In this document: positions 1 through 64,000 of the stretch, piece by piece | How the letters are laid out: every line of letters starts with the position of its first letter | Numbering within the stretch: position 1 is the first letter of the stretch | Made by a program: the position numbers and the translations under genes | Virus record (IMG/VR): IMGVR_UViG_3300013111_000230 | Span: 1 to 64,000 of that record | Direction: 5' to 3' (one strand) | DNA length: 64,000 nt | From: a virus | The notes under the pieces: generated by a model | What the model was told of the DNA's origin: nothing | The model's database searches: none | What the model saw: only the letters and a program-made list of their open reading frames with translations

Positions 1-291
1 AAGACTTACGTTCTGAATGAACAACACGTCCAACCAATCTCCACCTGGCATGCATTGCTGTAACTCGTACCCCATAGTGGTCATGTGTGGGCTCTTGAGT
101 TTTGACTCCTCACCATTAGAGTCTGGTTTGTGTGAGTCGTTAGCATACGCATAACCGAATCGGACACCTGACCGCTTGGTCCACTTGCCTTGTCCCTTGG
201 CGTCTGTTGGGTGTGCCGATGCCTGGGGACATCCTGCTAGTGGTGCAACGATTAACATCGCGAGTGCACAGATTAAAATTTTCTTCAACAT
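1..291 (-). CDS. Small lipoprotein, 3' part only (gene runs off the left edge)
   Basis: The frame is open from an ATG at 291 to base 1 (97 codons, no stop), so the C-terminus lies outside the window. The N-terminus is a lipoprotein signal: basic start (MLKK), hydrophobic stretch, then the lipobox LAGC with the acceptor Cys near residue 21. The mature part is polar and starts with Pro/Gln/Ala. A good ribosome site (AAGGAGA) lies 6-7 bases before the ATG. The product is probably exported and lipid-anchored in the host envelope. No family is recognised; host-surface modification or superinfection exclusion is possible but unsupported. Confidence 0.72.
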   Translation of the reverse strand, partial: MLKKILICALAMLIVAPLAGCPQASAHPTDAKGQGKWTKRSGVRFGYAYANDSHKPDSNGEESKLKSPHMTTMGYELQQCMPGGDWLDVLFIQNVSL

Positions 292-323
292 AGTTTCTCC
301 TTTTTTTGTTGATTAAATAAAAG

Positions 324-397
324 CGCCCTGGGTAGGATTCGAACCTACGACCTGCGGATTAGAAGTCCGATGCTCTATCCAGCTGAGCTACCAGGGC
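324..397 (-). tRNA. tRNA-Arg (anticodon UCU)
   Basis: The minus strand folds as a cloverleaf: acceptor GCCCTGG/CCAGGGC, D arm with GCTCAG..GGATAGAGC, anticodon loop CTTCTAA giving UCU, variable AGGTC, and T arm GTAGG-TTCGAAT-CCTAC. The discriminator is G and no CCA is encoded, so the host must add it. One pair at the top of the anticodon stem (T-C) is mismatched. It should read AGA/AGG arginine codons, which are frequent in these AT-rich genes. It sits between the 5' lipoprotein gene and a micro-ORF, downstream of the promoter near 540. Confidence 0.95.
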
Positions 398-404
398 ATA
401 TATA

Positions 405-497
405 TTAGTGACTTCTTCTACGCCACCAATCAAATACTACACTGCCGAGGAAAATCCCAGCAGAGAGAGCGACAATATCAATTATAAATCCGAACAT
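405..497 (-). CDS. Predicted 30-residue single-helix membrane protein
   Basis: This is a short ATG frame of 30 codons. Residues 2-22 form one hydrophobic helix (FGFIIDIVALSAGIFLGSVV), followed by a Trp- and Arg-rich tail (FDWWRRRSH), as expected for an N-out/C-in inner-membrane peptide. An AAGGGA sequence lies about 7 bases before the ATG, and the sigma70-like promoter at 525-553 is immediately upstream. It resembles in style the other micro membrane proteins in this window. Function unknown; it is too short to exclude chance. Confidence 0.45.
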   Translation of the reverse strand: MFGFIIDIVALSAGIFLGSVVFDWWRRRSH

Positions 498-524
498 GTT
501 TTATCCCTTCATTGTTGTGTAACT

Positions 525-553
525 ATTGTATCAACACTTAAATTGAAAGTCAA
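525..553 (-). promoter_or_regulatory. Sigma70-like promoter upstream of the micro-ORF, tRNA and lipoprotein
   Basis: On the minus strand there is a -35 TTGACT (548-553), a 17-base spacer and a -10 TACAAT (525-530). The -35 overlaps the 3' end of the gene at 550-786. It would transcribe the 30-residue membrane peptide, tRNA-Arg and the lipoprotein at the left edge. Confidence 0.6.
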
Positions 554-786
554 GCGTTTTTTGCTCTTGAAATGATTTTTAAAAATTTAGCACGAATCCA
601 CTCACACTCACCTGTAGACATTCTTATTTGGCATCTATACTCATCCCTGTGCCAAAAGTAATCGTCCGTAACGCTCGGCAAGTCGTGTATTCGCTTCTTC
701 TGAGTTACTAAACCAATCTCTCCGCAATCCTTTGTAGGTTCCGTAACTCTAACGATGTCTCCAATGTCAAACTCTTGTCTGTGCAT
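550..786 (-). CDS. Small SH3/KOW-like protein, 78 aa
   Basis: The N-terminus reads FDIGDIVRV, then a G-x-IGLVTQ turn and a later Y-R-C-Q-I-R strand followed by a W-I-x-x-x-x-L ending. This is the pattern of a small five-stranded SH3/KOW-like barrel (GDxVRV ... GxV ... YxVxW ... W..L). At least four neighbours between 2037 and 5047 show the same pattern without close identity. No catalytic residues are evident. Role inferred only: a protein- or nucleic-acid-binding module, perhaps a host-takeover peptide. Confidence 0.65.
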   Translation of the reverse strand: MHRQEFDIGDIVRVTEPTKDCGEIGLVTQKKRIHDLPSVTDDYFWHRDEYRCQIRMSTGECEWIRAKFLKIISRAKNA

Positions 787-798
787 AAACCTAACTAC

Positions 799-1305
799 TT
801 AAAACCAATCGTCGTCGTCCCAGTTGAACGGGTTGTCATATTCATCCGTATCACTAGGATCCTTCTTGTTGCCACTAGATACCTTAGTTGATGGTACGTA
901 AGGTGGTACAATTGGCGGTTTCTTGGTTGTTTTTGCTGAAGATCTTTTAGTGTATTGCTTTTGCTTCAGCACCTTCTTTTTCTTTTCAAACTTTCTTCTC
1001 AATATCTCAACCTTATCGTGCCTTTCGATAATACCCTGGGACATTGCTGGCAAATAAGACGGGTCTCCCCCGTCAAACACTCTTACTTTTTCTCCCGACT
1101 TGAGAGTGAGTACAGGGTCTCCACCGATGATAGAAGGATGTGCAATAAGTTCCGATGCTGTCAGGTTCTTATAGAGAGTCTTCACTCGCCCCTCAATTAC
1201 ACTCGTTACGGGTACCCTAAAAGTACCCTTACTATCAGCCTCCACGACTGTTCTCTCCCCATCATAGAGGAAAGAGACATGTTTTATAATCCTGGTTGAC
1301 TTCAA
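799..1305 (-). CDS. Unknown protein with basic linker and acidic aromatic C-terminal tip, 168 aa
   Basis: An N-terminal globular half (about 1-100) is followed by a Lys-rich helix (RRKFEKKKKVLKQKQ), a Pro/Ser/Thr-rich linker, and an acidic tail ending NWDDDDWF. Acidic tips ending in an aromatic residue are the partner-recruiting tails of bacterial single-stranded DNA-binding proteins, so the tail may mimic one; this is inference. I choose a TTG start at 1305 because GGAGGT sits 7 bases upstream. A longer frame from TTG 1320 would begin inside that ribosome site and overlap the upstream lipoprotein gene. No family recognised. Confidence 0.65.
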   Translation of the reverse strand: MKSTRIIKHVSFLYDGERTVVEADSKGTFRVPVTSVIEGRVKTLYKNLTASELIAHPSIIGGDPVLTLKSGEKVRVFDGGDPSYLPAMSQGIIERHDKVEILRRKFEKKKKVLKQKQYTKRSSAKTTKKPPIVPPYVPSTKVSSGNKKDPSDTDEYDNPFNWDDDDWF

Positions 1306-1310
1306 GTCAC

Positions 1311-1538
1311 TCACCTCCAACGCCTCTTCTCGTAGCAGATATGGTACTCATCGCAGATCTGAACTTCTCTGGTTTCTTCCCAGCAATAATTCCTGTTACA
1401 GACCTCAACCCTCTCCTGTCCATAATAACAGTCGTATTCCGTGTGAGAATATTCTGGGTGATATGGGTCGCAATCATCGTCTAGCAAAATTAGACATCCT
1501 TGCAACATACAAAACAAAACCAATAATACTACTCTCAT
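1311..1538 (-). CDS. Cys-rich small lipoprotein, 75 aa
   Basis: The N-terminus is a short lipoprotein signal (MRVVLLVLFCMLQGC) with a lipobox-like LQGC, acceptor Cys15. The mature part has acidic/aromatic runs and six further cysteines, some in NRNYCWEE and YHICYE, so it may form disulfides in the periplasm. Its ATG overlaps the TGA of the upstream 47-residue membrane protein (ATGA), implying translational coupling. It is one of four lipoprotein-type genes in the window. Function unknown. Confidence 0.65.
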   Translation of the reverse strand: MRVVLLVLFCMLQGCLILLDDDCDPYHPEYSHTEYDCYYGQERVEVCNRNYCWEETREVQICDEYHICYEKRRWR

Positions 1539-1678
1539 GTTCTACCCCAAATCAAAGTTCTCAACGACTTCACTCCAACTTCGGCCGCAATCAACGTACC
1601 ATAGACAGCTGCACCAAGAATTAAAGGTGCTGCGAGAATGGCAACATCAAGACAGAGTGTTATGTCATCCCGTTTCAA
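1535..1678 (-). CDS. Predicted 47-residue membrane protein with TTG start
   Basis: A TTG-initiated frame carries a basic/acidic start (MKRDD), one hydrophobic helix (VAILAAPLILGAAVYGTLIA) and an amphipathic basic tail. An AGGA core lies about 7 bases upstream of the TTG. It overlaps the 3' end of the gene at 1665-1925, and its TGA overlaps the ATG of the lipoprotein downstream (ATGA), filling an otherwise empty 127-base gap. The tiling of both ends is the main evidence that it is real. Could be a holin-like or envelope peptide; no family assigned. Confidence 0.55.
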   Translation of the reverse strand: MKRDDITLCLDVAILAAPLILGAAVYGTLIAAEVGVKSLRTLIWGRT

Positions 1679-1925
1679 AAGTAATCCTCAATTCTTTAAT
1701 ACGAGCACAAAGTTTGGCGTACTTCTCTGGGACGTGGCCCTCTTTCTTCCTCTCCAAGATCGACACCAGTGGTTCTGCCCACTCATCGACGGATGGCACA
1801 TAGACCAAGTACTTGTCGCCAAACACTTCCTTGTAAAACATCCCCTCAAGTCCATTACAATTAGTGCCAAAGAGATCATAATCTCCAATAAAAATTAACG
1901 CTTCGCCCTGTTTAACTTCACTCAT
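1665..1925 (-). CDS. Unknown small protein, SH3-like N-terminal half, 86 aa
   Basis: Residues 1-50 show alternating strands (GEALIFIGDYDLFG, then YKEVFGDKYLVYVPSVDEW) like the small barrel proteins nearby. The C-terminal third is helical and basic (LERKKEGHVPEKYAKL). The ATG is preceded by AGGTAG. Its end overlaps the TTG-start membrane peptide at 1535-1678. No recognised domain or catalytic motif; it may be a barrel plus helix adaptor. Confidence 0.6.
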   Translation of the reverse strand: MSEVKQGEALIFIGDYDLFGTNCNGLEGMFYKEVFGDKYLVYVPSVDEWAEPLVSILERKKEGHVPEKYAKLCARIKELRITFETG

Positions 1926-1929
1926 CTAC

Positions 1930-2022
1930 CTAGTCCCTGTAATCATAATTAATGATAGCAAAACAAAAAAATAATAGCAACACAAAAAAGAACTTAAAAA
2001 TAAAACCATCCGTAAGCAGCAT
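1930..2022 (-). CDS. Possible 30-residue membrane peptide
   Basis: The 110-base gap between two genes contains an ATG frame of 30 codons. Its core is almost entirely hydrophobic (FIFKFFFVLLLFFCFAII) and its tail is polar (NYDYRD). No convincing ribosome site precedes the ATG, although coupling from the upstream gene ending at 2037 is possible. The composition matches other micro membrane proteins in the window, but AT-rich DNA can produce Phe/Leu runs by chance, so support is weak. Confidence 0.35.
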   Translation of the reverse strand: MLLTDGFIFKFFFVLLLFFCFAIINYDYRD

Positions 2023-2036
2023 GTTGCCAAGAGCGC

Positions 2037-2240
2037 TTAACGCTTTGTGAGTTGCCAAATCCATACTTCCTCCACAATGCCCGTGGTCCAAGCTACGCGA
2101 TACCTCTTCGCACTAACTGGTTTGATAACAATACCCACGCAAGCAGAAATATCCTCCCCCAAGAACTTTGAATATTCTCTGGCATCCAACCCAATTAGCA
2201 TGCCTGGGTATATCTCGTTTGGTTTTAATCTCTTAGACAT
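2037..2240 (-). CDS. SH3/KOW-like mini-protein, 67 aa
   Basis: The sequence has the order PGMLIGL ... CVGIVIKP ... RYRVAWTTG ... VEEVWIWQL, an almost textbook five-strand small barrel (entry strand, G-x-V turn, YRVxW strand, W-x-W-x-L closing strand). No enzyme motif is visible. Its start overlaps the end of the gene at 2225-2485 by 16 bases. Small barrel proteins of this style are common and mostly uncharacterised in marine T4-like phages. Likely a binding module; partner unknown. Confidence 0.65.
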   Translation of the reverse strand: MSKRLKPNEIYPGMLIGLDAREYSKFLGEDISACVGIVIKPVSAKRYRVAWTTGIVEEVWIWQLTKR

Positions 2241-2485
2241 TTTTTATTTTGTGATATGTATCGACTGATGTGATGACAGATGTCAAGACTGTCACCTTCG
2301 AATCCTCGATCAAGTTCTTTATAAGACTCTAGTGCCTCTCTGGTTAATATAAACAATCTCGCAAATAAATCTGCTCTTGGCCCAAGATCTGATAATTGTT
2401 TCGTGTCCAAGTCATCCACTGAATACCCACTGTCTTCGTCAGACTTCCAATGGTAACCACTCCCCACTCTCCATTCTTTTGACAT
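2225..2485 (-). CDS. Unknown acidic small protein, 86 aa
   Basis: The first 25 residues are polar and Gly/Ser/Asp rich. The rest is predicted helical (LGPRADLFARLFILTREALESYKEL), ending in a Cys/His-containing helix (LDICHHISRYISQNKKC). It overlaps both neighbours (2037-2240 downstream, 2439-2672 upstream), as in a tightly packed operon. An AGAAAG sequence precedes the ATG. No family recognised. Confidence 0.55.
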   Translation of the reverse strand: MSKEWRVGSGYHWKSDEDSGYSVDDLDTKQLSDLGPRADLFARLFILTREALESYKELDRGFEGDSLDICHHISRYISQNKKCLRD

Positions 2486-2672
2486 CTTTCTTTCTAATTA
2501 AACTCCACGACTTAAATTTGGTAATCCTACCCTCGTTTAACCCGTTTAACAATAAAACATTGTAATAATCATTGGGAAGAAACCCAACTACTTTTCCAAA
2601 AACATTAATTGGTTTACCTAGAGGAAAGTCCCTTAAGTAAACCTCATCGCCTCTGTTAAACTCCCTGTCCAT
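2439..2672 (-). CDS. SH3/KOW-like mini-protein, 77 aa
   Basis: The sequence begins EFNRGDEVYLRDFP, then FGKVVGFLPNDYYNVLLLNG and a closing KSWSLI strand. This is the same small-barrel layout as the 67 and 78 aa neighbours. The C-terminus is basic (IRKKDVKRMES). No catalytic motif. It probably binds a protein or nucleic acid; specificity cannot be read from the sequence. Confidence 0.6.
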   Translation of the reverse strand: MDREFNRGDEVYLRDFPLGKPINVFGKVVGFLPNDYYNVLLLNGLNEGRITKFKSWSLIRKKDVKRMESGEWLPLEV

Positions 2673-2710
2673 ACTAAGTAATTAGTACAGACAGGGGTTC
2701 AAAAGGTGAT

Positions 2711-3148
2711 CTAATTTACCTCTACTAATTCGATATCAAAGTTGAGATTCTTGCCTGCCATAGGATGATTAAAATCAATCACAACAAACTCCTCCTCAAC
2801 CTGATTAATCACTCCACGAACTGGCTGATTCTGTACGTTTCCTTCAATAACCACTCCCGCTTCAAACTCAAAGTTCTCTGGAAATGATTGTTTTGGCACA
2901 GATTGGATGCCTTCAGGATTATGTTCACCATAAGCCTGTTCAGGTTCAAGTGTAACAGTCTTCGTTTCGCCAACCTTCATCCCATTAACAGCTGCGTCAA
3001 ATCCAGGGATCATCTGCCCTGCACCCACAGTAAACTCAATGGCCTCGCCACGGTCATACGAACTATCAAAAACAGTTCCGTCCTCGAAGGTTCCCTTGTA
3101 GTGAACATGCACTGCACGACCTTCCTTTGCTATTGTCTTCTTACCCAT
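2711..3148 (-). CDS. FKBP-type peptidyl-prolyl isomerase, SlyD-like
   Basis: This 145-residue protein has the SlyD/FkpB layout: VHVHYKGTFEDGTVFDSS near the N-terminus, GAGQMIPGFDAAVNGMKVGE in the FKBP core, an inserted flap domain (about 70-125) after AYGEHNPE, and a closing FDIELVEV strand. The family catalyses proline cis/trans isomerisation and acts as a folding chaperone. The metal-binding His/Cys tail of cellular SlyD is absent. A GGAGTA ribosome site lies 6-7 bases before the ATG. It is one of five chaperone or quality-control genes in the window. Confidence 0.93.
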   Translation of the reverse strand: MGKKTIAKEGRAVHVHYKGTFEDGTVFDSSYDRGEAIEFTVGAGQMIPGFDAAVNGMKVGETKTVTLEPEQAYGEHNPEGIQSVPKQSFPENFEFEAGVVIEGNVQNQPVRGVINQVEEEFVVIDFNHPMAGKNLNFDIELVEVN

Positions 3149-3162
3149 TTTATGTACTCCTT

Positions 3163-3417
3163 TTAATTGTTTTGGTTAAGATCTTTTTTTCTCTTCATTT
3201 TTTTCTTGAGGTATTTTCCAACCTCTGATTCTAGTTCAACCTCCTCCAATCCCTCCTCTTCTGGAGGTTCCCATATGTCCCACTCTACATTATCCATATT
3301 ATCCTTTCCGTAGATGTAAGTCAAGTGATTTTCGAAATCTTTTGCCTTACAGTCAAAAGTCGAAGTCCTATCTTCGATATGATTATTCTTGAGAATATAT
3401 ACTGTCGCTTCAATCAT
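3163..3417 (-). CDS. Unknown small protein with acidic then basic C-terminus, 84 aa
   Basis: Residues 1-50 form a small alpha/beta region starting MIEATVYILKNNHIEDR. A strongly acidic stretch (PPEEEGLEEVELESE) is followed by a Lys-rich tail (KKKMKRKKD). Its ATG overlaps the upstream TGA (ATGA), so it is probably co-translated with the gene at 3414-3851. No family recognised. Confidence 0.55.
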   Translation of the reverse strand: MIEATVYILKNNHIEDRTSTFDCKAKDFENHLTYIYGKDNMDNVEWDIWEPPEEEGLEEVELESEVGKYLKKKMKRKKDLNQNN

Positions 3418-3851
3418 CCAACAATCCTTATAACTGGTCTTAATTCGGAAGAGAACCCCTTCTCTTCATAGTATTCTAAATCCATCTCATTCAACTTCTT
3501 AAAGACCGCGCTCAACTTATCAGAAGAATTGGGTCCAAAAACTACACTCGACGGGAATGAAACAAAGTTTAAAAACTCATCCAGTTCCCTCTCAATGTTG
3601 GTTGTGGATATACCTCGCATGTCCAGGGTTCTGTATCTTTTCTGTGTTCTTCTATATTTCTTGTTCTCAGCATATTTGATTCTCATATTACCACAGTCAA
3701 TCATTTGCCAAAACTGCGCCTTCTTGATTCTATTTACTCTGTCCCTAAACAAGTAAAACCAATACGCCCTAGTCTCTTTGATCAACAGCCCTGTACCAAT
3801 ATCTGTCATGATCATGTCGCCTGGTTTTACATTGTACCTCTCTTCTATCAA
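3414..3851 (-). CDS. Unknown protein with SH3-like N-terminus, 145 aa, TTG start
   Basis: From TTG 3851 the protein reads (M)IEERYNVKPGDMIMTD..., a barrel-like opening (KPGDMIMTDIGTGLLI, then AYWFYLFRD), followed by a basic middle (KKYRRTQKRYRT) and a helical C-terminal half. I reject the longer frame to 3950 because those 33 codons overlap a convincing 41-residue membrane protein in another frame. The TTG lies in gaTTGAta, overlapping that gene's TGA, and a GGAG sequence is about 9 bases upstream. The DM/GTG region resembles the neighbouring mini-barrels. Function unknown. Confidence 0.6.
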   Translation of the reverse strand: MIEERYNVKPGDMIMTDIGTGLLIKETRAYWFYLFRDRVNRIKKAQFWQMIDCGNMRIKYAENKKYRRTQKRYRTLDMRGISTTNIERELDEFLNFVSFPSSVVFGPNSSDKLSAVFKKLNEMDLEYYEEKGFSSELRPVIRIVG

Positions 3852-3973
3852 TCTCTCGTTCTCCAGAACAGATAAACCTGAAGGACAAACAAGGCCACTA
3901 TCGCGAGAATATACCATTGCCTGTTCTCCATCGTTATGACACCATACCAATCGTTTACTTCCATAACATTCAT
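3848..3973 (-). CDS. Predicted 41-residue membrane protein
   Basis: An ATG frame gives a polar, aromatic N-terminus (MNVMEVNDWYGV), one transmembrane helix (WYILAIVALFVLQVYLFW) and a basic end (RTRD). Its ATG overlaps the TGA of the upstream 58-residue gene (ATGA at 3970-3973), and its TGA overlaps the TTG of the next gene (TTGA). Perfect tiling on both sides and the clear helix argue that it is expressed. Function unknown; envelope peptide. Confidence 0.6.
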   Translation of the reverse strand: MNVMEVNDWYGVITMENRQWYILAIVALFVLQVYLFWRTRD

Positions 3974-4146
3974 TCTCTCACCAAACTTAAATCCCCAGAC
4001 CACACCCAAAGTCTCTGCTCACCGAAGAGCACTAGAAGTTTGCCCACCTCATTTGGCTCCTTGAGTATTATACCATGCTTCACCTTGGGGGATAACAAGG
4101 GATCATGGTGCCAGTGAGTATATTTTACCAAATCTCCGACTCTCAA
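3970..4146 (-). CDS. SH3/KOW-like mini-protein, 58 aa, TTG start
   Basis: The frame starts with TTG directly after the TAA of the DUF2061 gene and reads (M)RVGDLVKYTHWHHDP..., then VKHGIILKEP, KLLVLFGEQ and LWVWSGDLSLV. This is the same barrel template as its neighbours (RVGDLVKY ... GIIL ... LLVLFG ... VWSGDL). It ends in an ATGA overlap with the 41-residue membrane protein. It fills an otherwise empty 170-base gap. A binding module is inferred. Confidence 0.6.
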   Translation of the reverse strand: MRVGDLVKYTHWHHDPLLSPKVKHGIILKEPNEVGKLLVLFGEQRLWVWSGDLSLVRE

Positions 4147-4350
4147 TTATTTGTCAACACCAAACCTTGTCTTGTACCACAACCTCTCATGAGTATAGTA
4201 TAGGACCGTCTTGGTCAAAATCTCTATGCCACTAAACATTGCTGCATAGTCAATGCTACCAGTCATTATCCACGATAATATGAACGTGTCCAGTGTTCCT
4301 ACAATTCTCCACGTTAGCGCCTTAGCGACGTGTCTCTTCTTTTGTACCAC
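4147..4350 (-). CDS. DUF2061 small membrane protein
   Basis: This 67-residue protein matches the DUF2061 pattern: KALTWRIVGTLDTFILSWIMTG, then FSGIEILTKTVLYYTHERLWY. It has two predicted transmembrane helices joined by a short polar loop and sits in the inner membrane. DUF2061 is a widespread family of unknown function also seen in phages. A TATAGT/TTGACT promoter begins 34 bases upstream, so it heads a transcription unit. The TAA is followed directly by the TTG of the next gene. Confidence 0.9.
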   Translation of the reverse strand: MVQKKRHVAKALTWRIVGTLDTFILSWIMTGSIDYAAMFSGIEILTKTVLYYTHERLWYKTRFGVDK

Positions 4351-4383
4351 TATTACCTCTCCTTTGTTTGTTATTGTTTATAT

Positions 4384-4412
4384 ACTATACCAGATATGTT
4401 TTATGAAGTCAA
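4384..4412 (-). promoter_or_regulatory. Sigma70-like promoter before the DUF2061 gene
   Basis: Minus strand -35 TTGACT (4407-4412), 17-base spacer, -10 TATAGT (4384-4389) followed by ATATAAAC. The -10 region matches those before the SSB and 412 aa genes (GTATAGTATA). Confidence 0.75.
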
Positions 4413-4425
4413 TCTTTTTTTTATG

Positions 4426-4797
4426 TTATGGTAGGGGGCGTCCAATATAATTATTCCAGGCATATCTCTTTCTCTTTTCGAGATAATCTTCCTCGTCTTC
4501 GCAGTCATATGATTCTCTTTCGAATGGAATGTCATAATACGCCTTCCTGCCGTTGCCGTGTCTCAAGTATCCCTTCATCCAGTACCATCCGTAAAGAATT
4601 AGAAATCCGACAAAAAAGCACTCGATTTGCTGCTGAAAATGGATACACTCGTGGCGCCTGGTTGTTTCGCCTACTTCTCCGCGACACCAGACAAAAATAC
4701 CAAGATTAATCGCTCCGATCTCAATTGGAGCAATCTTGCTCAACCAAACTGGGACTCTACTATTCTCTATGAAAATAGGCGTTAATGATTTCAGCAT
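4426..4797 (-). CDS. HExxH-motif membrane-associated protein, 123 aa
   Basis: The centre holds HECIH (residues 49-53), the zinc-binding HExxH motif of gluzincin-type peptidases. It is followed by a hydrophobic helix (ECFFVGFLILYGWYWM) and by AYYDIPFERESYDCE, in which a Glu could be the third zinc ligand. Similar short HExxH proteins occur in marine T4-like phages. Activity is not proven; the protein is small for a peptidase. The ATG has an excellent ribosome site (GGAGGTAA, 6 bases upstream) and lies 38 bases inside the upstream gene. Confidence 0.65.
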   Translation of the reverse strand: MLKSLTPIFIENSRVPVWLSKIAPIEIGAINLGIFVWCRGEVGETTRRHECIHFQQQIECFFVGFLILYGWYWMKGYLRHGNGRKAYYDIPFERESYDCEDEEDYLEKRKRYAWNNYIGRPLP

Positions 4798-5047
4798 CAG
4801 TCTTACCTCCGTCGTAAACCCACAACCATTTTTTGTAGAGCCAACCTTGACCGTTTTCAGACCTCCTTAGATTAGTAAAATATGATTCATACTTAACTCC
4901 TGGGACCATCCGTACAAGGGCCTTATCGCTATAACCGTCTCCTCTTTGCTCTATCCTAAGAAGTAAACCGATCCACTCGTGTCTTGGAAAAATATAGTGA
5001 TGAACAAGGTCCCCCACTTTCGGTTCTTTTCTACTGGTTCGTACCAC
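4760..5047 (-). CDS. SH3/KOW-like mini-protein, 95 aa, GTG start
   Basis: The frame starts with GTG and reads EPKVGDLVHHYIFPRHEWIGLLLRIE, then KALVRMVPGV and a terminal LYKKWLWVYDGG. This has the GDLV ... GLLL ... ALVRM ... W-x-W order of the small barrels in this cluster, with a longer central loop. No active-site motif. Function unknown; a binding module is inferred. Confidence 0.6.
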   Translation of the reverse strand: MVRTSRKEPKVGDLVHHYIFPRHEWIGLLLRIEQRGDGYSDKALVRMVPGVKYESYFTNLRRSENGQGWLYKKWLWVYDGGKTDAEIINAYFHRE

Positions 5048-5055
5048 ATAAGTAA

Positions 5056-5193
5056 CTAGTATTTACAAGAACATTCTGTCTGCTGATATTCAATTTGCCT
5101 ATCGTAATCCCTATACCAAAACACTACCGCAGTCAATATTAGAGACCAAAGTATTAAGGAAGTTTGTTCAAGAACTTTAGGCGATAGTTTGAT
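5056..5193 (-). CDS. Possible 45-residue membrane protein without a canonical start
   Basis: The 129-base gap contains an open frame ending TAG at 5056, with a hydrophobic helix (SLILWSLILTAVVFWY) and a polar Cys-containing tail (QQTECSCKY), like the other micro membrane proteins. No ATG, GTG or usable TTG precedes the helix in frame. A near-perfect ribosome site (GGAGGTGA) ends about 6 bases before an in-frame ATC at 5193. Either a rare ATC start is used or the frame is not translated. Confidence 0.3.
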   Translation of the reverse strand: MKLSPKVLEQTSLILWSLILTAVVFWYRDYDRQIEYQQTECSCKY

Positions 5194-5734
5194 AGTTAGT
5201 CACCTCCACGACTTTCGAAAGGTCATACTTATACTTAGCAGCAACGTTTGGTCTGCTCCTACTTTCCGCTTCTTGGATTAGGAACTTGAGCCTCTTAAAC
5301 AACAACTCACAGTTTATATAAAACTGAAAGGCTTTGACCAACACACTAACACCCGTGAAACTCATGGAGGTAGTATTTTCACTGAAACAAGTTCTGTCCT
5401 TCATATCGTTTCTGAACTCAATCTTCATCATTGTCTTAGACTTTAATGAGAGTTCCCTTCCAGCTGAATGATCTACTTGAAAATATAAATCACTCAACCC
5501 TATTGTGTCCAAAGACTTATAAGTTTCACCAAAGTGATTGACCAATGCATTAAATCCAGCGTCGACGAGACCAACTCCGTTACCAGAAAATTCTCTCTCT
5601 TCCGAATTGTACTGCATCTTCAATGTAATGTCTGTTTGGTTCCTTTCTTCATATAAATTAAGTGATAGTAGTTTTAACTCTACCCTCTCTTTAAGATATT
5701 CCACGAAATACTTCAAGATAAGATCTCTGTTCAT
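5177..5734 (-). CDS. Unknown protein, 185 aa
   Basis: The protein is predicted mixed alpha/beta, with a helical N-terminus (YFVEYLKERVELKLLSL), a strand-rich middle and a basic helical C-terminus (LFKRLKFLIQEAESRSR). No transmembrane segment or catalytic motif is seen. Its ATG overlaps the stop of the upstream gene (ATGA at 5731-5734), so the two are likely co-translated. No family recognised. Confidence 0.6.
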   Translation of the reverse strand: MNRDLILKYFVEYLKERVELKLLSLNLYEERNQTDITLKMQYNSEEREFSGNGVGLVDAGFNALVNHFGETYKSLDTIGLSDLYFQVDHSAGRELSLKSKTMMKIEFRNDMKDRTCFSENTTSMSFTGVSVLVKAFQFYINCELLFKRLKFLIQEAESRSRPNVAAKYKYDLSKVVEVTNYQTIA

Positions 5735-6114
5735 ACTGTTGTCTTTTCAAATCCCTGTGAAACTTTAAAAATTTTGCGAACGCCTTTTGTTTGTTTGATC
5801 ATTCTGAGGATCTTTAATTTTGCATCCTCTGGTGATCTGATCATTCCTGGTAGACTAGGTATGAACTTTACCTTCAACCCTGCTATGTAATCTGTTTCTG
5901 ATATTTTCTGATTCTTTACCATGATGGTTACAACGGTGATACTAGGGATTGCTCGAATATCGGCAACGATGTCCTCCAACCCTCTATATCCTCTCTCACC
6001 GCCAGATTCGGACTTGTATCCTAACATCATATAGAACTGGTAAACGCCCGTCTGTCGGGAGCGATCCTGCCTTTCTTGGATGAGCGAGTCAAAATAATCT
6101 TGAACTTCTTTCAT
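5731..6114 (-). CDS. Unknown protein with ferredoxin-like alternation, 127 aa
   Basis: A helical start (EVQDYFDSLIQERQDR) is followed by an alpha/beta region: GLEDIVADIRAIPSITVVTIM, DYIAGLKVKFIP, then DAKLKILRMIKQTKGVRKIF. The pattern helix-strand-strand-helix-strand is like a small ferredoxin or ACT-like fold, and similar genes occur near structural genes in related phages. A GACTATTTAA element lies 16-25 bases before the ATG, suggesting late expression. Virion association is only inferred. Confidence 0.6.
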   Translation of the reverse strand: MKEVQDYFDSLIQERQDRSRQTGVYQFYMMLGYKSESGGERGYRGLEDIVADIRAIPSITVVTIMVKNQKISETDYIAGLKVKFIPSLPGMIRSPEDAKLKILRMIKQTKGVRKIFKVSQGFEKTTV

Positions 6115-6129
6115 AAATAATACCTTACA

Positions 6130-6139
6130 TTAAATAGTC
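6130..6139 (-). promoter_or_regulatory. GACTATTTAA element, candidate late promoter
   Basis: The ten-base motif lies 16-25 bases upstream of the ATG at 6114. The identical motif occurs before genes at 53566 and 60363. It resembles, imperfectly, the T4 late -10 element TATAAATA. The role is inferred from recurrence only. Confidence 0.35.
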
Positions 6140-6153
6140 AAAGGTGGAAGTAA

Positions 6154-6175
6154 AAGAGGGGCAAAAGCCCCTCTT
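6154..6175 (-). terminator. Rho-independent terminator after the Hsp20 gene
   Basis: A nine-pair stem AAGAGGGGC/GCCCCTCTT with a TTTT loop on the minus strand is followed by TTTTAC. It lies 6 bases past the Hsp20 stop. Confidence 0.7.
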
Positions 6176-6181
6176 ATGTAT

Positions 6182-6616
6182 TTAGTCAATCTTGATTGAC
6201 AGTGGTTGTACCTCTGGGCGCTGCGGAACTCTAACTGAAAGCAAACCGTTCTCAAACTGCGCTTGTGCTGCAGCAAGATCAAGGTTGTCGTCATAGTTAA
6301 CGTACGTTTTCGTGAAGTTCCTACGGGCAATGCGTTGGCGCTTCTCGTTGTTCTCGTCTACCTGACCAGTTATAGTGATTGACCGCTTATCAGTCTGAAT
6401 GTCAATAGTGAGTTCTTTCTTCTTGAACCCTGCTAGGGCAAACTCCAGAATTGTAGAACCATCGTCGTCTCGATAAATGTCGGCAACGGGATAGCCCTTT
6501 GTTGTGTGCTTAATCGCACCATCCATAAAGTGTTGATCACTAAACAGATTATCTAAAACTTCACTTAAGTACTTGTGACCCAGAAGTCCTGGTCTATGTA
6601 TTGCTATGTTGTTCAT
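6182..6616 (-). CDS. hsp20: Small heat shock protein, Hsp20/alpha-crystallin family
   Basis: This 144-residue protein has the IbpA-like layout. An N-terminal arm (with LDNLFSDQHFMDGA) leads into an alpha-crystallin domain from about YPVADIYRDDDGSTILEFALAG to RSITITGQ, and the diagnostic strand motif FENGLLSVRVPQ is followed by a short tail (SIKID). The family forms oligomers that hold unfolding proteins for refolding by other chaperones. It has its own sigma70-like promoter (6685-6713) and terminator (6154-6175), so it is a single-gene unit. A GGAGGA ribosome site precedes the ATG. Confidence 0.95.
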   Translation of the reverse strand: MNNIAIHRPGLLGHKYLSEVLDNLFSDQHFMDGAIKHTTKGYPVADIYRDDDGSTILEFALAGFKKKELTIDIQTDKRSITITGQVDENNEKRQRIARRNFTKTYVNYDDNLDLAAAQAQFENGLLSVRVPQRPEVQPLSIKID

Positions 6617-6684
6617 GTTATTTCCTCCTTATTAAGCAAGTTACATTTTATGATCAAGTCCCGAAGCAACTCAATCATACCTAT

Positions 6685-6713
6685 ATTATAAGCACTGCCC
6701 AATAGAATGTCAA
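6685..6713 (-). promoter_or_regulatory. Sigma70-like promoter of the Hsp20 gene
   Basis: Minus strand -35 TTGACA (6708-6713), 17-base spacer and consensus -10 TATAAT (6685-6690). Both hexamers are perfect. It overlaps the stop of the upstream membrane protein. Confidence 0.85.
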
Positions 6714-7048
6714 TAGTAAAGTTGAATAAAAATTATTAAAACCGCTAGTCCGAAACAGACCATAGTCTTGGGCGTGAGCATCGACTCTCCCAATAGAAAC
6801 CAAGTCAGTATAGGAAATATGATCAGTCCTGCCGAAGACCCTATAAATCTTGCTGTCCATGCTGAACCAGTCTCATCGACAATAAACTTCCAAGAATACC
6901 AAAAAGCAAGTGAACACGGCACACCCAACACAAATGCTGCAGTGATTGGTTTGTCTTTCCACCAGTCAGAGATATATTGAGAATTTAATTGAAACCACCC
7001 TACGATCTGGCCAACGAAAACCAGTACGATACCTAACGACATCTTCAT
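6710..7048 (-). CDS. Four-helix membrane protein, DMT/EmrE-like
   Basis: The 112 residues contain four hydrophobic helices (SLGIVLVFVGQIVGWFQ; ITAAFVLGVPCSLAFWYSW; ARFIGSSAGLIIFPILTWFLLG; MVCFGLAVLIIFIQLYY). The size and GESMLTPKT loop resemble half-size drug/metabolite transporters, and similar proteins recur in marine T4-like phages. The conserved membrane Glu of EmrE is not at the usual place in helix 1, so drug transport should not be assumed. Inner membrane. Confidence 0.7.
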   Translation of the reverse strand: MKMSLGIVLVFVGQIVGWFQLNSQYISDWWKDKPITAAFVLGVPCSLAFWYSWKFIVDETGSAWTARFIGSSAGLIIFPILTWFLLGESMLTPKTMVCFGLAVLIIFIQLYY

Positions 7049-7398
7049 CAGTGTACTTCCAGACTCAGCGATGCATCTTTTAAAAGTTTCTTAGACTCAG
7101 ATAATGCCAACAAACATTTCCAAATGTTTGCTATCTCTTCTTCTAGAAGTTCAAGTTCTCCATTTTCGTTCAACTCAACAACCTCTATCAGTTCATCCAG
7201 GAAATTTCTAAATATAAAAGCGTTGACGCAGATCTTGTTTAACTCCTGATAAACAGTCTCTGAGACGTTCATGTCCTCACAATGTGCTGCTCTCAAAAGT
7301 TCCTTACTGAAGCTCAAACACTCAACAGTCCATTTGCGCCATTCTTCCAGAGAATCAGGTTTGAACTTCAGTTTGATATCACTATCTCCCGCTGACAA
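7048..7398 (-). CDS. Unknown helical acidic protein, 116 aa, TTG start
   Basis: The frame starts at TTG 7398. It is predicted nearly all helical, with repeated Leu/Glu patterns (ELIEVVELNENGELELLEEEIA), suggesting a coiled coil or helical bundle. A GGGTAAGGG sequence precedes the TTG. It overlaps the upstream gene by 17 bases and shares one base with the membrane protein downstream. No family recognised. Confidence 0.55.
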   Translation of the reverse strand: MSAGDSDIKLKFKPDSLEEWRKWTVECLSFSKELLRAAHCEDMNVSETVYQELNKICVNAFIFRNFLDELIEVVELNENGELELLEEEIANIWKCLLALSESKKLLKDASLSLEVH

Positions 7399-7783
7399 AA
7401 CCCTTACCCCAAAAATGTTTGCTGTTTCTTTCTTCTGTTATAAGCAATACACTGATAAACATATCTTCTTGCTTTCTAATCACCTTAGCACTGTGAAGTT
7501 CTAGACTTCCATACTTTGGTTTCCTAATTCTTCTCTGAAACTTTCTTCTTGGGGGAGGGGCATTTAGAAATTCTATACACCCGTCTATTAAATCTTCATC
7601 GGTAACCGAAGGCGGGATGGAGTCCTCGACCCTAATCCTCGCAGCAATTACCCACTTCTTCGATGCGAACCCTGGTACATTCCAAAACATACTTCCATGG
7701 TATCTACCGAATTTAGTCTTGCCTTTTGCAAACTTCCTAATACCTTCATGTTCATAAATCGGTTCTAAATCACAACTAATCAC
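7382..7783 (-). CDS. Unknown basic protein, 133 aa
   Basis: The protein is mixed alpha/beta with a basic stretch in the middle (PPPRRKFQRRIRKPKYG), which might contact nucleic acid, and a C-terminal strand region (DMFISVLLITEERN). It overlaps the glutaredoxin gene by 8 bases and the downstream gene by 17. No motif or family recognised. Confidence 0.55.
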   Translation of the reverse strand: MISCDLEPIYEHEGIRKFAKGKTKFGRYHGSMFWNVPGFASKKWVIAARIRVEDSIPPSVTDEDLIDGCIEFLNAPPPRRKFQRRIRKPKYGSLELHSAKVIRKQEDMFISVLLITEERNSKHFWGKGFVSGR

Positions 7784-8030
7784 TTAATTCGCCTTTCAGG
7801 TCATCACAACCACCAACTAATTTAACTATACCAGTTTCTCCGTCGATGCGCAAGACAATTGGTACCGTGCGGTGGTCATAAAACTTCTTCGCTTCTTCTA
7901 GGAACTCTCGATCGTCCTCTAGGTCAAAAAAATCATATTCTATACCAGCAAAATCCAGGAGATGCACAGCCTCTATACAGTACGGACAAGAGGATCGCCC
8001 ATAAACTAAATAACTTGTCCCCCTAGCCAT
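7776..8030 (-). CDS. Glutaredoxin
   Basis: This 84-residue thioredoxin-fold protein has the dithiol active site CPYC (near residues 15-18) after SYLVYGRSS, and the cis-proline site TVPIVLRI followed by VGGCDDL. Glutaredoxins donate electrons to ribonucleotide reductase and other disulfide enzymes. The B12-dependent RNR at 27598-29460 ends in a Cys pair of the type such reductants serve, which is a plausible but unproven partner. Length is typical of phage glutaredoxins. Confidence 0.95.
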   Translation of the reverse strand: MARGTSYLVYGRSSCPYCIEAVHLLDFAGIEYDFFDLEDDREFLEEAKKFYDHRTVPIVLRIDGETGIVKLVGGCDDLKGELSD

Positions 8031-8307
8031 TGAGAAGTCTCCTGGTGTCCTTCATAGACTTCAATACCTGTGCGTATTCTCCCAGGACTGTAATTCTTGC
8101 TACAGATGATCCCATAGAATATACAACTTCTGTAAACTTAAGGTCGTCTGCGGTGTTACCATTAACTTCCTGGATGTTCTGATGAGAAGGACTCACCGAG
8201 ATAATAGAGTTTGTATTAATCGACATTGGTGTTGTGCTGAACACGTCCCTAACCAATCCATTATTAAATGCAGAATCTCTCGACAGTACATCAAGCGTTA
8301 TCATCAT
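8023..8307 (-). CDS. Unknown protein, 94 aa
   Basis: From ATG 8307 the protein begins MMITLDVLSRDSAF. It is mixed alpha/beta, with FTEVVYSMGSSVARITVLGEYAQV in the middle. I choose this start because GGGAGG lies 9-10 bases upstream; a frame to 8337 would extend further into the upstream gene without a ribosome site. Its end overlaps the glutaredoxin ATG. No family recognised. Confidence 0.55.
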   Translation of the reverse strand: MMITLDVLSRDSAFNNGLVRDVFSTTPMSINTNSIISVSPSHQNIQEVNGNTADDLKFTEVVYSMGSSVARITVLGEYAQVLKSMKDTRRLLNG

Positions 8308-8578
8308 CGCTAGGTGCCTCCCTTTTTGGTTCCACAAACATGGCTTTCATGAACCCACTCAAGATAGACTCACAATCAGCGTACGATTCGGAAAGGTCCG
8401 CAGATAACTGCCTCATTCTACCCAGGTCGTTCAGGGACTTAACTCCCAGATCACCTGCGTGGATTTCCTGCGTTATCTCTTTGATTTGTGATATCAAATC
8501 TTCGTTCTTTTTCACAATTTCTTTAATCTTATTTGGTATTTCTTCCAAATCGATCGTATAAGATACTTTTACCTTCAT
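8291..8578 (-). CDS. Coiled-coil protein, 95 aa
   Basis: A short N-terminal strand (KVKVSYTIDLEEIP) is followed by a long helix with heptad-like hydrophobics (IKEIVKKNEDLISQIKEITQ, then LNDLGRMRQLSADLSESY), consistent with a coiled-coil dimer. The C-terminus is acidic (SDDDNA). No known family; structural or regulatory role cannot be decided. Confidence 0.6.
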   Translation of the reverse strand: MKVKVSYTIDLEEIPNKIKEIVKKNEDLISQIKEITQEIHAGDLGVKSLNDLGRMRQLSADLSESYADCESILSGFMKAMFVEPKREAPSDDDNA

Positions 8579-8593
8579 TATTTCTCCGTGTTA

Positions 8594-8863
8594 TTACAAA
8601 ACTTTAATAAGCAATGCACTTGCAAGACCCACGACGGCCGTAAACAAAGTCCAGATAACCTTGGAAGATGTATCTCTCCAGGACTCAAGCGCCCTGATGC
8701 GTGCGTAGAGTCCCTCATCTGGGTTGTATACGGCTTCTTTGATCTTGCCGACATTCTCCATCATCTCATCCTGTCGATCCTTAACTGTCTCAATTGCTAA
8801 ACATAACTTATCTAGTTTTCTAGTCAACTCTAACACCAAGTTCCTATCAAGATCTTCTGACAT
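8594..8863 (-). CDS. Coiled coil with C-terminal membrane anchor, XhlA/holin-like
   Basis: Residues 5-65 form an amphipathic helix pair with a YNPDEGLYARIRALESW segment. The last 22 residues form one transmembrane helix (WTLFTAVVGLASALLIKVL) with almost nothing after it. This topology and motif resemble XhlA-type hemolysin/holin accessory proteins of phages. It lies directly downstream of groEL, probably on the same transcript. A lysis role is a reasonable but unproven guess. Confidence 0.6.
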   Translation of the reverse strand: MSEDLDRNLVLELTRKLDKLCLAIETVKDRQDEMMENVGKIKEAVYNPDEGLYARIRALESWRDTSSKVIWTLFTAVVGLASALLIKVL

Positions 8864-8916
8864 TTATTAACCCTCCTGGACTTCATCCACACAATAACTA
8901 GTTGCGACAAGGGCAA

Positions 8917-10500
<1,584 letters not shown>

Positions 10501-10517
10501 TCACTTTGTATGGTTAT

Positions 10518-10546
10518 ATTATAATCAAGTATACACTAGATGTCAA
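10518..10546 (-). promoter_or_regulatory. Sigma70-like promoter of groEL
   Basis: Minus strand -35 TTGACA (10541-10546), 17-base spacer, -10 TATAAT (10518-10523). Both hexamers are consensus. No heat-shock (sigma32) type element is seen. Confidence 0.85.
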
Positions 10547-10554
10547 GTGGTTTG

Positions 10555-11499
10555 TTAGATTTTTTCGGCAGCGGCCTTTGTTTTGACAGTCTTCTTTATT
10601 GTCTTGGATTTTTGAGCGGACGTCTCTTTCTTTCCTTGGATCGATGCGTCAGTCTTAAACCTCTCCGCAGCAGTAACGAGTTCCTGCAGCGTTGAAAAGA
10701 GATTCTTAAATTTTGAATCAAGTGCTTGAAAGAGTTTTTCTGTATAATCAACAGCATTCGATAAGTCCAATGTTCCTATGTCCTTAAATTCATATATTGA
10801 ATCCTTTAGTTCGTCGGGTTTTAACACAAACGTGCCGCCCTTGACCAACCGATTCTTCTTGTTTCGGGACAATGAAGATTCCATCTTGTTATATGCATCT
10901 ATATTTATGACAAATCTATAGAACCTAATCTTCTGGTCTTCTGGGAACTTTTCGCCAACAATGTAGGTCAAATATCCATCCGACTGGAGATGTGTACGCA
11001 AGTTCTTGTAAGATCCTTGTACATTCGATCCTGGTTTGATAAATTTAAGTGACACGGGCATTCCTGGGAAGTCCACATCGGCCAAGTTAGTCGCAGTGCT
11101 CTGGATTACCTTACCACCGAAGATCTCAGCCAGAAGGTGCTCAAACTGATACCCTTTGGCTGATTGATTTGGTGCGGACAACAGATTGTGCAAAGTGCGT
11201 AAGACATCAACCTTAGCGATAGATGCTACATGATCGTTGATATCTATCTCTTCAGTTAAGAACTGGTTCATTCGCTGAATAAAACTACTCAACTCTGCAA
11301 TGCTTCCAGGAACAACGTTTGCGACAGCTGTCTGAAGTCTTTTTAAACTTTCTGGTTTGGTTGCGTCTGATGCATCATTCATCCAGTTGAAGTCCATAAC
11401 AATTGGTTGATACTCTATTGTTGCTGGTTCTTCCTTGTTCTCCGAAATAGGTTTTCCAACTTTGGCGAACAACTCAACTAAAAGATCTAAATCACTCAT
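10555..11499 (-). CDS. Unknown protein with nuclease-like core, 314 aa
   Basis: The middle region reads FEHLLAEIFGGKVIQ, then ADVDF and VSLKF, which is the spacing of a PD-(D/E)xK nuclease core (Glu helix, Asp strand, x-Lys strand), but with Ser in place of the usual acidic residue before Lys. A helical C-terminal half ends in a Lys/Ala-rich tail (KKTVKTKAAAEKI). Its ATG overlaps the stop of clpP (ATGA), so the two are likely co-expressed. Enzyme activity is doubtful; it may be a substrate or adaptor partner of ClpP. Confidence 0.55.
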   Translation of the reverse strand: MSDLDLLVELFAKVGKPISENKEEPATIEYQPIVMDFNWMNDASDATKPESLKRLQTAVANVVPGSIAELSSFIQRMNQFLTEEIDINDHVASIAKVDVLRTLHNLLSAPNQSAKGYQFEHLLAEIFGGKVIQSTATNLADVDFPGMPVSLKFIKPGSNVQGSYKNLRTHLQSDGYLTYIVGEKFPEDQKIRFYRFVINIDAYNKMESSLSRNKKNRLVKGGTFVLKPDELKDSIYEFKDIGTLDLSNAVDYTEKLFQALDSKFKNLFSTLQELVTAAERFKTDASIQGKKETSAQKSKTIKKTVKTKAAAEKI

Positions 11500-12263
11500 A
11501 GATAATCATCTGCGATCCCGTATTTGATCGCTTCCTCTGCAGATAAATAGGCATCAACGTTGTTTAAAAGTAACTTTTTAATCTTGTTCCTGGTTAGTTT
11601 CGTACATGAACAGAGGTAATCAAAATACATGTTTTGTAACTCTTTGGTTTCCTTCATCTCATTCTCAATATTGGGAAACGAACCGTGATGTCCACTAATG
11701 ACACTATGAAGCATCACTCTGCAGTTCTTGCCGATCTTTCTTCGCCCCTTTGTACCGCTGGCAAGGATCAATACCCCTGCTGACATTACTTTACCGATAC
11801 CAATCGTTTCGATGTCACAATCTTGCTTGATTGTACTCATAATATCAATGATAGAAAACATATCAGATACAATACCTCCATGAGTGGAGATGTACAACTT
11901 GAAAGGCTTCTTCACCTCAACCATACTACCATCTTCAATCTCCACAACCGATGTCTTGGTGTGATCAAAGTAAAGCATTGCCTGGACAACCTCGGCCGCC
12001 ATTCGTTCTGAGATGTCCCCATAACAATTGATTGCTCGTATATCGTCCTTATCGTCCTTACCTGCAATGTTATTGACGATGTATATCGGTTGCTTTCCAG
12101 AATCAATGATTTCATCGGCAAAATCATTTGCCAATTCTTCAAGGGTCTCTTCTTTCTTCTTTTTCTTCTTTTTGGAAGATTTTCTCGGCACTACGAATTC
12201 TCCAAAACTATTGTTTATCAATCCCTCTGGTGCTTCGACCTTCTTAGATAACTTTCTTGGCAT
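11496..12263 (-). CDS. clpP: ClpP-like serine protease (S14 family)
   Basis: From ATG 12263 the 255-residue protein carries a Lys-rich N-terminal extension (KKSSKKKKKKKEE type, about 26-40) and then a ClpP domain. The triad is visible as Ser161 in VMSAGVL, His186 in VMLHSV and Asp237 in NVDAYLSAEEA. ClpP proteases degrade unfolded or tagged proteins; some phages use ClpP-type enzymes in head maturation, but this gene is far from capsid genes. I chose ATG 12263 because AAGGAGA precedes it; the longer frame overlaps the upstream gene by 59 bases. The basic extension may recruit cargo. Confidence 0.88.
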   Translation of the reverse strand: MPRKLSKKVEAPEGLINNSFGEFVVPRKSSKKKKKKKEETLEELANDFADEIIDSGKQPIYIVNNIAGKDDKDDIRAINCYGDISERMAAEVVQAMLYFDHTKTSVVEIEDGSMVEVKKPFKLYISTHGGIVSDMFSIIDIMSTIKQDCDIETIGIGKVMSAGVLILASGTKGRRKIGKNCRVMLHSVISGHHGSFPNIENEMKETKELQNMYFDYLCSCTKLTRNKIKKLLLNNVDAYLSAEEAIKYGIADDYL

Positions 12264-12537
12264 TGTAAACTCTCTCCTTGTTTGTTGGCGTTTTTTCGAC
12301 AATTCTGAACGGGAAAGTTCTTAAGAACGACTTCCACTTATTATCATTCTGAAACTCTCTTTGCAAAATAAGGATCGATTCCTTTCGCTTTGGACTAAAT
12401 CCCGTAGAACATTCATTCCACTCACCCAACTCCCTTAACAAAGTCTTGACCTTTCGACCATCCTTATATCTTAATTGTATTCTACATACGACGGTCTTGT
12501 CGTCGTTCCTAACTTCTCTCCAAGCAACGATATCCAT
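12244..12537 (-). CDS. Unknown basic protein, 97 aa
   Basis: From ATG 12537 (AGGAG five bases upstream; a GTG lies two codons earlier) the protein starts MDIVAWREVRN. It has an N-terminal strand pair (VVCRIQLRYKDGRKV), a helical middle and a basic end (TNKERVYNAKKVI). No recognised fold. It overlaps the clpP start by 20 bases. Confidence 0.6.
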   Translation of the reverse strand: MDIVAWREVRNDDKTVVCRIQLRYKDGRKVKTLLRELGEWNECSTGFSPKRKESILILQREFQNDNKWKSFLRTFPFRIVEKTPTNKERVYNAKKVI

Positions 12538-12545
12538 GCTCACTC

Positions 12546-12896
12546 CTACTGTTTAAAATCTTTAAAATCTGTTTCCTGAAAGTACTTTATATAACTCTTT
12601 GGTGCACCTCTCAATATAATCGCTGTGCATACAAGATCCCACTTCCGTACGACCTCTTCTTCATTCGCACAAAGTTTTGAGATCTCTTCTTTTGAAAGTC
12701 CCGATTCTTCAAGATGTCCTTTCTTCATCTCGAATGCAATCCTAAGTTGTTCTTTGAAATCTTGTGAAATCAACAGGAACTGTGCCATGATCTTCACAAT
12801 CATGTCTCGCTGTTCCTTTGCGTGCATAAACCTGGAGAGTGCTCTTGTGAGCACTGCTCCAGTTACGAACCAAAATAATGAATAGGTTATTTCCAT
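12546..12896 (-). CDS. Membrane-anchored helical protein, 116 aa
   Basis: The N-terminal 18 residues form a hydrophobic segment (ITYSLFWFVTGAVLTRAL), followed by an amphipathic helical domain with FLLISQDFKEQLRIAFEM and VRKWDLVCTAIILRG. The promoter -10 at 12903-12908 places transcription start close to the ATG, and there is no ribosome site, so the message may be leaderless. No family recognised. Confidence 0.55.
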   Translation of the reverse strand: MEITYSLFWFVTGAVLTRALSRFMHAKEQRDMIVKIMAQFLLISQDFKEQLRIAFEMKKGHLEESGLSKEEISKLCANEEEVVRKWDLVCTAIILRGAPKSYIKYFQETDFKDFKQ

Positions 12897-12902
12897 GGTC
12901 TT

Positions 12903-12931
12903 ATAGTACCAAGTCCTTATGGTGGGGTCAA
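12903..12931 (-). promoter_or_regulatory. Sigma70-like promoter before the 116 aa membrane protein
   Basis: Minus strand -35 TTGACC (12926-12931), 17-base spacer, -10 TACTAT (12903-12908). The expected start is within a few bases of the ATG at 12896. Confidence 0.55.
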
Positions 12932-12944
12932 GTCAAAAATCAGA

Positions 12945-13544
12945 TTACTTGCTTTTTTTAACAAGTGATTCAGAGATTCGCTTTGCAACTCTGCTTGCGA
13001 TGCGCTCTGCGATCTCTTCGAGTTCTTCCTGATCTACTTCCTGAAGTGGTGCCTCTTCGTCGTCGAGTGGTTCCTCTTCAGCTGCTGGTTCATCAAGAGC
13101 AGGCTCTTCTTCATCGCCCAATCCCTCTTCAGCGCCACCTACTGCAGACAAAATCTGGTCGAGAATATCGCGAGCAGTCTGTAAAGAAGCAACATCACCT
13201 TCTGGGATATCAACCTCAACATCCTGTCCTTCTTCTGGACCTTCTTCAGCACCTAAATCGTCTTCGAGTCCTGGATCTTCTGGTGCTGGTTCTTCAGCAG
13301 CCATATCATCCTCAGCTGCATAGTCTAGTCCACCCTCTTCAACGGTCTCTTCCTCTAGTTCTTCCGTTGCCTCTTCGATCTCTTCTTCAACGGTCTCTTC
13401 CTCTAGTTCTTCCGTTGCCTCTTCGATCTCTTCTTCCTCACCAAAGACAAATGCCTTTTCGTGAATTGGTTTAAGTCCTGCTAGTTTCCAGAACCTCTTG
13501 GTTGTTGCCTCGTTTAAGAGTGCTTTCTTGTTTTCATTTGACAT
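12945..13544 (-). CDS. Highly acidic structural-type protein with tandem repeat, 199 aa
   Basis: The N-terminus (KALLNEATTKRFWKLAGLKPI) matches a motif of abundant marine T4-like phage proteins thought to be virion or prohead associated. The centre is extremely Glu-rich, with two perfect 16-residue copies of EEATEELEEETVEEEI. It continues through Asp/Glu/Pro/Ala runs to a basic amphipathic end (IAERIASRVAKRISESLVKK). Such acid-rich proteins can act as scaffolds or DNA mimics. An AAGGAGA ribosome site is present. Virion location is inferred from family resemblance. Confidence 0.65.
   Translation of the reverse strand: MSNENKKALLNEATTKRFWKLAGLKPIHEKAFVFGEEEEIEEATEELEEETVEEEIEEATEELEEETVEEGGLDYAAEDDMAAEEPAPEDPGLEDDLGAEEGPEEGQDVEVDIPEGDVASLQTARDILDQILSAVGGAEEGLGDEEEPALDEPAAEEEPLDDEEAPLQEVDQEELEEIAERIASRVAKRISESLVKKSK
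13336..13436. repeat. 48-base tandem duplication inside the acidic protein gene
   Basis: Two perfect 48-base copies (13336-13383 and 13384-13431) plus five bases of a third encode a 16-residue Glu-rich unit in frame. Perfect identity suggests a recent duplication. Confidence 0.95.
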
Positions 13545-13582
13545 GTCATTCTCCTTATGAAAATAGTGTTTTTTGTTAACAT

Positions 13583-13596
13583 TAATAAATAGAGTC
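13583..13596 (-). promoter_or_regulatory. Candidate late element before the acidic protein gene
   Basis: Minus strand CTCTATTTAT lies about 40 bases upstream of the ATG at 13544. It is related to the GACTATTTAA elements before tail genes. Evidence is recurrence only. Confidence 0.25.
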
Positions 13597-13615
13597 GAAA
13601 CTTACAAAAAGGAGA

Positions 13616-13906
13616 TTAAAATTCATCCTTCAAATCCTCCAGTAAATCCTGCGTCTCTTTCTTGTTAGATAGTTTCCTTAGTGCATTAATTTCTATCTGC
13701 CTCACCTTTAAATAGTTTATCTGCAGTCGTTCTGCACACTCATGCAGAGTCAAACCCTTGTCGGATCCGTCCTTGCCCTTTTCTTCTATCGAAATCAAAC
13801 AACAGTTGTTCTCCTGTTCGTAGTCTATCCATTGTCTGCAGTCGGTGTTGGGGCATCCAATCTCCGATAGCTTGCATTTCTTGGCGCATTCTGGTAAACA
13901 ACTCAT
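13616..13906 (-). CDS. Mini sigma-region-4-like protein with Cys-rich N-terminus, 96 aa
   Basis: Seven cysteines occupy residues 3-36 (C3, C7, C11, C18, C23, C35, C36, with WIDYEQENNCC), likely a zinc site. Residues 52-80 read LTLHECAERLQINYLKVRQI followed by EINALRKL, a clear match to the helix-turn-helix of sigma70 region 4 (LTLREVAE..G.S..RVRQIE..AL.KL). The protein lacks sigma regions 2 and 3. It could bind the RNA polymerase beta flap or -35 DNA as a co-activator or late factor. Its ATG overlaps the stop of its conserved-looking partner (13903-14268). Confidence 0.75.
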   Translation of the reverse strand: MSCLPECAKKCKLSEIGCPNTDCRQWIDYEQENNCCLISIEEKGKDGSDKGLTLHECAERLQINYLKVRQIEINALRKLSNKKETQDLLEDLKDEF

Positions 13907-14268
13907 TCGGCGTCATCTTCTCCTCTTTCAATCAAATCAAAGACAAAGTCAATATCCTGATCGGTGATTCCCAGATCTCGCAGGGTTTGATTGCCTTGTT
14001 CAATGTCTTTGTTTTGTCTCTCAATTTTCTTTTTTCCAATTTTGTTCTTCTCCTGTTTTACTTTTGTAATGTACATCAAAATGTTTGGATCATTGTTGAT
14101 GTACCCTGTAACCATAGACTTAAAGAAGTCGACCTGACTTATGCCATCCCTCCTTAACTTAAGTCTCAACTCCGCATGCCTCTTGTCTGTGTCTGCGAAA
14201 GTTATCTTTTTTTCTTCCTGTCCGTACCTATAATAACCCACGATATAACCCACACGCTCTCCTGACAT
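13903..14268 (-). CDS. Unknown partner of the sigma-region-4-like protein, 121 aa
   Basis: A short strand (KITFADTDKRHAELRLKLRR) leads into DGISQVDFFKSMVTGYINND, a pattern like ribbon-helix-helix or small DNA-binding proteins. A Lys-rich coiled helix and an acidic C-terminus (DFVFDLIERGEDDAE) follow. Comparable genes sit beside sigma-region-4-like genes in other marine T4-like phages. The two overlap by ATGA and probably form one functional unit in transcription control; this is inference. Confidence 0.6.
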   Translation of the reverse strand: MSGERVGYIVGYYRYGQEEKKITFADTDKRHAELRLKLRRDGISQVDFFKSMVTGYINNDPNILMYITKVKQEKNKIGKKKIERQNKDIEQGNQTLRDLGITDQDIDFVFDLIERGEDDAE

Positions 14269-14485
14269 GCTCCTGGTCAGGGTTTTGACAGATTGTTTCG
14301 CTTATCGCAAAGCACATAGCCGTTCCCGTATAGTCCCTCAAAGTACAATTCGCGTTGCACTCCGATAGATGCCATACGGAAGACGGGTTGTAACAAACCT
14401 GTATACCGAGAGATCTAGTAACTGGTTCCTCTACTGTGGAATTGTCACCACAACCAAGTACCACTATCAACAACAAATATCTCAA
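14228..14485 (-). CDS. Cys-rich lipoprotein, 85 aa, TTG start
   Basis: A TTG start (14485) leads into a short lipoprotein signal (MRYLLLIVVLGC) with lipobox VLGC at residue 12. The mature domain has further cysteines in VCYNPS, ECNANC, AMCFAI, TICQN and RACGLY, consistent with a disulfide-bonded periplasmic protein. The TTG overlaps the TGA of the upstream membrane peptide. No family recognised. Confidence 0.7.
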   Translation of the reverse strand: MRYLLLIVVLGCGDNSTVEEPVTRSLGIQVCYNPSSVWHLSECNANCTLRDYTGTAMCFAISETICQNPDQEHVRRACGLYRGLL

Positions 14486-14625
14486 TCGAAATACCTCTCC
14501 CTAATGTATCGAATAAAGTCTTGCAAACAAAAGAGCGTAGCAACTATTGCCGCGAAGATCAGCGAAGTACCTATTGCGGTAGCTACCAGATCCCAATTAT
14601 GTTCGATCGTACAAACTTCGTCCAC
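14482..14625 (-). CDS. Predicted 47-residue membrane protein, GTG start
   Basis: GTG is preceded by TAGGAGGAACTAGT, a strong ribosome site. The frame encodes a polar N-terminus (MDEVCTIEHNWD), one helix (LVATAIGTSLIFAAIVATLFC) and an amphipathic basic tail (QDFIRYIRERYFD). It fills the gap between IMPDH and the lipoprotein gene and overlaps the latter's TTG. The strong ribosome site makes it one of the better-supported micro genes here. Confidence 0.65.
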   Translation of the reverse strand: MDEVCTIEHNWDLVATAIGTSLIFAAIVATLFCLQDFIRYIRERYFD

Positions 14626-14626
14626 A

Positions 14627-15622
14627 CTAGTTCCTCCTAAGTATATGTGTACTGCTCTCTATCTGAGAAGCATTCGACTGAATAATAAACTCTGCCTTGG
14701 CCTGAAGTTGGGTTATGTTCCTTGCTCCAGAGTACGAAAGACCTGATCTTACATTCTGCGTTAAACTTTCAACTATCCCCACAACCGACCCCTTATATGG
14801 AATCGTAGTGGAAATACCCTCAAGAGACCTGGCAGATCCGCGCCAATCCTGCTGTGCTTCCACTGATGCCATTCCCCTATAGACCTTATATTTACTACCA
14901 TCAGTACTCTGAAAGGTCTCTCCAGGACTTTCGTCTGTGCCAGCTAACATTGACCCCAGCATCACAAAGTCTGCTCCTGCAGCAAGAGCCTTGACTATAT
15001 CGCCTGCAGTCTTTATGCCGCCGTCAGCAATAATCACTGCGCCGTCCTCATAACTACAAGTCAACACCGATTCAAAAGTTGGGACACCATGACCAGTCTG
15101 GACCCTGGTTGAGCAGATTGATCCACCACCAATTCCAATCCTTACTGCATCTGCGCCCCACTCCGAGAGGGCAACGTATGCCTTCGGTGTGGCGACGTTA
15201 CCAGCGATGACATTAACTTCCTCACCATACTTATCTTTAATTGTTTTCAGGGCCCTCTCAACCAAAACGTGATGTCCGTGGGCGACGTCTAAACAGAAAG
15301 TCGAAACACCCACATCATTAAGAGACTTGACCCTATCCATGAAATCACCAGAAACACCAATGGCGGCGGCCGCGTTAGAAGGGGTCATCTGAATTTGCTC
15401 TTCTTTAGTGCAATATCTGTGTGTTATTGCAAGGGCGCCCAACTCTCCAAAGGTGCTTGCCATTCGCAACCCAGTTACCGTATCCATCGGACTTGATATG
15501 ATTGGCAAGTAATACGTCCTATTCCCCAGCTGGCGGGTGAGGTCAATTTCCGATCTCGACTCCACGTCGCTAAATTGAGGCACTAATAAAACGTCATCAA
15601 AACTATGTGTTTGTCTTTTCAT
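14627..15622 (-). CDS. IMP dehydrogenase / GMP reductase family enzyme
   Basis: This 331-residue TIM barrel has the N-terminal [14 protein letters not shown], the phosphate-loop [11 protein letters not shown] with catalytic Cys170, [21 protein letters not shown] and YRGMAS. It lacks the CBS pair found in cellular IMPDH, like GMP reductases. TRVQTGHG after the Cys resembles GMP reductase, whereas the YRGMAS flap resembles IMPDH, so direction (IMP to XMP, or GMP to IMP) is uncertain. Either would shift the guanine nucleotide pool. It precedes the membrane peptide by one base. Confidence 0.92.
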
Positions 15623-15875
15623 TTAATTCTTTTCCTATCTCATCAAGGAGATTCGTTGCCTTGGACCAGCAATCTGGACAATAAAGGTTTACTCGACCCT
15701 CTTTCTCCCTGACCACAACATTCCACGTTCTTACTTGTTCTTTATTCATCCTATCATAGGGAGCGAGACAAGTCAAGCAATGATCTGGTAATTTGTCAAA
15801 TAATCCAACTTTCACTTGCATATCTTTTTCTGCTTGCTTCTTTCTCGCTCTCTTTAGTTTTCTTGTAGCACTCAT
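15603..15875 (-). CDS. Zinc-ribbon protein, 90 aa
   Basis: A basic N-terminus (RKLKRARKKQAEK) precedes C-x2-C (HCLTCLAP) and, after about 35 residues, a second C-x2-C (YCPDCWS), a four-cysteine zinc ribbon. The intervening MNKEQVRTWNVVVRE is similar to small zinc proteins of marine T4-like phages. The basic start suggests nucleic-acid contact. It overlaps the dUTPase stop (ATGA) and the IMPDH start. Function unknown. Confidence 0.65.
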   Translation of the reverse strand: MSATRKLKRARKKQAEKDMQVKVGLFDKLPDHCLTCLAPYDRMNKEQVRTWNVVVREKEGRVNLYCPDCWSKATNLLDEIGKELNEKTNT

Positions 15876-16324
15876 ACGCCCGTAGACCCGAAACCGCCAC
15901 CACCTCTTGATGTCTTACTTCCATAGACACTATCCTCCTCGATCTCCCATAGTTCTGGTTTTTCAATTCTCACAAAAACTCCCTGGGCGATTTTTTGACC
16001 AGGTTCGATATATTGAATGTCCTTACCTATGTTCTGGAGGTTTACGAAGATCTCTCCATCATACCCTTCGTCCACGACGCAAGCACCCGTGATCAACTGT
16101 GTCTTTGTAGCGATGCCCGACTTGTTCATGATCTGAAGCATACACCCTGGTGGTACCTCCACCTTCACGCCAGTCTCCAACAGACAACTCTTACCTGGTT
16201 TCAATCGTTGTATTGCATTGTCCATTGGACAGAAGAAGAAGTCCATTCCTGCGTCAGTCTTGTGTGCGCGCACTGGAACCTGTGCCGTTGGTCTTGTCTT
16301 GTAAACTCTAACAAATTCTTTCAT
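15872..16324 (-). CDS. dut: dUTP diphosphatase (dUTPase)
   Basis: This 150-residue trimeric-type dUTPase has all five motifs in order: TDAGMDF, NKSGIATKTQL, GYDGEIFVNLQN, GQKIAQ and the Gly-rich C-terminal arm SRGGGGFGSTGV with its Phe that caps uracil. It hydrolyses dUTP to dUMP, which supplies ThyX and prevents uracil incorporation. Overlaps of four bases on both sides put it in one operon with the HAD and zinc-ribbon genes. Confidence 0.96.
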   Translation of the reverse strand: MKEFVRVYKTRPTAQVPVRAHKTDAGMDFFFCPMDNAIQRLKPGKSCLLETGVKVEVPPGCMLQIMNKSGIATKTQLITGACVVDEGYDGEIFVNLQNIGKDIQYIEPGQKIAQGVFVRIEKPELWEIEEDSVYGSKTSRGGGGFGSTGV

Positions 16325-16704
16325 CTCAAAATCTCCTCAGATGGTCCTACCACCACTCTCTTCAACCCCTCATCCCTTCTGATGCTGAACGCTATGGATC
16401 TAGCATAACGAGGTTTACTGGGGTCCATATCATTTATCAAATATCTTGCGCCGCGTTCAATGCCCATGATCAACTTATCCCACGGGACATCATTCAACAA
16501 CAACTCCTTTACTGTATGGTTTCTGTATTCTTCAGGTCTTGCAGTAGTGAAGATAATCATGCACCCTTCCCTCTTCCAAGTCTTTAATTTTTCCAACGCG
16601 CCAGGTGTAAGTTCTGGTTTTGTCGTCTTCAGTTCTTCAAACTTACGATATTTAAAGATGGTGCCATCAATATCACAAAATATAGTTCTCTTCTTTTCTG
16701 TCAT
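16321..16704 (-). CDS. HAD-superfamily phosphatase
   Basis: This 127-residue protein carries HAD motif I IFCDIDGTIF (nucleophile and acid/base Asp), motif II Thr in IIFTTARPEEY, and a late LINDMDP acidic pair for metal. It has the small cap-less form common in phages. Candidate substrates are nucleotides or polynucleotide 3' phosphates; it lacks the kinase domain of T4 Pnk. It sits between dUTPase and the L,D-transpeptidase-like gene. Confidence 0.88.
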   Translation of the reverse strand: MTEKKRTIFCDIDGTIFKYRKFEELKTTKPELTPGALEKLKTWKREGCMIIFTTARPEEYRNHTVKELLLNDVPWDKLIMGIERGARYLINDMDPSKPRYARSIAFSIRRDEGLKRVVVGPSEEILR

Positions 16705-17351
16705 GCTTCGCAGGTGCCTCCACTCAAGTCCCTCTCCTCTAAGAGTGTATAAGTAAATTTGTTTCCATACTTATCAGATGCGTCCTCGCATGTCTCCATA
16801 AACTCTGCAAAGTCCACACTACTTTGGAACACTTGACAACCTGCTGATACACCGCCAGTGTTAACTCGTGCATCCGAACCACGGTGCTTATGAATGTTAA
16901 TACCGTACCAACCCTCGTCTTCTGGTCCGTGATAGTCTGGAGTTGTATCTCTGTTGTTGTCTCTCCATACGCTCACCTTACCGCCTCTTTGACATAGTGC
17001 GGTATGCCCCTTTTGACTATTACCATGCCAGTCGATCTTGTAAGTGCTCCTGTATTGCCCAGGAACCAAAATTGCAGTACCCTTGTGCGCTACTGCCTTT
17101 AATGGCCATCTCAAAATAGAAGTACCTGGTTCGGTAGTTACTGGGTATACATCCGCCACCCACTCTCCGTCCACTTTATAGATAACGTTAATTGAGTCAT
17201 CAAACTTTGATGCGTCACCAGAGTCGTTACGAACTCCAATGATGTTCAAGTTGAGGTCTCCGTTCTCAAAAAATGCATAACCTTTACTGGTTAATGCCTG
17301 TTTGTATTGGTCTGCCATCATCTTGGCAGCGAATCCTGTTAATTTAGCCAT
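16701..17351 (-). CDS. L,D-transpeptidase-like peptidoglycan enzyme candidate, 216 aa
   Basis: The C-terminal half has GINIHKHRGSD (His154) and GGVSAGCQVF (Cys172). Spacing and S-x-G-C resemble the His/Cys active site of YkuD-type L,D-transpeptidases (H...S-H-G-C). DFAEFMETCED follows. The N-terminal half looks like a strand-rich substrate or binding domain. No signal peptide is seen, so it would act through a holin or from the virion. It may be a cell-wall peptidase or endolysin. Assignment is by motif only. Confidence 0.6.
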   Translation of the reverse strand: MAKLTGFAAKMMADQYKQALTSKGYAFFENGDLNLNIIGVRNDSGDASKFDDSINVIYKVDGEWVADVYPVTTEPGTSILRWPLKAVAHKGTAILVPGQYRSTYKIDWHGNSQKGHTALCQRGGKVSVWRDNNRDTTPDYHGPEDEGWYGINIHKHRGSDARVNTGGVSAGCQVFQSSVDFAEFMETCEDASDKYGNKFTYTLLEERDLSGGTCEA

Positions 17352-17362
17352 TGTGTTTCCTC

Positions 17363-20300
17363 CTATGCTAACATTCTAAAAGTTTTTCTAACTGATCTAG
17401 TGCTGAAACCCCACTGTGCATCCCAGTGAAGGCGTGCCATGTAGGGTCTGTTCACATAAACCTTATCCTTGTTTGGGTCGACACCCCAACACTTGATTGT
17501 ATTCTCCTCAGAGTTGGAATCGATCACCTTAACTACATAAAACAATTTACCATTTTTTGTTTTCTTTTGCAAGACTTCTCTTGGAATAAACCAACAAACC
17601 TGGAGTTCCGCATCGAACTCTGAAATGGGTGGTATCATCAACTCGTCTATCTTGCTCTGCAGCTGCTCATTCATGACCGTGCTCATGGGAAAGATCCCAA
17701 CTAGATCCACTAGATACTGTAACTTCTCCTCATCTGTGAAGTCCCCCTCTGGTTCAAACTTCTCAATGTTGTCTTCTAGGTTTTTCTCTTTGCGTGGGCG
17801 CTCAACTGCAACTGCAGACCAGAAGTGTTTCATTCCCGAAAACCTCTCATCCATCAAACAGTTCAGTGCCTGACTCAAACAGAGTGCAGAGACCGCCTTC
17901 TTGTTTAATTTTGAATAGATAATATTATCATTGAACAGGAACTCCTCAATCTTATTGAAGGGTCTGTTGTCTATTATCTGCTGAATAGCGGTCATACCCA
18001 ATCCCTTTATGGAAGAGAGTGGTTGAATCAATGTCTTGCCATCTTCACTGATCTCCCACCTGACACCAGAAGTATTCACATTAAGTGGTTCAATCTTATA
18101 CCCATAAGATTTTGCAACGTTGATTGCGCGCTCCTTGCGCTTATCAGGTTCCTTGTCCAAGAAGGCAGCTAACCAGCACTCTGGATAATAATTAAGAAGA
18201 TAAGCACATTGAAAAGAAAGCACGCAATAGGAGACAGCATGAGATTTATTAAAACCGTAACCAGAAAAATACTTGAACTTGTCCCACAACTCCTTCGCTT
18301 CATGTTGTTTCATTCCTTTCTCTAGGCAACCTCGCCTAAACTTATCGTAGATCTTATCCATCTCTACCTGTGGGGCGCCTGTACCTTTCTTTGTGAGCAA
18401 CTTGCGCAACTTATTACCCTCATCGAGTGACAAGTTCTTGCCCAATTTGTGAGCAAGCATAGCAATCTGCTCCTGAAAAATCAGGAACCCATAGGTCTCT
18501 TCGGTGACATCTCTTACATATTGATTGAGATACTCTACCTCTTCAGGATTTTCTTTAGCGCCGATGTACATCTTATCCACACCCGCAGACAGCGGTCCAG
18601 GGCGATAAATAGAAGTAATGGCGGCAAGGTCCGTAATATTATTCGGGCGACCATTCTTGCAGAAGTCCTGTGCCCCATTCTCTGTAAATTGGAATATTCC
18701 TGCCCATTTTCCCTCATGAAAGACATTCTTCCAAACCTCCTCGTCATCCAAATTAATCTTCTCTGGATGTAACTTAGTTTCATAGAAAGTCTTAATGTCC
18801 TCAAACGTAGGATCACTAACACCCTCATACCTAACTAGTATATGCCTGATTGCATCTTCAATCATACGCAACGAGGCGAGACCCAAGATATCAAACTTGA
18901 TAAACCCCATCGTCTCTAGGTGTCGAACGTTTTGACCTTCTGACCATGGTGTTTGTCGAACACCTCCAGAGTTAATGAGTGGCATCCATTCATTTAAATT
19001 CTCTCCAATCACCACACCTCCAGCATGACGAGATGCTGATCGAGTCTGACCATACAATGCATTAACATGTGTCTCAACTTCTGGATATTTATTTAAAAAC
19101 TTTTGTAGCGACTCTGAGTATTGCATAAGTTCTTCAAAGGTTGGACTGTAAACACCCGCAGTGATACCATGTGCCTTCTTCGCAAGAGGAGTTGCCTCGT
19201 AAACCATCTTGTTGGTTACCGCATTCACTTCAGCAAATGGAATCTTATAAAACTTCGAGATATCTTTTACAAGTGATCGCAGCTGCAATGTGTTCCAGTT
19301 TGTGATAGGAACAACAACATCGTCACCCCATTCATCAATTAGGTGTTCTTTGAGTACCATAGGGTCAGAAACATCATAGTCGATATCAGGATATCCAGAC
19401 CCACCTTTTGTTAAAAAACGCTCGAATTGTAGTCCGTAACGGATCGGATCTATCTGTGTGATACCCAAGGCATAAGCGACCAGAGAACCCGCAGCAGAAC
19501 CTCTTCCTGCGCCTGTAAGTTGCATCCTCGTCGCTTCTTCTGCTATCTTCTTCATCGTCAAGAAGTATTTGCTAAAACCCCTGTCTTCAATTACGTTGAC
19601 CTCATACTTGAGGCGTTCAATATACTCTGTCTTGTCAGCAAATCCCTTCTCCTTTGCTCCTGCGATACACAGTACTGCGAGCGCCTGGCCAGCTGACTTT
19701 CCATCGGGAACAACAAAGTCTGGGAGTCTTACTGTGTTATCTGGTAAGAAGGATTCAATCATGTTGTAAGCAATATCGTGTGTCTTGGTGATGGAGTTCA
19801 GAACCAAGTTGTCGTTATACTCCACCCCACACTCTTCGGAATACTTCTTATAACTCTCCCACATTTGGTCGCCATTCTTAGGATACAACTCGTACCCTAT
19901 CTCCTCAACATCGATTGGTAATTCTTCACTCAACCACTCTACCTTACGACCTAGAAATCCCAACCTCTTATATAACTCTCTGTCTTTCCACGCTTCTGGG
20001 GAATAGTAATGAGAGTCTGCTGTGGAGATCAGATCAATGCCAAACTCATAATGCATCTGGATGATGAATTGATTTAACTTATGTTGTTCTGGGATATTAT
20101 TCCACTGCAATTCTCCATACCACCTGTCACCAAAGATAGACTGCATCTTTTGCGTTGTCTTGCGCATAGCATCCAGTACTGCGTCTTCCCCCTCATCTCT
20201 GTTTTGCCAGAAGTCCCCAGCATAAATCCCACCAAGACAGGCAGATGCTGCAATGACACCCTCGCTATGCTTCTTTAGCATGGCATAGTCAATTCTAGGA

Positions 20301-20785
20301 AATCGATAAAAATAATCCCCCGAATAAGATTTGGAAATCATCTTATAAATATTCTGAAGTCCTGTCTGATTTTGTGCCAACAAGATCATATGACTCCTCC
20401 TATTAAGGATGGACTTCATCTTCTTCTTGGATGCTTCATTCTCGACAGTGGCGCCTGACTGCGTGGACTCAAGAGACTTTTTATTCTTTGCCTCTTGTCT
20501 TGCTTTTTCGTAATCCTCTTTCCAATTTGCAACACTTGGCACGAAATATGCTTCACAACCGAATATTGGTTTGAACTCCTTTCCTTCGGACATCATCTTC
20601 TTCGCGTGAATGACCTGGTAAGCAAGACCGTTTGCATTACCGTGATCCGTAAGAGCAAGGGCATCCATGCCGTTATCGTAGGCATAATCCATGTGCTGCT
20701 GGGGGTATCCGAGTGCGTCGAATATTGACCCAGCTACTGAGTGGGCATGTAGTCCCACAAATGGTATCTCTGGTTGCTTTCTCAT
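17363..20785 (-). CDS. dnaE: DNA polymerase III alpha subunit (DnaE-type replicase)
   Basis: This 1140-residue family C polymerase is near full length. The PHP domain keeps its metal ligands: HAHS (13-16), TDHGN (46-50), CEAY (77-80), His132 and ADSH (256-259). The palm has GRGSAAGSLVAYALG and PDIDYD (466-471) with the catalytic aspartates. Later come RSASRHAGGVVI, YRPGPL, SGYGFNKSHA and an OB-fold near 1030-1090. An intact PHP site often means built-in 3'-5' proofreading. It may replace the T4 gp43 polymerase. It overlaps the upstream gene by four bases. Confidence 0.97.
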   Translation of the reverse strand: MRKQPEIPFVGLHAHSVAGSIFDALGYPQQHMDYAYDNGMDALALTDHGNANGLAYQVIHAKKMMSEGKEFKPIFGCEAYFVPSVANWKEDYEKARQEAKNKKSLESTQSGATVENEASKKKMKSILNRRSHMILLAQNQTGLQNIYKMISKSYSGDYFYRFPRIDYAMLKKHSEGVIAASACLGGIYAGDFWQNRDEGEDAVLDAMRKTTQKMQSIFGDRWYGELQWNNIPEQHKLNQFIIQMHYEFGIDLISTADSHYYSPEAWKDRELYKRLGFLGRKVEWLSEELPIDVEEIGYELYPKNGDQMWESYKKYSEECGVEYNDNLVLNSITKTHDIAYNMIESFLPDNTVRLPDFVVPDGKSAGQALAVLCIAGAKEKGFADKTEYIERLKYEVNVIEDRGFSKYFLTMKKIAEEATRMQLTGAGRGSAAGSLVAYALGITQIDPIRYGLQFERFLTKGGSGYPDIDYDVSDPMVLKEHLIDEWGDDVVVPITNWNTLQLRSLVKDISKFYKIPFAEVNAVTNKMVYEATPLAKKAHGITAGVYSPTFEELMQYSESLQKFLNKYPEVETHVNALYGQTRSASRHAGGVVIGENLNEWMPLINSGGVRQTPWSEGQNVRHLETMGFIKFDILGLASLRMIEDAIRHILVRYEGVSDPTFEDIKTFYETKLHPEKINLDDEEVWKNVFHEGKWAGIFQFTENGAQDFCKNGRPNNITDLAAITSIYRPGPLSAGVDKMYIGAKENPEEVEYLNQYVRDVTEETYGFLIFQEQIAMLAHKLGKNLSLDEGNKLRKLLTKKGTGAPQVEMDKIYDKFRRGCLEKGMKQHEAKELWDKFKYFSGYGFNKSHAVSYCVLSFQCAYLLNYYPECWLAAFLDKEPDKRKERAINVAKSYGYKIEPLNVNTSGVRWEISEDGKTLIQPLSSIKGLGMTAIQQIIDNRPFNKIEEFLFNDNIIYSKLNKKAVSALCLSQALNCLMDERFSGMKHFWSAVAVERPRKEKNLEDNIEKFEPEGDFTDEEKLQYLVDLVGIFPMSTVMNEQLQSKIDELMIPPISEFDAELQVCWFIPREVLQKKTKNGKLFYVVKVIDSNSEENTIKCWGVDPNKDKVYVNRPYMARLHWDAQWGFSTRSVRKTFRMLA

Positions 20786-21597
20786 CTGTTTCCTTTCATT
20801 TTAATTGCCGCGCTGAAACAGTATCTCCAATCTGTTCCAATTTTGAGGGGATCTCTCATCATATCCTGATAGCCCTCCCACGACGAAATATCTTTATATG
20901 TATCTAGTTCAATTGAGCAACTGTTGTCACTCATTATATCATCACCAAAAACTAAGTCAAGTGTATAATCACTTTTTACATCGATTCTTTTAAATAAGTA
21001 AGAGCAGTGCTTAAATTGTCTTACACTAAAACTAAACCCCATATGATGTCCAGTTAAGGCGCTTTCCCCATTGTGTGTATAAAAGAAAGATTCATTTTGC
21101 TTGATCAACCCCCTAGCCTCTATGTTCCTTGGGTCATACACTCCGTAGGGCATGGACACGTAGTATCTATATGGCACTATCCATTTAGATATCTTGTCAC
21201 TGATCGTGAAACTTGCATTAACACCTTCCATAACTGAAACACCAATCCCATCTTTGTTCATGTTCTTGTATGATATCGGTACATAAAATATTGGTACCGA
21301 TGTCCTGTTCTCCTGGGGGAAGTTAGCAAACTTTGCTCTCTCATGTTGAGCAAGATTGAGAACAAAATCCCCGCAAACACTTTTAAGGAGTGGTGCAATA
21401 GACTCATCACAAACTACCCATATGGTCTTGCACCCAACATACGAACACTCTACAATACTTCTCTGTATAGCATAAAAGTTATTTGCAATCGGCAACATGC
21501 CTGGGTGGAGTACTAAATCTATATCAGAATCAACCTTCGATACTGGAATGATGCCTGCTATATGCTTCGATAATGTTGCTTCGTTTCTTTCTGTCAT
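20782..21597 (-). CDS. Conserved phage protein, nucleotidyltransferase-like, 271 aa
   Basis: The N-terminus reads GIIPVSKVDSDIDLVLHPGM, LPIANNFYAIQRSIVECS and KTIWVVCDESIAP. This is the Rossmann-like start of GT-A sugar nucleotidyltransferases (loop, helix, VxVVCxDxx strand). Similar proteins are conserved in marine T4-like phages without assigned function. Later WIVPYRYYVSMPYGVYDP and TGHHMGFSFSV are typical of that family. A role in sugar transfer to DNA or surfaces is possible. It overlaps the upstream conserved gene by 68 bases. Confidence 0.65.
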   Translation of the reverse strand: MTERNEATLSKHIAGIIPVSKVDSDIDLVLHPGMLPIANNFYAIQRSIVECSYVGCKTIWVVCDESIAPLLKSVCGDFVLNLAQHERAKFANFPQENRTSVPIFYVPISYKNMNKDGIGVSVMEGVNASFTISDKISKWIVPYRYYVSMPYGVYDPRNIEARGLIKQNESFFYTHNGESALTGHHMGFSFSVRQFKHCSYLFKRIDVKSDYTLDLVFGDDIMSDNSCSIELDTYKDISSWEGYQDMMRDPLKIGTDWRYCFSAAIKMKGNR

Positions 21598-22303
21598 AAA
21601 ACTTTATCTTCTTGGTACTCTTATACACTGTCTCCTCCATTGAGACAACCATTCTTTCCATTACTTCCAATTTGGGCTTCCTTCTTACTGTGCCACCCTT
21701 GTGGATTAAAGGTCTGTGTACTCCTCCCTGTTCCATTAACAACTTCTGAGTAATGAACCTAACCATTGTATCAGAATAATCAAAGTCTGTCAACTGTTCT
21801 TTCGTTAAGAAAGATACAGAGAAAATCTCTTTCTTTCCCGTGGACTCGATCCTCGAAATAAAACTGCCATTTGGAAAAACGGGAACTAAATTAGATGCAT
21901 CACAAAATTTCAACCTCATAAAATCGATAATTTTATAAGAATCTCGACCCTCTGTTGCCAATACTTCCAGATCTACTTTGATTGCACTGTCTGGAAAGAT
22001 GTGACACTTTTGAAACTGAATGTCAGTTCCTCTAATTTTAAGTATGTTTTCCTCTATTCTCACATATTCCAAATCAAATGGATTAACAATCAATCCCTTC
22101 ATCCCACACAAGAATTTAAGCATAGACCATGCCTCTGAATGTCTTGTAGTGGTCAGCTGCCCCACCTTTATCTGTTTGGCAAATTTGAGATCGACGGTGG
22201 GTAGTTGATGTCGGGGCAGGATTATCGGCACCTCTTCAGTATAAGACTTCATGAGAGCGCAGACATCCTGTCCGACTATAACCTCATCGAGTATCAATAG
22301 CAC
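21530..22303 (-). CDS. Conserved marine-phage protein of unknown function, 257 aa
   Basis: The protein has mixed alpha/beta character with a basic C-terminus (KSTKKIKFYDRKKRSN). HSEAWSMLKFLCGMKGLIVNPFD type segments occur in relatives next to the nucleotidyltransferase-like gene in other marine T4-like phages. No catalytic motif is apparent. Conserved adjacency suggests a two-protein unit with 20782-21597. Its start overlaps the VWA lipoprotein stop by 10 bases. Confidence 0.6.
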   Translation of the reverse strand: MLLILDEVIVGQDVCALMKSYTEEVPIILPRHQLPTVDLKFAKQIKVGQLTTTRHSEAWSMLKFLCGMKGLIVNPFDLEYVRIEENILKIRGTDIQFQKCHIFPDSAIKVDLEVLATEGRDSYKIIDFMRLKFCDASNLVPVFPNGSFISRIESTGKKEIFSVSFLTKEQLTDFDYSDTMVRFITQKLLMEQGGVHRPLIHKGGTVRRKPKLEVMERMVVSMEETVYKSTKKIKFYDRKKRSNIIEAYSRHHSSIEG

Positions 22304-24360
22304 ATACCCATGGCAAAATCATACCTGGAACCATATGATTCATCTATTACAATCCCAGAGACGTTCATGAACCCTGAAGGTGTTACATACGTTGCCTCCT
22401 GCTCAGATGATCCCAAACAAATGTCATCCAAGATAGACATTAAGTCATCATACATTTGCTGTTGGTTGCGAGATAGTTCAAAAATAGTTCCATTGCCACT
22501 TGTCACATAGTCGTTCCAAACACGAGAGCGCCTTTCTGCGAAAGCATAAAACTTTAAGTTCGGAGTAGATTCAAGTGCTTCCAAGACTTGAGTTGCAGTG
22601 ACAGTTGGAACCAAGTAGGACTGTGCATATTCATCACTAAATAAGACAATAATCCTATCTGCGTTTGGTCTCCAGTTCACCTTGAAGAATTTTAATTCTG
22701 GGATTGAACCCATTCTATTGGCCCAAGTTGCTTGAGCAAAGTTATAGTTAACATTGCCAGAGATGTTTTGCAGAGCGAGTAAAATGGCATCCTTAAATTG
22801 CTCGTTGCCTGTCGAGTTGTCGAACTGCCCTACATTGGAAAATGCTGTTAGGAACTGATCGAACTCAGTGATATTCGACTCCATAATAAGCATCTCTTGC
22901 GTGCCAGTAGGAGTAGGGGCTCCTTTAGGTCCAACGATTAGTCCCCACTTCAATTTATCCTCTGCTGCAAAATTCTGAGCAAATCTATTCATTGCCATCC
23001 TCACTGCATTGATATAGTTCTCCATGGAACCAGACCAGTCTACTAAAAATAAAATATCTGTCTCTGGAATTTCCTCTCCGTAGTCTACGATACCGTCACA
23101 GTCATCGTCAGCACCATTGCAGATTTCCTCCTGTGGTAAAGTTTCACCTCCACAAAAGTCAACGACTTGACCTTGTGTTGGGTGGTCTCCATACCACTGC
23201 CCTCTGTTACAAGACTGCTCTCCCATTTCGCAGATTCCCACATTCAAGGTACCTTCAGGCCCAGTGTAGCAATCTCTAACAAGCTGTTCATCTATCAAAC
23301 TATCACAGTCTTCATCGAAGTCGTTGCACATCTCAGGGTTTATGGCAACTCCTGCAAACTGATCGCACTCCTCACCAGGTTCTAACTCAGGAACCCAATG
23401 GCAAAGAGCAAAGCACTCGGTCATCTGAGTGATTTGGCACTCCTCATTAATACACTCGCAAGTCTTAAACCCCATACCACAAGTTAAGGGAGGTTCCATG
23501 CAGGGCACGAGCGCGCCCACTGACTCTGGTGGGCATTGGCAGTTCAAACCTTCGTCAACTAGATTATCACAGTCATTATCCTCGCCATCGCAGGCTTCAG
23601 GTGCAGGTCTTTGAGCAGTGCAACCTATCCAGTTGCCGTTTGCACATATCTCTAAACCTGAGTTACAAGTAGTTGAACACTCTCTAATAAGTTGTTCGTC
23701 AGCTGAACCGTCGCAATCATTATCAAGTCCGTCGCAAATGTCTTCTGGAACCTGTCCACAACCACCGCAGGCATTTAACTGGTTTTCATCAACATTGCCA
23801 TCGCAGTCGTTATCCTGGTTGTCACAAACCTCTTCCTCTTCAAAACAAGTAATACACTCTCCGTAGTAAAGTCTGCCCTTGTCACATTTAACTTCCTGTC
23901 TACCTGTGGTGCCATCTATTTCACAATCATAATACATCGTGAAGTCTTCGTTTATCCCAGGAGGACAGTCGAATGCGTGTACACATTCAGATTCCTCTAA
24001 AATCTCTGCTGGTGGACAGTTTGGATCTCTGTTTCTATCACAGGGAATCAAATCTTCTCCACAAATGTCTAGGATTGCATATTTTGCCCGAATCTCTGTT
24101 CCCGTAGGTGGACAGTACCAAGTTTGGCGTTGGCAACAAGTCGGATTGCAGGTGCAATATAAATCATCAGTGTTCGCAAGATTAGCACAGGGGTCCACCC
24201 AAGCATCTACAGTGATATCTGGGATTTCAACAATCTGAGTGTCAACAGAGGAATCAACAATCACCATTCTTTGTACATCTGGTGCTGGTGCAGTGCCGAT
24301 GGGCGTCGAGTCTGTACAAGCAACAACAAATAGCATACAGAACAAAATTCTACTTTTCAT
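22294..24360 (-). CDS. Large VWA lipoprotein with MopE-type metal-binding repeats, 688 aa
   Basis: A lipoprotein signal (MKSRILFCMLFVVAC, lipobox VVAC, Cys15) leads to a Cys-rich region. Five repeats of the form CDG-x-DNDCDG-x-xDE follow, at about 178-192, 208-222, 257-270, 345-358 and 414-427, as in MopE and deltaproteobacterial surface proteins. A von Willebrand factor A domain starts near 435, with a MIDAS-like DWSGS (441-445) and IIVLFSDEY. It is predicted to be outer-membrane anchored and Ca2+-rich. Such a protein is very unusual in a phage. It lies downstream of lysis-type genes. Confidence 0.85.
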   Translation of the reverse strand: MKSRILFCMLFVVACTDSTPIGTAPAPDVQRMVIVDSSVDTQIVEIPDITVDAWVDPCANLANTDDLYCTCNPTCCQRQTWYCPPTGTEIRAKYAILDICGEDLIPCDRNRDPNCPPAEILEESECVHAFDCPPGINEDFTMYYDCEIDGTTGRQEVKCDKGRLYYGECITCFEEEEVCDNQDNDCDGNVDENQLNACGGCGQVPEDICDGLDNDCDGSADEQLIRECSTTCNSGLEICANGNWIGCTAQRPAPEACDGEDNDCDNLVDEGLNCQCPPESVGALVPCMEPPLTCGMGFKTCECINEECQITQMTECFALCHWVPELEPGEECDQFAGVAINPEMCNDFDEDCDSLIDEQLVRDCYTGPEGTLNVGICEMGEQSCNRGQWYGDHPTQGQVVDFCGGETLPQEEICNGADDDCDGIVDYGEEIPETDILFLVDWSGSMENYINAVRMAMNRFAQNFAAEDKLKWGLIVGPKGAPTPTGTQEMLIMESNITEFDQFLTAFSNVGQFDNSTGNEQFKDAILLALQNISGNVNYNFAQATWANRMGSIPELKFFKVNWRPNADRIIVLFSDEYAQSYLVPTVTATQVLEALESTPNLKFYAFAERRSRVWNDYVTSGNGTIFELSRNQQQMYDDLMSILDDICLGSSEQEATYVTPSGFMNVSGIVIDESYGSRYDFAMGMCY

Positions 24361-24619
24361 TTTTGTTTCTCAACTTAAGGATTCCCTTTACTTCATTTAG
24401 ATCTTTTGAAGTTTCTTCGAGATCTGCTTGCGTCGATTCCAGAATCCTCAGTACAGTATCTGATTTTTCAATTATACGATCTATACTTTCATTGAGTGCT
24501 TGAGATTGAATCTTTGCTTCTCTCGCGCTCTCTTGACGCTCTGCCCCTTTATACTGATAAACCCCAAACAAACCCAAGGCAAAAACGCCATAGAATATAA
24601 AAATACTTCTTGTCTTCAT
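24350..24619 (-). CDS. Inner-membrane coiled-coil protein, i-spanin candidate, 89 aa
   Basis: From ATG 24619 (AGGAGG four bases upstream) the protein starts MKTRSIFIFYGVFALGLFGV, one N-terminal membrane helix. A long charged helix follows with heptads (NESIDRIIEKSDTVLRILES, then LEETSKDLNEVKGILKL). This is the i-spanin (Rz) topology: short cytoplasmic start, membrane anchor, periplasmic coiled coil. It lies between a lytic transglycosylase and a lipoprotein gene, as in lysis cassettes. It overlaps both neighbours' ends. The role is inferred from topology and context. Confidence 0.6.
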   Translation of the reverse strand: MKTRSIFIFYGVFALGLFGVYQYKGAERQESAREAKIQSQALNESIDRIIEKSDTVLRILESTQADLEETSKDLNEVKGILKLRNKNEK

Positions 24620-24644
24620 GGTACCTCCTCGTACGCTCCCTATC

Positions 24645-25127
24645 TCAACATCCATCTTCATCTAAGATAGATTTATATTTCTTCACAATCTTAATATAAT
24701 GCATTCTATCATAAGAATTCTTCCAGCGCAAGCAGATCGTGCCAGTACTATAAAAGCACAACCCCTTGTTTACATTACCCTTGGCATAAACCCTTATATT
24801 GTAAGATAAGATTTGGGCGCCTACTTTTATTGACACTTTCGGGTTCTTCAACTGTTCGCAAGTGTATTTCCTATTTTTGGTTTCTGGTCCACCTGTCCAT
24901 CTAGGTATTACCTGAGTGAGTCCGCATGCTCCCGCTGGCGAAGTGACCCACGGTACAAACGAACTCTCGGCCATAATTACGGCCGCCAAGAGAGATGGTT
25001 CAATGTCATTCTTTTCTGCTTCTGCAATTATTGTTGGAACATAAGAGCACGCTCTGCGTGATGAAGAATCTGTAAGTCCAAAACTGCTGCCGATAATTGC
25101 ACAGAGTGCTAGCATTGAGACTGGCAT
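24645..25127 (-). CDS. Secreted lytic transglycosylase (SLT/GH23)
   Basis: This 160-residue protein has an N-terminal signal or signal-arrest helix (MLALCAIIGSSFGL). The SLT domain follows: catalytic Glu54 in AAVIMAESSF, then SPAGACGLTQVIP, and a later SYNIRVYAKGNVNKGLCFY where Tyr often completes the site. It cleaves the glycan backbone of peptidoglycan in the periplasm. The signal segment means it can reach the wall through the Sec system, so holin need not release it. It shares one base with thyX. Confidence 0.9.
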   Translation of the reverse strand: MPVSMLALCAIIGSSFGLTDSSSRRACSYVPTIIAEAEKNDIEPSLLAAVIMAESSFVPWVTSPAGACGLTQVIPRWTGGPETKNRKYTCEQLKNPKVSIKVGAQILSYNIRVYAKGNVNKGLCFYSTGTICLRWKNSYDRMHYIKIVKKYKSILDEDGC

Positions 25128-25834
25128 TATCTCTCCTCCATCTTATTCAATATAAATGATTGTACTGAGTGTGGGAACAGACCCTCTACAATCTCCAGGC
25201 ATGCCTCGGCAACCTGTTGGATCTCCCACTGGGCGCCCTCATGTGAGCGCAGCTGCACAAACTTAAGAAGGTTGTGTAAATTAACAGTTCCATAATATTT
25301 GGTGTATAAATTCTGAGGGAGGATACCTCTGGCCTGTTCCCTGCAGACACCCGCATCAAGCAGACTTTCAAACAACTTCAGACTCTCTGAGTGATGAGAT
25401 TTTACCAAGTCTGCCGCTAGAGCGGAAACTGGAAATCCTGACCTGTTGTATTCCAGTATTGGATTTGTTAATTTATCCTTACTCGCCTGTCTATTACTTT
25501 CGTGCTGGGTTCTAAATTCTCTAGGTTCATAGAACTCCATATCTACAGCAGTATACCTTCTAGATATCTCATTGTATGCCCAAGTGCGGTGTCGATGATG
25601 CTGACTACGAATAAACAAAGGTACCGTGAACCTAAAAGTAACAGTGCAGTGCTCAAAAGGAGAAGAATGATTATGGGACATAAGATAATTGATGAGTTTG
25701 ATGTCCTTCTCATCTACTTCTTCCTTTTCCGACCCAAAAGAGACCCGCGCTGCATTAACAACCGACAAATCTGAACCCATATGTGAAATGTATTCAACCG
25801 CACCTATATCGTCTCCATATAGTTCAATTCTCAT
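25127..25834 (-). CDS. thyX: Flavin-dependent thymidylate synthase ThyX
   Basis: This 235-residue protein has the ThyX signature RHR-x7-S-x-R near residues 81-94 (RHRTWAYNEISRRY), NHSSPFEHCTVTF for FAD and dUMP contacts, and a C-terminal LRSHEGAQWEIQ. It makes dTMP from dUMP using methylene-THF and FAD. I use ATG 25834 because AGGAGG lies five bases upstream. It overlaps the groES stop by 11 bases. Together with dUTPase and thymidine kinase it covers both routes to dTMP. Confidence 0.96.
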   Translation of the reverse strand: MRIELYGDDIGAVEYISHMGSDLSVVNAARVSFGSEKEEVDEKDIKLINYLMSHNHSSPFEHCTVTFRFTVPLFIRSQHHRHRTWAYNEISRRYTAVDMEFYEPREFRTQHESNRQASKDKLTNPILEYNRSGFPVSALAADLVKSHHSESLKLFESLLDAGVCREQARGILPQNLYTKYYGTVNLHNLLKFVQLRSHEGAQWEIQQVAEACLEIVEGLFPHSVQSFILNKMEER

Positions 25835-26144
25835 TCGGCCTCCTGTAGATCCCAACTACATAGTTTTCTAAAATCATGTAGTGTGTTCTACCACCTGCTT
25901 CAACTTCCTCAATCATAGACTTGTCAACAACAATCTCTTTCGGTCCGATTCTGTTAAACTTCAACTCATGAAAGTCCTTCTTACAATCAGAAGCAACATC
26001 CACTACGGTTGCCTTGATGAACCTGGACTCTTCTTGCTTGAAATCATCTGGTAAAATTACACCAGTGTCCGTCTTCTCTTCCTTGTAGTGTGGCACAATT
26101 GCAATGTGTCTGTTGACAGGTTTCAGCATCATCAAATCAGTCAT
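25824..26144 (-). CDS. groES: GroES-type co-chaperonin
   Basis: The 106 residues match Cpn10: LKPVNRHIAIVPHYKEE at the start, a mobile loop DTGVILPDDFKQEES (compare GGIVLTG of GroES), a core strand ATVVDVASDC and a closing MILENYVVGIYR. GroES caps GroEL through the loop hydrophobics (here VIL). The roof region is longer than in E. coli. GGAGG precedes the ATG. It is separated from the phage groEL by about 15 kb but is on the same strand. Confidence 0.88.
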   Translation of the reverse strand: MTDLMMLKPVNRHIAIVPHYKEEKTDTGVILPDDFKQEESRFIKATVVDVASDCKKDFHELKFNRIGPKEIVVDKSMIEEVEAGGRTHYMILENYVVGIYRRPNEN

Positions 26145-26409
26145 CGGCGCCTCCGAAGTTTTGCTTTAGGTGGTTAAAGTAATCGGTAATCATCTCAAGG
26201 TCATCACCTTGCTTTAACATTCGATATACCTTGACCGCCATACGCATGTCTTCTTTGGTCAACCAATCGTTCTCAGCATAACTGGATCTTAGGTCTTTCA
26301 GATGCTCCTTGAGAGGTTGCATCTCCTCTTCAATGGCAACAAATGCCTTAATAAATTTGACGATGTGCTCGTCCTTTGTCATATGATCTTCTTCTTTATC
26401 ACCAAACAT
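26137..26409 (-). CDS. Small helical protein, GapR/DUF2312-like (weak), 90 aa
   Basis: The protein is helical: HIVKFIKAFVAIEEEMQPLK, then LRSSYAENDWLTKEDMRMAV and KVYRMLKQGDDLEMITDYF. The order of an E-rich helix, YAEN linker and basic helix resembles DUF2312/GapR proteins that bind overtwisted DNA. The match is weak; similar small proteins occur in marine phages without function. It heads the GroES-ThyX transcription unit, with promoter 26436-26464 and an AGGAG ribosome site. Confidence 0.6.
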   Translation of the reverse strand: MFGDKEEDHMTKDEHIVKFIKAFVAIEEEMQPLKEHLKDLRSSYAENDWLTKEDMRMAVKVYRMLKQGDDLEMITDYFNHLKQNFGGADD

Positions 26410-26435
26410 AGTAACTCCTTTCCATTGGTAGAATA

Positions 26436-26464
26436 ATAATACTAAATTATATCAATTAATGCAA
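26436..26464 (-). promoter_or_regulatory. Sigma70-like promoter of the GroES/ThyX unit
   Basis: Minus strand -35 TTGCAT (26459-26464), 17-base spacer, -10 TATTAT (26436-26441). The -35 has two mismatches from consensus, so it is weaker than the groEL promoter. Confidence 0.5.
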
Positions 26465-26496
26465 GTGTTTTTTCAAACAAAATGAAATAAAATTAT

Positions 26497-26568
26497 TTAA
26501 GATTGAAGGGGCGGAAACATGTACCATACGTAGATGATGGCCGCTTGCAACAACAGTAACCTTGCCAT
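26497..26568 (-). CDS. Possible 23-residue membrane peptide
   Basis: Just after the transporter gene an ATG frame encodes MARLLLLQAAIIYVWYMFPP..., a single short hydrophobic helix. GGAGGTG, at the end of the transporter gene, lies about 8 bases upstream, an excellent ribosome site. It fills the gap before the promoter at 26436. Too short for homology; supported only by ribosome site and composition. Confidence 0.4.
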   Translation of the reverse strand: MARLLLLQAAIIYVWYMFPPLQS

Positions 26569-26571
26569 CGT

Positions 26572-27507
26572 TCACGACACCTCCTGAACCAGTAACACAA
26601 TAATGATCGAAACGGACAGTCCCAACATCATCTTCATGAAGTCCTTGGCGACAAGAGGAAAGACCTTTTTCACCTTTCTATCCATTCTCGTTGCAATGGC
26701 GAGTTCACGACCACAAAGCAACCCTACAAACACCCACGTTGTGCTCATGGGAATGTTGTTCATCTGCTTTAGGTACAGTAAGATAAAAGCATAAACCGCA
26801 TCGATGATTGTGGCCGAGCGCACATAAGACGTAGAGGATTTCTCAATTACTATCTGCTGTATCTTGCCACCCTTGGTATAAAAGACATACCCCAACACAG
26901 ACACCAATAACACAAGCACGCCTGACAAGAACTCTACGCTCATCTGTCTTGGTGCGAACACTGCTATGTTCGCGAGGTCATGACTTAGCCAAGTGAACCA
27001 TAAGAATCCCGTTGTACCCCACTGGGCGATGCGCCAGGCACGTTCATGGTCTGGTTTAACCTTCTTCTTTTCGTCTAAGTATTTGGACAGAATCATCCAA
27101 AACCCGTAAGCTACAGTTGCTGCTATGGCATATCCAAGGACACTCTTAACCAACATCTTCTCAAAAACAACAGTACTAGCAAAGGCGGATAACACCAAGA
27201 ATGTCGTAGAGACTGGAATGCCATATCTTGTCAGCAACAGTAAAACACCTGGTGCTAATGCATGGTACCACTCAACTGTTACGAAAGGTATCTTCTCTAG
27301 GCGTCCGAAGGATATGTCTCCTCCATATGCAAACCAACTGTACAAAACAGTCGCAACAAGCACTGATGAGGCAGCTGCCCACAGTTTCCACCATGGCGTC
27401 TTCTTATTCGACACCATAAACGTTCCCAAGGTTTGAACGGCATCGTTACTCATAACCGCTGTGCCAGCAAGGGTGATCCCAACAAGGGGCAAAATCATCT
27501 CTAACAT
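26572..27507 (-). CDS. PiT-family phosphate transporter
   Basis: The 311 residues contain about eight membrane helices and two PiT half-repeats. The first has MSNDAVQTLGTF and RYGIPVSTTFLVL; the second has SHDLANIAVFA and MNNIPMSTTWVF. ND-x-A-N/Q and P-x-STT are PiT signatures for phosphate and cation binding. At 311 residues it is a compact version of the 400-500 residue cellular transporters. It would sit in the inner membrane and raise phosphate (or sulfate-like anion) uptake during infection. AAGGAG precedes the ATG. Confidence 0.88.
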   Translation of the reverse strand: MLEMILPLVGITLAGTAVMSNDAVQTLGTFMVSNKKTPWWKLWAAASSVLVATVLYSWFAYGGDISFGRLEKIPFVTVEWYHALAPGVLLLLTRYGIPVSTTFLVLSAFASTVVFEKMLVKSVLGYAIAATVAYGFWMILSKYLDEKKKVKPDHERAWRIAQWGTTGFLWFTWLSHDLANIAVFAPRQMSVEFLSGVLVLLVSVLGYVFYTKGGKIQQIVIEKSSTSYVRSATIIDAVYAFILLYLKQMNNIPMSTTWVFVGLLCGRELAIATRMDRKVKKVFPLVAKDFMKMMLGLSVSIIIVLLVQEVS

Positions 27508-27597
27508 TTCTATAAACTCCTTTTAACTTGGATAAGTATACTCTATGTTAGAGATGTTGTTGTGCCATTTGTGTGAAGTGTTTGAGACAAGCAGGAG

Positions 27598-29460
27598 TCA
27601 AACAAACTTAATTTCACAAGCTCCGCCAGCGCAGGCAATTTCGCCCTGCAGATCTGTATTGTCTTCCTCTTCAACAACCTTTGAGAGGTCAACCTTAGTG
27701 AGGGATGCCATCATCGCTTCATAGGTCTCCTCTGCGCAGTCTTCGAAGGGTGCCTGGGTGTACGTTCCACCATCGTATGGCAGCACTGACAGTCCATTAT
27801 AACTGTTCCTATTTTCCCACATCCATTCACCGACGTCGACCCACTCAGCGTCCTTGATCGACACAGTTGCAGAAATATTGTGAGTATTCTGACCCTTTCG
27901 GAAACCTGGCTTTACCCATTCGTCCGTCACCTGCTTTACTCTCTTAAGCAACTGAAGAGCAGACTCTGTTCTCATTATAGCACCTTCTGGGGCTCGCTGA
28001 GGGATGGAGATAACTGCCGTACTGTGTGGGCTAAAGTACTCGTCTTCAACCAACTCAGGATGATTCTTCGCCAAGTAAGAATAAATCGGTTCATTCTTGC
28101 CAACACGAATACGACGAACATAAAAATCATTGTGCCAAGCATGAATACCAGAGGAAGTACCAAGCGCAAGACTTGTGGTACCAGCTGGTTTAACACATGT
28201 TGTTCTAGCTGCTGGTTTTACACCAATCAACTCTGCGACTCTAGCATTCTCCTTCTTGACAGTAGCGGCAGCTGCCTTCATATCCAAAAGAAGAACCTTG
28301 CCAGATGCAATACCCGTCATCGATACGCCAATGAGTGCATCTTTCTCTGTTGTTCTTCTCCATACGTCTCTAAGATAATGAAAATCAGTGTAACTCGCCT
28401 GAAGTGTTCCGATAAAACTAGCAGCGCGGACTCTGCTCTCCAAGTCCTCCTGCCCTTCCAAATCAGATACATTTACCTCAGTCAAATTACAAAACTGATA
28501 CGGTCGGAGACCTATTTCACAGCAAGGGTTAGTGCCCCAGTCCTTATCATTGGAGAAGTAAAACCCAGGTTCTCCTGCCCCTGATGCTTTGACTCGGTCC
28601 CACAAATTCATAAAATATTCTTTATCAATCTTGTGTCTCAATAATACAACTGAGTTGTTTGCACGTCCTCTCTGTGGGTTTGTCTCCCACCAGTTGCCAG
28701 TCTTAGCAGAGATCATCTCCTCGTCGTCTGCTGAGAATAGCGATATAAGCGCTGCCCTGCGGATACCTCCCGCAAGTACAGCGTCTGCGATATGGCAAAC
28801 CATATCGTGAACTTCAATAGAAGAAAGTTTGTCACCGCTCTCCTTTTCAGATAACATACCTTCCAACTTCACAAGACACTCTCTTAGTGGTTGTGGTCCA
28901 GGTGCTTTGCCTCCCGATGTTACGAGTGCCGCGCCTTTTGGACGGATGTCTGTATAATCAAATCTAAGTCTAGAACCTCCATTGAAATAGGAACGAACCA
29001 ATGCCTTTACAGCATCTGCCCAACCTTCAATAGAGTCGTTGACCAAAAACCTTCGTGTTCTTTTCATGTTTGGTCTAGTAATTTCTGGTAGTTTTTCGAC
29101 GTGATGCTTTTGAACACTATATCCAACACCCGTACCACCAAGCAGCAAGAACATCGCCTCGCCGAATGATCGCCAATCATCGATTGGCATGAAAGCGCAG
29201 TTAAAAATCCTGTTAGGAGCAACCTCAATTGGTTTGCCGCCAAACTGCAGGGACCTCATAGAAGGCAAAACCTTCTTGTCAAACACCAACTTATAATTTT
29301 TTCTAATCTGCAACTCTAGTTCTGGAAACTTCTTTAAGTGCATCTCCATATTTCTTGTAACCAGTTCATGCCACGTCTCTCTCCTGTTCTTTTCTGGCAC
29401 ATACTTGGCATATTTCATGTGCACAGTTATTTCTGACAAAATGTCATTTGATAAACTCAC
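27598..29460 (-). CDS. nrdJ: Adenosylcobalamin-dependent ribonucleotide reductase (class II)
   Basis: The 620-residue monomer resembles the Lactobacillus-type triphosphate reductase. It has FNCAFMPIDDW (Cys88, one active Cys), LLGGTGVGYS, NPCCEIGL (311-318, thiyl radical Cys), CVKPAGTTSLALG (422 on) and a C-terminal CAGGACE pair that relays electrons. It makes deoxynucleotides and needs host B12 but no separate radical subunit. Glutaredoxin at 7776-8030 is a possible reductant. It overlaps the helicase stop (ATGA at 29457). Confidence 0.95.
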   Translation of the reverse strand: MSLSNDILSEITVHMKYAKYVPEKNRRETWHELVTRNMEMHLKKFPELELQIRKNYKLVFDKKVLPSMRSLQFGGKPIEVAPNRIFNCAFMPIDDWRSFGEAMFLLLGGTGVGYSVQKHHVEKLPEITRPNMKRTRRFLVNDSIEGWADAVKALVRSYFNGGSRLRFDYTDIRPKGAALVTSGGKAPGPQPLRECLVKLEGMLSEKESGDKLSSIEVHDMVCHIADAVLAGGIRRAALISLFSADDEEMISAKTGNWWETNPQRGRANNSVVLLRHKIDKEYFMNLWDRVKASGAGEPGFYFSNDKDWGTNPCCEIGLRPYQFCNLTEVNVSDLEGQEDLESRVRAASFIGTLQASYTDFHYLRDVWRRTTEKDALIGVSMTGIASGKVLLLDMKAAAATVKKENARVAELIGVKPAARTTCVKPAGTTSLALGTSSGIHAWHNDFYVRRIRVGKNEPIYSYLAKNHPELVEDEYFSPHSTAVISIPQRAPEGAIMRTESALQLLKRVKQVTDEWVKPGFRKGQNTHNISATVSIKDAEWVDVGEWMWENRNSYNGLSVLPYDGGTYTQAPFEDCAEETYEAMMASLTKVDLSKVVEEEDNTDLQGEIACAGGACEIKFV

Positions 29461-30839
29461 TTCTTCGACCCTCCTTTAAACTCTTTATACTTTTCATTCA
29501 ATAATTTCTTTTGTTTCTTTGCTGCATCTTTAACAATATCTTCCATCTCCTCTTGCGTCATCGCCTTCGGCAAGACCTTGATTTTGACATTAGCAGTATC
29601 CATAAATATGGGGTATATCATACCATCGGGACCATTTCTGTTCTTTGCGATGTAAATTCTTCCACTATTGGTATTTTTGTCCTCAACAGTTCTTGAGACA
29701 GAGAAAATAAAATCCGCGACGAAGCACTTATTGAATGCTTCAGATATTGACTCCATAGTAATAACCTCTGCATTGAGACCAGACCGATTAGTCTGGGAGG
29801 CGGTCCAAATTGGGCAACCGACCTCCTGTGAAATGCCACGCAATTCTTCATAAATAGCCTCAAGTTGGTGTCTTTTCTCTTCTTTTGAGGATCCCTCTGG
29901 TTTTATCAAGTCAGCATAATCTACAATAATTAGATCTGGAACAAACTCCTGGTTTTTCATCTTCTCGATGTGGTTCTTTATCGTCTGGATAGTAGCTGAC
30001 CTAGTAGGATACTCTTTTACGATGAGTTTACCTTTTAAATCCTTCAAGTCATCGTAAATCTGTTCCTTGAATGCTGTTATGTCATTGAGATGATACCCAG
30101 TAATGCAACTATCATATCTATTGGCGACAACAGTGTCAGCCAACTCTAGAGTGTAGTGCACCACATTCTTTCCTTCCTGCAGCGCTTTAGATCCAAGATG
30201 AACTAGCACCATGGACTTGCCAGCACCTGTTGGTGCAATCACAACACCAAGTTCACCCTTTCCAAGCCCACCTTTAGAGATATCGTCAAGTGGATCCCAC
30301 CCAGTAGTAACTGGATTTCTTGCCTTCTTTTCAAATCGCTGTTCAAAATCCTCCATATAATCATACCCGAGGTCATTTGAGGTTCCTAGTTTGATTGCAT
30401 CGTTGATTACTTTTGCAACCTGGTCAAACGATGACTTCTTTAACAGCGGAACACACCTGATCATCGCTTCTTGTAACTTCTGCTTCTTACAGAAGTCAAG
30501 GGCAGTATCCTTTATATATCCAGACTCTGAATGGTTGATTTCTTGAGACAATACCCTAGCATAATAATCCCTCAACATCTTCTGCACAGAGTCTTGCTCC
30601 TCAGTGATGCCAGTTCGCAATATGCTGGTCATTATCTTTCTAGTGGGGTGTACGCCATACTTTTTCTTATACCCCTTGATCTTGTTAACAAAGACTCTGA
30701 GATAAGTTAATTCAAGGAAATTTATGTCCAAGACCTCAAAGATCTGATCCGCAAAGGGACGATCATCCAAGATTAAGTGGCACAGGTTTTCTTGAAAGTT
30801 CTTTCCGAACTTAGAGAAGTCTTGATTCATTTTATCCAT
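29457..30839 (-). CDS. 41: DnaB-family replicative helicase, T4 gp41-like
   Basis: The 460 residues show a helical N-terminal domain, then GWDPLDDISKGGLGKGELGV, Walker A APTGAGKS (202-209), Walker B LIIVDYADLI and SQTNRSG, with a C-terminal AKNRNGPDG arginine-finger region. It unwinds DNA as a hexamer at the fork. Start and stop overlap neighbours (TAATG at 30839). The helicase, FEN nuclease and UvsX order is T4-like in content. Confidence 0.95.
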   Translation of the reverse strand: MDKMNQDFSKFGKNFQENLCHLILDDRPFADQIFEVLDINFLELTYLRVFVNKIKGYKKKYGVHPTRKIMTSILRTGITEEQDSVQKMLRDYYARVLSQEINHSESGYIKDTALDFCKKQKLQEAMIRCVPLLKKSSFDQVAKVINDAIKLGTSNDLGYDYMEDFEQRFEKKARNPVTTGWDPLDDISKGGLGKGELGVVIAPTGAGKSMVLVHLGSKALQEGKNVVHYTLELADTVVANRYDSCITGYHLNDITAFKEQIYDDLKDLKGKLIVKEYPTRSATIQTIKNHIEKMKNQEFVPDLIIVDYADLIKPEGSSKEEKRHQLEAIYEELRGISQEVGCPIWTASQTNRSGLNAEVITMESISEAFNKCFVADFIFSVSRTVEDKNTNSGRIYIAKNRNGPDGMIYPIFMDTANVKIKVLPKAMTQEEMEDIVKDAAKKQKKLLNEKYKEFKGGSKK

Positions 30840-31807
30840 TAGTTATAACTTACTCCTGATTCGATCATCGCATTGAATGTAGTCTTCAAGCAATCGATAT
30901 TCAGGGAAGTCGCACCATCAACAGACATCATCTTGTTTATCTCGGTCTTGTTGAACATGGGTTTATATTCCTCAAAGGTTGAATTAATAAAGTTGGCACA
31001 TTGAATGGAGATGAGCGGTGTACTCAGCTGCATTATAGAGTAATTATCGCACACCTTCTTGTAATCGTCAATTACTTTATGATAAATTGCAAGTTTAGAT
31101 TCTTCCCGCTCAGAATGCTCCTTGAGATCACTCAAATAGTAATCCCTCTCTTCGGAAAGAAACGGAAATGCCTTAGCAACAGTCTTAAGTCCAACACCCT
31201 GGAGTCCATCGATGTTGTCACTCTTGTCTCCAACCATCGCCCTGGCAAGGGCAAAGTTACAGGGATGGATAGAATGTTCTTCCAGCACTCTGCTAGTATT
31301 TAGAATCTGATCCTGTGTTGGTCTCAACAGGAGCGTCCTATCGTCCAACAGCTGTATAAAATCCTTATCACTAGACACAACAACCTTTCGCCATTCCTGA
31401 AAGAGTGGCATTGATTTGACGTAAGCAATTACATCGTCCGCTTCGACATTTGGTTGCCTAAACTGGATGATGGGAGTTTGGTTAACGTACTCAATACACC
31501 TAACCTGCTGCCAAATCTTATTTGTGTGAATCTCTGCAGGATTCATAGACTGGGACCATCGATTTAATTTCGGCGGCTTTCTACCTACCTTATAGTTCTT
31601 GTTCTGTTGTCGTCTTTTATTAGATCCATTGTCACCATCCCACACAACAACCAAAAGGTCGGGTTTGATCTGTCGGCACAACTTATTCATCGTTTGCAGA
31701 AAACCAACCACACCTCCGATGGGGTCGCCATTGGGTGACATAGTGGGATTAACAATGTAGGATCTCATAAACTGGTTTTGCGCATCTACCAGCATTAACC
31801 TCTTCAT
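30839..31807 (-). CDS. 5'-3' exonuclease / RNase H of the FEN family
   Basis: This 322-residue protein matches T4 RNase H and T5-type 5' nucleases. It has LMLVDAQNQFMRS, LVVVWDGDNGSNKRR, EADDVIAYV, VVSSDKDFIQLLDD and VGDKSDNIDGLQGVGLKTV, which together hold the carboxylate cluster and helix-hairpin-helix. It removes RNA primers and flaps on the lagging strand. AAGGAG precedes its ATG. The UvsX terminator lies directly upstream, but no promoter was recognised. Confidence 0.93.
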   Translation of the reverse strand: MKRLMLVDAQNQFMRSYIVNPTMSPNGDPIGGVVGFLQTMNKLCRQIKPDLLVVVWDGDNGSNKRRQQNKNYKVGRKPPKLNRWSQSMNPAEIHTNKIWQQVRCIEYVNQTPIIQFRQPNVEADDVIAYVKSMPLFQEWRKVVVSSDKDFIQLLDDRTLLLRPTQDQILNTSRVLEEHSIHPCNFALARAMVGDKSDNIDGLQGVGLKTVAKAFPFLSEERDYYLSDLKEHSEREESKLAIYHKVIDDYKKVCDNYSIMQLSTPLISIQCANFINSTFEEYKPMFNKTEINKMMSVDGATSLNIDCLKTTFNAMIESGVSYN

Positions 31808-31820
31808 ATAACTCCTTAGT

Positions 31821-31850
31821 AAAAAAAACCCCCTGCTTTCACAGGGGGTC
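31821..31850 (-). terminator. Strong rho-independent terminator after uvsX
   Basis: On the minus strand a seven- to eight-pair stem (CCCCCTG/CAGGGGG, loop TGAAAG) is followed by eight T residues. It separates SSB-UvsX from the FEN-helicase-RNR genes. Confidence 0.93.
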
Positions 31851-31864
31851 GACCGAACACTATG

Positions 31865-33004
31865 TCAGTCTTTGGTGGGGGGATCCTCCTGATCATAAAA
31901 ATCAGAAGCGTTTCCTGTTTTGTTGCTGAATTTCATTATAACATCATCATCCATGATTTGCAAAACTCTTTTCTTAAATCTCTCATCTTGCAATTTCGAA
32001 ACCCAATGTGCTCTCTGAAATTTCTCTTCCGTTCCGTCACTATGAACAAGAGCGTACCAAGCACCTGACTGCTTCAGGTTTTCAGAAATTTGAATTGCAT
32101 CGAACCAACTTTCCTTATCTTGTACACCGACAGTATCGGAATCACCCCAAAGGATCTTAAAGTTGCAAGTTCTACCAGTTGACCCAAATCGAGACTTTTC
32201 AATCTTACACTTCACTTCGGAACCAATCCTAAAACCATTGTCATCCGTGACAAATGATGCCTTTGCCTTCCTTCCAGTTAACCACACTCTTAGAGAGTAG
32301 GAATATGGCAAAGTCTTACCACCTGGTGTCATGTAAGGCGTTGTCAATGCCTCAGATGGGGACCTAGTGATATTTGTTTTAAGTTGGTTTAATACCAACA
32401 GTGTAGCGCCAGCATTCGCAATAGGTTGTACCAACTTGGGCATACCCTTAGATAACACTCGCGCCTTCATTGCCATCGACGATTGGGGATTGTAGTCCGA
32501 TTCCAAATCATGCTCTGATGGAGTGAGTGCCAGGGAGTCCCAGATAAACAACCACTTTTGAGGCATCTTCAAGAGATCCTCAATTGTGGCCATCACCATC
32601 TCCACAGAGTGTGCCTGTACATAAATTAACCCATTGTCTTCATCTTCAAGATCACATCCCGCTCTCGAAAGAAACTCTGGATCAATCGCCGACTCTGAAT
32701 CAAAATATGCTACACGGTATCCCATCTGCTGTGCATTAGCTGCTACCTGAGCTGCCATAAAAGACTTGCCCGTCGCTTCGAGACCTGCTATCTCGGAGAT
32801 CTTCCCTACGGGAATTCCAGCGAGTCGACCCTTACAAATAATAGAGTCTAACCATCTGGATCCCGTAGGAATCCACTCCTTGACCTTGGTTGGGTTCTCC
32901 TCCTTGAGATTATAAGCAACAACACCACCAGCAGACTTGTTGAGTGACTTTATAATGTCCTTCGTGGACAAACCTCCTGGTTTCATTTTTGTTACTTTTG
33001 CCAT
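31865..33004 (-). CDS. uvsX: UvsX/RecA-type recombinase
   Basis: This 379-residue RecA-fold protein has Walker A GLEATGKS (74-81), a following catalytic-type AYFDSESAIDPEF, Walker B WLFIWDSLALTPS and LLVLNQLKTNITR for DNA loops. Length and SSB adjacency fit T4 UvsX, which loads on single-stranded DNA and drives recombination-dependent replication. It ends in an acidic tail (YDQEDPPTKD). A strong terminator follows, so SSB and UvsX form a two-gene unit. Confidence 0.95.
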   Translation of the reverse strand: MAKVTKMKPGGLSTKDIIKSLNKSAGGVVAYNLKEENPTKVKEWIPTGSRWLDSIICKGRLAGIPVGKISEIAGLEATGKSFMAAQVAANAQQMGYRVAYFDSESAIDPEFLSRAGCDLEDEDNGLIYVQAHSVEMVMATIEDLLKMPQKWLFIWDSLALTPSEHDLESDYNPQSSMAMKARVLSKGMPKLVQPIANAGATLLVLNQLKTNITRSPSEALTTPYMTPGGKTLPYSYSLRVWLTGRKAKASFVTDDNGFRIGSEVKCKIEKSRFGSTGRTCNFKILWGDSDTVGVQDKESWFDAIQISENLKQSGAWYALVHSDGTEEKFQRAHWVSKLQDERFKKRVLQIMDDDVIMKFSNKTGNASDFYDQEDPPTKD

Positions 33005-33015
33005 CCTACGTCACC

Positions 33016-33771
33016 TCAACCAAGAAGCTCATTAAATGCTGATGAGACAGCATCTGTTTCAGACTTGACCTCCGTGTTGCCACCTCCACGAGTGATCTCG
33101 GACTTGTCCGTATCGCCACTAAGATGTGCATCTAGGATTCCTCTCACTTCTTCGGTCGTCTTTCTTTCAAAGACACTGTCAATGTTCGGAACCTTTTCCA
33201 ACAACTCTGCACATCGCTCGTCGCCGCCCACAGCGTCGTCACAAAGAACCGACTTGCGAGGGCGTGGTCGAATGTCTGTTGTAGGATAAGAAGCACCAGG
33301 CTGCTTACCGTACATCAACTTGAGGTCATTACCGTCCTCTGGATCAGTAATATCCCCATAATCAGGATCAAGGACGATGCCGAGAAGTTTCTGGTATGCT
33401 AACTTACCATAACCCCAGACCTTGACGCCTTCTGCCTCTTCCCCTCTCACCAAGACGGGTGAAAAGAATCTCTGCTTCGCAAACATACCCTTGGCGAGTT
33501 GCTTGCTCTCTTCGGTGCCTTCGTTCCATAGTTGATTTGCGAAATCACAGACTGGACACTTATCTCCGAAGTTTCGTTTTGGACACAAGAAGGATTGATC
33601 ACCCACTCCATAGTGGAAAAACTTCTCCTTGAATGGGTCGCCATCCGCTGTCGGAACAATACGAATATTGTTCTCACCATCTTGTGGACGCCAGAAGTTG
33701 TTCTTCTTACCGTCACCCTTTCCTGATAATGAAGCCATCTTTTGCTTCATAAGATCTAAATTCAGTGCCAT
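33016..33771 (-). CDS. 32: Single-stranded DNA-binding protein, T4 gp32-like
   Basis: The 251-residue protein has a basic N-terminus, RIVPTADGDPFKEKFFHYGV (His53), and the zinc site FLCPKRNFGDKCPVCDF (Cys63, Cys72, Cys75), as in gp32 (His-Cys3). The C-terminus is acidic (ETDAVSSAFNELLG), the protein-recruiting tail. It coats DNA at the fork and works with UvsX and helicase. The promoter at 33854-33882 and a leader hairpin precede it. The ribosome site is GGAGGT. Confidence 0.94.
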   Translation of the reverse strand: MALNLDLMKQKMASLSGKGDGKKNNFWRPQDGENNIRIVPTADGDPFKEKFFHYGVGDQSFLCPKRNFGDKCPVCDFANQLWNEGTEESKQLAKGMFAKQRFFSPVLVRGEEAEGVKVWGYGKLAYQKLLGIVLDPDYGDITDPEDGNDLKLMYGKQPGASYPTTDIRPRPRKSVLCDDAVGGDERCAELLEKVPNIDSVFERKTTEEVRGILDAHLSGDTDKSEITRGGGNTEVKSETDAVSSAFNELLG

Positions 33772-33823
33772 TTTTATTACCTCCTATGGTATGTTATTTT
33801 TTTGCACACTTTCGGCTATAGCG

Positions 33824-33843
33824 GGTCAGCAAATCTTCTGACC
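33824..33843 (-). promoter_or_regulatory. Hairpin at the 5' end of the SSB leader
   Basis: The inverted repeat GGTCAG-8-CTGACC lies just after the predicted start of transcription (about 33847) and about 50 bases before the ATG. It could stabilise the message or act in SSB autoregulation, as the gp32 leader pseudoknot does in T4. Function inferred. Confidence 0.45.
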
Positions 33844-33853
33844 AACTTTCTAT

Positions 33854-33882
33854 ACTATACTAAACGTTTTTTTGTTTGTCAA
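33854..33882 (-). promoter_or_regulatory. Sigma70-like promoter of SSB and uvsX
   Basis: Minus strand -35 TTGACA (33877-33882), 17-base spacer, -10 TATAGT (33854-33859). The spacer and -10 closely match the promoter at 35154-35182. Confidence 0.85.
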
Positions 33883-33883
33883 C

Positions 33884-35122
33884 TTAATTGTCTAATTCTT
33901 TAAAGTTTTTTCTTACGTGATCGATGTCGTAAAGTTGCCCAACAGTCTCTACTGGATAAGATTGCGATTGCCCCATATACTTGACATTCAAGGTGACGCT
34001 TGGATAGGCGTCGCCGATAAGACGATCTAGGTAATCGTGAAACTTAATTCGATGATTGTGCAAGTTTTTATCACCGCCCGAACCGGTAAGAGAAACTAGG
34101 ACTCTAACTTCTTCTGGCAGTGCGCCGTTGTTCTGCTCCCGATGGTTCACAATCATGTTCCACAAGTCTCCACAGATCTGTCTTTTTGTGCCGTTTGCTT
34201 TTCCACTGTGTCTCTTGACGATAACCTTGTTAGAGTTTACGGACTCCTTCTCTTCTGATTCCATCTTAATCATTTCTGCATCAGAATATGAATACGCTGC
34301 TTTTTGTTCTTGATAGCACCAACTATTAAACACATTCGTAATACACTTTGTTGCATATTCCTCGGACCAACGATATCCACTATCTTTGATAACATCTGGA
34401 AGCAAAAAATCAACGATTTTAGTTCTCAACCTACCTCGCTGACTCTTCAGTGATCTTCTAGTAGAATTGTCAATCCTTTGATCTTCAAGTTGGCGGTTAA
34501 TCTGATTGACAGCGGCAATCTCGTCTTGCAAGACGCCAGAACCTGTTGTTAGCGCAGAAGCAATGCCATTCTTAATTGCTGCCTCACTGTTTGGTTCTCC
34601 GTTGTCTGGATGAGAATTTAGTTGTCTCAAATATCTGTTCTTCTCATATCTTGTTTTAAGTGACATGAAATCCCTATCCAATATTGCTGGAAAATAAGTA
34701 AGATTTGTCAGAGGAAGCATTGCGTCCCTGTTGAATCCTCCTATGCCCTCTAGAATATGGGTTACGTTGTTCAAATTATTGTATGGTATGAGATTTAGGG
34801 GGGTTCTAATTCCAAACTCTAATTTTCCACGCTCATTAAGTACACCCTGATTCGCTTGAGCGGCAAACTGTTTGACCTTCGCATGATTGATTGTATCAGG
34901 GCGCACCTGATACTTTGACCTTTGCTTATTGTAGACCTGCTCACCTACCTTCACAGCGATTAATCCTTCAATGTGTTCTTTGTGGTTTGAATCAAACATT
35001 TCTGGTTTAAATGCATTGTTTTCGTTACAACACTGCTTGATTCTCTCAGGCGTGTTGCAGTACTCAATAATCTGCTGAAACACGTCCTTGGTTTGTGGAA
35101 AATCCACTACGTTGTGAGGCAT
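33884..35122 (-). CDS. Unknown 412-residue protein under its own strong promoter
   Basis: No family is recognised. The sequence is polar, with a helical N-terminus (DVFQQIIEYCNTPERIKQCC), a strand-rich middle and a coiled stretch (IAAVNQINRQLEDQRIDNST, then RRSLKSQRGRLRTK). A Gly/Ser segment VLVSLTGSGGDKNLHNHRIK follows. No transmembrane helix or obvious Walker motif. It lies between thymidine kinase and SSB, with a TTGACA-17-TATAGT promoter, so it is probably expressed early and strongly. A DNA metabolism role is a guess from position. Confidence 0.7.
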   Translation of the reverse strand: MPHNVVDFPQTKDVFQQIIEYCNTPERIKQCCNENNAFKPEMFDSNHKEHIEGLIAVKVGEQVYNKQRSKYQVRPDTINHAKVKQFAAQANQGVLNERGKLEFGIRTPLNLIPYNNLNNVTHILEGIGGFNRDAMLPLTNLTYFPAILDRDFMSLKTRYEKNRYLRQLNSHPDNGEPNSEAAIKNGIASALTTGSGVLQDEIAAVNQINRQLEDQRIDNSTRRSLKSQRGRLRTKIVDFLLPDVIKDSGYRWSEEYATKCITNVFNSWCYQEQKAAYSYSDAEMIKMESEEKESVNSNKVIVKRHSGKANGTKRQICGDLWNMIVNHREQNNGALPEEVRVLVSLTGSGGDKNLHNHRIKFHDYLDRLIGDAYPSVTLNVKYMGQSQSYPVETVGQLYDIDHVRKNFKELDN

Positions 35123-35153
35123 TTGGGCCCTCCTTTTCTTTTATTGTTTTTAT

Positions 35154-35182
35154 ACTATACTAAATGTTTATTTGCTTGTCAA
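35154..35182 (-). promoter_or_regulatory. Sigma70-like promoter of the 412 aa protein
   Basis: Minus strand -35 TTGACA (35177-35182), 17-base spacer, -10 TATAGT (35154-35159). It overlaps the end of the thymidine kinase gene. Confidence 0.85.
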
Positions 35183-35722
35183 CTGTTTTTTGTAATGTTT
35201 GAAACATCTTGGTTCATACATTTCTGAACCGCCAATTAATAACTCTCTGTCGTCCTCAAACTTTCTAAAAGTGAAGTAAGCATCTCTACCACACTTAGAG
35301 CAGACTGATGGACACTTCACCACGTTCGTTGCCCAGGGCATCATCTTTGACACTTCCTTAAAAGGTTCTGCCTTTGAGGATAGGTCCAGACTCGATACTA
35401 ACACAGAGACACCTGACTTGTAAAGACTTATTGCAACATTACTTACACCTTTTATCATAAACGCTTCGTCGATGGCAACCACTTCGGCGGGACTCTCCTT
35501 TAGATGTCGGAGAATGTCTGCTCCAGACGTAACGCAATGCGCATCGATGCGTCCACCGTTGTGAGTCACTATCTCTCCAGCAGAGTACCTGTCGTCGATC
35601 ATTGGTTTAAATGCCAGGATCTTCTTTCCTTGATATTTGTATCTTTCCAGTGCTGCAATAAGTCTTGTTGTCTTTGATCCGAACATTGGACCAACAAACA
35701 TGACTAGGTCAGGGTTTTTCAA
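35168..35722 (-). CDS. tdk: Thymidine kinase (TK1-like)
   Basis: The 184-residue protein has the P-loop FVGPMFGSKTTRLI near the N-terminus (about 10-20), the Mg/catalytic AIDEAFMI and a zinc lasso with Cys in KCPSVCSKCG and EPRCFKH. It phosphorylates thymidine to dTMP with ATP. It complements ThyX as the salvage route. It is of typical length for phage and Gram-negative TK1 enzymes. Confidence 0.95.
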   Translation of the reverse strand: MKNPDLVMFVGPMFGSKTTRLIAALERYKYQGKKILAFKPMIDDRYSAGEIVTHNGGRIDAHCVTSGADILRHLKESPAEVVAIDEAFMIKGVSNVAISLYKSGVSVLVSSLDLSSKAEPFKEVSKMMPWATNVVKCPSVCSKCGRDAYFTFRKFEDDRELLIGGSEMYEPRCFKHYKKQLTSK

Positions 35723-35734
35723 CTTAATCTCTCT

Positions 35735-36571
35735 TTAAAAATCTTGTACTTTTGAAGAATATGTCTTTATATAACAAAAATCTGTCTCATACTGAGTCTC
35801 GTAGACTCCGTAACTGTACTTGCACAGTTCTTCGTTTTTGTCTTTAATTAATTTTATAATATTTCTCTGCAGATTTTTGTCTTCTGCTAAACTTTGTTGA
35901 GAAATACCGTAATAAAGTCTGGTGTCCATTTTGTTTGTCAAGGGATACAGCAAACTTTCTTTTCCCTCTTTCATATCTAAAACTCCCAGAGTGCAAACTC
36001 TCCTAGAATCGTTTACTATCGAAAAGTTACTCACCTCTGCATCCTGGTGGTCAAACACCATAACCATGTGGAAAACAGAAGCGATCAAACTGTTGATTGC
36101 AGGGTAATACTCTTTTATACTCGCATCTTCAACCAGTGTGTCCATTTCAGAGTTGCTTGTCAAGTATATGTTTTTAAATATGCCTGACCTAGTATACTCC
36201 TGCATTATAGAGAATACCATCCTTTCATGCATCAACTGTTTTTCGTCAAGAAGGTCTAACTCTGGTCTAACGCAGACAACTGTAATTTCTTTGTCTCTAA
36301 TTTGATACAAAAACTTGAGTGCAATAGACGAAACAAAACTCGAACCGCTAAGTACAAAGATTACCTTATCTTTTATCTTGTCTTTCAGTCTTTTCGGTAT
36401 TGTCTTGAAAGATTCTTCGTACTCTTCTGGGGTTTCTTTCTTTTTTACAACCAGTTTATCTTTCCACTCAACAGAGGAATCATCTACGCAAATAACATTG
36501 TACTGAGAGTATTTGTCGAACTGCATGGCAACGCGGCATCCGACACCGCCTAATCCTATTACTGTATACAT
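35735..36571 (-). CDS. Divergent tubulin/FtsZ-like protein, 278 aa
   Basis: The start MYTVIGLGGVGCRVAMQFDK resembles the FtsZ/tubulin T1 nucleotide loop (GxGGxGxN), followed by a VICVDD strand. VIFVLSGSSFVSSIALKFL stands where FtsZ has its GGGTGTG T4 loop, here degenerate. VVCVRPELDLL and YTRSGIFKNIYLTSN continue the fold. Similar proteins occur next to the mini PolA gene in marine T4-like phages. GTP use is doubtful because the T4 loop is altered. It shares one base with the polymerase gene (TAATG). Confidence 0.6.
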   Translation of the reverse strand: MYTVIGLGGVGCRVAMQFDKYSQYNVICVDDSSVEWKDKLVVKKKETPEEYEESFKTIPKRLKDKIKDKVIFVLSGSSFVSSIALKFLYQIRDKEITVVCVRPELDLLDEKQLMHERMVFSIMQEYTRSGIFKNIYLTSNSEMDTLVEDASIKEYYPAINSLIASVFHMVMVFDHQDAEVSNFSIVNDSRRVCTLGVLDMKEGKESLLYPLTNKMDTRLYYGISQQSLAEDKNLQRNIIKLIKDKNEELCKYSYGVYETQYETDFCYIKTYSSKVQDF

Positions 36572-37689
36572 TAAACCTCTTTCATTTCCCCAAAGTTTTT
36601 ACCGATACCAGAGTTGACAACGTACTTTCCAAACCTAGTGTCTGCAAATATACTCTTCGCCTCCAAAAACTTTTCTTTATCTTCTTTAGCAAAATCCAGT
36701 ATAACAGAGTCGTGAAGCAAATAACAGATTTTTGTTCTAAATCCTTTAAAAAAATCTCTCAACTTATATGCCTGCTCGATGCAGACATCACTGCTCGTGC
36801 TTTGAACAATATAGTTTAGTGCCCTTCTTTCATCAGTTTCAATATATCGCAAAAAGGGGGTCTTTACGCCGTCTTTGTGACGATAGTTATCTTTGACCCA
36901 ATCCCTGTTGTAAAGTCTCTCCAGCAGAGGATCTCGCGCTTCAGGGTTATATAACCAGGCGAAAGTTCGCTTCTTCATCTCCTCTCGGGTGATCTCGTCA
37001 GATGTCTGTTGCATATTCCATTCATGAATGTCGTTCAATGGTTGTTCCTTGCCCGAAAGTGCAAGGAGTGTACGCAACTCTGCAGCGTTGAAGTCAAATT
37101 CGACAAAGAGGTCATTCGATGGTTCCAAAGAGGATCTGTCTTCCCTTTTCATGGTCAGGATAGGTATACCAGACTTCTTGTTGGACAACCTGCCTGTCCT
37201 CGTTCCAAAGATACTATAATTTGTGTTCTTCAGTTCCCCATTGTAAAGGTTGCTCTTGGCATTCATCTCTTCTGTTAGGATGTGTGCCTTTTTGAGTACA
37301 TCGTAGTGCGCTGGCTTTCGAATATTCTCAAATGCATGCTTTATAATGTTTCCTTTGTCCTTTAGAAAGTCAAGCAAAATATCGGAAGGTATATAATCAT
37401 ATATACAGTGATCCTGCAGGTTACATTTCGATGTAACGACAGATTTCATGATTGCGGAAATTCTTCCCGAGGTACACTTCCAAGAATCAAGAATGAAAAT
37501 CGGGCAGACCGATTCTATCTCCCCATCTGAGGTGTACAAATATGCATAGTCCACATCGTCCCTATCTGAGAGGTGATCTGTGTGCCTCCACGTCTTATTG
37601 AGTTCTGGTAGATTTTGGAAATCTGCCAAATCACCAGAGACGTACATTTTCAAGCACTTCTTGTTATTGTCAATTATCTGAAAATACAT
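36571..37689 (-). CDS. Minimal family A DNA polymerase domain, 372 aa
   Basis: The protein contains only a palm/fingers-like core. It has GTRTGRLSN (165-169 region), motif A VEFDFNAAELR (Asp199), motif B-like REEMKKRTFAWLYNP (235-249), LNYIVQSTSSDV, and motif C LLHDSVILDF (Asp327). The 5' nuclease and 3'-5' exonuclease domains of Pol I are missing; the first 150 residues do not match either. Catalytic aspartates are present, so it may polymerise, perhaps in repair or as a DnaE helper. Similar genes lie beside the tubulin-like gene in other marine phages. Confidence 0.85.
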   Translation of the reverse strand: MYFQIIDNNKKCLKMYVSGDLADFQNLPELNKTWRHTDHLSDRDDVDYAYLYTSDGEIESVCPIFILDSWKCTSGRISAIMKSVVTSKCNLQDHCIYDYIPSDILLDFLKDKGNIIKHAFENIRKPAHYDVLKKAHILTEEMNAKSNLYNGELKNTNYSIFGTRTGRLSNKKSGIPILTMKREDRSSLEPSNDLFVEFDFNAAELRTLLALSGKEQPLNDIHEWNMQQTSDEITREEMKKRTFAWLYNPEARDPLLERLYNRDWVKDNYRHKDGVKTPFLRYIETDERRALNYIVQSTSSDVCIEQAYKLRDFFKGFRTKICYLLHDSVILDFAKEDKEKFLEAKSIFADTRFGKYVVNSGIGKNFGEMKEV

Positions 37690-38792
37690 TATCTATAAAT
37701 ATCTGTCTTTATTTCAAGGATTTTTCTCTCTACATAATCCATAGATCTTTCAAACCCTTCCTTTATGAGCAAACTATAACAGTTTTCAAGAAGTCTGTCA
37801 ATCTTTGTTTTAGGAATATTTATTTTTTCTTCTAATACGAGGATTTTAACATACAACTGAAACCACTTCTTATCCCCATATGCCGCGACAGCTGCGGAGG
37901 CAGGCGTTCTACTTGTGATAGTTGTACCCCTTAACAAGGACCCATCCTTACATATCTTATATGTGGCCGTCTCTCCGTGAGCCGCGGTCAAGAGATCGTA
38001 CCAGGACCCAATGCTATATTTGATCTTGTCTAGGTCGAAACCGCGACAGTTATAGTAAAAAGAACTTTGTATATCAGATTCGACACCAACGTATTGGCTG
38101 GCATATTCAAGCATTTGTCTGCTTTTGATGTTTGCGACTAGTGCCCAAGGCGCGTGGGCCATTAGGGAGAACCCATGTTGCGCTGCAAGATTAGCATATG
38201 CATCAAAAGAAGGACTGTTGATAATTTTCAACTTGGTTTCTATTCCGTCGACTGAATGTGATGCCTTCATTAATTCTATAACCAATCCAGTACCATGAAT
38301 TGGACATAATCCAGATTTAACAAACCTGGAGTAAGTCACTGGAGACTGGTGCGAATAGTCTTTAATGGCAAGCAATACAACTTCCACAAACTGATCAAGA
38401 CTTTTTATGCTATCCTTTCGCGGTAAAATATACTCGGAATAAATCACACTAAATAAATTTTCTAATTGCCTATCATACAATTCTAGCGGATTTACATACC
38501 CCCTCTGTGCCACAATGATTGGTATTCCCTCTATGGGGTGAGACAACCTCTCATATTTAGCAGAAAATTCAACAAACGCATCAACAACAAAATTCAGAGC
38601 ACTAATCTCAGTGCCTGGGATTTGCTCTATTGCTGAGTGGTTCAATGGGGCGATAGACTTACCATTCGAATCGATACGTCCATACATCTGATGTTTCGGA
38701 GACCTATTATCAAAAGACTCAAGACTGGGTTCGAATTGAATCTCGCGCATATATCCTAAATTTTCTAGAAATTTTCTTTTTGAATCAGTCAT
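37689..38792 (-). CDS. Probable virion-associated protein of unknown function, 367 aa
   Basis: The protein is mixed, with SGLCPIHGTGLVIELM, KIINSPSFDAYANLAAQHGF and HAPWALVANIKSRQMLEYAS. The INSPSFxxY...ANLAA and PWxLVANI segments recall a large conserved structural protein of marine T4-like phages encoded beside baseplate genes. It shares one base with the polymerase gene and overlaps the hub-like gene stop by 8 bases. Role inferred from context only. Confidence 0.55.
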   Translation of the reverse strand: MTDSKRKFLENLGYMREIQFEPSLESFDNRSPKHQMYGRIDSNGKSIAPLNHSAIEQIPGTEISALNFVVDAFVEFSAKYERLSHPIEGIPIIVAQRGYVNPLELYDRQLENLFSVIYSEYILPRKDSIKSLDQFVEVVLLAIKDYSHQSPVTYSRFVKSGLCPIHGTGLVIELMKASHSVDGIETKLKIINSPSFDAYANLAAQHGFSLMAHAPWALVANIKSRQMLEYASQYVGVESDIQSSFYYNCRGFDLDKIKYSIGSWYDLLTAAHGETATYKICKDGSLLRGTTITSRTPASAAVAAYGDKKWFQLYVKILVLEEKINIPKTKIDRLLENCYSLLIKEGFERSMDYVERKILEIKTDIYR

Positions 38793-41700
38793 TAATCATC
38801 GCCACCGTCTCGGCATCTGTCAAGGTGTCTCCTCTTTCTATCTTTCTCATAATACGCGCAAGATTTCTTTCTTTTTTGGCCGTGGCTTGCCTCTCCAGAA
38901 GACGTTTCTTTTCTTCTTTGCTCTTGGGTTTGATTGCCTCGATGGCCTCAGCCCAATCTACGGTCGATTCATTATAACACTTAAAGGAAGTCGAAAACCC
39001 TGATGAATCAATCTTGTGTTCCACGTTAATAACGTTATAAAGTCCAGTTAGTCCAACCTCCTTAAAAACTGGTGAATCAGAAATATCTGCGACACCTATC
39101 AAACTCGGCTTAACAAAAAAGGATAATCCAGGGTAAAAATCTATCAACCCGAAGCTCGTTATATCGACATTGTAAAGCTGCGGTATCATAATCAGGCCAT
39201 TCTCCGATCTAAATCCTTTTTCTATGTTATCATCTTGCTTTGCCTTCATGCTTTGGTTCTCCACCTGCTTGAAAGAAATTTTTCTTATTATGCTCTTATC
39301 CTTGCCCACTTCCCATTTCGTTAATCTTAGTGCATCTTGGATATTAAGTTCTGTCGAAGCTTGAGACATTGTGTAATAGTACACCGTTTCATCACCCCCG
39401 CCTTGTCCGTACCCTTCTGCATAGAGTTTGTCAACTGATGGCGCTGTGCGCAATTTTTTAATCTTTTCTGGCGTAGTCCTGAATTGACCCACTTTCATAC
39501 TATATGCTGATGTGTGTTTTCCAGAATCCAGAACATAATCCCCTTGATTGTAGTACCTCTGCACTTCCCTCAATAACGATGTTATTAATTTCTGCAACGT
39601 GAACCTTCTTGCTGTTGACTGTTCGAAATCCTTCATGATCTTTTGATAAGTTTCCAGCGCAATAGGTATTTTATATAAATTATAAAAGTCACGATTGATA
39701 CGAATATTTCCCAACATCACACTGACTTTATCTTTCTCCAGCACCTTGACACTTTCGCTAACTTTCAAAAATGAAGAAATTATATCCCCCATTGTAAAAA
39801 ACAGAACAGCATGCTCGCTGTCGAGTGTCGCCAATACCTGGGCGTGGCGGGCCAACTCATCATCAAGTTCTTTTTGAGCTTTCGCTACCTGCACTGATAA
39901 TGGATCATCGAACCAACCGTCGTCGTTTCCTTTCTTGGCTCTCTCAAGTTTGTCTTGTAGAACCTTCACCTTTTTGGCATGGGTTTTGTTTTCTTCATCG
40001 AGGACAGCCTTTCGACCTTTTTTGGTTTTGCCATCTCCCTCGGCAATCAGATCGACTTTAGATTTTATTTTCTTGGTGGGGTTGTCACTTTCAGTAGTCT
40101 TTTTAGTAGGAGATATCTCTATGTATGACTTATCAGTACCAGGCAGGCGATAATTTGCGCTATCAGCGGCGGCCTGTTCTTCCATTATACTCAACCCTGG
40201 AAGTTCATTACCTTCAGAATCTTTAGTTACGAGCATTCTTTGAACCTTTACTCGCTTTTCTTCTGGTTTTAAGAATTCCTCATCCAGCGTCTTAGAAACC
40301 TGCATCCTAAATCTACATACTCTTCTAAAGTCCACAACTTTCTGTGATCCACCAGTTGTACGCATCTTCGGAGGGAGCATCTGGTCGTCAGCAAAATTTA
40401 ACTTATAGAAGTGGGGCCTCATAACCCTATTAAAGGCAGTATCGAACAACTTCTCTCTGTATGCTTTTCCTTCTATTGCGAACCTGTACATCTTGCTATT
40501 ATCTGTCAGATGATTTAGTACGGCATTTATCTTCTTTGTCTTCTTTTGTTGAAAATAATCAGTGTGGACACTTATGTGAGTGGTCACTTGGTTGTGTTCC
40601 TTTTTGGGAATCTTCTTGAAAAAGGTTCGGATCTTCTTCTTAGTATCGTCGGAAGCAGTCGGATGCACCCTATTAATATACTCGTTCACGACCCTCTGTA
40701 TATTTCTGTTCAAAGTCGGTTGTGTTTCTTTGGCCATTTGAGAGATTAATCCATCATAATAACTGTGGACGTGTGAGTCACCGTCGGACATTACATCAAT
40801 ATCTTGAAATACCTCACTGGTTCTTGAAACATAATCACACTGAAGCATGAAAGACCCATCCTCATTGAAGTTGAATGAGTGTTTGTAATAACTCATGACA
40901 AAAGTCTTCAATTGCCTCTTCAATGACTTTACTTGCAGGGGTGTATAGTTAAGTGATTTGATTGTCTCCGAACTGGGCATGTTCCACCCCACTGTCAACA
41001 TAAGGTCTTTTGGACTACCGTCTTCGGACCCTAACCCCTCTGGCTGAATAAGTGGCAAATACAATTCACGTCCTCTCTTGCTGCTAAAAACAGACAAGTT
41101 GGATCCATAAAAAGTTATAGTTGAATCAATGTCTCTCTTGGCGGTCTCTGGGGTGTCACCTGCAAGACGAATTGTTAAATCTTGAAGACCCAGAACACTC
41201 TGGAAGTTATTAAGGGCAGTAATTCCTGTCCTTTTTTGAGTTGATAATCCCCTATTTTGAATGGGGATCGGTTTCTTTGTTTTCTTTTCGCGGTTATATA
41301 CGAAGAACTCCACCCTTGGTGTTAAAGCAGCGAGTTGGGCATTATTAAGAGTGACAAGTGGATTTACTAAAAACCCCTCATAGTCCTTATTTTTGACATA
41401 CTCCATTTTAAAACTAAAAATATTGGTGAGTCTGTTTGTGTCCAGTCCTGACTTTATCGAAAAAACGCGGCCTTTTGCTGCGATCGCAGAGGTGCGGGTC
41501 ATGGCAGTTGTGTTCATTATGTGCGCTCCATACATGCTTAGTAGGTGCTGATCCTTTGTTCCCTTTCTTAAGGATATATAGTTTTGTCGGATTCTATCAA
41601 AAGTGAATTCTGCGAATTGAGGTTTTATTGGGTTATCCAGTGCATGGTCTTCTGTTGCCGTTTCTTGTTCAATTTCTGCAACGACTTCTGAGTCTGTACC

Positions 41701-42198
41701 GTACGCGGAGAGTAGTTTACCCGTTGTGGCGGCCGTTCCTAGACTCTTTTTTAATTTTGCTATTTTCTCGGCATTTGCTTCTCGGGACTTTTTATCTTTT
41801 TGGTTCTTGTTATTACGCAGGACTGTGATTAGTTCTGCAATTTCCTTATCAGCGTCGCCGCCAGCACCATATTTCTTTTCCCAGCCCTGGAGTTTCTTAT
41901 AATCCTTTTTAGGACCTAATTTATACAAATTCAAATCTTTGGACAATGGGTAGATTTTGCTATAATCTTCTACCGTCAACTCTTTGGCACTTGGGTAGTT
42001 GCCATCGTTGCGCGGTTTGATCACTTCATTGAGATAATCATTGATTGGTTCATACTGCTTGGATTTAGGGCCATTCCTGTTGGAAGCTGCCATGTCGAGC
42101 ATCTGCTTGGTGATACTTTGTTTAAAACTTTTGATGTTGCTCTCGGCTTCTGCCTTAATACTGTCAACGATTTTCTGTTCAGCTGATGTGTATTTCAT
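38785..42198 (-). CDS. Large tail hub-like protein, 1137 aa
   Basis: From ATG 42198 (AGGGGG ribosome site) the protein starts MKYTSAEQKIVD. The middle is charged and helical, with coiled segments. The C-terminal 120 residues read LYNVDITSFGLIDFYPGLSF, VGLTGLYNVINVEHKIDSSG and FSTSFKC. This closely follows the end of gp27/D-type hub proteins (short strand, FYPGxxF, G-x-Y-x-V-x-x-VEH-x-I). It probably forms the baseplate hub through which the needle or tube passes. The size far exceeds T4 gp27, so extra domains are fused. I reject the start 12 codons earlier, which would overlap gp53. Confidence 0.65.
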   Translation of the reverse strand: MKYTSAEQKIVDSIKAEAESNIKSFKQSITKQMLDMAASNRNGPKSKQYEPINDYLNEVIKPRNDGNYPSAKELTVEDYSKIYPLSKDLNLYKLGPKKDYKKLQGWEKKYGAGGDADKEIAELITVLRNNKNQKDKKSREANAEKIAKLKKSLGTAATTGKLLSAYGTDSEVVAEIEQETATEDHALDNPIKPQFAEFTFDRIRQNYISLRKGTKDQHLLSMYGAHIMNTTAMTRTSAIAAKGRVFSIKSGLDTNRLTNIFSFKMEYVKNKDYEGFLVNPLVTLNNAQLAALTPRVEFFVYNREKKTKKPIPIQNRGLSTQKRTGITALNNFQSVLGLQDLTIRLAGDTPETAKRDIDSTITFYGSNLSVFSSKRGRELYLPLIQPEGLGSEDGSPKDLMLTVGWNMPSSETIKSLNYTPLQVKSLKRQLKTFVMSYYKHSFNFNEDGSFMLQCDYVSRTSEVFQDIDVMSDGDSHVHSYYDGLISQMAKETQPTLNRNIQRVVNEYINRVHPTASDDTKKKIRTFFKKIPKKEHNQVTTHISVHTDYFQQKKTKKINAVLNHLTDNSKMYRFAIEGKAYREKLFDTAFNRVMRPHFYKLNFADDQMLPPKMRTTGGSQKVVDFRRVCRFRMQVSKTLDEEFLKPEEKRVKVQRMLVTKDSEGNELPGLSIMEEQAAADSANYRLPGTDKSYIEISPTKKTTESDNPTKKIKSKVDLIAEGDGKTKKGRKAVLDEENKTHAKKVKVLQDKLERAKKGNDDGWFDDPLSVQVAKAQKELDDELARHAQVLATLDSEHAVLFFTMGDIISSFLKVSESVKVLEKDKVSVMLGNIRINRDFYNLYKIPIALETYQKIMKDFEQSTARRFTLQKLITSLLREVQRYYNQGDYVLDSGKHTSAYSMKVGQFRTTPEKIKKLRTAPSVDKLYAEGYGQGGGDETVYYYTMSQASTELNIQDALRLTKWEVGKDKSIIRKISFKQVENQSMKAKQDDNIEKGFRSENGLIMIPQLYNVDITSFGLIDFYPGLSFFVKPSLIGVADISDSPVFKEVGLTGLYNVINVEHKIDSSGFSTSFKCYNESTVDWAEAIEAIKPKSKEEKKRLLERQATAKKERNLARIMRKIERGDTLTDAETVAMIND

Positions 42199-42200
42199 CC

Positions 42201-42536
42201 CTACCCCCTCACATAATCGTATATTAATTCCCAATTGATCGGAATATAGATGGTGTCACCAATGTCAAGGTGTGCTTCGGTTGGCGCAAGATTGAAACTT
42301 GCTATGATCCACCACAATTCTGGATCGCCATAATACCTGTCTGCAAACTTAAAGTATTTATCGCCAATTTGCCATATGGCAAGTTCATAACTTACATTCT
42401 TTCTCAAATCGTCTGGTAGGGTTATGAACTTTGGTGTTGCGAACTGTGTTATTCTCTTTGTCCCCCTATTCTTTAACGTGTTGTGATACATCTTGTGACT
42501 ATTAATAACCATGGTTCTGTTTGAATATCTACTCAT
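42201..42536 (-). CDS. 53: Baseplate wedge protein with LysM-like domain, gp53-like
   Basis: The 111-residue protein has a C-terminal LysM-like fold: QIGDKYFKFADRYYGDPEL, WWIIASFNL, then LDIGDTIYIP. T4 gp53 is a 196-residue LysM-type wedge protein that joins wedges around the hub. The shorter length here leaves only the LysM core and an N-terminal strand arm. It overlaps the next upstream gene by four bases. Confidence 0.75.
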   Translation of the reverse strand: MSRYSNRTMVINSHKMYHNTLKNRGTKRITQFATPKFITLPDDLRKNVSYELAIWQIGDKYFKFADRYYGDPELWWIIASFNLAPTEAHLDIGDTIYIPINWELIYDYVRG

Positions 42537-43477
42537 TTCTTATCTGCCTTTGGCGCGTTGGCCTTATCTATTTTATCATTGACTGCAGATTTATTTACTT
42601 GTGTTTGTTTATTTTGTTTATTGTTTCGTTTCGAATTCTTTGCGGAGGTCGACACGGAAACTTGATTGCCAGTGCCGCCTCTGGTCCTTTTCAGTGGTGA
42701 ATTATTCACTGCTGCGGATCCTCGCTTGACATCATGGAGAACGCCGCCTTGCGACTCATACCCATAGGGATATCCCGTTGCGTGGCCACCTAACCACTTC
42801 TTTGCACCACTCCACCCGAGAGAGTGTTCATGAACAACAACAAAAGACATATTAACCTCAAACACTTTAGGGACAAAAGTATGACTCTTGTTTGTGGTTT
42901 GCCTTTCGTGTGCGTCGTTTGTCCTATTATAAGACTTTACATCATTTGCGCTCATTGCTGGTGACATGTGATGAAACCCAGCTTCTAGATTGGGGGTGAA
43001 ATCAACATTCTCCATCCATCCAGAAAGTCCACCCTTTAACACGCTTACTGCGTTTTGTTCTTGTCTTGCATCCTTGACAAAGTTTGCAAACTTCATTTTA
43101 AGTAACGGATAAGCGTTCATTACATTATGTCCGCCATTAGAACTGTAGGATGGATACAAAAACCCTATCAAATGCTCCAATTGGTGCATGTTGGCGTATC
43201 CCTCTTCGGGTGTAAAGGATGGAATACTCAACGATAATGAGATTCTCCTTGTAGTGTTATTCCAAGATCCAATTGGATCAGCGCGGCCGAAGACATTCTG
43301 CGTGTTCCACTGACTTGTAAAGTTCTCATTAAAACTGGTTAACCAAGCTGGAAACACACACGCCTTACCAGTTGCGATGTGCATAATTTCTATACTAAAC
43401 CCAGCTTCTTCAAATCTCGACAATATCGGATCTGTGTGTTTTGCATCGACTGACCAGAATCCATCACCACCTGCCAT
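42533..43477 (-). CDS. Unknown tail/baseplate protein, 314 aa
   Basis: The protein is strand-rich with loops (TSQWNTQNVFGRADPIGSWN, LSIPSFTPEEGYANMHQL) and a helical segment LEHLIGFLYPSY. The basic Lys/Asn-rich tail (KNSKRNNKQNKQTQVNKS) is disordered. It is located between tape-measure-like and gp53-like genes, where T4-like phages encode tube-initiation proteins (gp48/gp54), but similarity is not seen. I call it structural by context only. Confidence 0.55.
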   Translation of the reverse strand: MAGGDGFWSVDAKHTDPILSRFEEAGFSIEIMHIATGKACVFPAWLTSFNENFTSQWNTQNVFGRADPIGSWNNTTRRISLSLSIPSFTPEEGYANMHQLEHLIGFLYPSYSSNGGHNVMNAYPLLKMKFANFVKDARQEQNAVSVLKGGLSGWMENVDFTPNLEAGFHHMSPAMSANDVKSYNRTNDAHERQTTNKSHTFVPKVFEVNMSFVVVHEHSLGWSGAKKWLGGHATGYPYGYESQGGVLHDVKRGSAAVNNSPLKRTRGGTGNQVSVSTSAKNSKRNNKQNKQTQVNKSAVNDKIDKANAPKADKK

Positions 43478-43478
43478 A

Positions 43479-45692
43479 TTATAACCTCTTTATTGCATTG
43501 AGTCCATCGACCACCATTTGACCTGCATCCCTCTCTTTCATAGATAGTTTCAAATCCGACTTTTTTGCTGCGATTTCGGCAACGATCTCTGTGATACCTT
43601 TTATCATCGTGGCCAAGGCGCCGTCTGCTTTAGCAGCATAAAACACATCATTCTTATCAAAAACGGGGGTCATATAATTGCGAGCAATGTTTGGAGTTGC
43701 CATAACTGGTCCCAGTGATTGGGCTGAATTTGAATCCTCAGTTGGGGCAGCTTGGTTTGTCCCTCTCCTCGCAACCGAACTAGCACTGAACTGTAAATCC
43801 GTACGTGCTTCGTTCTTGCCTGCCTTTACGTTGGATTTGCTTGAACCGCGAACCTTAGTGCCGCCAGGAAGTTTTAAGTTTGCATTGGCAACTGTTCCTT
43901 CCATCCTTTTTTGAATTTCATTTAAATTATCGGGACCTTTTTTGGTGCTGCCTCCTTTTGTTGGCCACTTCTTTTCACGTTCGTCCTGTATTCTTTTTTC
44001 ACGCTCTTCTCCACTGGTACCAGCGAAGCTTGCGCCTGCGCCCATGCCAATAACTGTGCCAATTTGAGCCGCCGAGCCGAGCCCGAAAGTGTTCATAGCC
44101 ATACCCATCATTATGCTCGAAAACAGAGCAATGTTATCAGTGAAAAAACTTATCATGCCCACGACGACATTTGTTAACTCCATCAAACCCTTCTCCCCGC
44201 CAATGGCATTGACGAGCATTCTAATCGCCTGCTCCATTGCGGCGTCTATCTTTGTAGCGACTGACAACTGGTCTGCGATCTCTGATTGGGTTCCTTGCAT
44301 ATCTGTCGCCACTGCATCAAGACCCTCCCTGTCACTCTCTAAAAGATCAGCTTCGGCGTCCATAAACTGCTTCAATTTTGCGACGTCACCGCCGAAACCC
44401 AATGTTGGTTCTTTTGCAAGTGCTCGCAATTCTCTTGCACTAAGTTCCTTGATCGATCTCCCTTCCTTAGCAAGGGAATCCATGATCACTTTTCTCTTTT
44501 CTGCTGGAGATTCAGCTGCTAGTAAGGCTTGAGCACTGACAAGAGGAGCACCGAAAGCAATATTGATGCTTTGGGCGAACTTTGCGGCGCCTTCAAATGT
44601 ATCCATATTTTCATTCATTTGCAACAACTGGTTAACCTCTATTCCCAGTTTCGCTGCCATAAATGCTGTGTCTTTGAATATCCTGCGGCCCAGTTCTGCC
44701 TCGAACCTGGCCAGAATCGGTTGGGCGTTCTTAAAATCTTGTGCCATCTCTTGTGGAGGGCGCCCCAGTGCTCTGGCTACGCCTGCAAGGTTGAATAGAA
44801 GATCTTTTGCCTGTTCTGGTGTTTGTCCCAGTGCCTTAACTTGAGTTCCAATAATCTGCGCCTGAGTGTCCATAGACACCCCTAGTTTGCTCAATGTACC
44901 TATACCAGCTGTCAATGCAACCAGTTGAGAGTCCTCTCCTGTGGTCAATTCCGAGAACGATAAAAAATTCTCTTTAAGAGAAGATGCAGCTTCGGCAGCA
45001 ACTCCTTCGAGATTTGTACCTATTTGACCCATTGCGGCAGATGCTTCACCAACATTTAACTGCTCTCTAGTGATTTGGGACCTTTGGAAGAGTGCTGCGC
45101 GTGCTTTGTCCATCCGCAACATTGTTTCAAACATTTTAGCGGTAATTGCAACTAGAACGTTTTGCCACTGCATTGTTTCCGCAATACCTTTGGTGAACCC
45201 TTCTAATAGACCTTTGCCTGATAAATTCTCCCAACCTTTTGATAATCCAAAGGTAGCTTGCAACAACCTCTCGGCAGCTGCTTCACCTTTAGCTAATCCT
45301 TTATCGTAGTCTTCTTGAAGTTTGACTATTTTCTTGATTTCTTTATATCTCTTTCTGGCGGTTTCAAGTTCCTTTTCATCTACCTCATCCTGCGTGACCA
45401 TAAACTCAATCTTTCTTTTTAGATCATATGCCTCTTGGCCCAAGAGTTCTAGTTTCTTCTTTTCAAGATCGATAACGCCTTCTATCTTATCTTTCTGTTC
45501 TGATAAGAGTCTATCTATGTCTTGGTATCTTTTTGAAAGTTCTTCTACACTTACTTTTCGGACATCAACTAATTGATCGCCCATCACTTCGGTAATTGCC
45601 TCAAGTAGTGTTTGGGCAAGTGCTGGATCTATTCTAGAGTTTGCAGCAGCTGCTTTGAGTTGCTCTATAAGTCTTTTACCCTGATCGCTCAT
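43479..45692 (-). CDS. Tape-measure-like protein B, 737 aa
   Basis: Mostly helical, with a long coiled N-terminus (LDRLLSEQKDKIEGVIDLEK), a core WQNVLVAITAKMFETMLRMD, an Ala/Gly-rich hydrophobic stretch (MGMAMNTFGLGSAAQIG and on) and a basic tail. The core VAITAKMFETMLRMDKARAA matches the upstream 875-residue protein (VAVFTKMFEQAKAVDEARAK), so the two are paralogues. Tape measures set tail length and may enter the host during ejection. Overlap with the upstream gene is four bases. Confidence 0.65.
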   Translation of the reverse strand: MSDQGKRLIEQLKAAAANSRIDPALAQTLLEAITEVMGDQLVDVRKVSVEELSKRYQDIDRLLSEQKDKIEGVIDLEKKKLELLGQEAYDLKRKIEFMVTQDEVDEKELETARKRYKEIKKIVKLQEDYDKGLAKGEAAAERLLQATFGLSKGWENLSGKGLLEGFTKGIAETMQWQNVLVAITAKMFETMLRMDKARAALFQRSQITREQLNVGEASAAMGQIGTNLEGVAAEAASSLKENFLSFSELTTGEDSQLVALTAGIGTLSKLGVSMDTQAQIIGTQVKALGQTPEQAKDLLFNLAGVARALGRPPQEMAQDFKNAQPILARFEAELGRRIFKDTAFMAAKLGIEVNQLLQMNENMDTFEGAAKFAQSINIAFGAPLVSAQALLAAESPAEKRKVIMDSLAKEGRSIKELSARELRALAKEPTLGFGGDVAKLKQFMDAEADLLESDREGLDAVATDMQGTQSEIADQLSVATKIDAAMEQAIRMLVNAIGGEKGLMELTNVVVGMISFFTDNIALFSSIMMGMAMNTFGLGSAAQIGTVIGMGAGASFAGTSGEEREKRIQDEREKKWPTKGGSTKKGPDNLNEIQKRMEGTVANANLKLPGGTKVRGSSKSNVKAGKNEARTDLQFSASSVARRGTNQAAPTEDSNSAQSLGPVMATPNIARNYMTPVFDKNDVFYAAKADGALATMIKGITEIVAEIAAKKSDLKLSMKERDAGQMVVDGLNAIKRL

Positions 45693-48316
45693 GCACTGCC
45701 CCCATTAATGGCATAGACCCTACTTCCAACCTCTAATGAGACTGAAGGGTCTATGTCTCTTAGTTTAATTAGACCTTTCCGTAAATTATCTAACTGCTCC
45801 AAAAGCACGCCGTCATGTTTTGAGTTCTCAAACTTTGCCTTCTTCATCGGAACTGGACTCATGGCAGTTAAGGTATCCTCGAACCCCATCAATTGTGATT
45901 GTGTCATCTCTTCAGCAACAAACTCCCCTTTTGCTCTTGCGATATCCTTCGGGGACATGCCAGACTTCTTCATGTGCTGTTCATCCAACTTCAATTTCAT
46001 ACTTCCGTCTTCAATCCCCATCTTTACAAACATCGGAACAAGGACGTTGTCGGCGAAGGCGTGCCCAATACTAGACGAAGCGAGCAATCGACCAATGTAA
46101 CTTCCCAGGAGACCACCTGCCATATAAGCAAGAGGTGTCAAGGCGACACCGAGACCAGGAGCAACATTTGCTAGTTGCACAATCCAACCGCCTGCCATGC
46201 CACCCAACCATCCGCCGAGAGCACCTGCAACTGCCTCTAGTACCCCTCTGGCTTTACCTTTCACATCCAAAGTATCATCATTCAGAACCATTGCAGACTC
46301 ACCTATTGCAAAAAGGGTTTCAACAATTGGGTACTTAGCGAGGGCAGCGAGCATTTTGCTGTTTGCTAATGCTTCACCCAACTTTGATCCATATTTAGCA
46401 AGAAGTCCACCGCCCGATTTCGCTCCCGCTTCGACTGCTTCGCCTGCAACAGTAGCTCCTATACTTGATGCTGCGCCTTTCGCGACATCATCAATACCAC
46501 CTGCGGCCGATCCGGCTACCGAAGATGCGGCTTGAGTGGCTGCCTCGACGCACCCTGCTGCGCCTTTTGCTGTACCTGCTGCCCTTGCTGCGGCGAGCTG
46601 AGCCTTAAGTGTACCAATTTGTAACTTCATCCTTGGTATTCGCACGAAGTTATCGAATTTTGATTTCATGTATGCTGCGCTAACTGCCATCCCTGCCAAG
46701 GCAAGTGCTGGTATAGTTATCTTGGCATGCCTGGCCAAGAATCCGACCGTTTTGGCAATAGCTGGCATGTGCTTGTTGATCTGGTTGTTAAGTTTTTGGA
46801 TCAGTTCTGCCATTGCAGCATCGATTCGCTTGCTTTGGTCTAGTGTTTTTTCTGTATCCTTCTTAATCTCTTCATCCGTTGCTGCTTCGTCTAGATTAGC
46901 TACCTTAGCATCAAAATCTGCGAATTGCCCTCTAACTATCTTTTGAAAGTTTTCTGCACTCACCCCTGCAGACCCAAGATAACCCTGCATTGCGCGTTGA
47001 ACGCGTTGATGTGGTACCCCGAACTGTGCTTCTGCTCTCTGATATGCTTCTGCAATCAATCTCACCTTGCCAGATGCATCTGCAGCAAGAAGGGCAACCC
47101 CATTAACAAAAGATCCGCCCAATAATGAATTTAGTTTGGCAGCTGTCTTCAGGGCGTTTTCTGATGTGTCCAAATCTTCAGTTAAAGACATCAAATCTTC
47201 GATCTTTACATTTGTTGCTCTCGCTGTTGCGGCAAGTCTAGCAAACATTTGCGGTGCACGTTTCCCGAATCGAGCATATGTTGGTAAAGTTTTAGCAAAG
47301 GACCCAAGAGACTCTTTCTGAGTCATCCCATAGTCTTTGCCCATCTTATAAAGGGCCCTTACTGTATGGTCCATCTCTTCGGCATCCATCCCGATACCCT
47401 TTGACATGGCTTGGTATGAACTCCCCATTGCCGTAACAGACACTCCAAGGGATTTTAACCTACCAGACATATTGGCCATTCTAACGATCTCTCCAGAGTC
47501 TCTAAAATCCTTAAAAACCTTCATCTCGCTTTGAAGATCCGCTAATATTTCACCAGCAGCTGCTGGAGACCCAGGACCATACACTGATGCCAACTCTTGG
47601 CCAATATCCATCATCTCTGTTGTGAGTCCCGACAATCCAGTCTTCTGATACAGTTTTGCTCTTGCTTCATCTACTGCCTTAGCTTGTTCAAACATTTTCG
47701 TAAACACAGCAACCAGGATATTTGATGAGTTGACGGTTTTCTTGAGTCCTTTCCCAAATCCCTTGATCGAACCAATAATGCCGTCTGGGCCTGAAAAGGA
47801 ATTACTAACGCCGAGGACTGACTGGGTCATCTTTACTGCTATGGATTCGCCTTTTGCTAGCGACTTCAGCATGCTGTCATTTTCGTCTATTTCTTGCTTT
47901 AACAGTTTGTACTTTTCTTGTGCTCTTTTGGCAGCTTCTGTGTTCAACTCTCCAGCTATAGCATATTCTTCTATTTTGCTCTTTATTTTAGACATTTGAG
48001 ATTGTGCGATCTGCTTCTTTACTTCGGAAGCCTCTTGAGTATCCCACTCCAGATATTTGCCCGCTTTTTCACTATATTCTTTATCTTTCTTGAATTTCTC
48101 TAAGAGATTTCTGAAGTATTCACCTGATGATGTACCTCCAGTGGTGCCTCCAGATTTTCTTGATAGTATCTTTTCGTATTCGGATATTAAATCACTCAAT
48201 AGAGCTTGATCAGAATCGGAAATCTCAGGAGAGGTTCCGTCGCCAGGGTTGTACTCACCCCCTTGTTCGAATTTCTTAAATAATTCTTTTAATTTTTGAG
48301 GGTTTATGAATGCCAT
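45689..48316 (-). CDS. Tape-measure-like protein A, 875 aa
   Basis: Helical throughout, with a conserved core (NILVAVFTKMFEQAKAVDEA), an Ala/Gly-rich region near 640-780 and several hydrophobic segments (WLGGMAGGWIVQLANVAPGL, then GVALTPLAYMAGGLLG). These would help the protein pass into membranes. It lies downstream of a 102-residue helical gene in the tail chaperone position. Paralogous to the 737-residue protein. The role as tape measure is by length, composition and position. Confidence 0.68.
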   Translation of the reverse strand: MAFINPQKLKELFKKFEQGGEYNPGDGTSPEISDSDQALLSDLISEYEKILSRKSGGTTGGTSSGEYFRNLLEKFKKDKEYSEKAGKYLEWDTQEASEVKKQIAQSQMSKIKSKIEEYAIAGELNTEAAKRAQEKYKLLKQEIDENDSMLKSLAKGESIAVKMTQSVLGVSNSFSGPDGIIGSIKGFGKGLKKTVNSSNILVAVFTKMFEQAKAVDEARAKLYQKTGLSGLTTEMMDIGQELASVYGPGSPAAAGEILADLQSEMKVFKDFRDSGEIVRMANMSGRLKSLGVSVTAMGSSYQAMSKGIGMDAEEMDHTVRALYKMGKDYGMTQKESLGSFAKTLPTYARFGKRAPQMFARLAATARATNVKIEDLMSLTEDLDTSENALKTAAKLNSLLGGSFVNGVALLAADASGKVRLIAEAYQRAEAQFGVPHQRVQRAMQGYLGSAGVSAENFQKIVRGQFADFDAKVANLDEAATDEEIKKDTEKTLDQSKRIDAAMAELIQKLNNQINKHMPAIAKTVGFLARHAKITIPALALAGMAVSAAYMKSKFDNFVRIPRMKLQIGTLKAQLAAARAAGTAKGAAGCVEAATQAASSVAGSAAGGIDDVAKGAASSIGATVAGEAVEAGAKSGGGLLAKYGSKLGEALANSKMLAALAKYPIVETLFAIGESAMVLNDDTLDVKGKARGVLEAVAGALGGWLGGMAGGWIVQLANVAPGLGVALTPLAYMAGGLLGSYIGRLLASSSIGHAFADNVLVPMFVKMGIEDGSMKLKLDEQHMKKSGMSPKDIARAKGEFVAEEMTQSQLMGFEDTLTAMSPVPMKKAKFENSKHDGVLLEQLDNLRKGLIKLRDIDPSVSLEVGSRVYAINGGSA

Positions 48317-48327
48317 TTAGAAGTCCC

Positions 48328-48636
48328 CTACTTAAAAGGCCAAACTAAACCCGTATCTCTTTCAAAAGATTTGATTGACCTATCTAACTTGAATTTGTCT
48401 TTAAACGTCTTTGGATTGTTTAAACCATATTGAGACAAAGAAGAGAGGTACCTTTTTTCGCCTGCAAGCGTCCTGACAAAGGAATCCACCTGTGCTGGTG
48501 ATCCTTTAACAGATACAGGAAAATATTCACCCGTAAATAGAGCGTCCAAGACCATTCTCAACCTTGCGCCCATAGCGACCAAAAAACTTTCGTCGATCTT
48601 TGTGAAGTCTATTACAATTGGTTCTTTCTTATTCAT
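48328..48636 (-). CDS. Helical protein at the tail-chaperone position, 102 aa
   Basis: From ATG 48636 (GGAG six bases upstream) the sequence starts MNKKEPIVIDF. It has helical VAMGARLRMVLDALFTGEYF and ends in a basic Trp/Phe tail (FERDTGLVWPFK). Small genes directly before tape-measure genes often encode tail assembly chaperones, so that is a candidate, without sequence support. No family recognised. Confidence 0.55.
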   Translation of the reverse strand: MNKKEPIVIDFTKIDESFLVAMGARLRMVLDALFTGEYFPVSVKGSPAQVDSFVRTLAGEKRYLSSLSQYGLNNPKTFKDKFKLDRSIKSFERDTGLVWPFK

Positions 48637-48688
48637 AAACGTCTCCATTAGTAATTAGTTTGGCAAGTCAAAAGAGGATATTGTTTGT

Positions 48689-48850
48689 TTATTTCTTGAT
48701 CTTTTCAGCTTCCTTGTTCCTTTCTTCAAAGTACTTGGAGAGTCTTTCCACAAACCACCTTCTAATGGTTATAGGTAGGTCATAAACATCGAAATAGTTC
48801 CAATTACCGTGCTGAACTAGATAAAATATCTGTTCGTGCACATGTAACAT
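48689..48850 (-). CDS. Small protein downstream of the gp26-like gene, about 53 aa
   Basis: From ATG 48850 the sequence reads MLHVHEQIFYLVQHGNWNYF, then VYDLPITIRRWFVERL and a Lys/Glu-rich tail. A DVYxxPxxxRRxxxxxL segment recurs in small genes after gp26 in marine T4-like phages, perhaps gp51-type assembly helpers. The true start is unsure: the frame is open to a TTG at 48931 inside the gp26-like gene, and two GGAGG sequences (48881-48894 region) precede an alternative start. Confidence is in the frame, not the start. Confidence 0.5.
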   Translation of the reverse strand: MLHVHEQIFYLVQHGNWNYFDVYDLPITIRRWFVERLSKYFEERNKEAEKIKK

Positions 48851-48854
48851 ATAA

Positions 48855-49721
48855 TCAGAGGTCAGGCCAAAAAAACGTCGCCTCCAGGGGTACCTCCGTT
48901 TCGGCTTCGGCACCGCAATACATACACTCAAAATCTTCCTTGAGTCTTACAGTTGGAACAAGGGAAGCATAGTTCTTTCTCAAGAACCTAGAATCTCTCG
49001 CTGGCATTTCACCTATCATCTCATTCAAATCAGCTGGGTTTGCGATTTCGTCAATAGATACAATGATCATCTTTAAGAAGTCCGTCGTATTGGTTTCTGC
49101 CAACTTGTTCTTCTTCTTTGATGACATTCTACTGGCCATCCTAGATTCATCCCTAGACGTCAACAACCTAACAACAACATTTTGCCCTGACATAGGGAGA
49201 GTTGTCTCGAAGTGCCCTTGATGATTTGTCTTAAAATTCTCTGACTGTTCAAACTTCTCAAAATACTTATGATATTCTGATAGGTCAACTGTGATGTCAC
49301 AGTCTGTATTGCACTCTGGGCAGGTTATCTTTACTTCATAATCAGGCCCATACCCTGTTACTCTTGCAGCGACCATAATTGCTGACTTATCACCGATAAG
49401 CAGATCTGCTACCTGAATGCTTTGATCGACCATAATGTTCTGAATGAACTTATCAATTGCCACTCCCTTTCTTAAAAGAGCGGGAGATGTTAAGATATCT
49501 TCATCCCTGGCTGTCATGAATCTAATCTCAACTGTCTCTTGACCGTGGAGAGGGTGATTCTGTGGATAAAACAGACCCCTAGACGGCAGTTCGACGAATT
49601 CGGTGTTTGCCGTTCTTCTTACTGCTTGTACTGGGGGTTGTGGACTTTGTAACTCCTCTGGAGCTGTTTGTTTTTTGGCAGGAGGCGCTTTGCGCGCCAT
49701 CCTGTTCGAATTTCTACTCAT
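48855..49721 (-). CDS. 26: Baseplate protein gp26-like (T4_baseplate family), zinc-binding
   Basis: The 288 residues start with a basic Pro/Gln-rich arm, then FVELPSRGLFYP, ETVEIRFMTARDEDILTSP and LLRKGVAIDKFIQN, the pattern of the T4_baseplate family. Four cysteines pair as CPECNTDC (134-141) and CMYC (near 270), likely a zinc ribbon. T4 gp26 helps build the central hub. No early promoter-like element is seen before it. Confidence 0.8.
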   Translation of the reverse strand: MSRNSNRMARKAPPAKKQTAPEELQSPQPPVQAVRRTANTEFVELPSRGLFYPQNHPLHGQETVEIRFMTARDEDILTSPALLRKGVAIDKFIQNIMVDQSIQVADLLIGDKSAIMVAARVTGYGPDYEVKITCPECNTDCDITVDLSEYHKYFEKFEQSENFKTNHQGHFETTLPMSGQNVVVRLLTSRDESRMASRMSSKKKNKLAETNTTDFLKMIIVSIDEIANPADLNEMIGEMPARDSRFLRKNYASLVPTVRLKEDFECMYCGAEAETEVPLEATFFWPDL

Positions 49722-49773
49722 TTAAACCTCACTTTACTAAAACTATTATAAACCAAAATAAATATTTTTTTTA

Positions 49774-50400
49774 TTAAACTCCTGGTGCTAATCCAGTAAG
49801 TCCTGCCTGTGCGCCTTGCCCAGACTGTTGAACCTGACGAAGTGCGCCCTTATCTGAAACGCCCTTAGTATCAAGTCCTGCCCAATCAAATCTCATCGTA
49901 AGTTCAACGTTTACAAGATCGTCAGACTCATAATCAAGATCACCAAAGTTAACACTCTTAATCCAAGGATTATATAGAGACCAGGTCTCGATCGGAGATC
50001 CATTCTCATCAATCGTGTGAATATACACTCTACCACCCACTGCGCTTGTTGCCTGCTTCTTAGAGAAGGTAACAATATTGCTCGCCTTACCTCTACCCAG
50101 AGGGTCATTCAAGAAGTTGTGCGGTGCAACGTAACCAGACAATTCAATCAAGTCCAACATGGTCTTTGATGCATCTGGATCAACTGGATCAACAAGAGTC
50201 ATACTGATCTCTTCCCACTCCAATCTCCCAGGGTAATAAAACTTATAGTTAATAAAACTATGCTCAGACTCCGATACCGAAAAATTGGGTTTACCCGTTG
50301 TCTTCACGATCCACTGCGGGATACCATTAAACGATAACAAAAATCTGTATTTTCTCTTTGGCTCAATTGAAGCATCTGACCAAAATTTCTGACTTGCCAT
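49774..50400 (-). CDS. 19: Tail tube protein gp19
   Basis: The 208-residue protein matches T4-like tube: WSDASIEPKRKYRFLLSFNG near the start, FYYPGRLEWEEISMTLVDPV, WSLYNPWIKSVNFGDLDYES and VELTMRFDWAGL at the end. Tubes stack as hexameric rings inside the sheath. It lies directly after sheath as in T4 (18-19). An AGGAGG ribosome site and a palindromic candidate late element lie upstream. Confidence 0.93.
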   Translation of the reverse strand: MASQKFWSDASIEPKRKYRFLLSFNGIPQWIVKTTGKPNFSVSESEHSFINYKFYYPGRLEWEEISMTLVDPVDPDASKTMLDLIELSGYVAPHNFLNDPLGRGKASNIVTFSKKQATSAVGGRVYIHTIDENGSPIETWSLYNPWIKSVNFGDLDYESDDLVNVELTMRFDWAGLDTKGVSDKGALRQVQQSGQGAQAGLTGLAPGV

Positions 50401-50416
50401 TATAAAAATCCTCCTA

Positions 50417-50433
50417 ACACTATTAAATAGTGT
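50417..50433. promoter_or_regulatory. Perfect palindrome with late-type core before tube gene
   Basis: ACACTATT-A-AATAGTGT is a perfect 17-base inverted repeat between sheath and tube genes. Its core is related to GACTATTTAA. It could be a late promoter element, a protein-binding site or a small RNA hairpin. Confidence 0.4.
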
Positions 50434-50443
50434 CTATTATTTT

Positions 50444-53400
50444 TTAATCTTCAAATGATGCACCTGAATTGGTGATCATGAAGTCGATCGCAATGAACTC
50501 AATTGCTCTGGCAGGCTTCAAGAAGATCTTTGCGTACATGATATTTCTATCAATCAAATCTGGTGTCGTTGTTGTCTCATCAAGTACAACCTTGAATTCC
50601 GTCAAACCAAATCTAGACTTTACACCGTCCAGGAAAGGTTCTACAGAACCACGGAATCTATCCCATGTTGCTTGTACGTTCTGATCGAAAAGCAACGTTG
50701 CTGCTCTTCTTGACACCTCTTTCTTGATGTAGATCATCAAGCGACGTACATTAATTCTATCAAGTGCTGAAGGCGTTGCTTGAAGCGTCTTCTGACCAAA
50801 CACCACAATGCCCTCTGCTGGGAACTGCGCGATTGGGTTAATATTCGCCTCATATAGATCGTCTCTCTCTTTCGAAGAAACTCTCTGAGATACTGCAAGT
50901 ACTGGCAGACCGCCAGCACCCTCTGACAATCCACCTCTGGTGAACCCTGCAGGTGCGAACCATAACTCAGATCTTGCCTGAGTGCTACCAAACGTTCCAA
51001 GTGCCACAACTGACGGTGGTACCCAAATCTGTCGGTCGCTGATCTGGTCAGAGACCTTAACCCAAGGATAGAAAGCACAAGCATAACTTGAGTTCAACCC
51101 TCTGTTCTCTATATTGTCAACTGCTGTTCTGACCTTTGAATTCTGAATTCGGGTCTTGAAGTCATCAGTATTCTCTGTTGATGGAATATAACCGCCTGCC
51201 TCGATATCAATGACAGCGAGAGTGTCTGCGCGGTCCTCACACGTTCTAATCATGTGATTTGTTATTCTCGTGTTCGTGATGCCTGGGATGGCAAGAGCGT
51301 TCATCTCTACCACCTCTGGATCTGCGACAGCGTCGATGCCGCGCTTAAGTGTCGCGATTTCGTATGCTGTTGTCTCGTCACCAGAAGAGAACTTGGAATT
51401 TCTAAATGGTTCCTTCTCCGTAATATCAAAACCATCAAACCCACCATATACTGGGCAAGTGAATTTTGCGAACCCTGCCTTAACTAGGTCCTTATATCCA
51501 CCTCTCTTGGCGGTGTAGGACTTGTTGAGTGCTCTAGATCCACTGACATATACCGCTGTGCCAACATCTACTGGAGTGATTGACCCCTGGTTCTTACCAA
51601 GGTTAGATGCCAGAGATCCCGACTTACTTACTATGATAAGGTCATCCAAAGTGAACATGAATGAATTCTCTACCTTTGCGGATGCTGCAGAGGCGTCATA
51701 AACACCTGCGCCCAAGAACCCACTACCCATGCGGCGAGTAATGTCGACGAACGAAGGATCGAACTTTGTATCTGTTGGTGTTCTGTATGTCGAAACACCA
51801 AAGAATGAGTTCTTCGGATTTGACAGACCCTCTTCAGATGCTGAAAGTCTCATTGGTAATGTTGGATAGACCAACGATGCAGTCAATTTCTGTGGGAATC
51901 CCAAATAAGGGATGTTCGTACTACCTGCTGACTTGATACCTGTTGCGCTTGTGCCAGCGACTACGTCTGACGATGCGGCTAAAATAGCGGACCCAGTTGC
52001 TGCGCCCATAAATTTACCTTCGCCATTACTTCCAGAATCATGTACGGTAAATGCGCCAAATCCAGTTGCAACCTTGGTTTCGCCTGTAGCGATTGTACCC
52101 GTCTTGTATCTAGGCGGACCATAGAAACCGAATGGCATACTGATCGGATCGGTAACACCGTTATCAACATCCTGATCAACCAACACTCTAAAGAATGAAG
52201 AGTTGTTGTCATAATTACCGTAAACCCTGTATCTCTTGTCTGTTTCGTCCCACTCTCTGTACTTGTCACCGACTTTACGTCCGATATAGTTACTAGAGTT
52301 AGGGTTTAGATTACACTGTGAGAATCTCTCCAAAACAACTGGCCTTGCATCGTTGTCAGAAATTCTTCTGACCAACACTGAAAATGTTCCGTAAGGATCT
52401 ACGTCATTACCTGCCTTTACATCGGTAATTGAAACTTTTAAGTTTCTGGTGTTCCACCCACCGTCGTTAATACCAACAAATCTAAACAACTTCTGCATCG
52501 CCGCTGCTTTGTATCCAGTACCAATAGCATTTAAATCCTGAGAAAAGATCCAAGGCGTTCTAGAGTCCTGGTGGGCGATTGCTCTTACCATGCCGCTTGT
52601 CGTACTATGAAGAGGTACAATCATAGCGCATAGGGAACTATCAGCAGATAACTCGCCTTTGTGAAGCGATCCACTGGTTCCTAAGAATCCGTGCGTGTCT
52701 TTAGCAAATCTGTCGAATGACTCTCCCAACCAGTATTTTGTTAATCCTGCTGCCTGAGTCGTGTCACCGTTTGTCAGTGTAGGGTTCGTGTTGAACACCT
52801 TTCTAATATATTTGTCCGAATTTCTATCAAAGTTGAAGGTTACTCTTCTTTCTGCCTTTGCGCCGTCTGTAAGAAGTGCTGAGAACTCCATTTTTGATGA
52901 ATCCGTCGATTGTACAAGTACGTGAGAACCAGTGCCGTGGATACGTGCGCCTGGCCAGTGTGCTTTTTCACCAGCAAGGTGTCCAATGGTGCCCGTCAAT
53001 GCCATTGCGCCCTTTTGGAAGTACCAAACAGCGGCAAGGTTACCTTCCATTGCTCTGTTTTGGTTTAGTTTCTCACCTTGTGATGTGATTGAGGCATTTT
53101 CCCCAACTAAACTGCTACGTCGGTCAACACCGCCCGTAGAAAAAAGATACAAACCATAAACTGCTGATTTGGTGTCATCGACAGCAGATGCATCCAAAGA
53201 CTGATCTAGCGTCCAACCTGCGGCGCCAGCTGAAGTTGCTTGCGGGTCTTCTGTGCCCAACAATCTAACGACATTAACAGGCCCCGCGTTTTTCAAAAAT
53301 GCTTGGGCAGCATATGCGGCGTAAGTTGGCGCAGTTTCGTTGCCTTCTCTCCAAACATCACCACCCTTACCTCCTGGGATTGGGTTGCCAAACACTTCAA

Positions 53401-53566
53401 TGAATTGTGACATGCTATCGACCCTAAGAGGGATCATACCTGGACCTTTTGCTAGGCGACCAACGATCGTTGGACCTACGTCCTCTGGCTCTCTTGCCAA
53501 TTGTGAGTTATCGATCTCATTGAGAAAGATACCTGGGGATACAAATTTAAATCTCTTTACAGACAT
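50444..53566 (-). CDS. 18: Tail sheath protein gp18
   Basis: The 1040-residue protein starts SPGIFLNEIDNSQLAREPED and GPTIVGRLAKGPGMIPL, the classic T4 sheath N-terminus. AFLKNAGPVNVVRLLG follows. The C-terminal core has NRGLNSSYACAFYPWVKVSD, FAPAGFTRGGL, VVFGQKTLQ, RLMIYIKKEVSRRAATLLFD and DRNIMYAKIFLKPARAIEFI. It is longer than T4 gp18 (659 aa), with a strand-rich insertion (about 130-700) facing outward. It contracts to drive the tube. Confidence 0.95.
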   Translation of the reverse strand: MSVKRFKFVSPGIFLNEIDNSQLAREPEDVGPTIVGRLAKGPGMIPLRVDSMSQFIEVFGNPIPGGKGGDVWREGNETAPTYAAYAAQAFLKNAGPVNVVRLLGTEDPQATSAGAAGWTLDQSLDASAVDDTKSAVYGLYLFSTGGVDRRSSLVGENASITSQGEKLNQNRAMEGNLAAVWYFQKGAMALTGTIGHLAGEKAHWPGARIHGTGSHVLVQSTDSSKMEFSALLTDGAKAERRVTFNFDRNSDKYIRKVFNTNPTLTNGDTTQAAGLTKYWLGESFDRFAKDTHGFLGTSGSLHKGELSADSSLCAMIVPLHSTTSGMVRAIAHQDSRTPWIFSQDLNAIGTGYKAAAMQKLFRFVGINDGGWNTRNLKVSITDVKAGNDVDPYGTFSVLVRRISDNDARPVVLERFSQCNLNPNSSNYIGRKVGDKYREWDETDKRYRVYGNYDNNSSFFRVLVDQDVDNGVTDPISMPFGFYGPPRYKTGTIATGETKVATGFGAFTVHDSGSNGEGKFMGAATGSAILAASSDVVAGTSATGIKSAGSTNIPYLGFPQKLTASLVYPTLPMRLSASEEGLSNPKNSFFGVSTYRTPTDTKFDPSFVDITRRMGSGFLGAGVYDASAASAKVENSFMFTLDDLIIVSKSGSLASNLGKNQGSITPVDVGTAVYVSGSRALNKSYTAKRGGYKDLVKAGFAKFTCPVYGGFDGFDITEKEPFRNSKFSSGDETTAYEIATLKRGIDAVADPEVVEMNALAIPGITNTRITNHMIRTCEDRADTLAVIDIEAGGYIPSTENTDDFKTRIQNSKVRTAVDNIENRGLNSSYACAFYPWVKVSDQISDRQIWVPPSVVALGTFGSTQARSELWFAPAGFTRGGLSEGAGGLPVLAVSQRVSSKERDDLYEANINPIAQFPAEGIVVFGQKTLQATPSALDRINVRRLMIYIKKEVSRRAATLLFDQNVQATWDRFRGSVEPFLDGVKSRFGLTEFKVVLDETTTTPDLIDRNIMYAKIFLKPARAIEFIAIDFMITNSGASFED

Positions 53567-53617
53567 ACTGGAAATCTCCTTATAACGAAAAATTACAAAA
53601 TATTATTTATTTTCTCT

Positions 53618-53630
53618 CTATTAAATAGTC
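53618..53630 (-). promoter_or_regulatory. GACTATTTAATAG element before sheath gene
   Basis: The minus strand has GACTATTTAATAG, 52-64 bases upstream of the sheath ATG. It contains the exact ten-base motif found at 6130 and 60381. Confidence 0.38.
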
Positions 53631-53673
53631 TTTGAAAATTCCAAAAGTTAGTAAAAGAAACAAGAAAAGGAAG

Positions 53674-53693
53674 TGGGGGGCGTGAGCCCCCCA
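53674..53693 (-). terminator. Terminator hairpin after the long fibre gene
   Basis: Stem TGGGGGGC/GCCCCCCA with a four-base loop lies 15 bases beyond the fibre stop; the run after it is T-rich but interrupted (ACTTCCTTTTC on the minus strand). Confidence 0.65.
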
Positions 53694-53707
53694 TTTAGGT
53701 AGGTTTA

Positions 53708-56700
53708 TTATAATGTCTGTGATCCAGATAGGTACTGAACTACCACAACATCATCAGCGTCCATTGTAAGGGTTTCATGCAAGAAAACCTCGCCGCCGTT
53801 ATAGTCGATTCTATAGTCACCGTCTCTTGGGTTACCTGCAACGCCGTTACTCTTCACAAGAAGAAGACCATTGAAGTAAACCATCTCCGAACCAGACACC
53901 ATTGAGATGTAAGATCCTGAAGGAGGTAGAGAACAGGTTGTATATAGCGATCCAGAACCCTGAGTTGGCTGTGATCTATTCACAATCTTCTTAGAAGATC
54001 TACTGAATATTCTTCTGTGCCAACCGACGCTCAACTGACCATTGTTGAATACAAGTCCACCATGTGAATTGGTTGCGCTTTTAACGATATCGCAATTGAG
54101 ATGCGCTTTCTTGATCACATCATTTGTAACAATATCATTCAACTGCAATTTATCAACAGTGAGCGTATGCGGTGTTGTTTTGGATCCAGACAATATATCT
54201 GAAGTTATCTTATGGATCGTTGCCGTTCCAGAACCAGAAATGGTTGACGTTGCCGTCAACGTTCTAACTTCAATCTTGTCAACATCAAGTAAGTGTCCAT
54301 CTACAGTAGAACCAGACACCGTACTAGTGATCGTCATTGACACGCCGTCAACATCGTTACCAGTAAGTTTGTCTGTATCTAGGGTATGCGCCTGAACGGT
54401 TGTACCCGAGACTGTTGTAAACGTAGCTGAGGTGCCATCCAGATCTCCAATGTTTGCTTGATTTGAATCAATTTCAAAGATCTGTGCGAGAGCACCCGTT
54501 ACAGTCTGCGCATTGAAGGTAGAACCACTCATAATCGAGTCCTGGTTACCGATCGCAGTGTTGATTGTTACAGTGTGGAAAATACCCACTGAACCAGAGA
54601 TAGATCCCGTGACACCAAATCTCTGACCACCATCACTGACAGAACCACTCAAGGAAGCACCCTGTGTTGATCCGATCTTTAACAAGAGATCAAGTCCTGC
54701 TCCAGAACCAGCGTCACCCATAACAATACTTGCTACGCCAGCTGAACCAGTACCTGCTGTACCACCAATCTGAAGACCAGCGCCTTCGGCGGCCACGCCT
54801 GTTGAACCACTTGCGTACGCAATGTACTGCTTTTGTGGAACTTCGAAGTGTTCAGATGTTGTCACGCCAGAAGTAATCTTTCTAGCTGAAAGGTCATCTA
54901 CCACAATCTTGTAGAACTTACCAGATGAACCTGATATGTCATTACCAGTAACAACATGGAGGTTCGAAGTTCCAGAAGATGTGATATTGGTTGCGACTAC
55001 CTTGCGGAAATCACCCTCATCACCATCAATCTTGTGAATTACTGACGTTCCAGAAGATGTGACTACGTTTGCGGTTGCCTTATTAAAGGTACCTTCGTCC
55101 ACGTCTGTCTTATGGAATGTAGAAGTTCCAGAACCAGTAACGACTGTTGCAATAACCTTGCGGAAATCACCTTCGTCTGAATCAAGTTTATGAATTTGTG
55201 CCGTTCCAGAACCAGTGATCATATAAGCAGCACTTGCTCTAGCAGTGGAGAATTTAACCCCACCGAACGTTCCCTCATCAACATTAATCTGGTGGATCGA
55301 TGCTGTACCTGAACCAGAGATCACAGAAGCGCCTGAATCTAGGTTTAATTTTCCTACTGTCAATGCATCAACATCACCCTTATGAAGGGTAGACTCTGCT
55401 GTAGACGACGCGGTTAACACACTTAAGTATGTCGTTCCGTACTTGTTTCCAGCTGCACCAAGATTGAGTCCGCCATCAGTAGATGGTTGAAGTGTTGTTG
55501 CAGTTAGATCCAATTCGTCTGTTCCGTTAATGTTCAACTTAAGTGTAGTTTTTGCATTAACCGTCAAAGTAGTTTTGGCACTAGAATAAATCTCGCCAGT
55601 AGATCCTGAAACACCAGTATAAGCAAAAACTACTTTACCAGCATTTGAAGCAGTCAAATGTACACCATCTGTGGTAATCTTAGCGATACCATCGAAACCA
55701 CTTCCGTCGTTATACTGAATTGCTCCTTCATTACCTCTCGCTGCATTCGAGAGAGATAGTGCAGTCTTCAGTTGAGTAAAACTAAATGCCTTGGTTTCAT
55801 TGTCTGATGCGTCACCACAATAAAAATAATCACCATTCACAAAGTCAACGTGATCGTTTCTTGCCTGTGCTGATGTATCCAAATGAACAACCTGAACAGA
55901 TCCAGATCCAATATCATCTCTCTGTACTGTACTCGAACCTAACTTAACTGTTGTTACGACACCATCTTTTATTAACTTGGTGCCTATCTTTGTTACTGCC
56001 ATTGATGCTCCTCCTACGGCTATGTAATCGCTAAATGAGCTGGCGGTTACGTGTACCTGCCCGCTATCAAAACTATACTTACTGGTGGCGAGTTCTGCCC
56101 ATGCACTGGAAGCGTTCGACCTTCTAAAGATTCTTATTGCCGATGTGCTACCTGTGATGTTCCAAGATAGAATCGCAGGACTACTAAAAGATGTACCGTG
56201 AGGAACAAATCTAATAATGTCTGACGATGCTCTTGGAGCAATAATCGCTGTACCTAATGCTGAAATATCCGTTGTCGCTGTGCCTTTGCCAGCACTTTGA
56301 GATAGAATCGCTACTGTTACAGTGGTGTTACCAGATAGCGCTCCAGCTGGGATATTTGCTTGAGCGGAAGGGTTAGTGTCAGTGTTACCTGCTTGTACCA
56401 ATCCACCGTTTGCTGCCACAACAGAACTAGACACCTCGCCATCAATGGCGGTGGGTTCCACAGCACCTTCGGTTCCCAGACCTGTTGTAAAGACATGAAA
56501 GTTTGTCGCAGACTGGTTAAGGGAAGCGTTTCTGCCTGGTTCCAAAGAAAGTATACCACCTCCAATAAAGATCTGCCCTGGGGCACGATCTTCTGGGTTG
56601 GTGTTGTAAATCTCTGCCATACCAGATTGAGTTAGAAACTCCGATCTCCACCCACCTGGATATCCTCCAGTGTTTGATCCATTCTCTAGAACATACACAG

Positions 56701-57697
56701 AGTCAATCGTAAGTGTATCGTGGTAAGTCGCATCCATTCTGTAGAATATCGAACCCTTATAGTGCTTCGAACTGTAACCAGTCAAAGCTCCCGAACCACC
56801 GTCGAAAGAGGACCCAGTCAAAGTATATGCTGGTTGATTTTGTCCAGAATATCCCTGCGATGAAGATGCGTGAACTTCTACTTGTGCGTTGTTGAAAATG
56901 AGAAGTGAATTACTTGCCGTATGCCACTCCATAGTCATACCAAAGTAAGAACTTGCCTGAGAACCAGTTATTGAGTATGCTGATGCTGCACCAGCACTTG
57001 GAACGTATGATGGCCATCCGTCCAAACTGGATCCTGTTCTTTGAACAATCCAAACTTTATTGTTGTTGGAATCGCCAACTGCGAATTCGTCATTTGTTCT
57101 CAACCATCTCGCAGAATAAACATCCTTTGAGGATTGGTTCGTAACTCGCACTGTTTGTGTCCAGTTCCAACCCGCATCGGCGTCGTCTGCAGAACCCGAG
57201 TTGAAGACCCAGACATACTGATCGCCAGCAGAACCAGGTTCATGGTATGCCAACAATGCGTCTTTGTCCGCACTTATCTCAAGTTTCCAATTTGTTGCGC
57301 CTGATGAGTTGTCATTTCTGGTTATGACCTTGTGAAGACCAAAGTCGACGCCGCCGGCTGATGCCGTGACAATCCCCATTTCTTCGTATGCGTCATTTGT
57401 TGTAAAAATAAACTCTTTGTTGTTAACCCACACAAGATCGATCAATCCACTTGTTGTTCTCTGTGGGACAGAGGATATTAGATCCCAGACACCATTCGAT
57501 CCAGACTTTCTAACATCAATACCGTGATTTAAACTTGAGTCGTTGTTCCTATACCTAGTAGGAATAATCATCAACTCCCCGTTTGGACTAACCAAACCTG
57601 AACGATAACTTCTGGCATCTGCTGAACTCAATGAAGAGGAAACTGGTCCTCTCGTGTTTAGCACTCCAGCCTTATTATCTAATATTGTATAAGCCAT
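53708..57697 (-). CDS. Long fusion fibre protein, 1329 aa, with internal start
   Basis: Residues 1-430 look like a strand-rich propeller-like head; about 430-560 resemble a ZU5-type domain (ANIPAGALSGNTTVTVAILS, FVPHGTSFSSPAIL). From Met566 (MAVTKIGTKLIKDGVVTTVK) it is a full paralogue of the 758-residue fibre: shared NAKTTLKLNINGTDELDLTA, tandem SGSGTSxxHK-xDxDEG repeats and a shared C-terminus (HESLTMDADD type). A perfect GGAGGA ribosome site lies before that Met (ATG 56002), so a 764-residue product may also be made. Role: tail fibre/adhesin. Confidence 0.85.
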   Translation of the reverse strand: MAYTILDNKAGVLNTRGPVSSSLSSADARSYRSGLVSPNGELMIIPTRYRNNDSSLNHGIDVRKSGSNGVWDLISSVPQRTTSGLIDLVWVNNKEFIFTTNDAYEEMGIVTASAGGVDFGLHKVITRNDNSSGATNWKLEISADKDALLAYHEPGSAGDQYVWVFNSGSADDADAGWNWTQTVRVTNQSSKDVYSARWLRTNDEFAVGDSNNNKVWIVQRTGSSLDGWPSYVPSAGAASAYSITGSQASSYFGMTMEWHTASNSLLIFNNAQVEVHASSSQGYSGQNQPAYTLTGSSFDGGSGALTGYSSKHYKGSIFYRMDATYHDTLTIDSVYVLENGSNTGGYPGGWRSEFLTQSGMAEIYNTNPEDRAPGQIFIGGGILSLEPGRNASLNQSATNFHVFTTGLGTEGAVEPTAIDGEVSSSVVAANGGLVQAGNTDTNPSAQANIPAGALSGNTTVTVAILSQSAGKGTATTDISALGTAIIAPRASSDIIRFVPHGTSFSSPAILSWNITGSTSAIRIFRRSNASSAWAELATSKYSFDSGQVHVTASSFSDYIAVGGASMAVTKIGTKLIKDGVVTTVKLGSSTVQRDDIGSGSVQVVHLDTSAQARNDHVDFVNGDYFYCGDASDNETKAFSFTQLKTALSLSNAARGNEGAIQYNDGSGFDGIAKITTDGVHLTASNAGKVVFAYTGVSGSTGEIYSSAKTTLTVNAKTTLKLNINGTDELDLTATTLQPSTDGGLNLGAAGNKYGTTYLSVLTASSTAESTLHKGDVDALTVGKLNLDSGASVISGSGTASIHQINVDEGTFGGVKFSTARASAAYMITGSGTAQIHKLDSDEGDFRKVIATVVTGSGTSTFHKTDVDEGTFNKATANVVTSSGTSVIHKIDGDEGDFRKVVATNITSSGTSNLHVVTGNDISGSSGKFYKIVVDDLSARKITSGVTTSEHFEVPQKQYIAYASGSTGVAAEGAGLQIGGTAGTGSAGVASIVMGDAGSGAGLDLLLKIGSTQGASLSGSVSDGGQRFGVTGSISGSVGIFHTVTINTAIGNQDSIMSGSTFNAQTVTGALAQIFEIDSNQANIGDLDGTSATFTTVSGTTVQAHTLDTDKLTGNDVDGVSMTITSTVSGSTVDGHLLDVDKIEVRTLTATSTISGSGTATIHKITSDILSGSKTTPHTLTVDKLQLNDIVTNDVIKKAHLNCDIVKSATNSHGGLVFNNGQLSVGWHRRIFSRSSKKIVNRSQPTQGSGSLYTTCSLPPSGSYISMVSGSEMVYFNGLLLVKSNGVAGNPRDGDYRIDYNGGEVFLHETLTMDADDVVVVQYLSGSQTL
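56000..56016 (-). promoter_or_regulatory. Internal ribosome site and start within the fusion fibre
   Basis: On the minus strand GGAGGA (around 56010-56015) precedes ATG 56002-56000 by seven bases. The codons from it match the first codons of the separate fibre gene. It would give a 764-residue fibre (53708-56002). Confidence 0.6.
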
Positions 57698-57759
57698 AAT
57701 TTAATTATTCTCCTTTTGTTATTATGTAAAATAAAATAACAAACACATAAACGAAACAA

Positions 57760-57779
57760 GAGGGGGGGTTACCCCCCTC
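57760..57779 (-). terminator. Terminator hairpin after the 758 aa fibre gene
   Basis: Eight-pair stem GAGGGGGG/CCCCCCTC with a four-base loop, followed on the minus strand by TTGTTTCGTTTATG; the T run is short. Confidence 0.6.
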
Positions 57780-57790
57780 AAAACTAAGAC

Positions 57791-60067
57791 TTAAGAGATC
57801 GTTCCCGAGAGAAACTGAACGACAAGAATATCGTCAGCATCCATAGTAAGACTCTCGTGCAATTCAACTGTCACAGGACCATTGCTGCTGTTGTAGTCAA
57901 TGGTATAGTCACCGTCGACTGGCGGTCGCTGCGTTGCTGGTGCAGGGATGAGAAGAACACCATTTAGGTATACCATCTCGGAACCTGACATGATGATCGT
58001 CGGAGCCCCGCTTGTTGTTGCCAAAGATGCAGTCGTATATAGAGAACCAGAACCCTGTGCAGGTGCTGCTGCTCTGTTTGCAACAGATGTATCTCTAGAG
58101 AAAATCTGTCTCTGGTGTCCAATACTCAAAACACCGTTTGCAAAGTTAAGTCCACCGTTACCGTTGTCTATATCATAAACAATATCTCTGTTTAAGTTTG
58201 CTGCCTTGACAACATCAGTCGAAACGATAACACCCACGTTCAATTTGTCTGTGTCCACATTGTGTGCGGTCAAGACTGAACCAGATAATACATCTGAAGT
58301 TACCTTGTGGATTGTTGCTGTTGCTGAACCAGAAATGGTCGATGTTGCATCTATTCTTCTAACCTCGATCTTATCGACGTCAAGAAGGTGAGCATCAACG
58401 GTCGAACCAGATACTGTTCCCGTGAATGTTGCAGAAGTTCCGTCAAGATCCTGAACGGTTACCTTGTCTGCATCAGTCGTGTGAGCCTGAACAGTTGTAC
58501 CAGATACCGTAGTAAAGGTAGCAGATGTACCGTCCAAGTCAAGGATGCTTGCCTGGTCTGCATCAATCTCGTGATACTGTACAATCGTACCTGACAAGGT
58601 GTGGAATGTACCCTTAGAACCAGAGAATGATGTTGCCGTCAATCCCTTCGCTACGTCCAATTCCTGGAAAATACCAAGAGATGCTGAAAGTGTACCAGAC
58701 ACACCAAATAATACTGCGTCATTCTTTCTACCACCTGTGGTTGAAAGCGAGAGACCCTGTGTGGAACCAATCTTGAAAAGAAGATCAGAACCAGCGCCGC
58801 CGCCTGCGTTACCCAAGATTACACTTGCGATACCGCTTGAACCAGAACCTGCAGTGCCACCAATCTGAAGGCCTGCGCCCTCAACAGAATCACCTGCGGA
58901 TCCTGATGCCGCAGCAATGATCTGCTTATTAACGATTTCAAAATGCTCTGAAGTCGTAATGCTGGATTTGTACGTTCTTGCGTCAAGAACATCTACAACC
59001 AACTTGCGGAACTTACCAGAAGAACCAGAGAGTTCATCTGCCGTTACGACATGGAGGTTTGATGTACCAGAAGACGTAATGTTTGTAGCAACTACCTTAC
59101 GGAAGTCGCCTTCGTCGCCGTCAATCTTATGGAAGAGCGATGTGCCCGAACCAGATACGACAGTACCGATAATCTTGTTAAAGGTACCTTCGTCAACATC
59201 AACCTTGTGAAAGAGTGAAGTGCCTGAACCTGTAACCACAGGTGCGATAACCTTATTGAAAGTACCCTCATCTACGTCAACCTTGTGAATCTGTGCGGTT
59301 GCCGAAGCAGAGAGGTTTGTTGTCTTTACAACATTAAATGTTGCGTCATCTACGTCCAACTTGTGAAGCGTAGAGGTACCAGAACCAGTGATGGTTGTTG
59401 CTGTTACCTTTCTTGCGTCAAGACTATCTACATCCAACTTGTGGATTGTGGAAGTTCCTGAACCAGATACTGCATCAAGATACAGTGTTCCGTATTTCTT
59501 TGCTGCTGCACCGAGGTTGAGTCCACCGTCCGAAGAAGGCTGAAGTGTTGTTGCATTTAGGTCCAACTCATCGGTTCCGTTGATATTGAACTTTAATGTC
59601 GTCTTTGCATTGACCGTCAAAGTGGTTTTAGCGCTAGAATAAATCTCGCCAGTAGAACCTGAAATTGCAGTGTATGCAAACACTACCTTACCGCCGTCAG
59701 AAGCGGTCAAGTGAACACCGTCTGTTCTAATCTTTGAGATAGCGTCCATCGCATTTGTGCCGCCTTCGCCGTGAAACTGAATGTGTCCTTCGTTACCGAC
59801 AGCTGCATTAGATGCTGAAACCGCTGCTTTGAGGTGTGCGAACGTGACCGTCCTCATGCCACCGCTTTTGCCCTTAGATGCGGATACGATTAAGACGTCG
59901 GCATCCTCAAGATGCGCCACGTCGCTACGTGCTTGGAATAGGTCTAAGTGACCGACTTGAACTGAACCTGATGCGATCTTATCGCGAGTTACTGCGGAAG
60001 TATTTAACTTCGCAGTTGTGATGGCACTATTTGCCAATAGTTTTGTGCCAATTTTTGTTTTAGCCAT
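57791..60067 (-). CDS. Tail fibre protein, 758 aa
   Basis: The N-terminus reads MAKTKIGTKLLANSAITTAK and VTRDKIASGSVQVGHLDL, a cyanophage-like fibre start. The centre has about seven 23-24 residue repeats with SGSGTS and HKVDVDEGTFNKV, consistent with a triple beta-helix shaft. The C-terminus ends in a globular domain with SGSEMVYLNGVLLIPAP, VELHESLTMDADD and LVVQFLSG. It is paralogous to residues 566-1329 of the neighbouring fusion fibre. It probably binds the host surface or supports the adhesin. Ribosome site AAGGAGC. Confidence 0.85.
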   Translation of the reverse strand: MAKTKIGTKLLANSAITTAKLNTSAVTRDKIASGSVQVGHLDLFQARSDVAHLEDADVLIVSASKGKSGGMRTVTFAHLKAAVSASNAAVGNEGHIQFHGEGGTNAMDAISKIRTDGVHLTASDGGKVVFAYTAISGSTGEIYSSAKTTLTVNAKTTLKFNINGTDELDLNATTLQPSSDGGLNLGAAAKKYGTLYLDAVSGSGTSTIHKLDVDSLDARKVTATTITGSGTSTLHKLDVDDATFNVVKTTNLSASATAQIHKVDVDEGTFNKVIAPVVTGSGTSLFHKVDVDEGTFNKIIGTVVSGSGTSLFHKIDGDEGDFRKVVATNITSSGTSNLHVVTADELSGSSGKFRKLVVDVLDARTYKSSITTSEHFEIVNKQIIAAASGSAGDSVEGAGLQIGGTAGSGSSGIASVILGNAGGGAGSDLLFKIGSTQGLSLSTTGGRKNDAVLFGVSGTLSASLGIFQELDVAKGLTATSFSGSKGTFHTLSGTIVQYHEIDADQASILDLDGTSATFTTVSGTTVQAHTTDADKVTVQDLDGTSATFTGTVSGSTVDAHLLDVDKIEVRRIDATSTISGSATATIHKVTSDVLSGSVLTAHNVDTDKLNVGVIVSTDVVKAANLNRDIVYDIDNGNGGLNFANGVLSIGHQRQIFSRDTSVANRAAAPAQGSGSLYTTASLATTSGAPTIIMSGSEMVYLNGVLLIPAPATQRPPVDGDYTIDYNSSNGPVTVELHESLTMDADDILVVQFLSGTIS

Positions 60068-60147
60068 TTTAATTGCTCCTTAGTGTATGTTTTTTATTTT
60101 TTCACTAACAAAAACCAACAGCACATTAAACGGACTGGGTTTGTGAA

Positions 60148-60363
60148 TTACGAAAAGAGAACCTTCTTCAGATTTCTAACGTTATTATCAAACTTACAAA
60201 ACTCACTATTCAAGAACTCTAACGAAAGAGCTTGGCACTCACCTAACCTATCATCAAACTCAAAATGAAACTTTCCTGAATCTAATCGCCTACATCTAAT
60301 CAGGTTAATACCCTTTAACTGCAAGTAAGCGGCGATTCCTATATCAGATGTTGTAAAATTCAT
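60148..60363 (-). CDS. DUF5659-like small protein, 71 aa
   Basis: The sequence FTTSDIGIAAYLQLKGINLI, FHFEFDDRLGECQALSLEFL and NSEFCKFDNNVRNLKKVL follows the DUF5659 pattern (TTD-x-x-AAYL-x-x-KG, EFLNSEF-x-x-FD). DUF5659 is widespread in phages, small and of unknown role. A GACTATTTAA element lies 18-27 bases upstream of the ATG, suggesting late expression. Confidence 0.8.
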   Translation of the reverse strand: MNFTTSDIGIAAYLQLKGINLIRCRRLDSGKFHFEFDDRLGECQALSLEFLNSEFCKFDNNVRNLKKVLFS

Positions 60364-60380
60364 ATTATACCTCTCTCACT

Positions 60381-60390
60381 TTAAATAGTC
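60381..60390 (-). promoter_or_regulatory. GACTATTTAA element before the DUF5659-like gene
   Basis: Exact ten-base motif, 18-27 bases before ATG 60363, matching those at 6130 and 53621. Confidence 0.38.
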
Positions 60391-60391
60391 T

Positions 60392-60832
60392 CTACTGCTT
60401 AACAAACGCTAAATTTCCTGTACCGTTGGAATCTAATTCCAATGTGTATCCTGCGTTTGGATCTAACTTATACTTTTCTCGAAGAAGTTGTAAGATTTGC
60501 TCATTACCTTCCCTGATTCTCTCAATCTCTTCTAACATTAGAATTTTTTTCACCTCATGATCTCTCATGTAGATCCCATATTCAGTAAGTTTACCATTCA
60601 TATTATCCCTACCATCGAGCAATGATTGGGTATCATCTGGATATAAAACAACATAAGAGTCGTCAAAGGGTTCCTCTTCTTCCTCTTCTTCTTCTTCCCA
60701 TTCTTCCTCAAGATCGTCGGGATCCATACCCGCCTTAAGGGTTTCTGCGGCAAGTAACGCCTTGTTGGCCAATTCTGGATTTTCTTCTTTCAAATCATCC
60801 AGCATTCCCAATAATTTATTTAAAACTGACAT
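60392..60832 (-). CDS. Unknown acidic protein, 146 aa
   Basis: A helical N-terminus (MSVLNKLLGMLDDLKEENPE) and a run of Glu (about 46-60, LEEEWEEEEEEEEEPFD) are followed by a mixed domain with LMLEEIERIREGNEQILQLL and a C-terminal strand pair (YTLELDSNGTGNLAFVKQ). No family recognised. It lies between gp15-like and fibre genes and is likely structural or an assembly factor. Confidence 0.6.
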   Translation of the reverse strand: MSVLNKLLGMLDDLKEENPELANKALLAAETLKAGMDPDDLEEEWEEEEEEEEEPFDDSYVVLYPDDTQSLLDGRDNMNGKLTEYGIYMRDHEVKKILMLEEIERIREGNEQILQLLREKYKLDPNAGYTLELDSNGTGNLAFVKQ

Positions 60833-60849
60833 TCTCGCATCCTCCTTCT

Positions 60850-62073
60850 TTAATCAGCAATATAACTAAATAGTATGTTCGCCTCATTCTGGGGCGCTTC
60901 TTCGAAAGTAACCACCCTACCAGACAAAGTATAGTCATTATCTGCCCCGATAAGCATCAAAAGACCTTGGTTAAACACCATAAGTGTTCCTGCAACAAAA
61001 TCCTCTGGTACTGTAAATTGTGTAGTCGATCCGTCAGCTGTCTCGGTGGGTGTTTGGGCAACTTTGTAATTAGTAGTTGTCACAGAGTCTGCAGAAGATG
61101 ACGATCCTCCACCTCCACCACCGCCTGTGGTAGCTTCCGTTGTTGTTGCGCCTGGGTTTCTAACTTGCTTATAGTTTGCAATATTGTCATCAACCTTTGG
61201 TAACAACAAGTCTGATTTAAGTCCTTCAAGTCCATACAATCTCCCGTTTACAGTATCTAGGTCATCACCAGTAATTATCCTCTCCCTCGGTATCTTAACT
61301 TCAACAATGTTTTCTCGAATAGAAACATTTGGTTGAAGTCTATTGACATTCTCTCCAGTTAGCCACCCAAGAACCTCAATGTTGAGTTTTGTCTCAAACT
61401 TTCTTTCTTCGTTTGAAAAGTTGCTTATATTGTTGTTCTGAGAGAAGTCCTCCTGTATAAACGCTTCATACCTTAATCTCCCCTCTTCAATTATTACGTA
61501 ATTGATGCCACCTGGTCTTGTTATGAAGGGTGTCACTATTTGATTCATTTGTTGTTGATATTCCGTTCTTAGGGTTATTTCATACTGGACCGTGACATAG
61601 ACTGGTAGTGGGATTGTTAATGTCTCATAGACTATCTTGCTATTCTTCTTTGAGAAATTTAATTGTCCTGCCCTTTTATACATCGAAGCATTTGCAAAAT
61701 TAGAAGTCTTATCTTGCTTAATTCGCCTGGAAACTGATATGGATCCGCCCTTTACTTTATCAATAGGTGGAATATTTGCAAACACAGTACCCTTCCTCGA
61801 AGGATCCTTGGTGATGTTAGATCTCTCTATTGTTATAACTGGCAGAACCAGGGTACCGTCCTTGTCCCTGAATCTACTATCCTTCTTACTTTGAAATAAC
61901 CTTTCAGATGAAGTCCATACCACTGGCACTTTCTTAAACCCAGTTGGCGTAATGCACCTAATGTCTAGCGTTTCTTCTATAAATTTATGCATTGCTAGAT
62001 CGATCGTTTCCATCGTGGACGGGGGAAAAGGAATATCTTCCAATCTTCTAGATTTTGTGACTGATAATACCAT
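60850..62073 (-). CDS. Tail sheath stabiliser gp15-like, with added C-terminal domain, 407 aa
   Basis: The N-terminal 290 residues match the neighbouring 281-residue protein: IDLAMHKFIEETLDIRC, FKKVPVVWTSSERL, LVLPVITIER and NFSNEERKFETKLNIEVLGW. This follows T4 gp15 (VPITYAS, LPRINLH, RRIEWSLTFEVNGW). A Gly/Ser linker (GGGGGGSSSSADS) leads to a separate domain of about 75 residues (GSTTQFTVPEDFVAGTLMVF, ending ILFSYIAD). gp15 caps the sheath and joins head and tail. Two copies are unusual. Confidence 0.72.
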   Translation of the reverse strand: MVLSVTKSRRLEDIPFPPSTMETIDLAMHKFIEETLDIRCITPTGFKKVPVVWTSSERLFQSKKDSRFRDKDGTLVLPVITIERSNITKDPSRKGTVFANIPPIDKVKGGSISVSRRIKQDKTSNFANASMYKRAGQLNFSKKNSKIVYETLTIPLPVYVTVQYEITLRTEYQQQMNQIVTPFITRPGGINYVIIEEGRLRYEAFIQEDFSQNNNISNFSNEERKFETKLNIEVLGWLTGENVNRLQPNVSIRENIVEVKIPRERIITGDDLDTVNGRLYGLEGLKSDLLLPKVDDNIANYKQVRNPGATTTEATTGGGGGGGSSSSADSVTTTNYKVAQTPTETADGSTTQFTVPEDFVAGTLMVFNQGLLMLIGADNDYTLSGRVVTFEEAPQNEANILFSYIAD

Positions 62074-62081
62074 GCCCTACC

Positions 62082-62927
62082 TCACAACCCATATTTTGCC
62101 AACTCATCTGGGTCGACAATGGTCCTTTCTTTTGGAATCTTAACTTCTACGATTGTCTCATTAACTACCTTGTGAGGTGTCTCTTGATTTATGCCACTTC
62201 CAATCAGGTGCCCAAGCACCTTAATATCGAATTTTGTTTCGAATTTTCTTTCTTCGTTTGAAAAGTTGCTTATGTTGTTTTCATGTGAATAGTCCTGCTG
62301 GATAAATCCTTCATACCTGTGATTACCATCTCTGATGATGATATAGTTAATGCCGCCTGGAACTGTCATAAAAGGCACTACAAGGTCGTTCATTTGCTGC
62401 TGGTACTCCGTTCGGAGGGTAATCTGATACATCACCGTAACATAGACTGGCAAGGGGATAGAGACCGTCTTATACACGGTTTTTTCAGTTTTATCTGGAA
62501 AGTTCAATTGCCCTCTCCTTCTCTTGGAGTGGGCGTTCTTGTAGTTGGAAGTCTTATCTTGCACGATCTTCTGCATAACGGGGATGGTGCCACCCTTTAT
62601 CTTATCTGTTGATGGTATGTTTGCCCACACTGTGCCCTTCTCGCTAGGACTTTTTGTCATCGAGGTCCTCTCGATAGTGATAACTGGCATGATTAGAGCG
62701 CCTTCAGCATCCCTAACACGACTATCCTTTTTGCTCAACACTGATCTTTCAGCTGATGACATTATAACTGGTACTTTCTTAAACCCAGTTGAGGAATTTA
62801 CGTGTAGATTCATTTGCTCATCCACGAACTTATACATAGCAGTATCTATATTCTCAATTCTTGAATCGAAAATACGCTTGCCTTCGTAGTCGTTAAGTTG
62901 TTCGCTGAATGGTTTATGACGTTCCAT
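62082..62927 (-). CDS. 15: Tail sheath stabiliser gp15-like protein, 281 aa
   Basis: Length (T4 gp15 is 272) and position right after gp14 fit gp15. Motifs: FVDEQMNLHVNSSTGFKKVP, VIMSSAERSVLSKKD, LIMPVITIERTSMT, VTVMYQITLRTEYQQQMN and SNEERKFETKFDIKVLGHLI. These follow the gp15 order of VPITYAS, RINLH, IYELSIFTRYEDDM and WSLTFEVNGW. The protein forms a ring on the tail end. It overlaps the gp14-like stop by 14 bases. Confidence 0.78.
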   Translation of the reverse strand: MERHKPFSEQLNDYEGKRIFDSRIENIDTAMYKFVDEQMNLHVNSSTGFKKVPVIMSSAERSVLSKKDSRVRDAEGALIMPVITIERTSMTKSPSEKGTVWANIPSTDKIKGGTIPVMQKIVQDKTSNYKNAHSKRRRGQLNFPDKTEKTVYKTVSIPLPVYVTVMYQITLRTEYQQQMNDLVVPFMTVPGGINYIIIRDGNHRYEGFIQQDYSHENNISNFSNEERKFETKFDIKVLGHLIGSGINQETPHKVVNETIVEVKIPKERTIVDPDELAKYGL

Positions 62928-63405
62928 TAAATAGACCCTCTCTTGCCTTTATGCATTCGGCACTTATTTCCATCATGTGGTCGCGCTGACCAAAGATTTG
63001 AGTTGGTTCATTTAAAGTCGCGATCTCATAATAAGTTTCACCATACAAAATAAAATCACCCTCTCTAACAAACAAATTCTGATCCTCTGTCAGTCTGCGT
63101 TTATGAAAATGCACTACAATTTTTGACAATCGATCTACGCCTAAGTTGGTCGTTTCCGTCTCATACCCTTGCCACTCCACAAGAGCATAGACCATAATTG
63201 GATTGAGAAAGGTCTTGTTCATTGCTTCGCCGTATATTGGATGAAAATTTGTTTCCTCAATAGACACTGGGTAGTAGACCACCTGTTGCCCAATGACTCT
63301 TTCGATAATTTCATCACTAACCTGTTTTACAAGGTCTCGTTCCTTCTTACCAGTAAAGAGCGGTGGTGGTGGCGCTTCTGGTTGATTCCACTTATTATCT
63401 CCCAT
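62914..63405 (-). CDS. 14: Neck protein gp14-like, 163 aa
   Basis: A Pro-rich start (QPEAPPPPLF) is followed by a strand-rich core: VVYYPVSIEETNFHPIYGEA, NPIMVYALVEWQGYETET, IVVHFHKRRL and FVREGDFILYGETYYEIATL. This resembles the head-tail connector strands of gp14-type neck proteins, and the position between gp13 and gp15 agrees. At 163 residues it is shorter than T4 gp14 (256). The match is moderate. Confidence 0.7.
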   Translation of the reverse strand: MGDNKWNQPEAPPPPLFTGKKERDLVKQVSDEIIERVIGQQVVYYPVSIEETNFHPIYGEAMNKTFLNPIMVYALVEWQGYETETTNLGVDRLSKIVVHFHKRRLTEDQNLFVREGDFILYGETYYEIATLNEPTQIFGQRDHMMEISAECIKAREGLFNGTS

Positions 63406-63411
63406 AGTATA

Positions 63412-64000
63412 TTACCCCACATACACCGAATAGGGTATTCTCTGCAAGACTTTTTCAGCTGCTTCGACCTCCAGTGCCTCCTTTTCCGCAATCTTTTGAT
63501 AAGTAAGTTCGGAAAGAGTTGTTTTAAGTTCTTCTCTGAGAGCGTTCTGTTCTTCTTTGCCCTGTGATACTAAATCAGTTCCGTTGAGGGTTATACTATC
63601 ACCAGGAATGGGCAATGAAGCAAACTTGGATCTGACCTGTCCTAGTGTTTCCTTGGATAGAGCGAGCGCGAATCTCCTGATCCACTGCTTACCAATTGAA
63701 TTGATAGTGTCATAAGGCAAGTTAGAGAATGGCAATGTATTCATGTTATTAACCCCCTCTAGTTCGCCTCGACCATTAGTGTCATCGTCCAAGTTAGATG
63801 AGGGGACAGAGAATTCTACCCACATTTTAGTAGGTCCGCCACCATATGGAATCGGAAACAATCTTATCTTATTGTTCCTAAGTTCATATGACCAATGAGA
63901 CATTCTAGTGTATATGGCGTCCTCGAATGCAAGTGCTTGTGCCTTGTTTTGCCATGCTGGTACAAGCTGGAAAGTGGAATCATCCGAGAATTGTCCATAA
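63412..64000 (-). CDS. 13: Neck protein gp13, partial (5' end beyond the right edge)
   Basis: The frame is open from 64000 to the TAA at 63412, so the N-terminus lies outside. It reads YGQFSDDSTFQLVPAWQNKA, then ALAFEDAIYTRMSHWSYELR, LFPIPYGGGPTKMWVEF, LPYDTINSIGKQWIRRFALA, LSKETLGQVRSKF and ITLNGTDLVSQGKEEQ. These are T4-like gp13 segments. gp13 forms the neck between portal and tail. A start at 63903 would cut a conserved part, so I treat the gene as partial. Confidence 0.92.
   Translation of the reverse strand, partial: YGQFSDDSTFQLVPAWQNKAQALAFEDAIYTRMSHWSYELRNNKIRLFPIPYGGGPTKMWVEFSVPSSNLDDDTNGRGELEGVNNMNTLPFSNLPYDTINSIGKQWIRRFALALSKETLGQVRSKFASLPIPGDSITLNGTDLVSQGKEEQNALREELKTTLSELTYQKIAEKEALEVEAAEKVLQRIPYSVYVG

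Follow-up and report, generated by a model that had tools for sequence, protein, structure and literature searches.

A phage-owned VWA- and MopE-repeat lipoprotein in T4-like phages, possibly acting at the surface of the infected cell

Bacterial surface lipoproteins of the VWA/MopE kind are already known; the locus described here raises the question of what such a protein does in a T4-like phage, where a variant of it is stably owned by the phages themselves. The DNA analysed (‘the window’) is a stretch of 64,000 nucleotides, positions 1 to 64,000 of the virus record IMGVR_UViG_3300013111_000230, and the gene in question (‘LP’) occupies 22294-24360 on the minus strand, a coding sequence that starts with ATG, includes the stop codon and specifies a lipoprotein of 688 amino acids. 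That the phage is T4-like, as the first-pass annotation had proposed, is supported by its tail sheath, tail tube, UvsX, terminase, portal, major head protein and baseplate wedge genes; the closest terminase among the matches listed is that of Flavobacterium phage immuto (43.4%).

LP (every feature located below lies on the minus strand) opens with a short signal peptide read from the sequence (residues 1-14, 24319..24360) and a lipobox, conserved across the family, that ends in VVAC; its cysteine, residue 15 (24316..24318), is the predicted site of lipidation, as judged from sequence and alignment. A variable linker rich in Asp and Pro follows (residues 16-46, 24223..24315), with an Asp at position +3 after the cysteine, and then a Cys-rich N-terminal domain with 15 conserved cysteines (residues 47-172, 23845..24222). 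Sequence and alignment define MopE-type repeats 1 (C179-E192, 23785..23826), 3 (C257-E270, 23551..23592), 4 (C345-E358, 23287..23328) and 5 (C414-Y427, 23080..23121), and repeat 2 (C209-E222, 23695..23736) is where the best stretch of the PF11617 match falls (residues 206-222). The VWA domain, delimited by Pfam and structure comparison, spans residues 430-650 (22411..23073) and carries MIDAS motif 1 (D441-W-S443-G-S445, 23026..23040) and the conserved Asp576 of the third MIDAS motif (22633..22635). The MopE family (PF11617) matches LP at E 1.1e-14 and 54.8 bits, above its curated cut-off of 27, whereas the VWA family (PF00092) matches at E 4.5e-4 and 20.9 bits, below its curated cut-off of 23.8; the assignment of LP to the VWA domain superfamily therefore rests on fold and motif. 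Searches of PHROG, NCBIfam and PADLOC with LP returned no match, and sequence searches of the PDB nothing convincing.

The AlphaFold2 model of LP has a mean pLDDT of 68.8 over the whole protein, with poorly modelled N-terminal domains and with ten-residue blocks of the VWA domain at 64-90. Residues ~430-650 of this model align (VIA-align) to the TFIIH VWA domain 5ivw_0 with a Z of 18.6 (178 aligned, 2.3 A) and to the integrin 5ffo_B with a Z of 17.6 (187 aligned, 3.0 A), and integrin beta heads stand at the top of the Foldseek PDB list (E 2.4e-6). The best viral match to the model is A0A516KYY5 in BFVD (E 1.1e-16, 25% identity), an unnamed viral protein that shares the structural match but is just 266 amino acids long; further viral VWA matches, among them giant-virus and phage VWFA proteins, are of lower identity. 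The first-pass annotation had read a lipobox, five MopE-type Cys/Asp repeats and a MIDAS-like VWA domain in a single open reading frame, and had proposed HMM and structure-prediction checks; sequence, Pfam, structure and 47 relatives confirm that reading, with both Pfam families matched as given above and with the model aligning to solved VWA domains. Its word ‘giant’ overstates a protein of this length.

A tblastn search of 50,697 GenBank phage records with LP, at a cut-off of 1e-3, gave no match, and there is thus no phenotype to borrow. Within IMG/VR, the whole LP protein as query retrieved 21 loci, an alignment of LP proteins 32 and a ‘MopE5+VWA’ query 66, and a VWA-only profile found 232 encoding stretches, the best 80 of which (79 loci) were kept; the four sets of loci overlap, and the 232 stretches may include paralogues. 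From 59 collected proteins, those less than 97% identical to one another were taken as a set of 47 members. Outside that count stand two proteins 100% identical to the window LP (L002, L006), two duplicates (L024 and L026, of L023 and L027), one protein split into two ORFs (L020), five truncated proteins (L030, L032, L091, L165, L183), one of 25% identity (L193) and contigs already present from earlier scans. A further 22 later loci, with L235/L237 and some others near-identical among them, were counted apart from the 47.

The architecture is closely kept across these proteins, which range from about 620 to 770 amino acids. A lipobox is present throughout the 47-member set (46/47 by regular expression, L016 by eye), as are the DxSGSM of MIDAS motif 1 and the Asp of the third motif (each 47/47); at the second motif the Thr occurs as TG or SS in many members and is replaced by Gly in one subclade, in which metal binding may consequently be lost. 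At E<=0.01, PF11617 matches all 26 members scanned and PF00092 matches 22 of the 26. Between residues 47 and 649, 46 cysteine columns are each conserved in 90% or more of 46 members, which fits an oxidising, extracytoplasmic location. Such recurrence in 47 non-redundant relatives means that the architecture is not a product of chance. LP is under purifying selection, with dN/dS values of 0.052, 0.125 and 0.033 (the last with a dS of 1.4) in the three informative pairs out of 13; the other ten comprise eight with saturated dS and two that are near-identical.

Where did such a gene come from? The first-pass annotation had suggested a capture from the host; a related reading would make LP a recently acquired passenger with no role in infection. 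The MopE half of the protein does have cellular relatives: MopE-repeat (PF11617) proteins of Myxococcota and other bacteria belong to the same Cys/Asp repeat family, and among the matches listed they are common in Myxococcota MAGs, mostly as proteins larger than LP, with a VWA-like motif in four of their ORFs. The combination with the VWA domain is another matter. Against cellular genome contigs, the whole-protein LP alignment yielded six pattern matches and no relative, and the MopE5+VWA query yielded at least 38 loci, many of them from Myxococcota and mostly MopE-only; one of these, L091, matched over 158 of 244 residues, and the other 37 among the matches listed stopped at or before residue 67, a stretch that covers the MopE repeat and, at the very most, the first part of the VWA domain. 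L091 itself lies on a MAG contig of 7.1 kb, where a fragment of LP gives way abruptly to genes that have no phage match; the contig is probably a chimera. When the ten genomes behind the listed MopE5+VWA matches were compared with the phage VWA profile at 1e-6, G016 (the genome of L091) matched and the other nine did not; a Pseudomonadota-centred draw gave a VWA match in one of 299 genomes, G016 itself, and a Myxococcota-centred draw gave weak, partial VWA matches (30-36 bits) in 10 of 282, which together with the frequency of MopE-repeat proteins in that phylum is what a passenger reading can call upon. Weighed against it are the 232 encoding stretches in viral contigs, the purifying selection, the coupling of LP to a downstream gene (below) and the lack of any close cellular relative apart from L091. 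An ancient cellular origin of LP is possible; recent capture is disfavoured by the breadth and conservation of the family, and capture by this particular phage is not supported, the gene being common to many phages and having no close VWA relative in the sampled bacterial genomes except L091. That LP is a functionless passenger we consider very improbable.

The neighbourhood of LP is likewise recurrent, the usual gene order being orf90-GroES-ThyX-[variable]-LP-orf257-orf271-DnaE. In a set of 31 loci, ThyX is present in 25 and orf257 in 24. In the window, ThyX, the usual upstream neighbour, lies at 25127..25855; orf257 (21530..22303) overlaps the end of LP, in a register (-9) that is fixed in most loci; and orf271 (20782..21597), with a predicted nucleotidyltransferase (RmlA-like) fold, has no assigned function. 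Of 66 LP ends examined, 43 have orf257 starting 9 nt ahead of the LP terminus, 7 have another close register and 16 have no coupled ORF, contigs that are cut short being counted as misses. The C-terminal Cys is retained also in L016, L017 and L027, three loci for which no orf257 coupled to LP could be identified. The conserved Cys-aromatic end of LP was considered as a possible sorting signal and dropped, the codons there also providing the orf257 start codon in most loci.

The slot can also be viewed without selecting for LP, by anchoring on orf271 (the best 80 of 234 relatives, with near-identical contigs retained). Of 66 assessable slots, 41 held LP (the ‘LP-A’ line), 6 held ‘LP-B’, 3 held both and 16 held neither; one or other line was thus present in 50 of 66, and the 16 slots that lack both indicate that LP is not indispensable to the operon. 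LP-B is a sister paralogue that occupies this slot in some phages. It is a related lipoprotein, again with MopE repeats and with a DVSGSM motif; L151 and L306 carry the two lines in tandem, and LP-B has no match in GenBank phage records. In G006, G007, G011 and some other genomes LP sits in a different backbone. Mantel tests on the 25 of 46 loci with all genes present gave a correlation of LP distances with those of ThyX (rho 0.72, 0/999 permutations as high) that is stronger than with DnaE (rho 0.18, 39/999) or with RNR, a gene named by eye (rho 0.25, 8/999), which argues that a ThyX-LP segment moves between phages.

Between ThyX and LP the window carries two genes that suggested a role in lysis: an SLT transglycosylase (24645..25127), a frequent and non-exclusive neighbour of LP, and an Rz-like ORF (24350..24661) with an N-terminal transmembrane segment and, by eye, a coiled coil, which is not conserved with LP. 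LP might on this basis replace an o-spanin, paired with the Rz-like protein as i-spanin and with the SLT protein as endolysin. The Rz-like ORF (PHROG 9841, a weak match at E 2.3e-4) overlaps the start of LP by 11 nt, a layout that recalls two-component spanins (Rz/Rz1, PseT.3/PseT.2), in which an outer-membrane lipoprotein is encoded beside, and overlapping with, an N-anchored coiled-coil protein; SLT also immediately precedes LP in a different backbone (L028, L235 and L237, which is identical to L235), and small proteins with an N-terminal transmembrane segment or small lipoproteins lie just upstream of LP in G011, G006, L017, L018 and L020. Membership of a replication-gene operon cannot by itself exclude a role in lysis, since the SLT and Rz-like genes occupy the same operon in the window.

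The comparison with other phages nevertheless turns against that interpretation. A search of nine joined genomes and of the loci of the early scans found an Rz homologue only in L003 and in G001, a genome near-identical to the window phage; and SLT, sought within 3.5 kb upstream of orf257 in the same orf271-anchored sample (the best 80 of 234), accompanies 17 of 41 LP-A slots and 0 of the 9 that hold LP-B, against 7 of the 16 that lack both lines, and is thus no commoner beside LP than without it. Inspection by eye of the two remaining frames of the Rz ORF revealed no lipobox ORF embedded there. LP is also far larger than a spanin component: in described two-component spanins the periplasmic residues of the two partners sum to 62-300 (PMC6139136), a range that LP, with ~673 mature residues, exceeds by itself. 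Action at lysis beside the spanin-like gene, which the first-pass annotation had listed, accordingly appears unlikely, with only a small probability left to it.

When LP is made during infection bears on a second alternative, a structural role in the virion, and was approached through motifs upstream of genes. G001 is a relative of 146,626 nt in which the first 200 bases of the window are found at base 16,820 and LP is identical. The motif CTATTTA is enriched in the 60 nt before genes, 17-fold in G001 and 19-fold in G008; in G001, 12 of its 21 sites precede a gene, including the tail sheath, tail tube and baseplate wedge genes as well as genes of unknown function. Within 400 nt upstream of LP this late-type motif is absent from 46 of 46 family members (L151b left out) and from 22 of 22 later loci, some in each group having less than 400 nt of sequence there. 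The T4 late motif TATAAATA was tried as a late signal and rejected (2 found versus 2.18 expected, no enrichment). A loose TTGACA/TATAAT scan placed sites before several early-type genes (for example a GroEL-like gene, named by eye) and also before some structural genes; a weaker sigma70-like candidate, TTGCAT-N17-TATTAT (26436..26464), was picked out by eye before the orf90...LP operon and was not found by the scan. On this motif evidence, LP is probably expressed together with the replication genes.

The first-pass annotation had named a conserved virion component in related phages as the finding that would speak against it; LP is indeed conserved across related phages, which is what a virion protein would lead one to expect, but there is no sign that it is such a component. 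It has neither a late promoter motif of the kind that precedes the G001 tail and baseplate genes nor a location among structural genes, sitting instead among replication genes, and it carries a lipoprotein signal. We give a structural virion protein the least credence of all the readings weighed here. The virion and lysis readings lose ground together, the latter because the spanin-like neighbour was found, among the sequences searched, only in the window lineage and L003 and SLT is no commoner beside LP.

There remains the envelope of the infected cell, and the face of the membrane on which LP would act. In many bacteria lipoproteins face the periplasm by default, and an outer-membrane lipoprotein on that face might buffer Ca2+ or Cu, or brace the envelope, during infection; the MopE motif family (PF11617) is named for putative metal binding. 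Such a role would leave the invariant MIDAS motif 1 and the long linker unexplained, and it seems to us improbable. A hint of surface display comes from the residue at +3: among 57 sequences with a strict lipobox (69 given), 47 have Asp at this position, compared with 14% Asp in the linker that follows. Surface-export signals of Bacteroides and Flavobacterium take the form S-D-D... (PMC5080379), and the Asp of LP partly resembles them. It is a weaker signal than the published ones, and could follow another sorting rule.

If LP does reach the surface, its head might simply be an adhesive one, sticking infected cells to their neighbours or to particles and so bringing progeny into contact with new hosts. 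The integrin-I-like fold of the modelled VWA domain (Foldseek, VIA-align) is in keeping with this, as is the existence of two VWA lipoprotein lines, LP-A and LP-B, at times together. A possible cellular counterpart is CglB, a lipoprotein in which we know of no MopE stalk. This gliding adhesin of Myxococcus xanthus carries a VWA domain, lies at the cell surface and mediates strong binding to the substrate (PMC13104615). CglB is cellular and is recruited by the Glt gliding complex; what it has in common with LP is a VWA domain. VWA domains serve many roles, and no evidence points to a cellular ligand of LP. Adhesion of this sort is credible and, on present evidence, unlikely.

The reading that we favour, tentatively and at somewhat less than an even chance, is that LP is a surface-acting lipoprotein whose likeliest use is superinfection exclusion or receptor masking, with cell-cell adhesion in second place. 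Surface coating, a block on secondary infection and Ca2+ binding had all been raised by the first-pass annotation, and each may apply. LP would then be a phage-owned, adhesin-like VWA lipoprotein, produced with the replication genes during infection, exported by Sec, lipidated at Cys15 and transferred to the outer membrane of the infected cell, probably to its surface. There, the integrin-I-like VWA head would be held off the membrane by the flexible Asp/Pro linker and by a MopE stalk that is braced by disulfides and probably binds Ca2+, and the MIDAS of that head would bind an acidic group of a surface partner; the likeliest payoff would be that a phage receptor or a tail fibre is masked or captured.

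Precedents for phage lipoproteins of this general purpose exist. Superinfection-exclusion lipoproteins of the T5 Llp type are phage-encoded outer-membrane proteins made during infection; LP shares with them its phage-encoded lipoprotein character and, we infer, its membrane, and differs in that they are small and have neither a VWA domain nor MopE repeats. To our knowledge, phage lipoproteins of known role (exclusion proteins and o-spanins) are all small. In literature searches on phage VWA lipoproteins, MopE, marine-phage VWA proteins and phage-encoded exclusion lipoproteins, neither title nor abstract of the top matches listed describes the LP family.

What the locus establishes is the stable presence, in T4-like phages, of a VWA/MopE lipoprotein of ~620-770 amino acids embedded in an operon, with a sister paralogue that uses the same slot. 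A wider proposal, which we think possible while leaning against it, is that LP-A and LP-B are widespread integrin-like adhesins of tailed phages, long and braced by disulfides and Ca2+, that reprogram the surface of the infected cell for the exclusion of rival phages or for gluing it to new hosts. Should LP act at the surface of infected cells, it would define a new class of adhesins or shields made by phages, and, if this is true, the remodelling of the host envelope by lytic phages would become testable.

Sister lipoproteins of the VWA/MopE type, LP-A (the 688-aa LP of the window) and its paralogue LP-B, lie side by side in two of the retrieved loci (L151 and L306). An LP fragment (L091, 5703-7109) terminates a contig from a Halieaceae MAG, where it abruptly abuts genes without phage matches, and this contig is likely to be an assembly chimera. 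The LP gene of L020 (7992-10046) is divided between two ORFs, so that either the copy is broken or the sequence contains an error. A remoter MopE/VWA protein (25% identity), adjoined by an Hsp20-like gene as judged by eye, was found on a viral contig (L193, 5257-7236).

Of the two ORFs that usually separate LP from DnaE, the conserved orf257 (21530-22303, minus strand) gave no convincing match to Pfam, PHROG or PDB sequences. The other, orf271 (20782-21597, minus strand), occurs in loci with and without LP and is predicted to adopt an RmlA-like sugar-nucleotidyltransferase fold (Foldseek E 4.2e-9, VIA Z 18.8); it had no convincing Pfam match, and the usual GxGTRL motif was not seen by eye.

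The window also encodes a PHO4 phosphate-transporter-like ORF (26572-27507, minus strand), with a Pfam score below the cut-off. A late-promoter-like motif, CTATTTA, which differs from the T4 motif TATAAATA, precedes structural genes in the window and in the genomes G001 and G008.

The genome G011 (L054-L068; 280,913 nt) carries a second VWA lipoprotein of 320 aa (bases 246320-247282), which matched no GenBank phage record and by eye resembles small Myxococcota VWA lipoproteins (L272, L278), as well as pilin-like ORFs (PilX-like by eye; bases 271337-271750), one of which directly follows LP. The window itself encodes a small Cys-rich lipoprotein (85 aa; 14228-14485, minus strand), whose relatives occur elsewhere in G001, G006 and G008; in L017, L018 and L020, a member of this family lies immediately upstream of LP.
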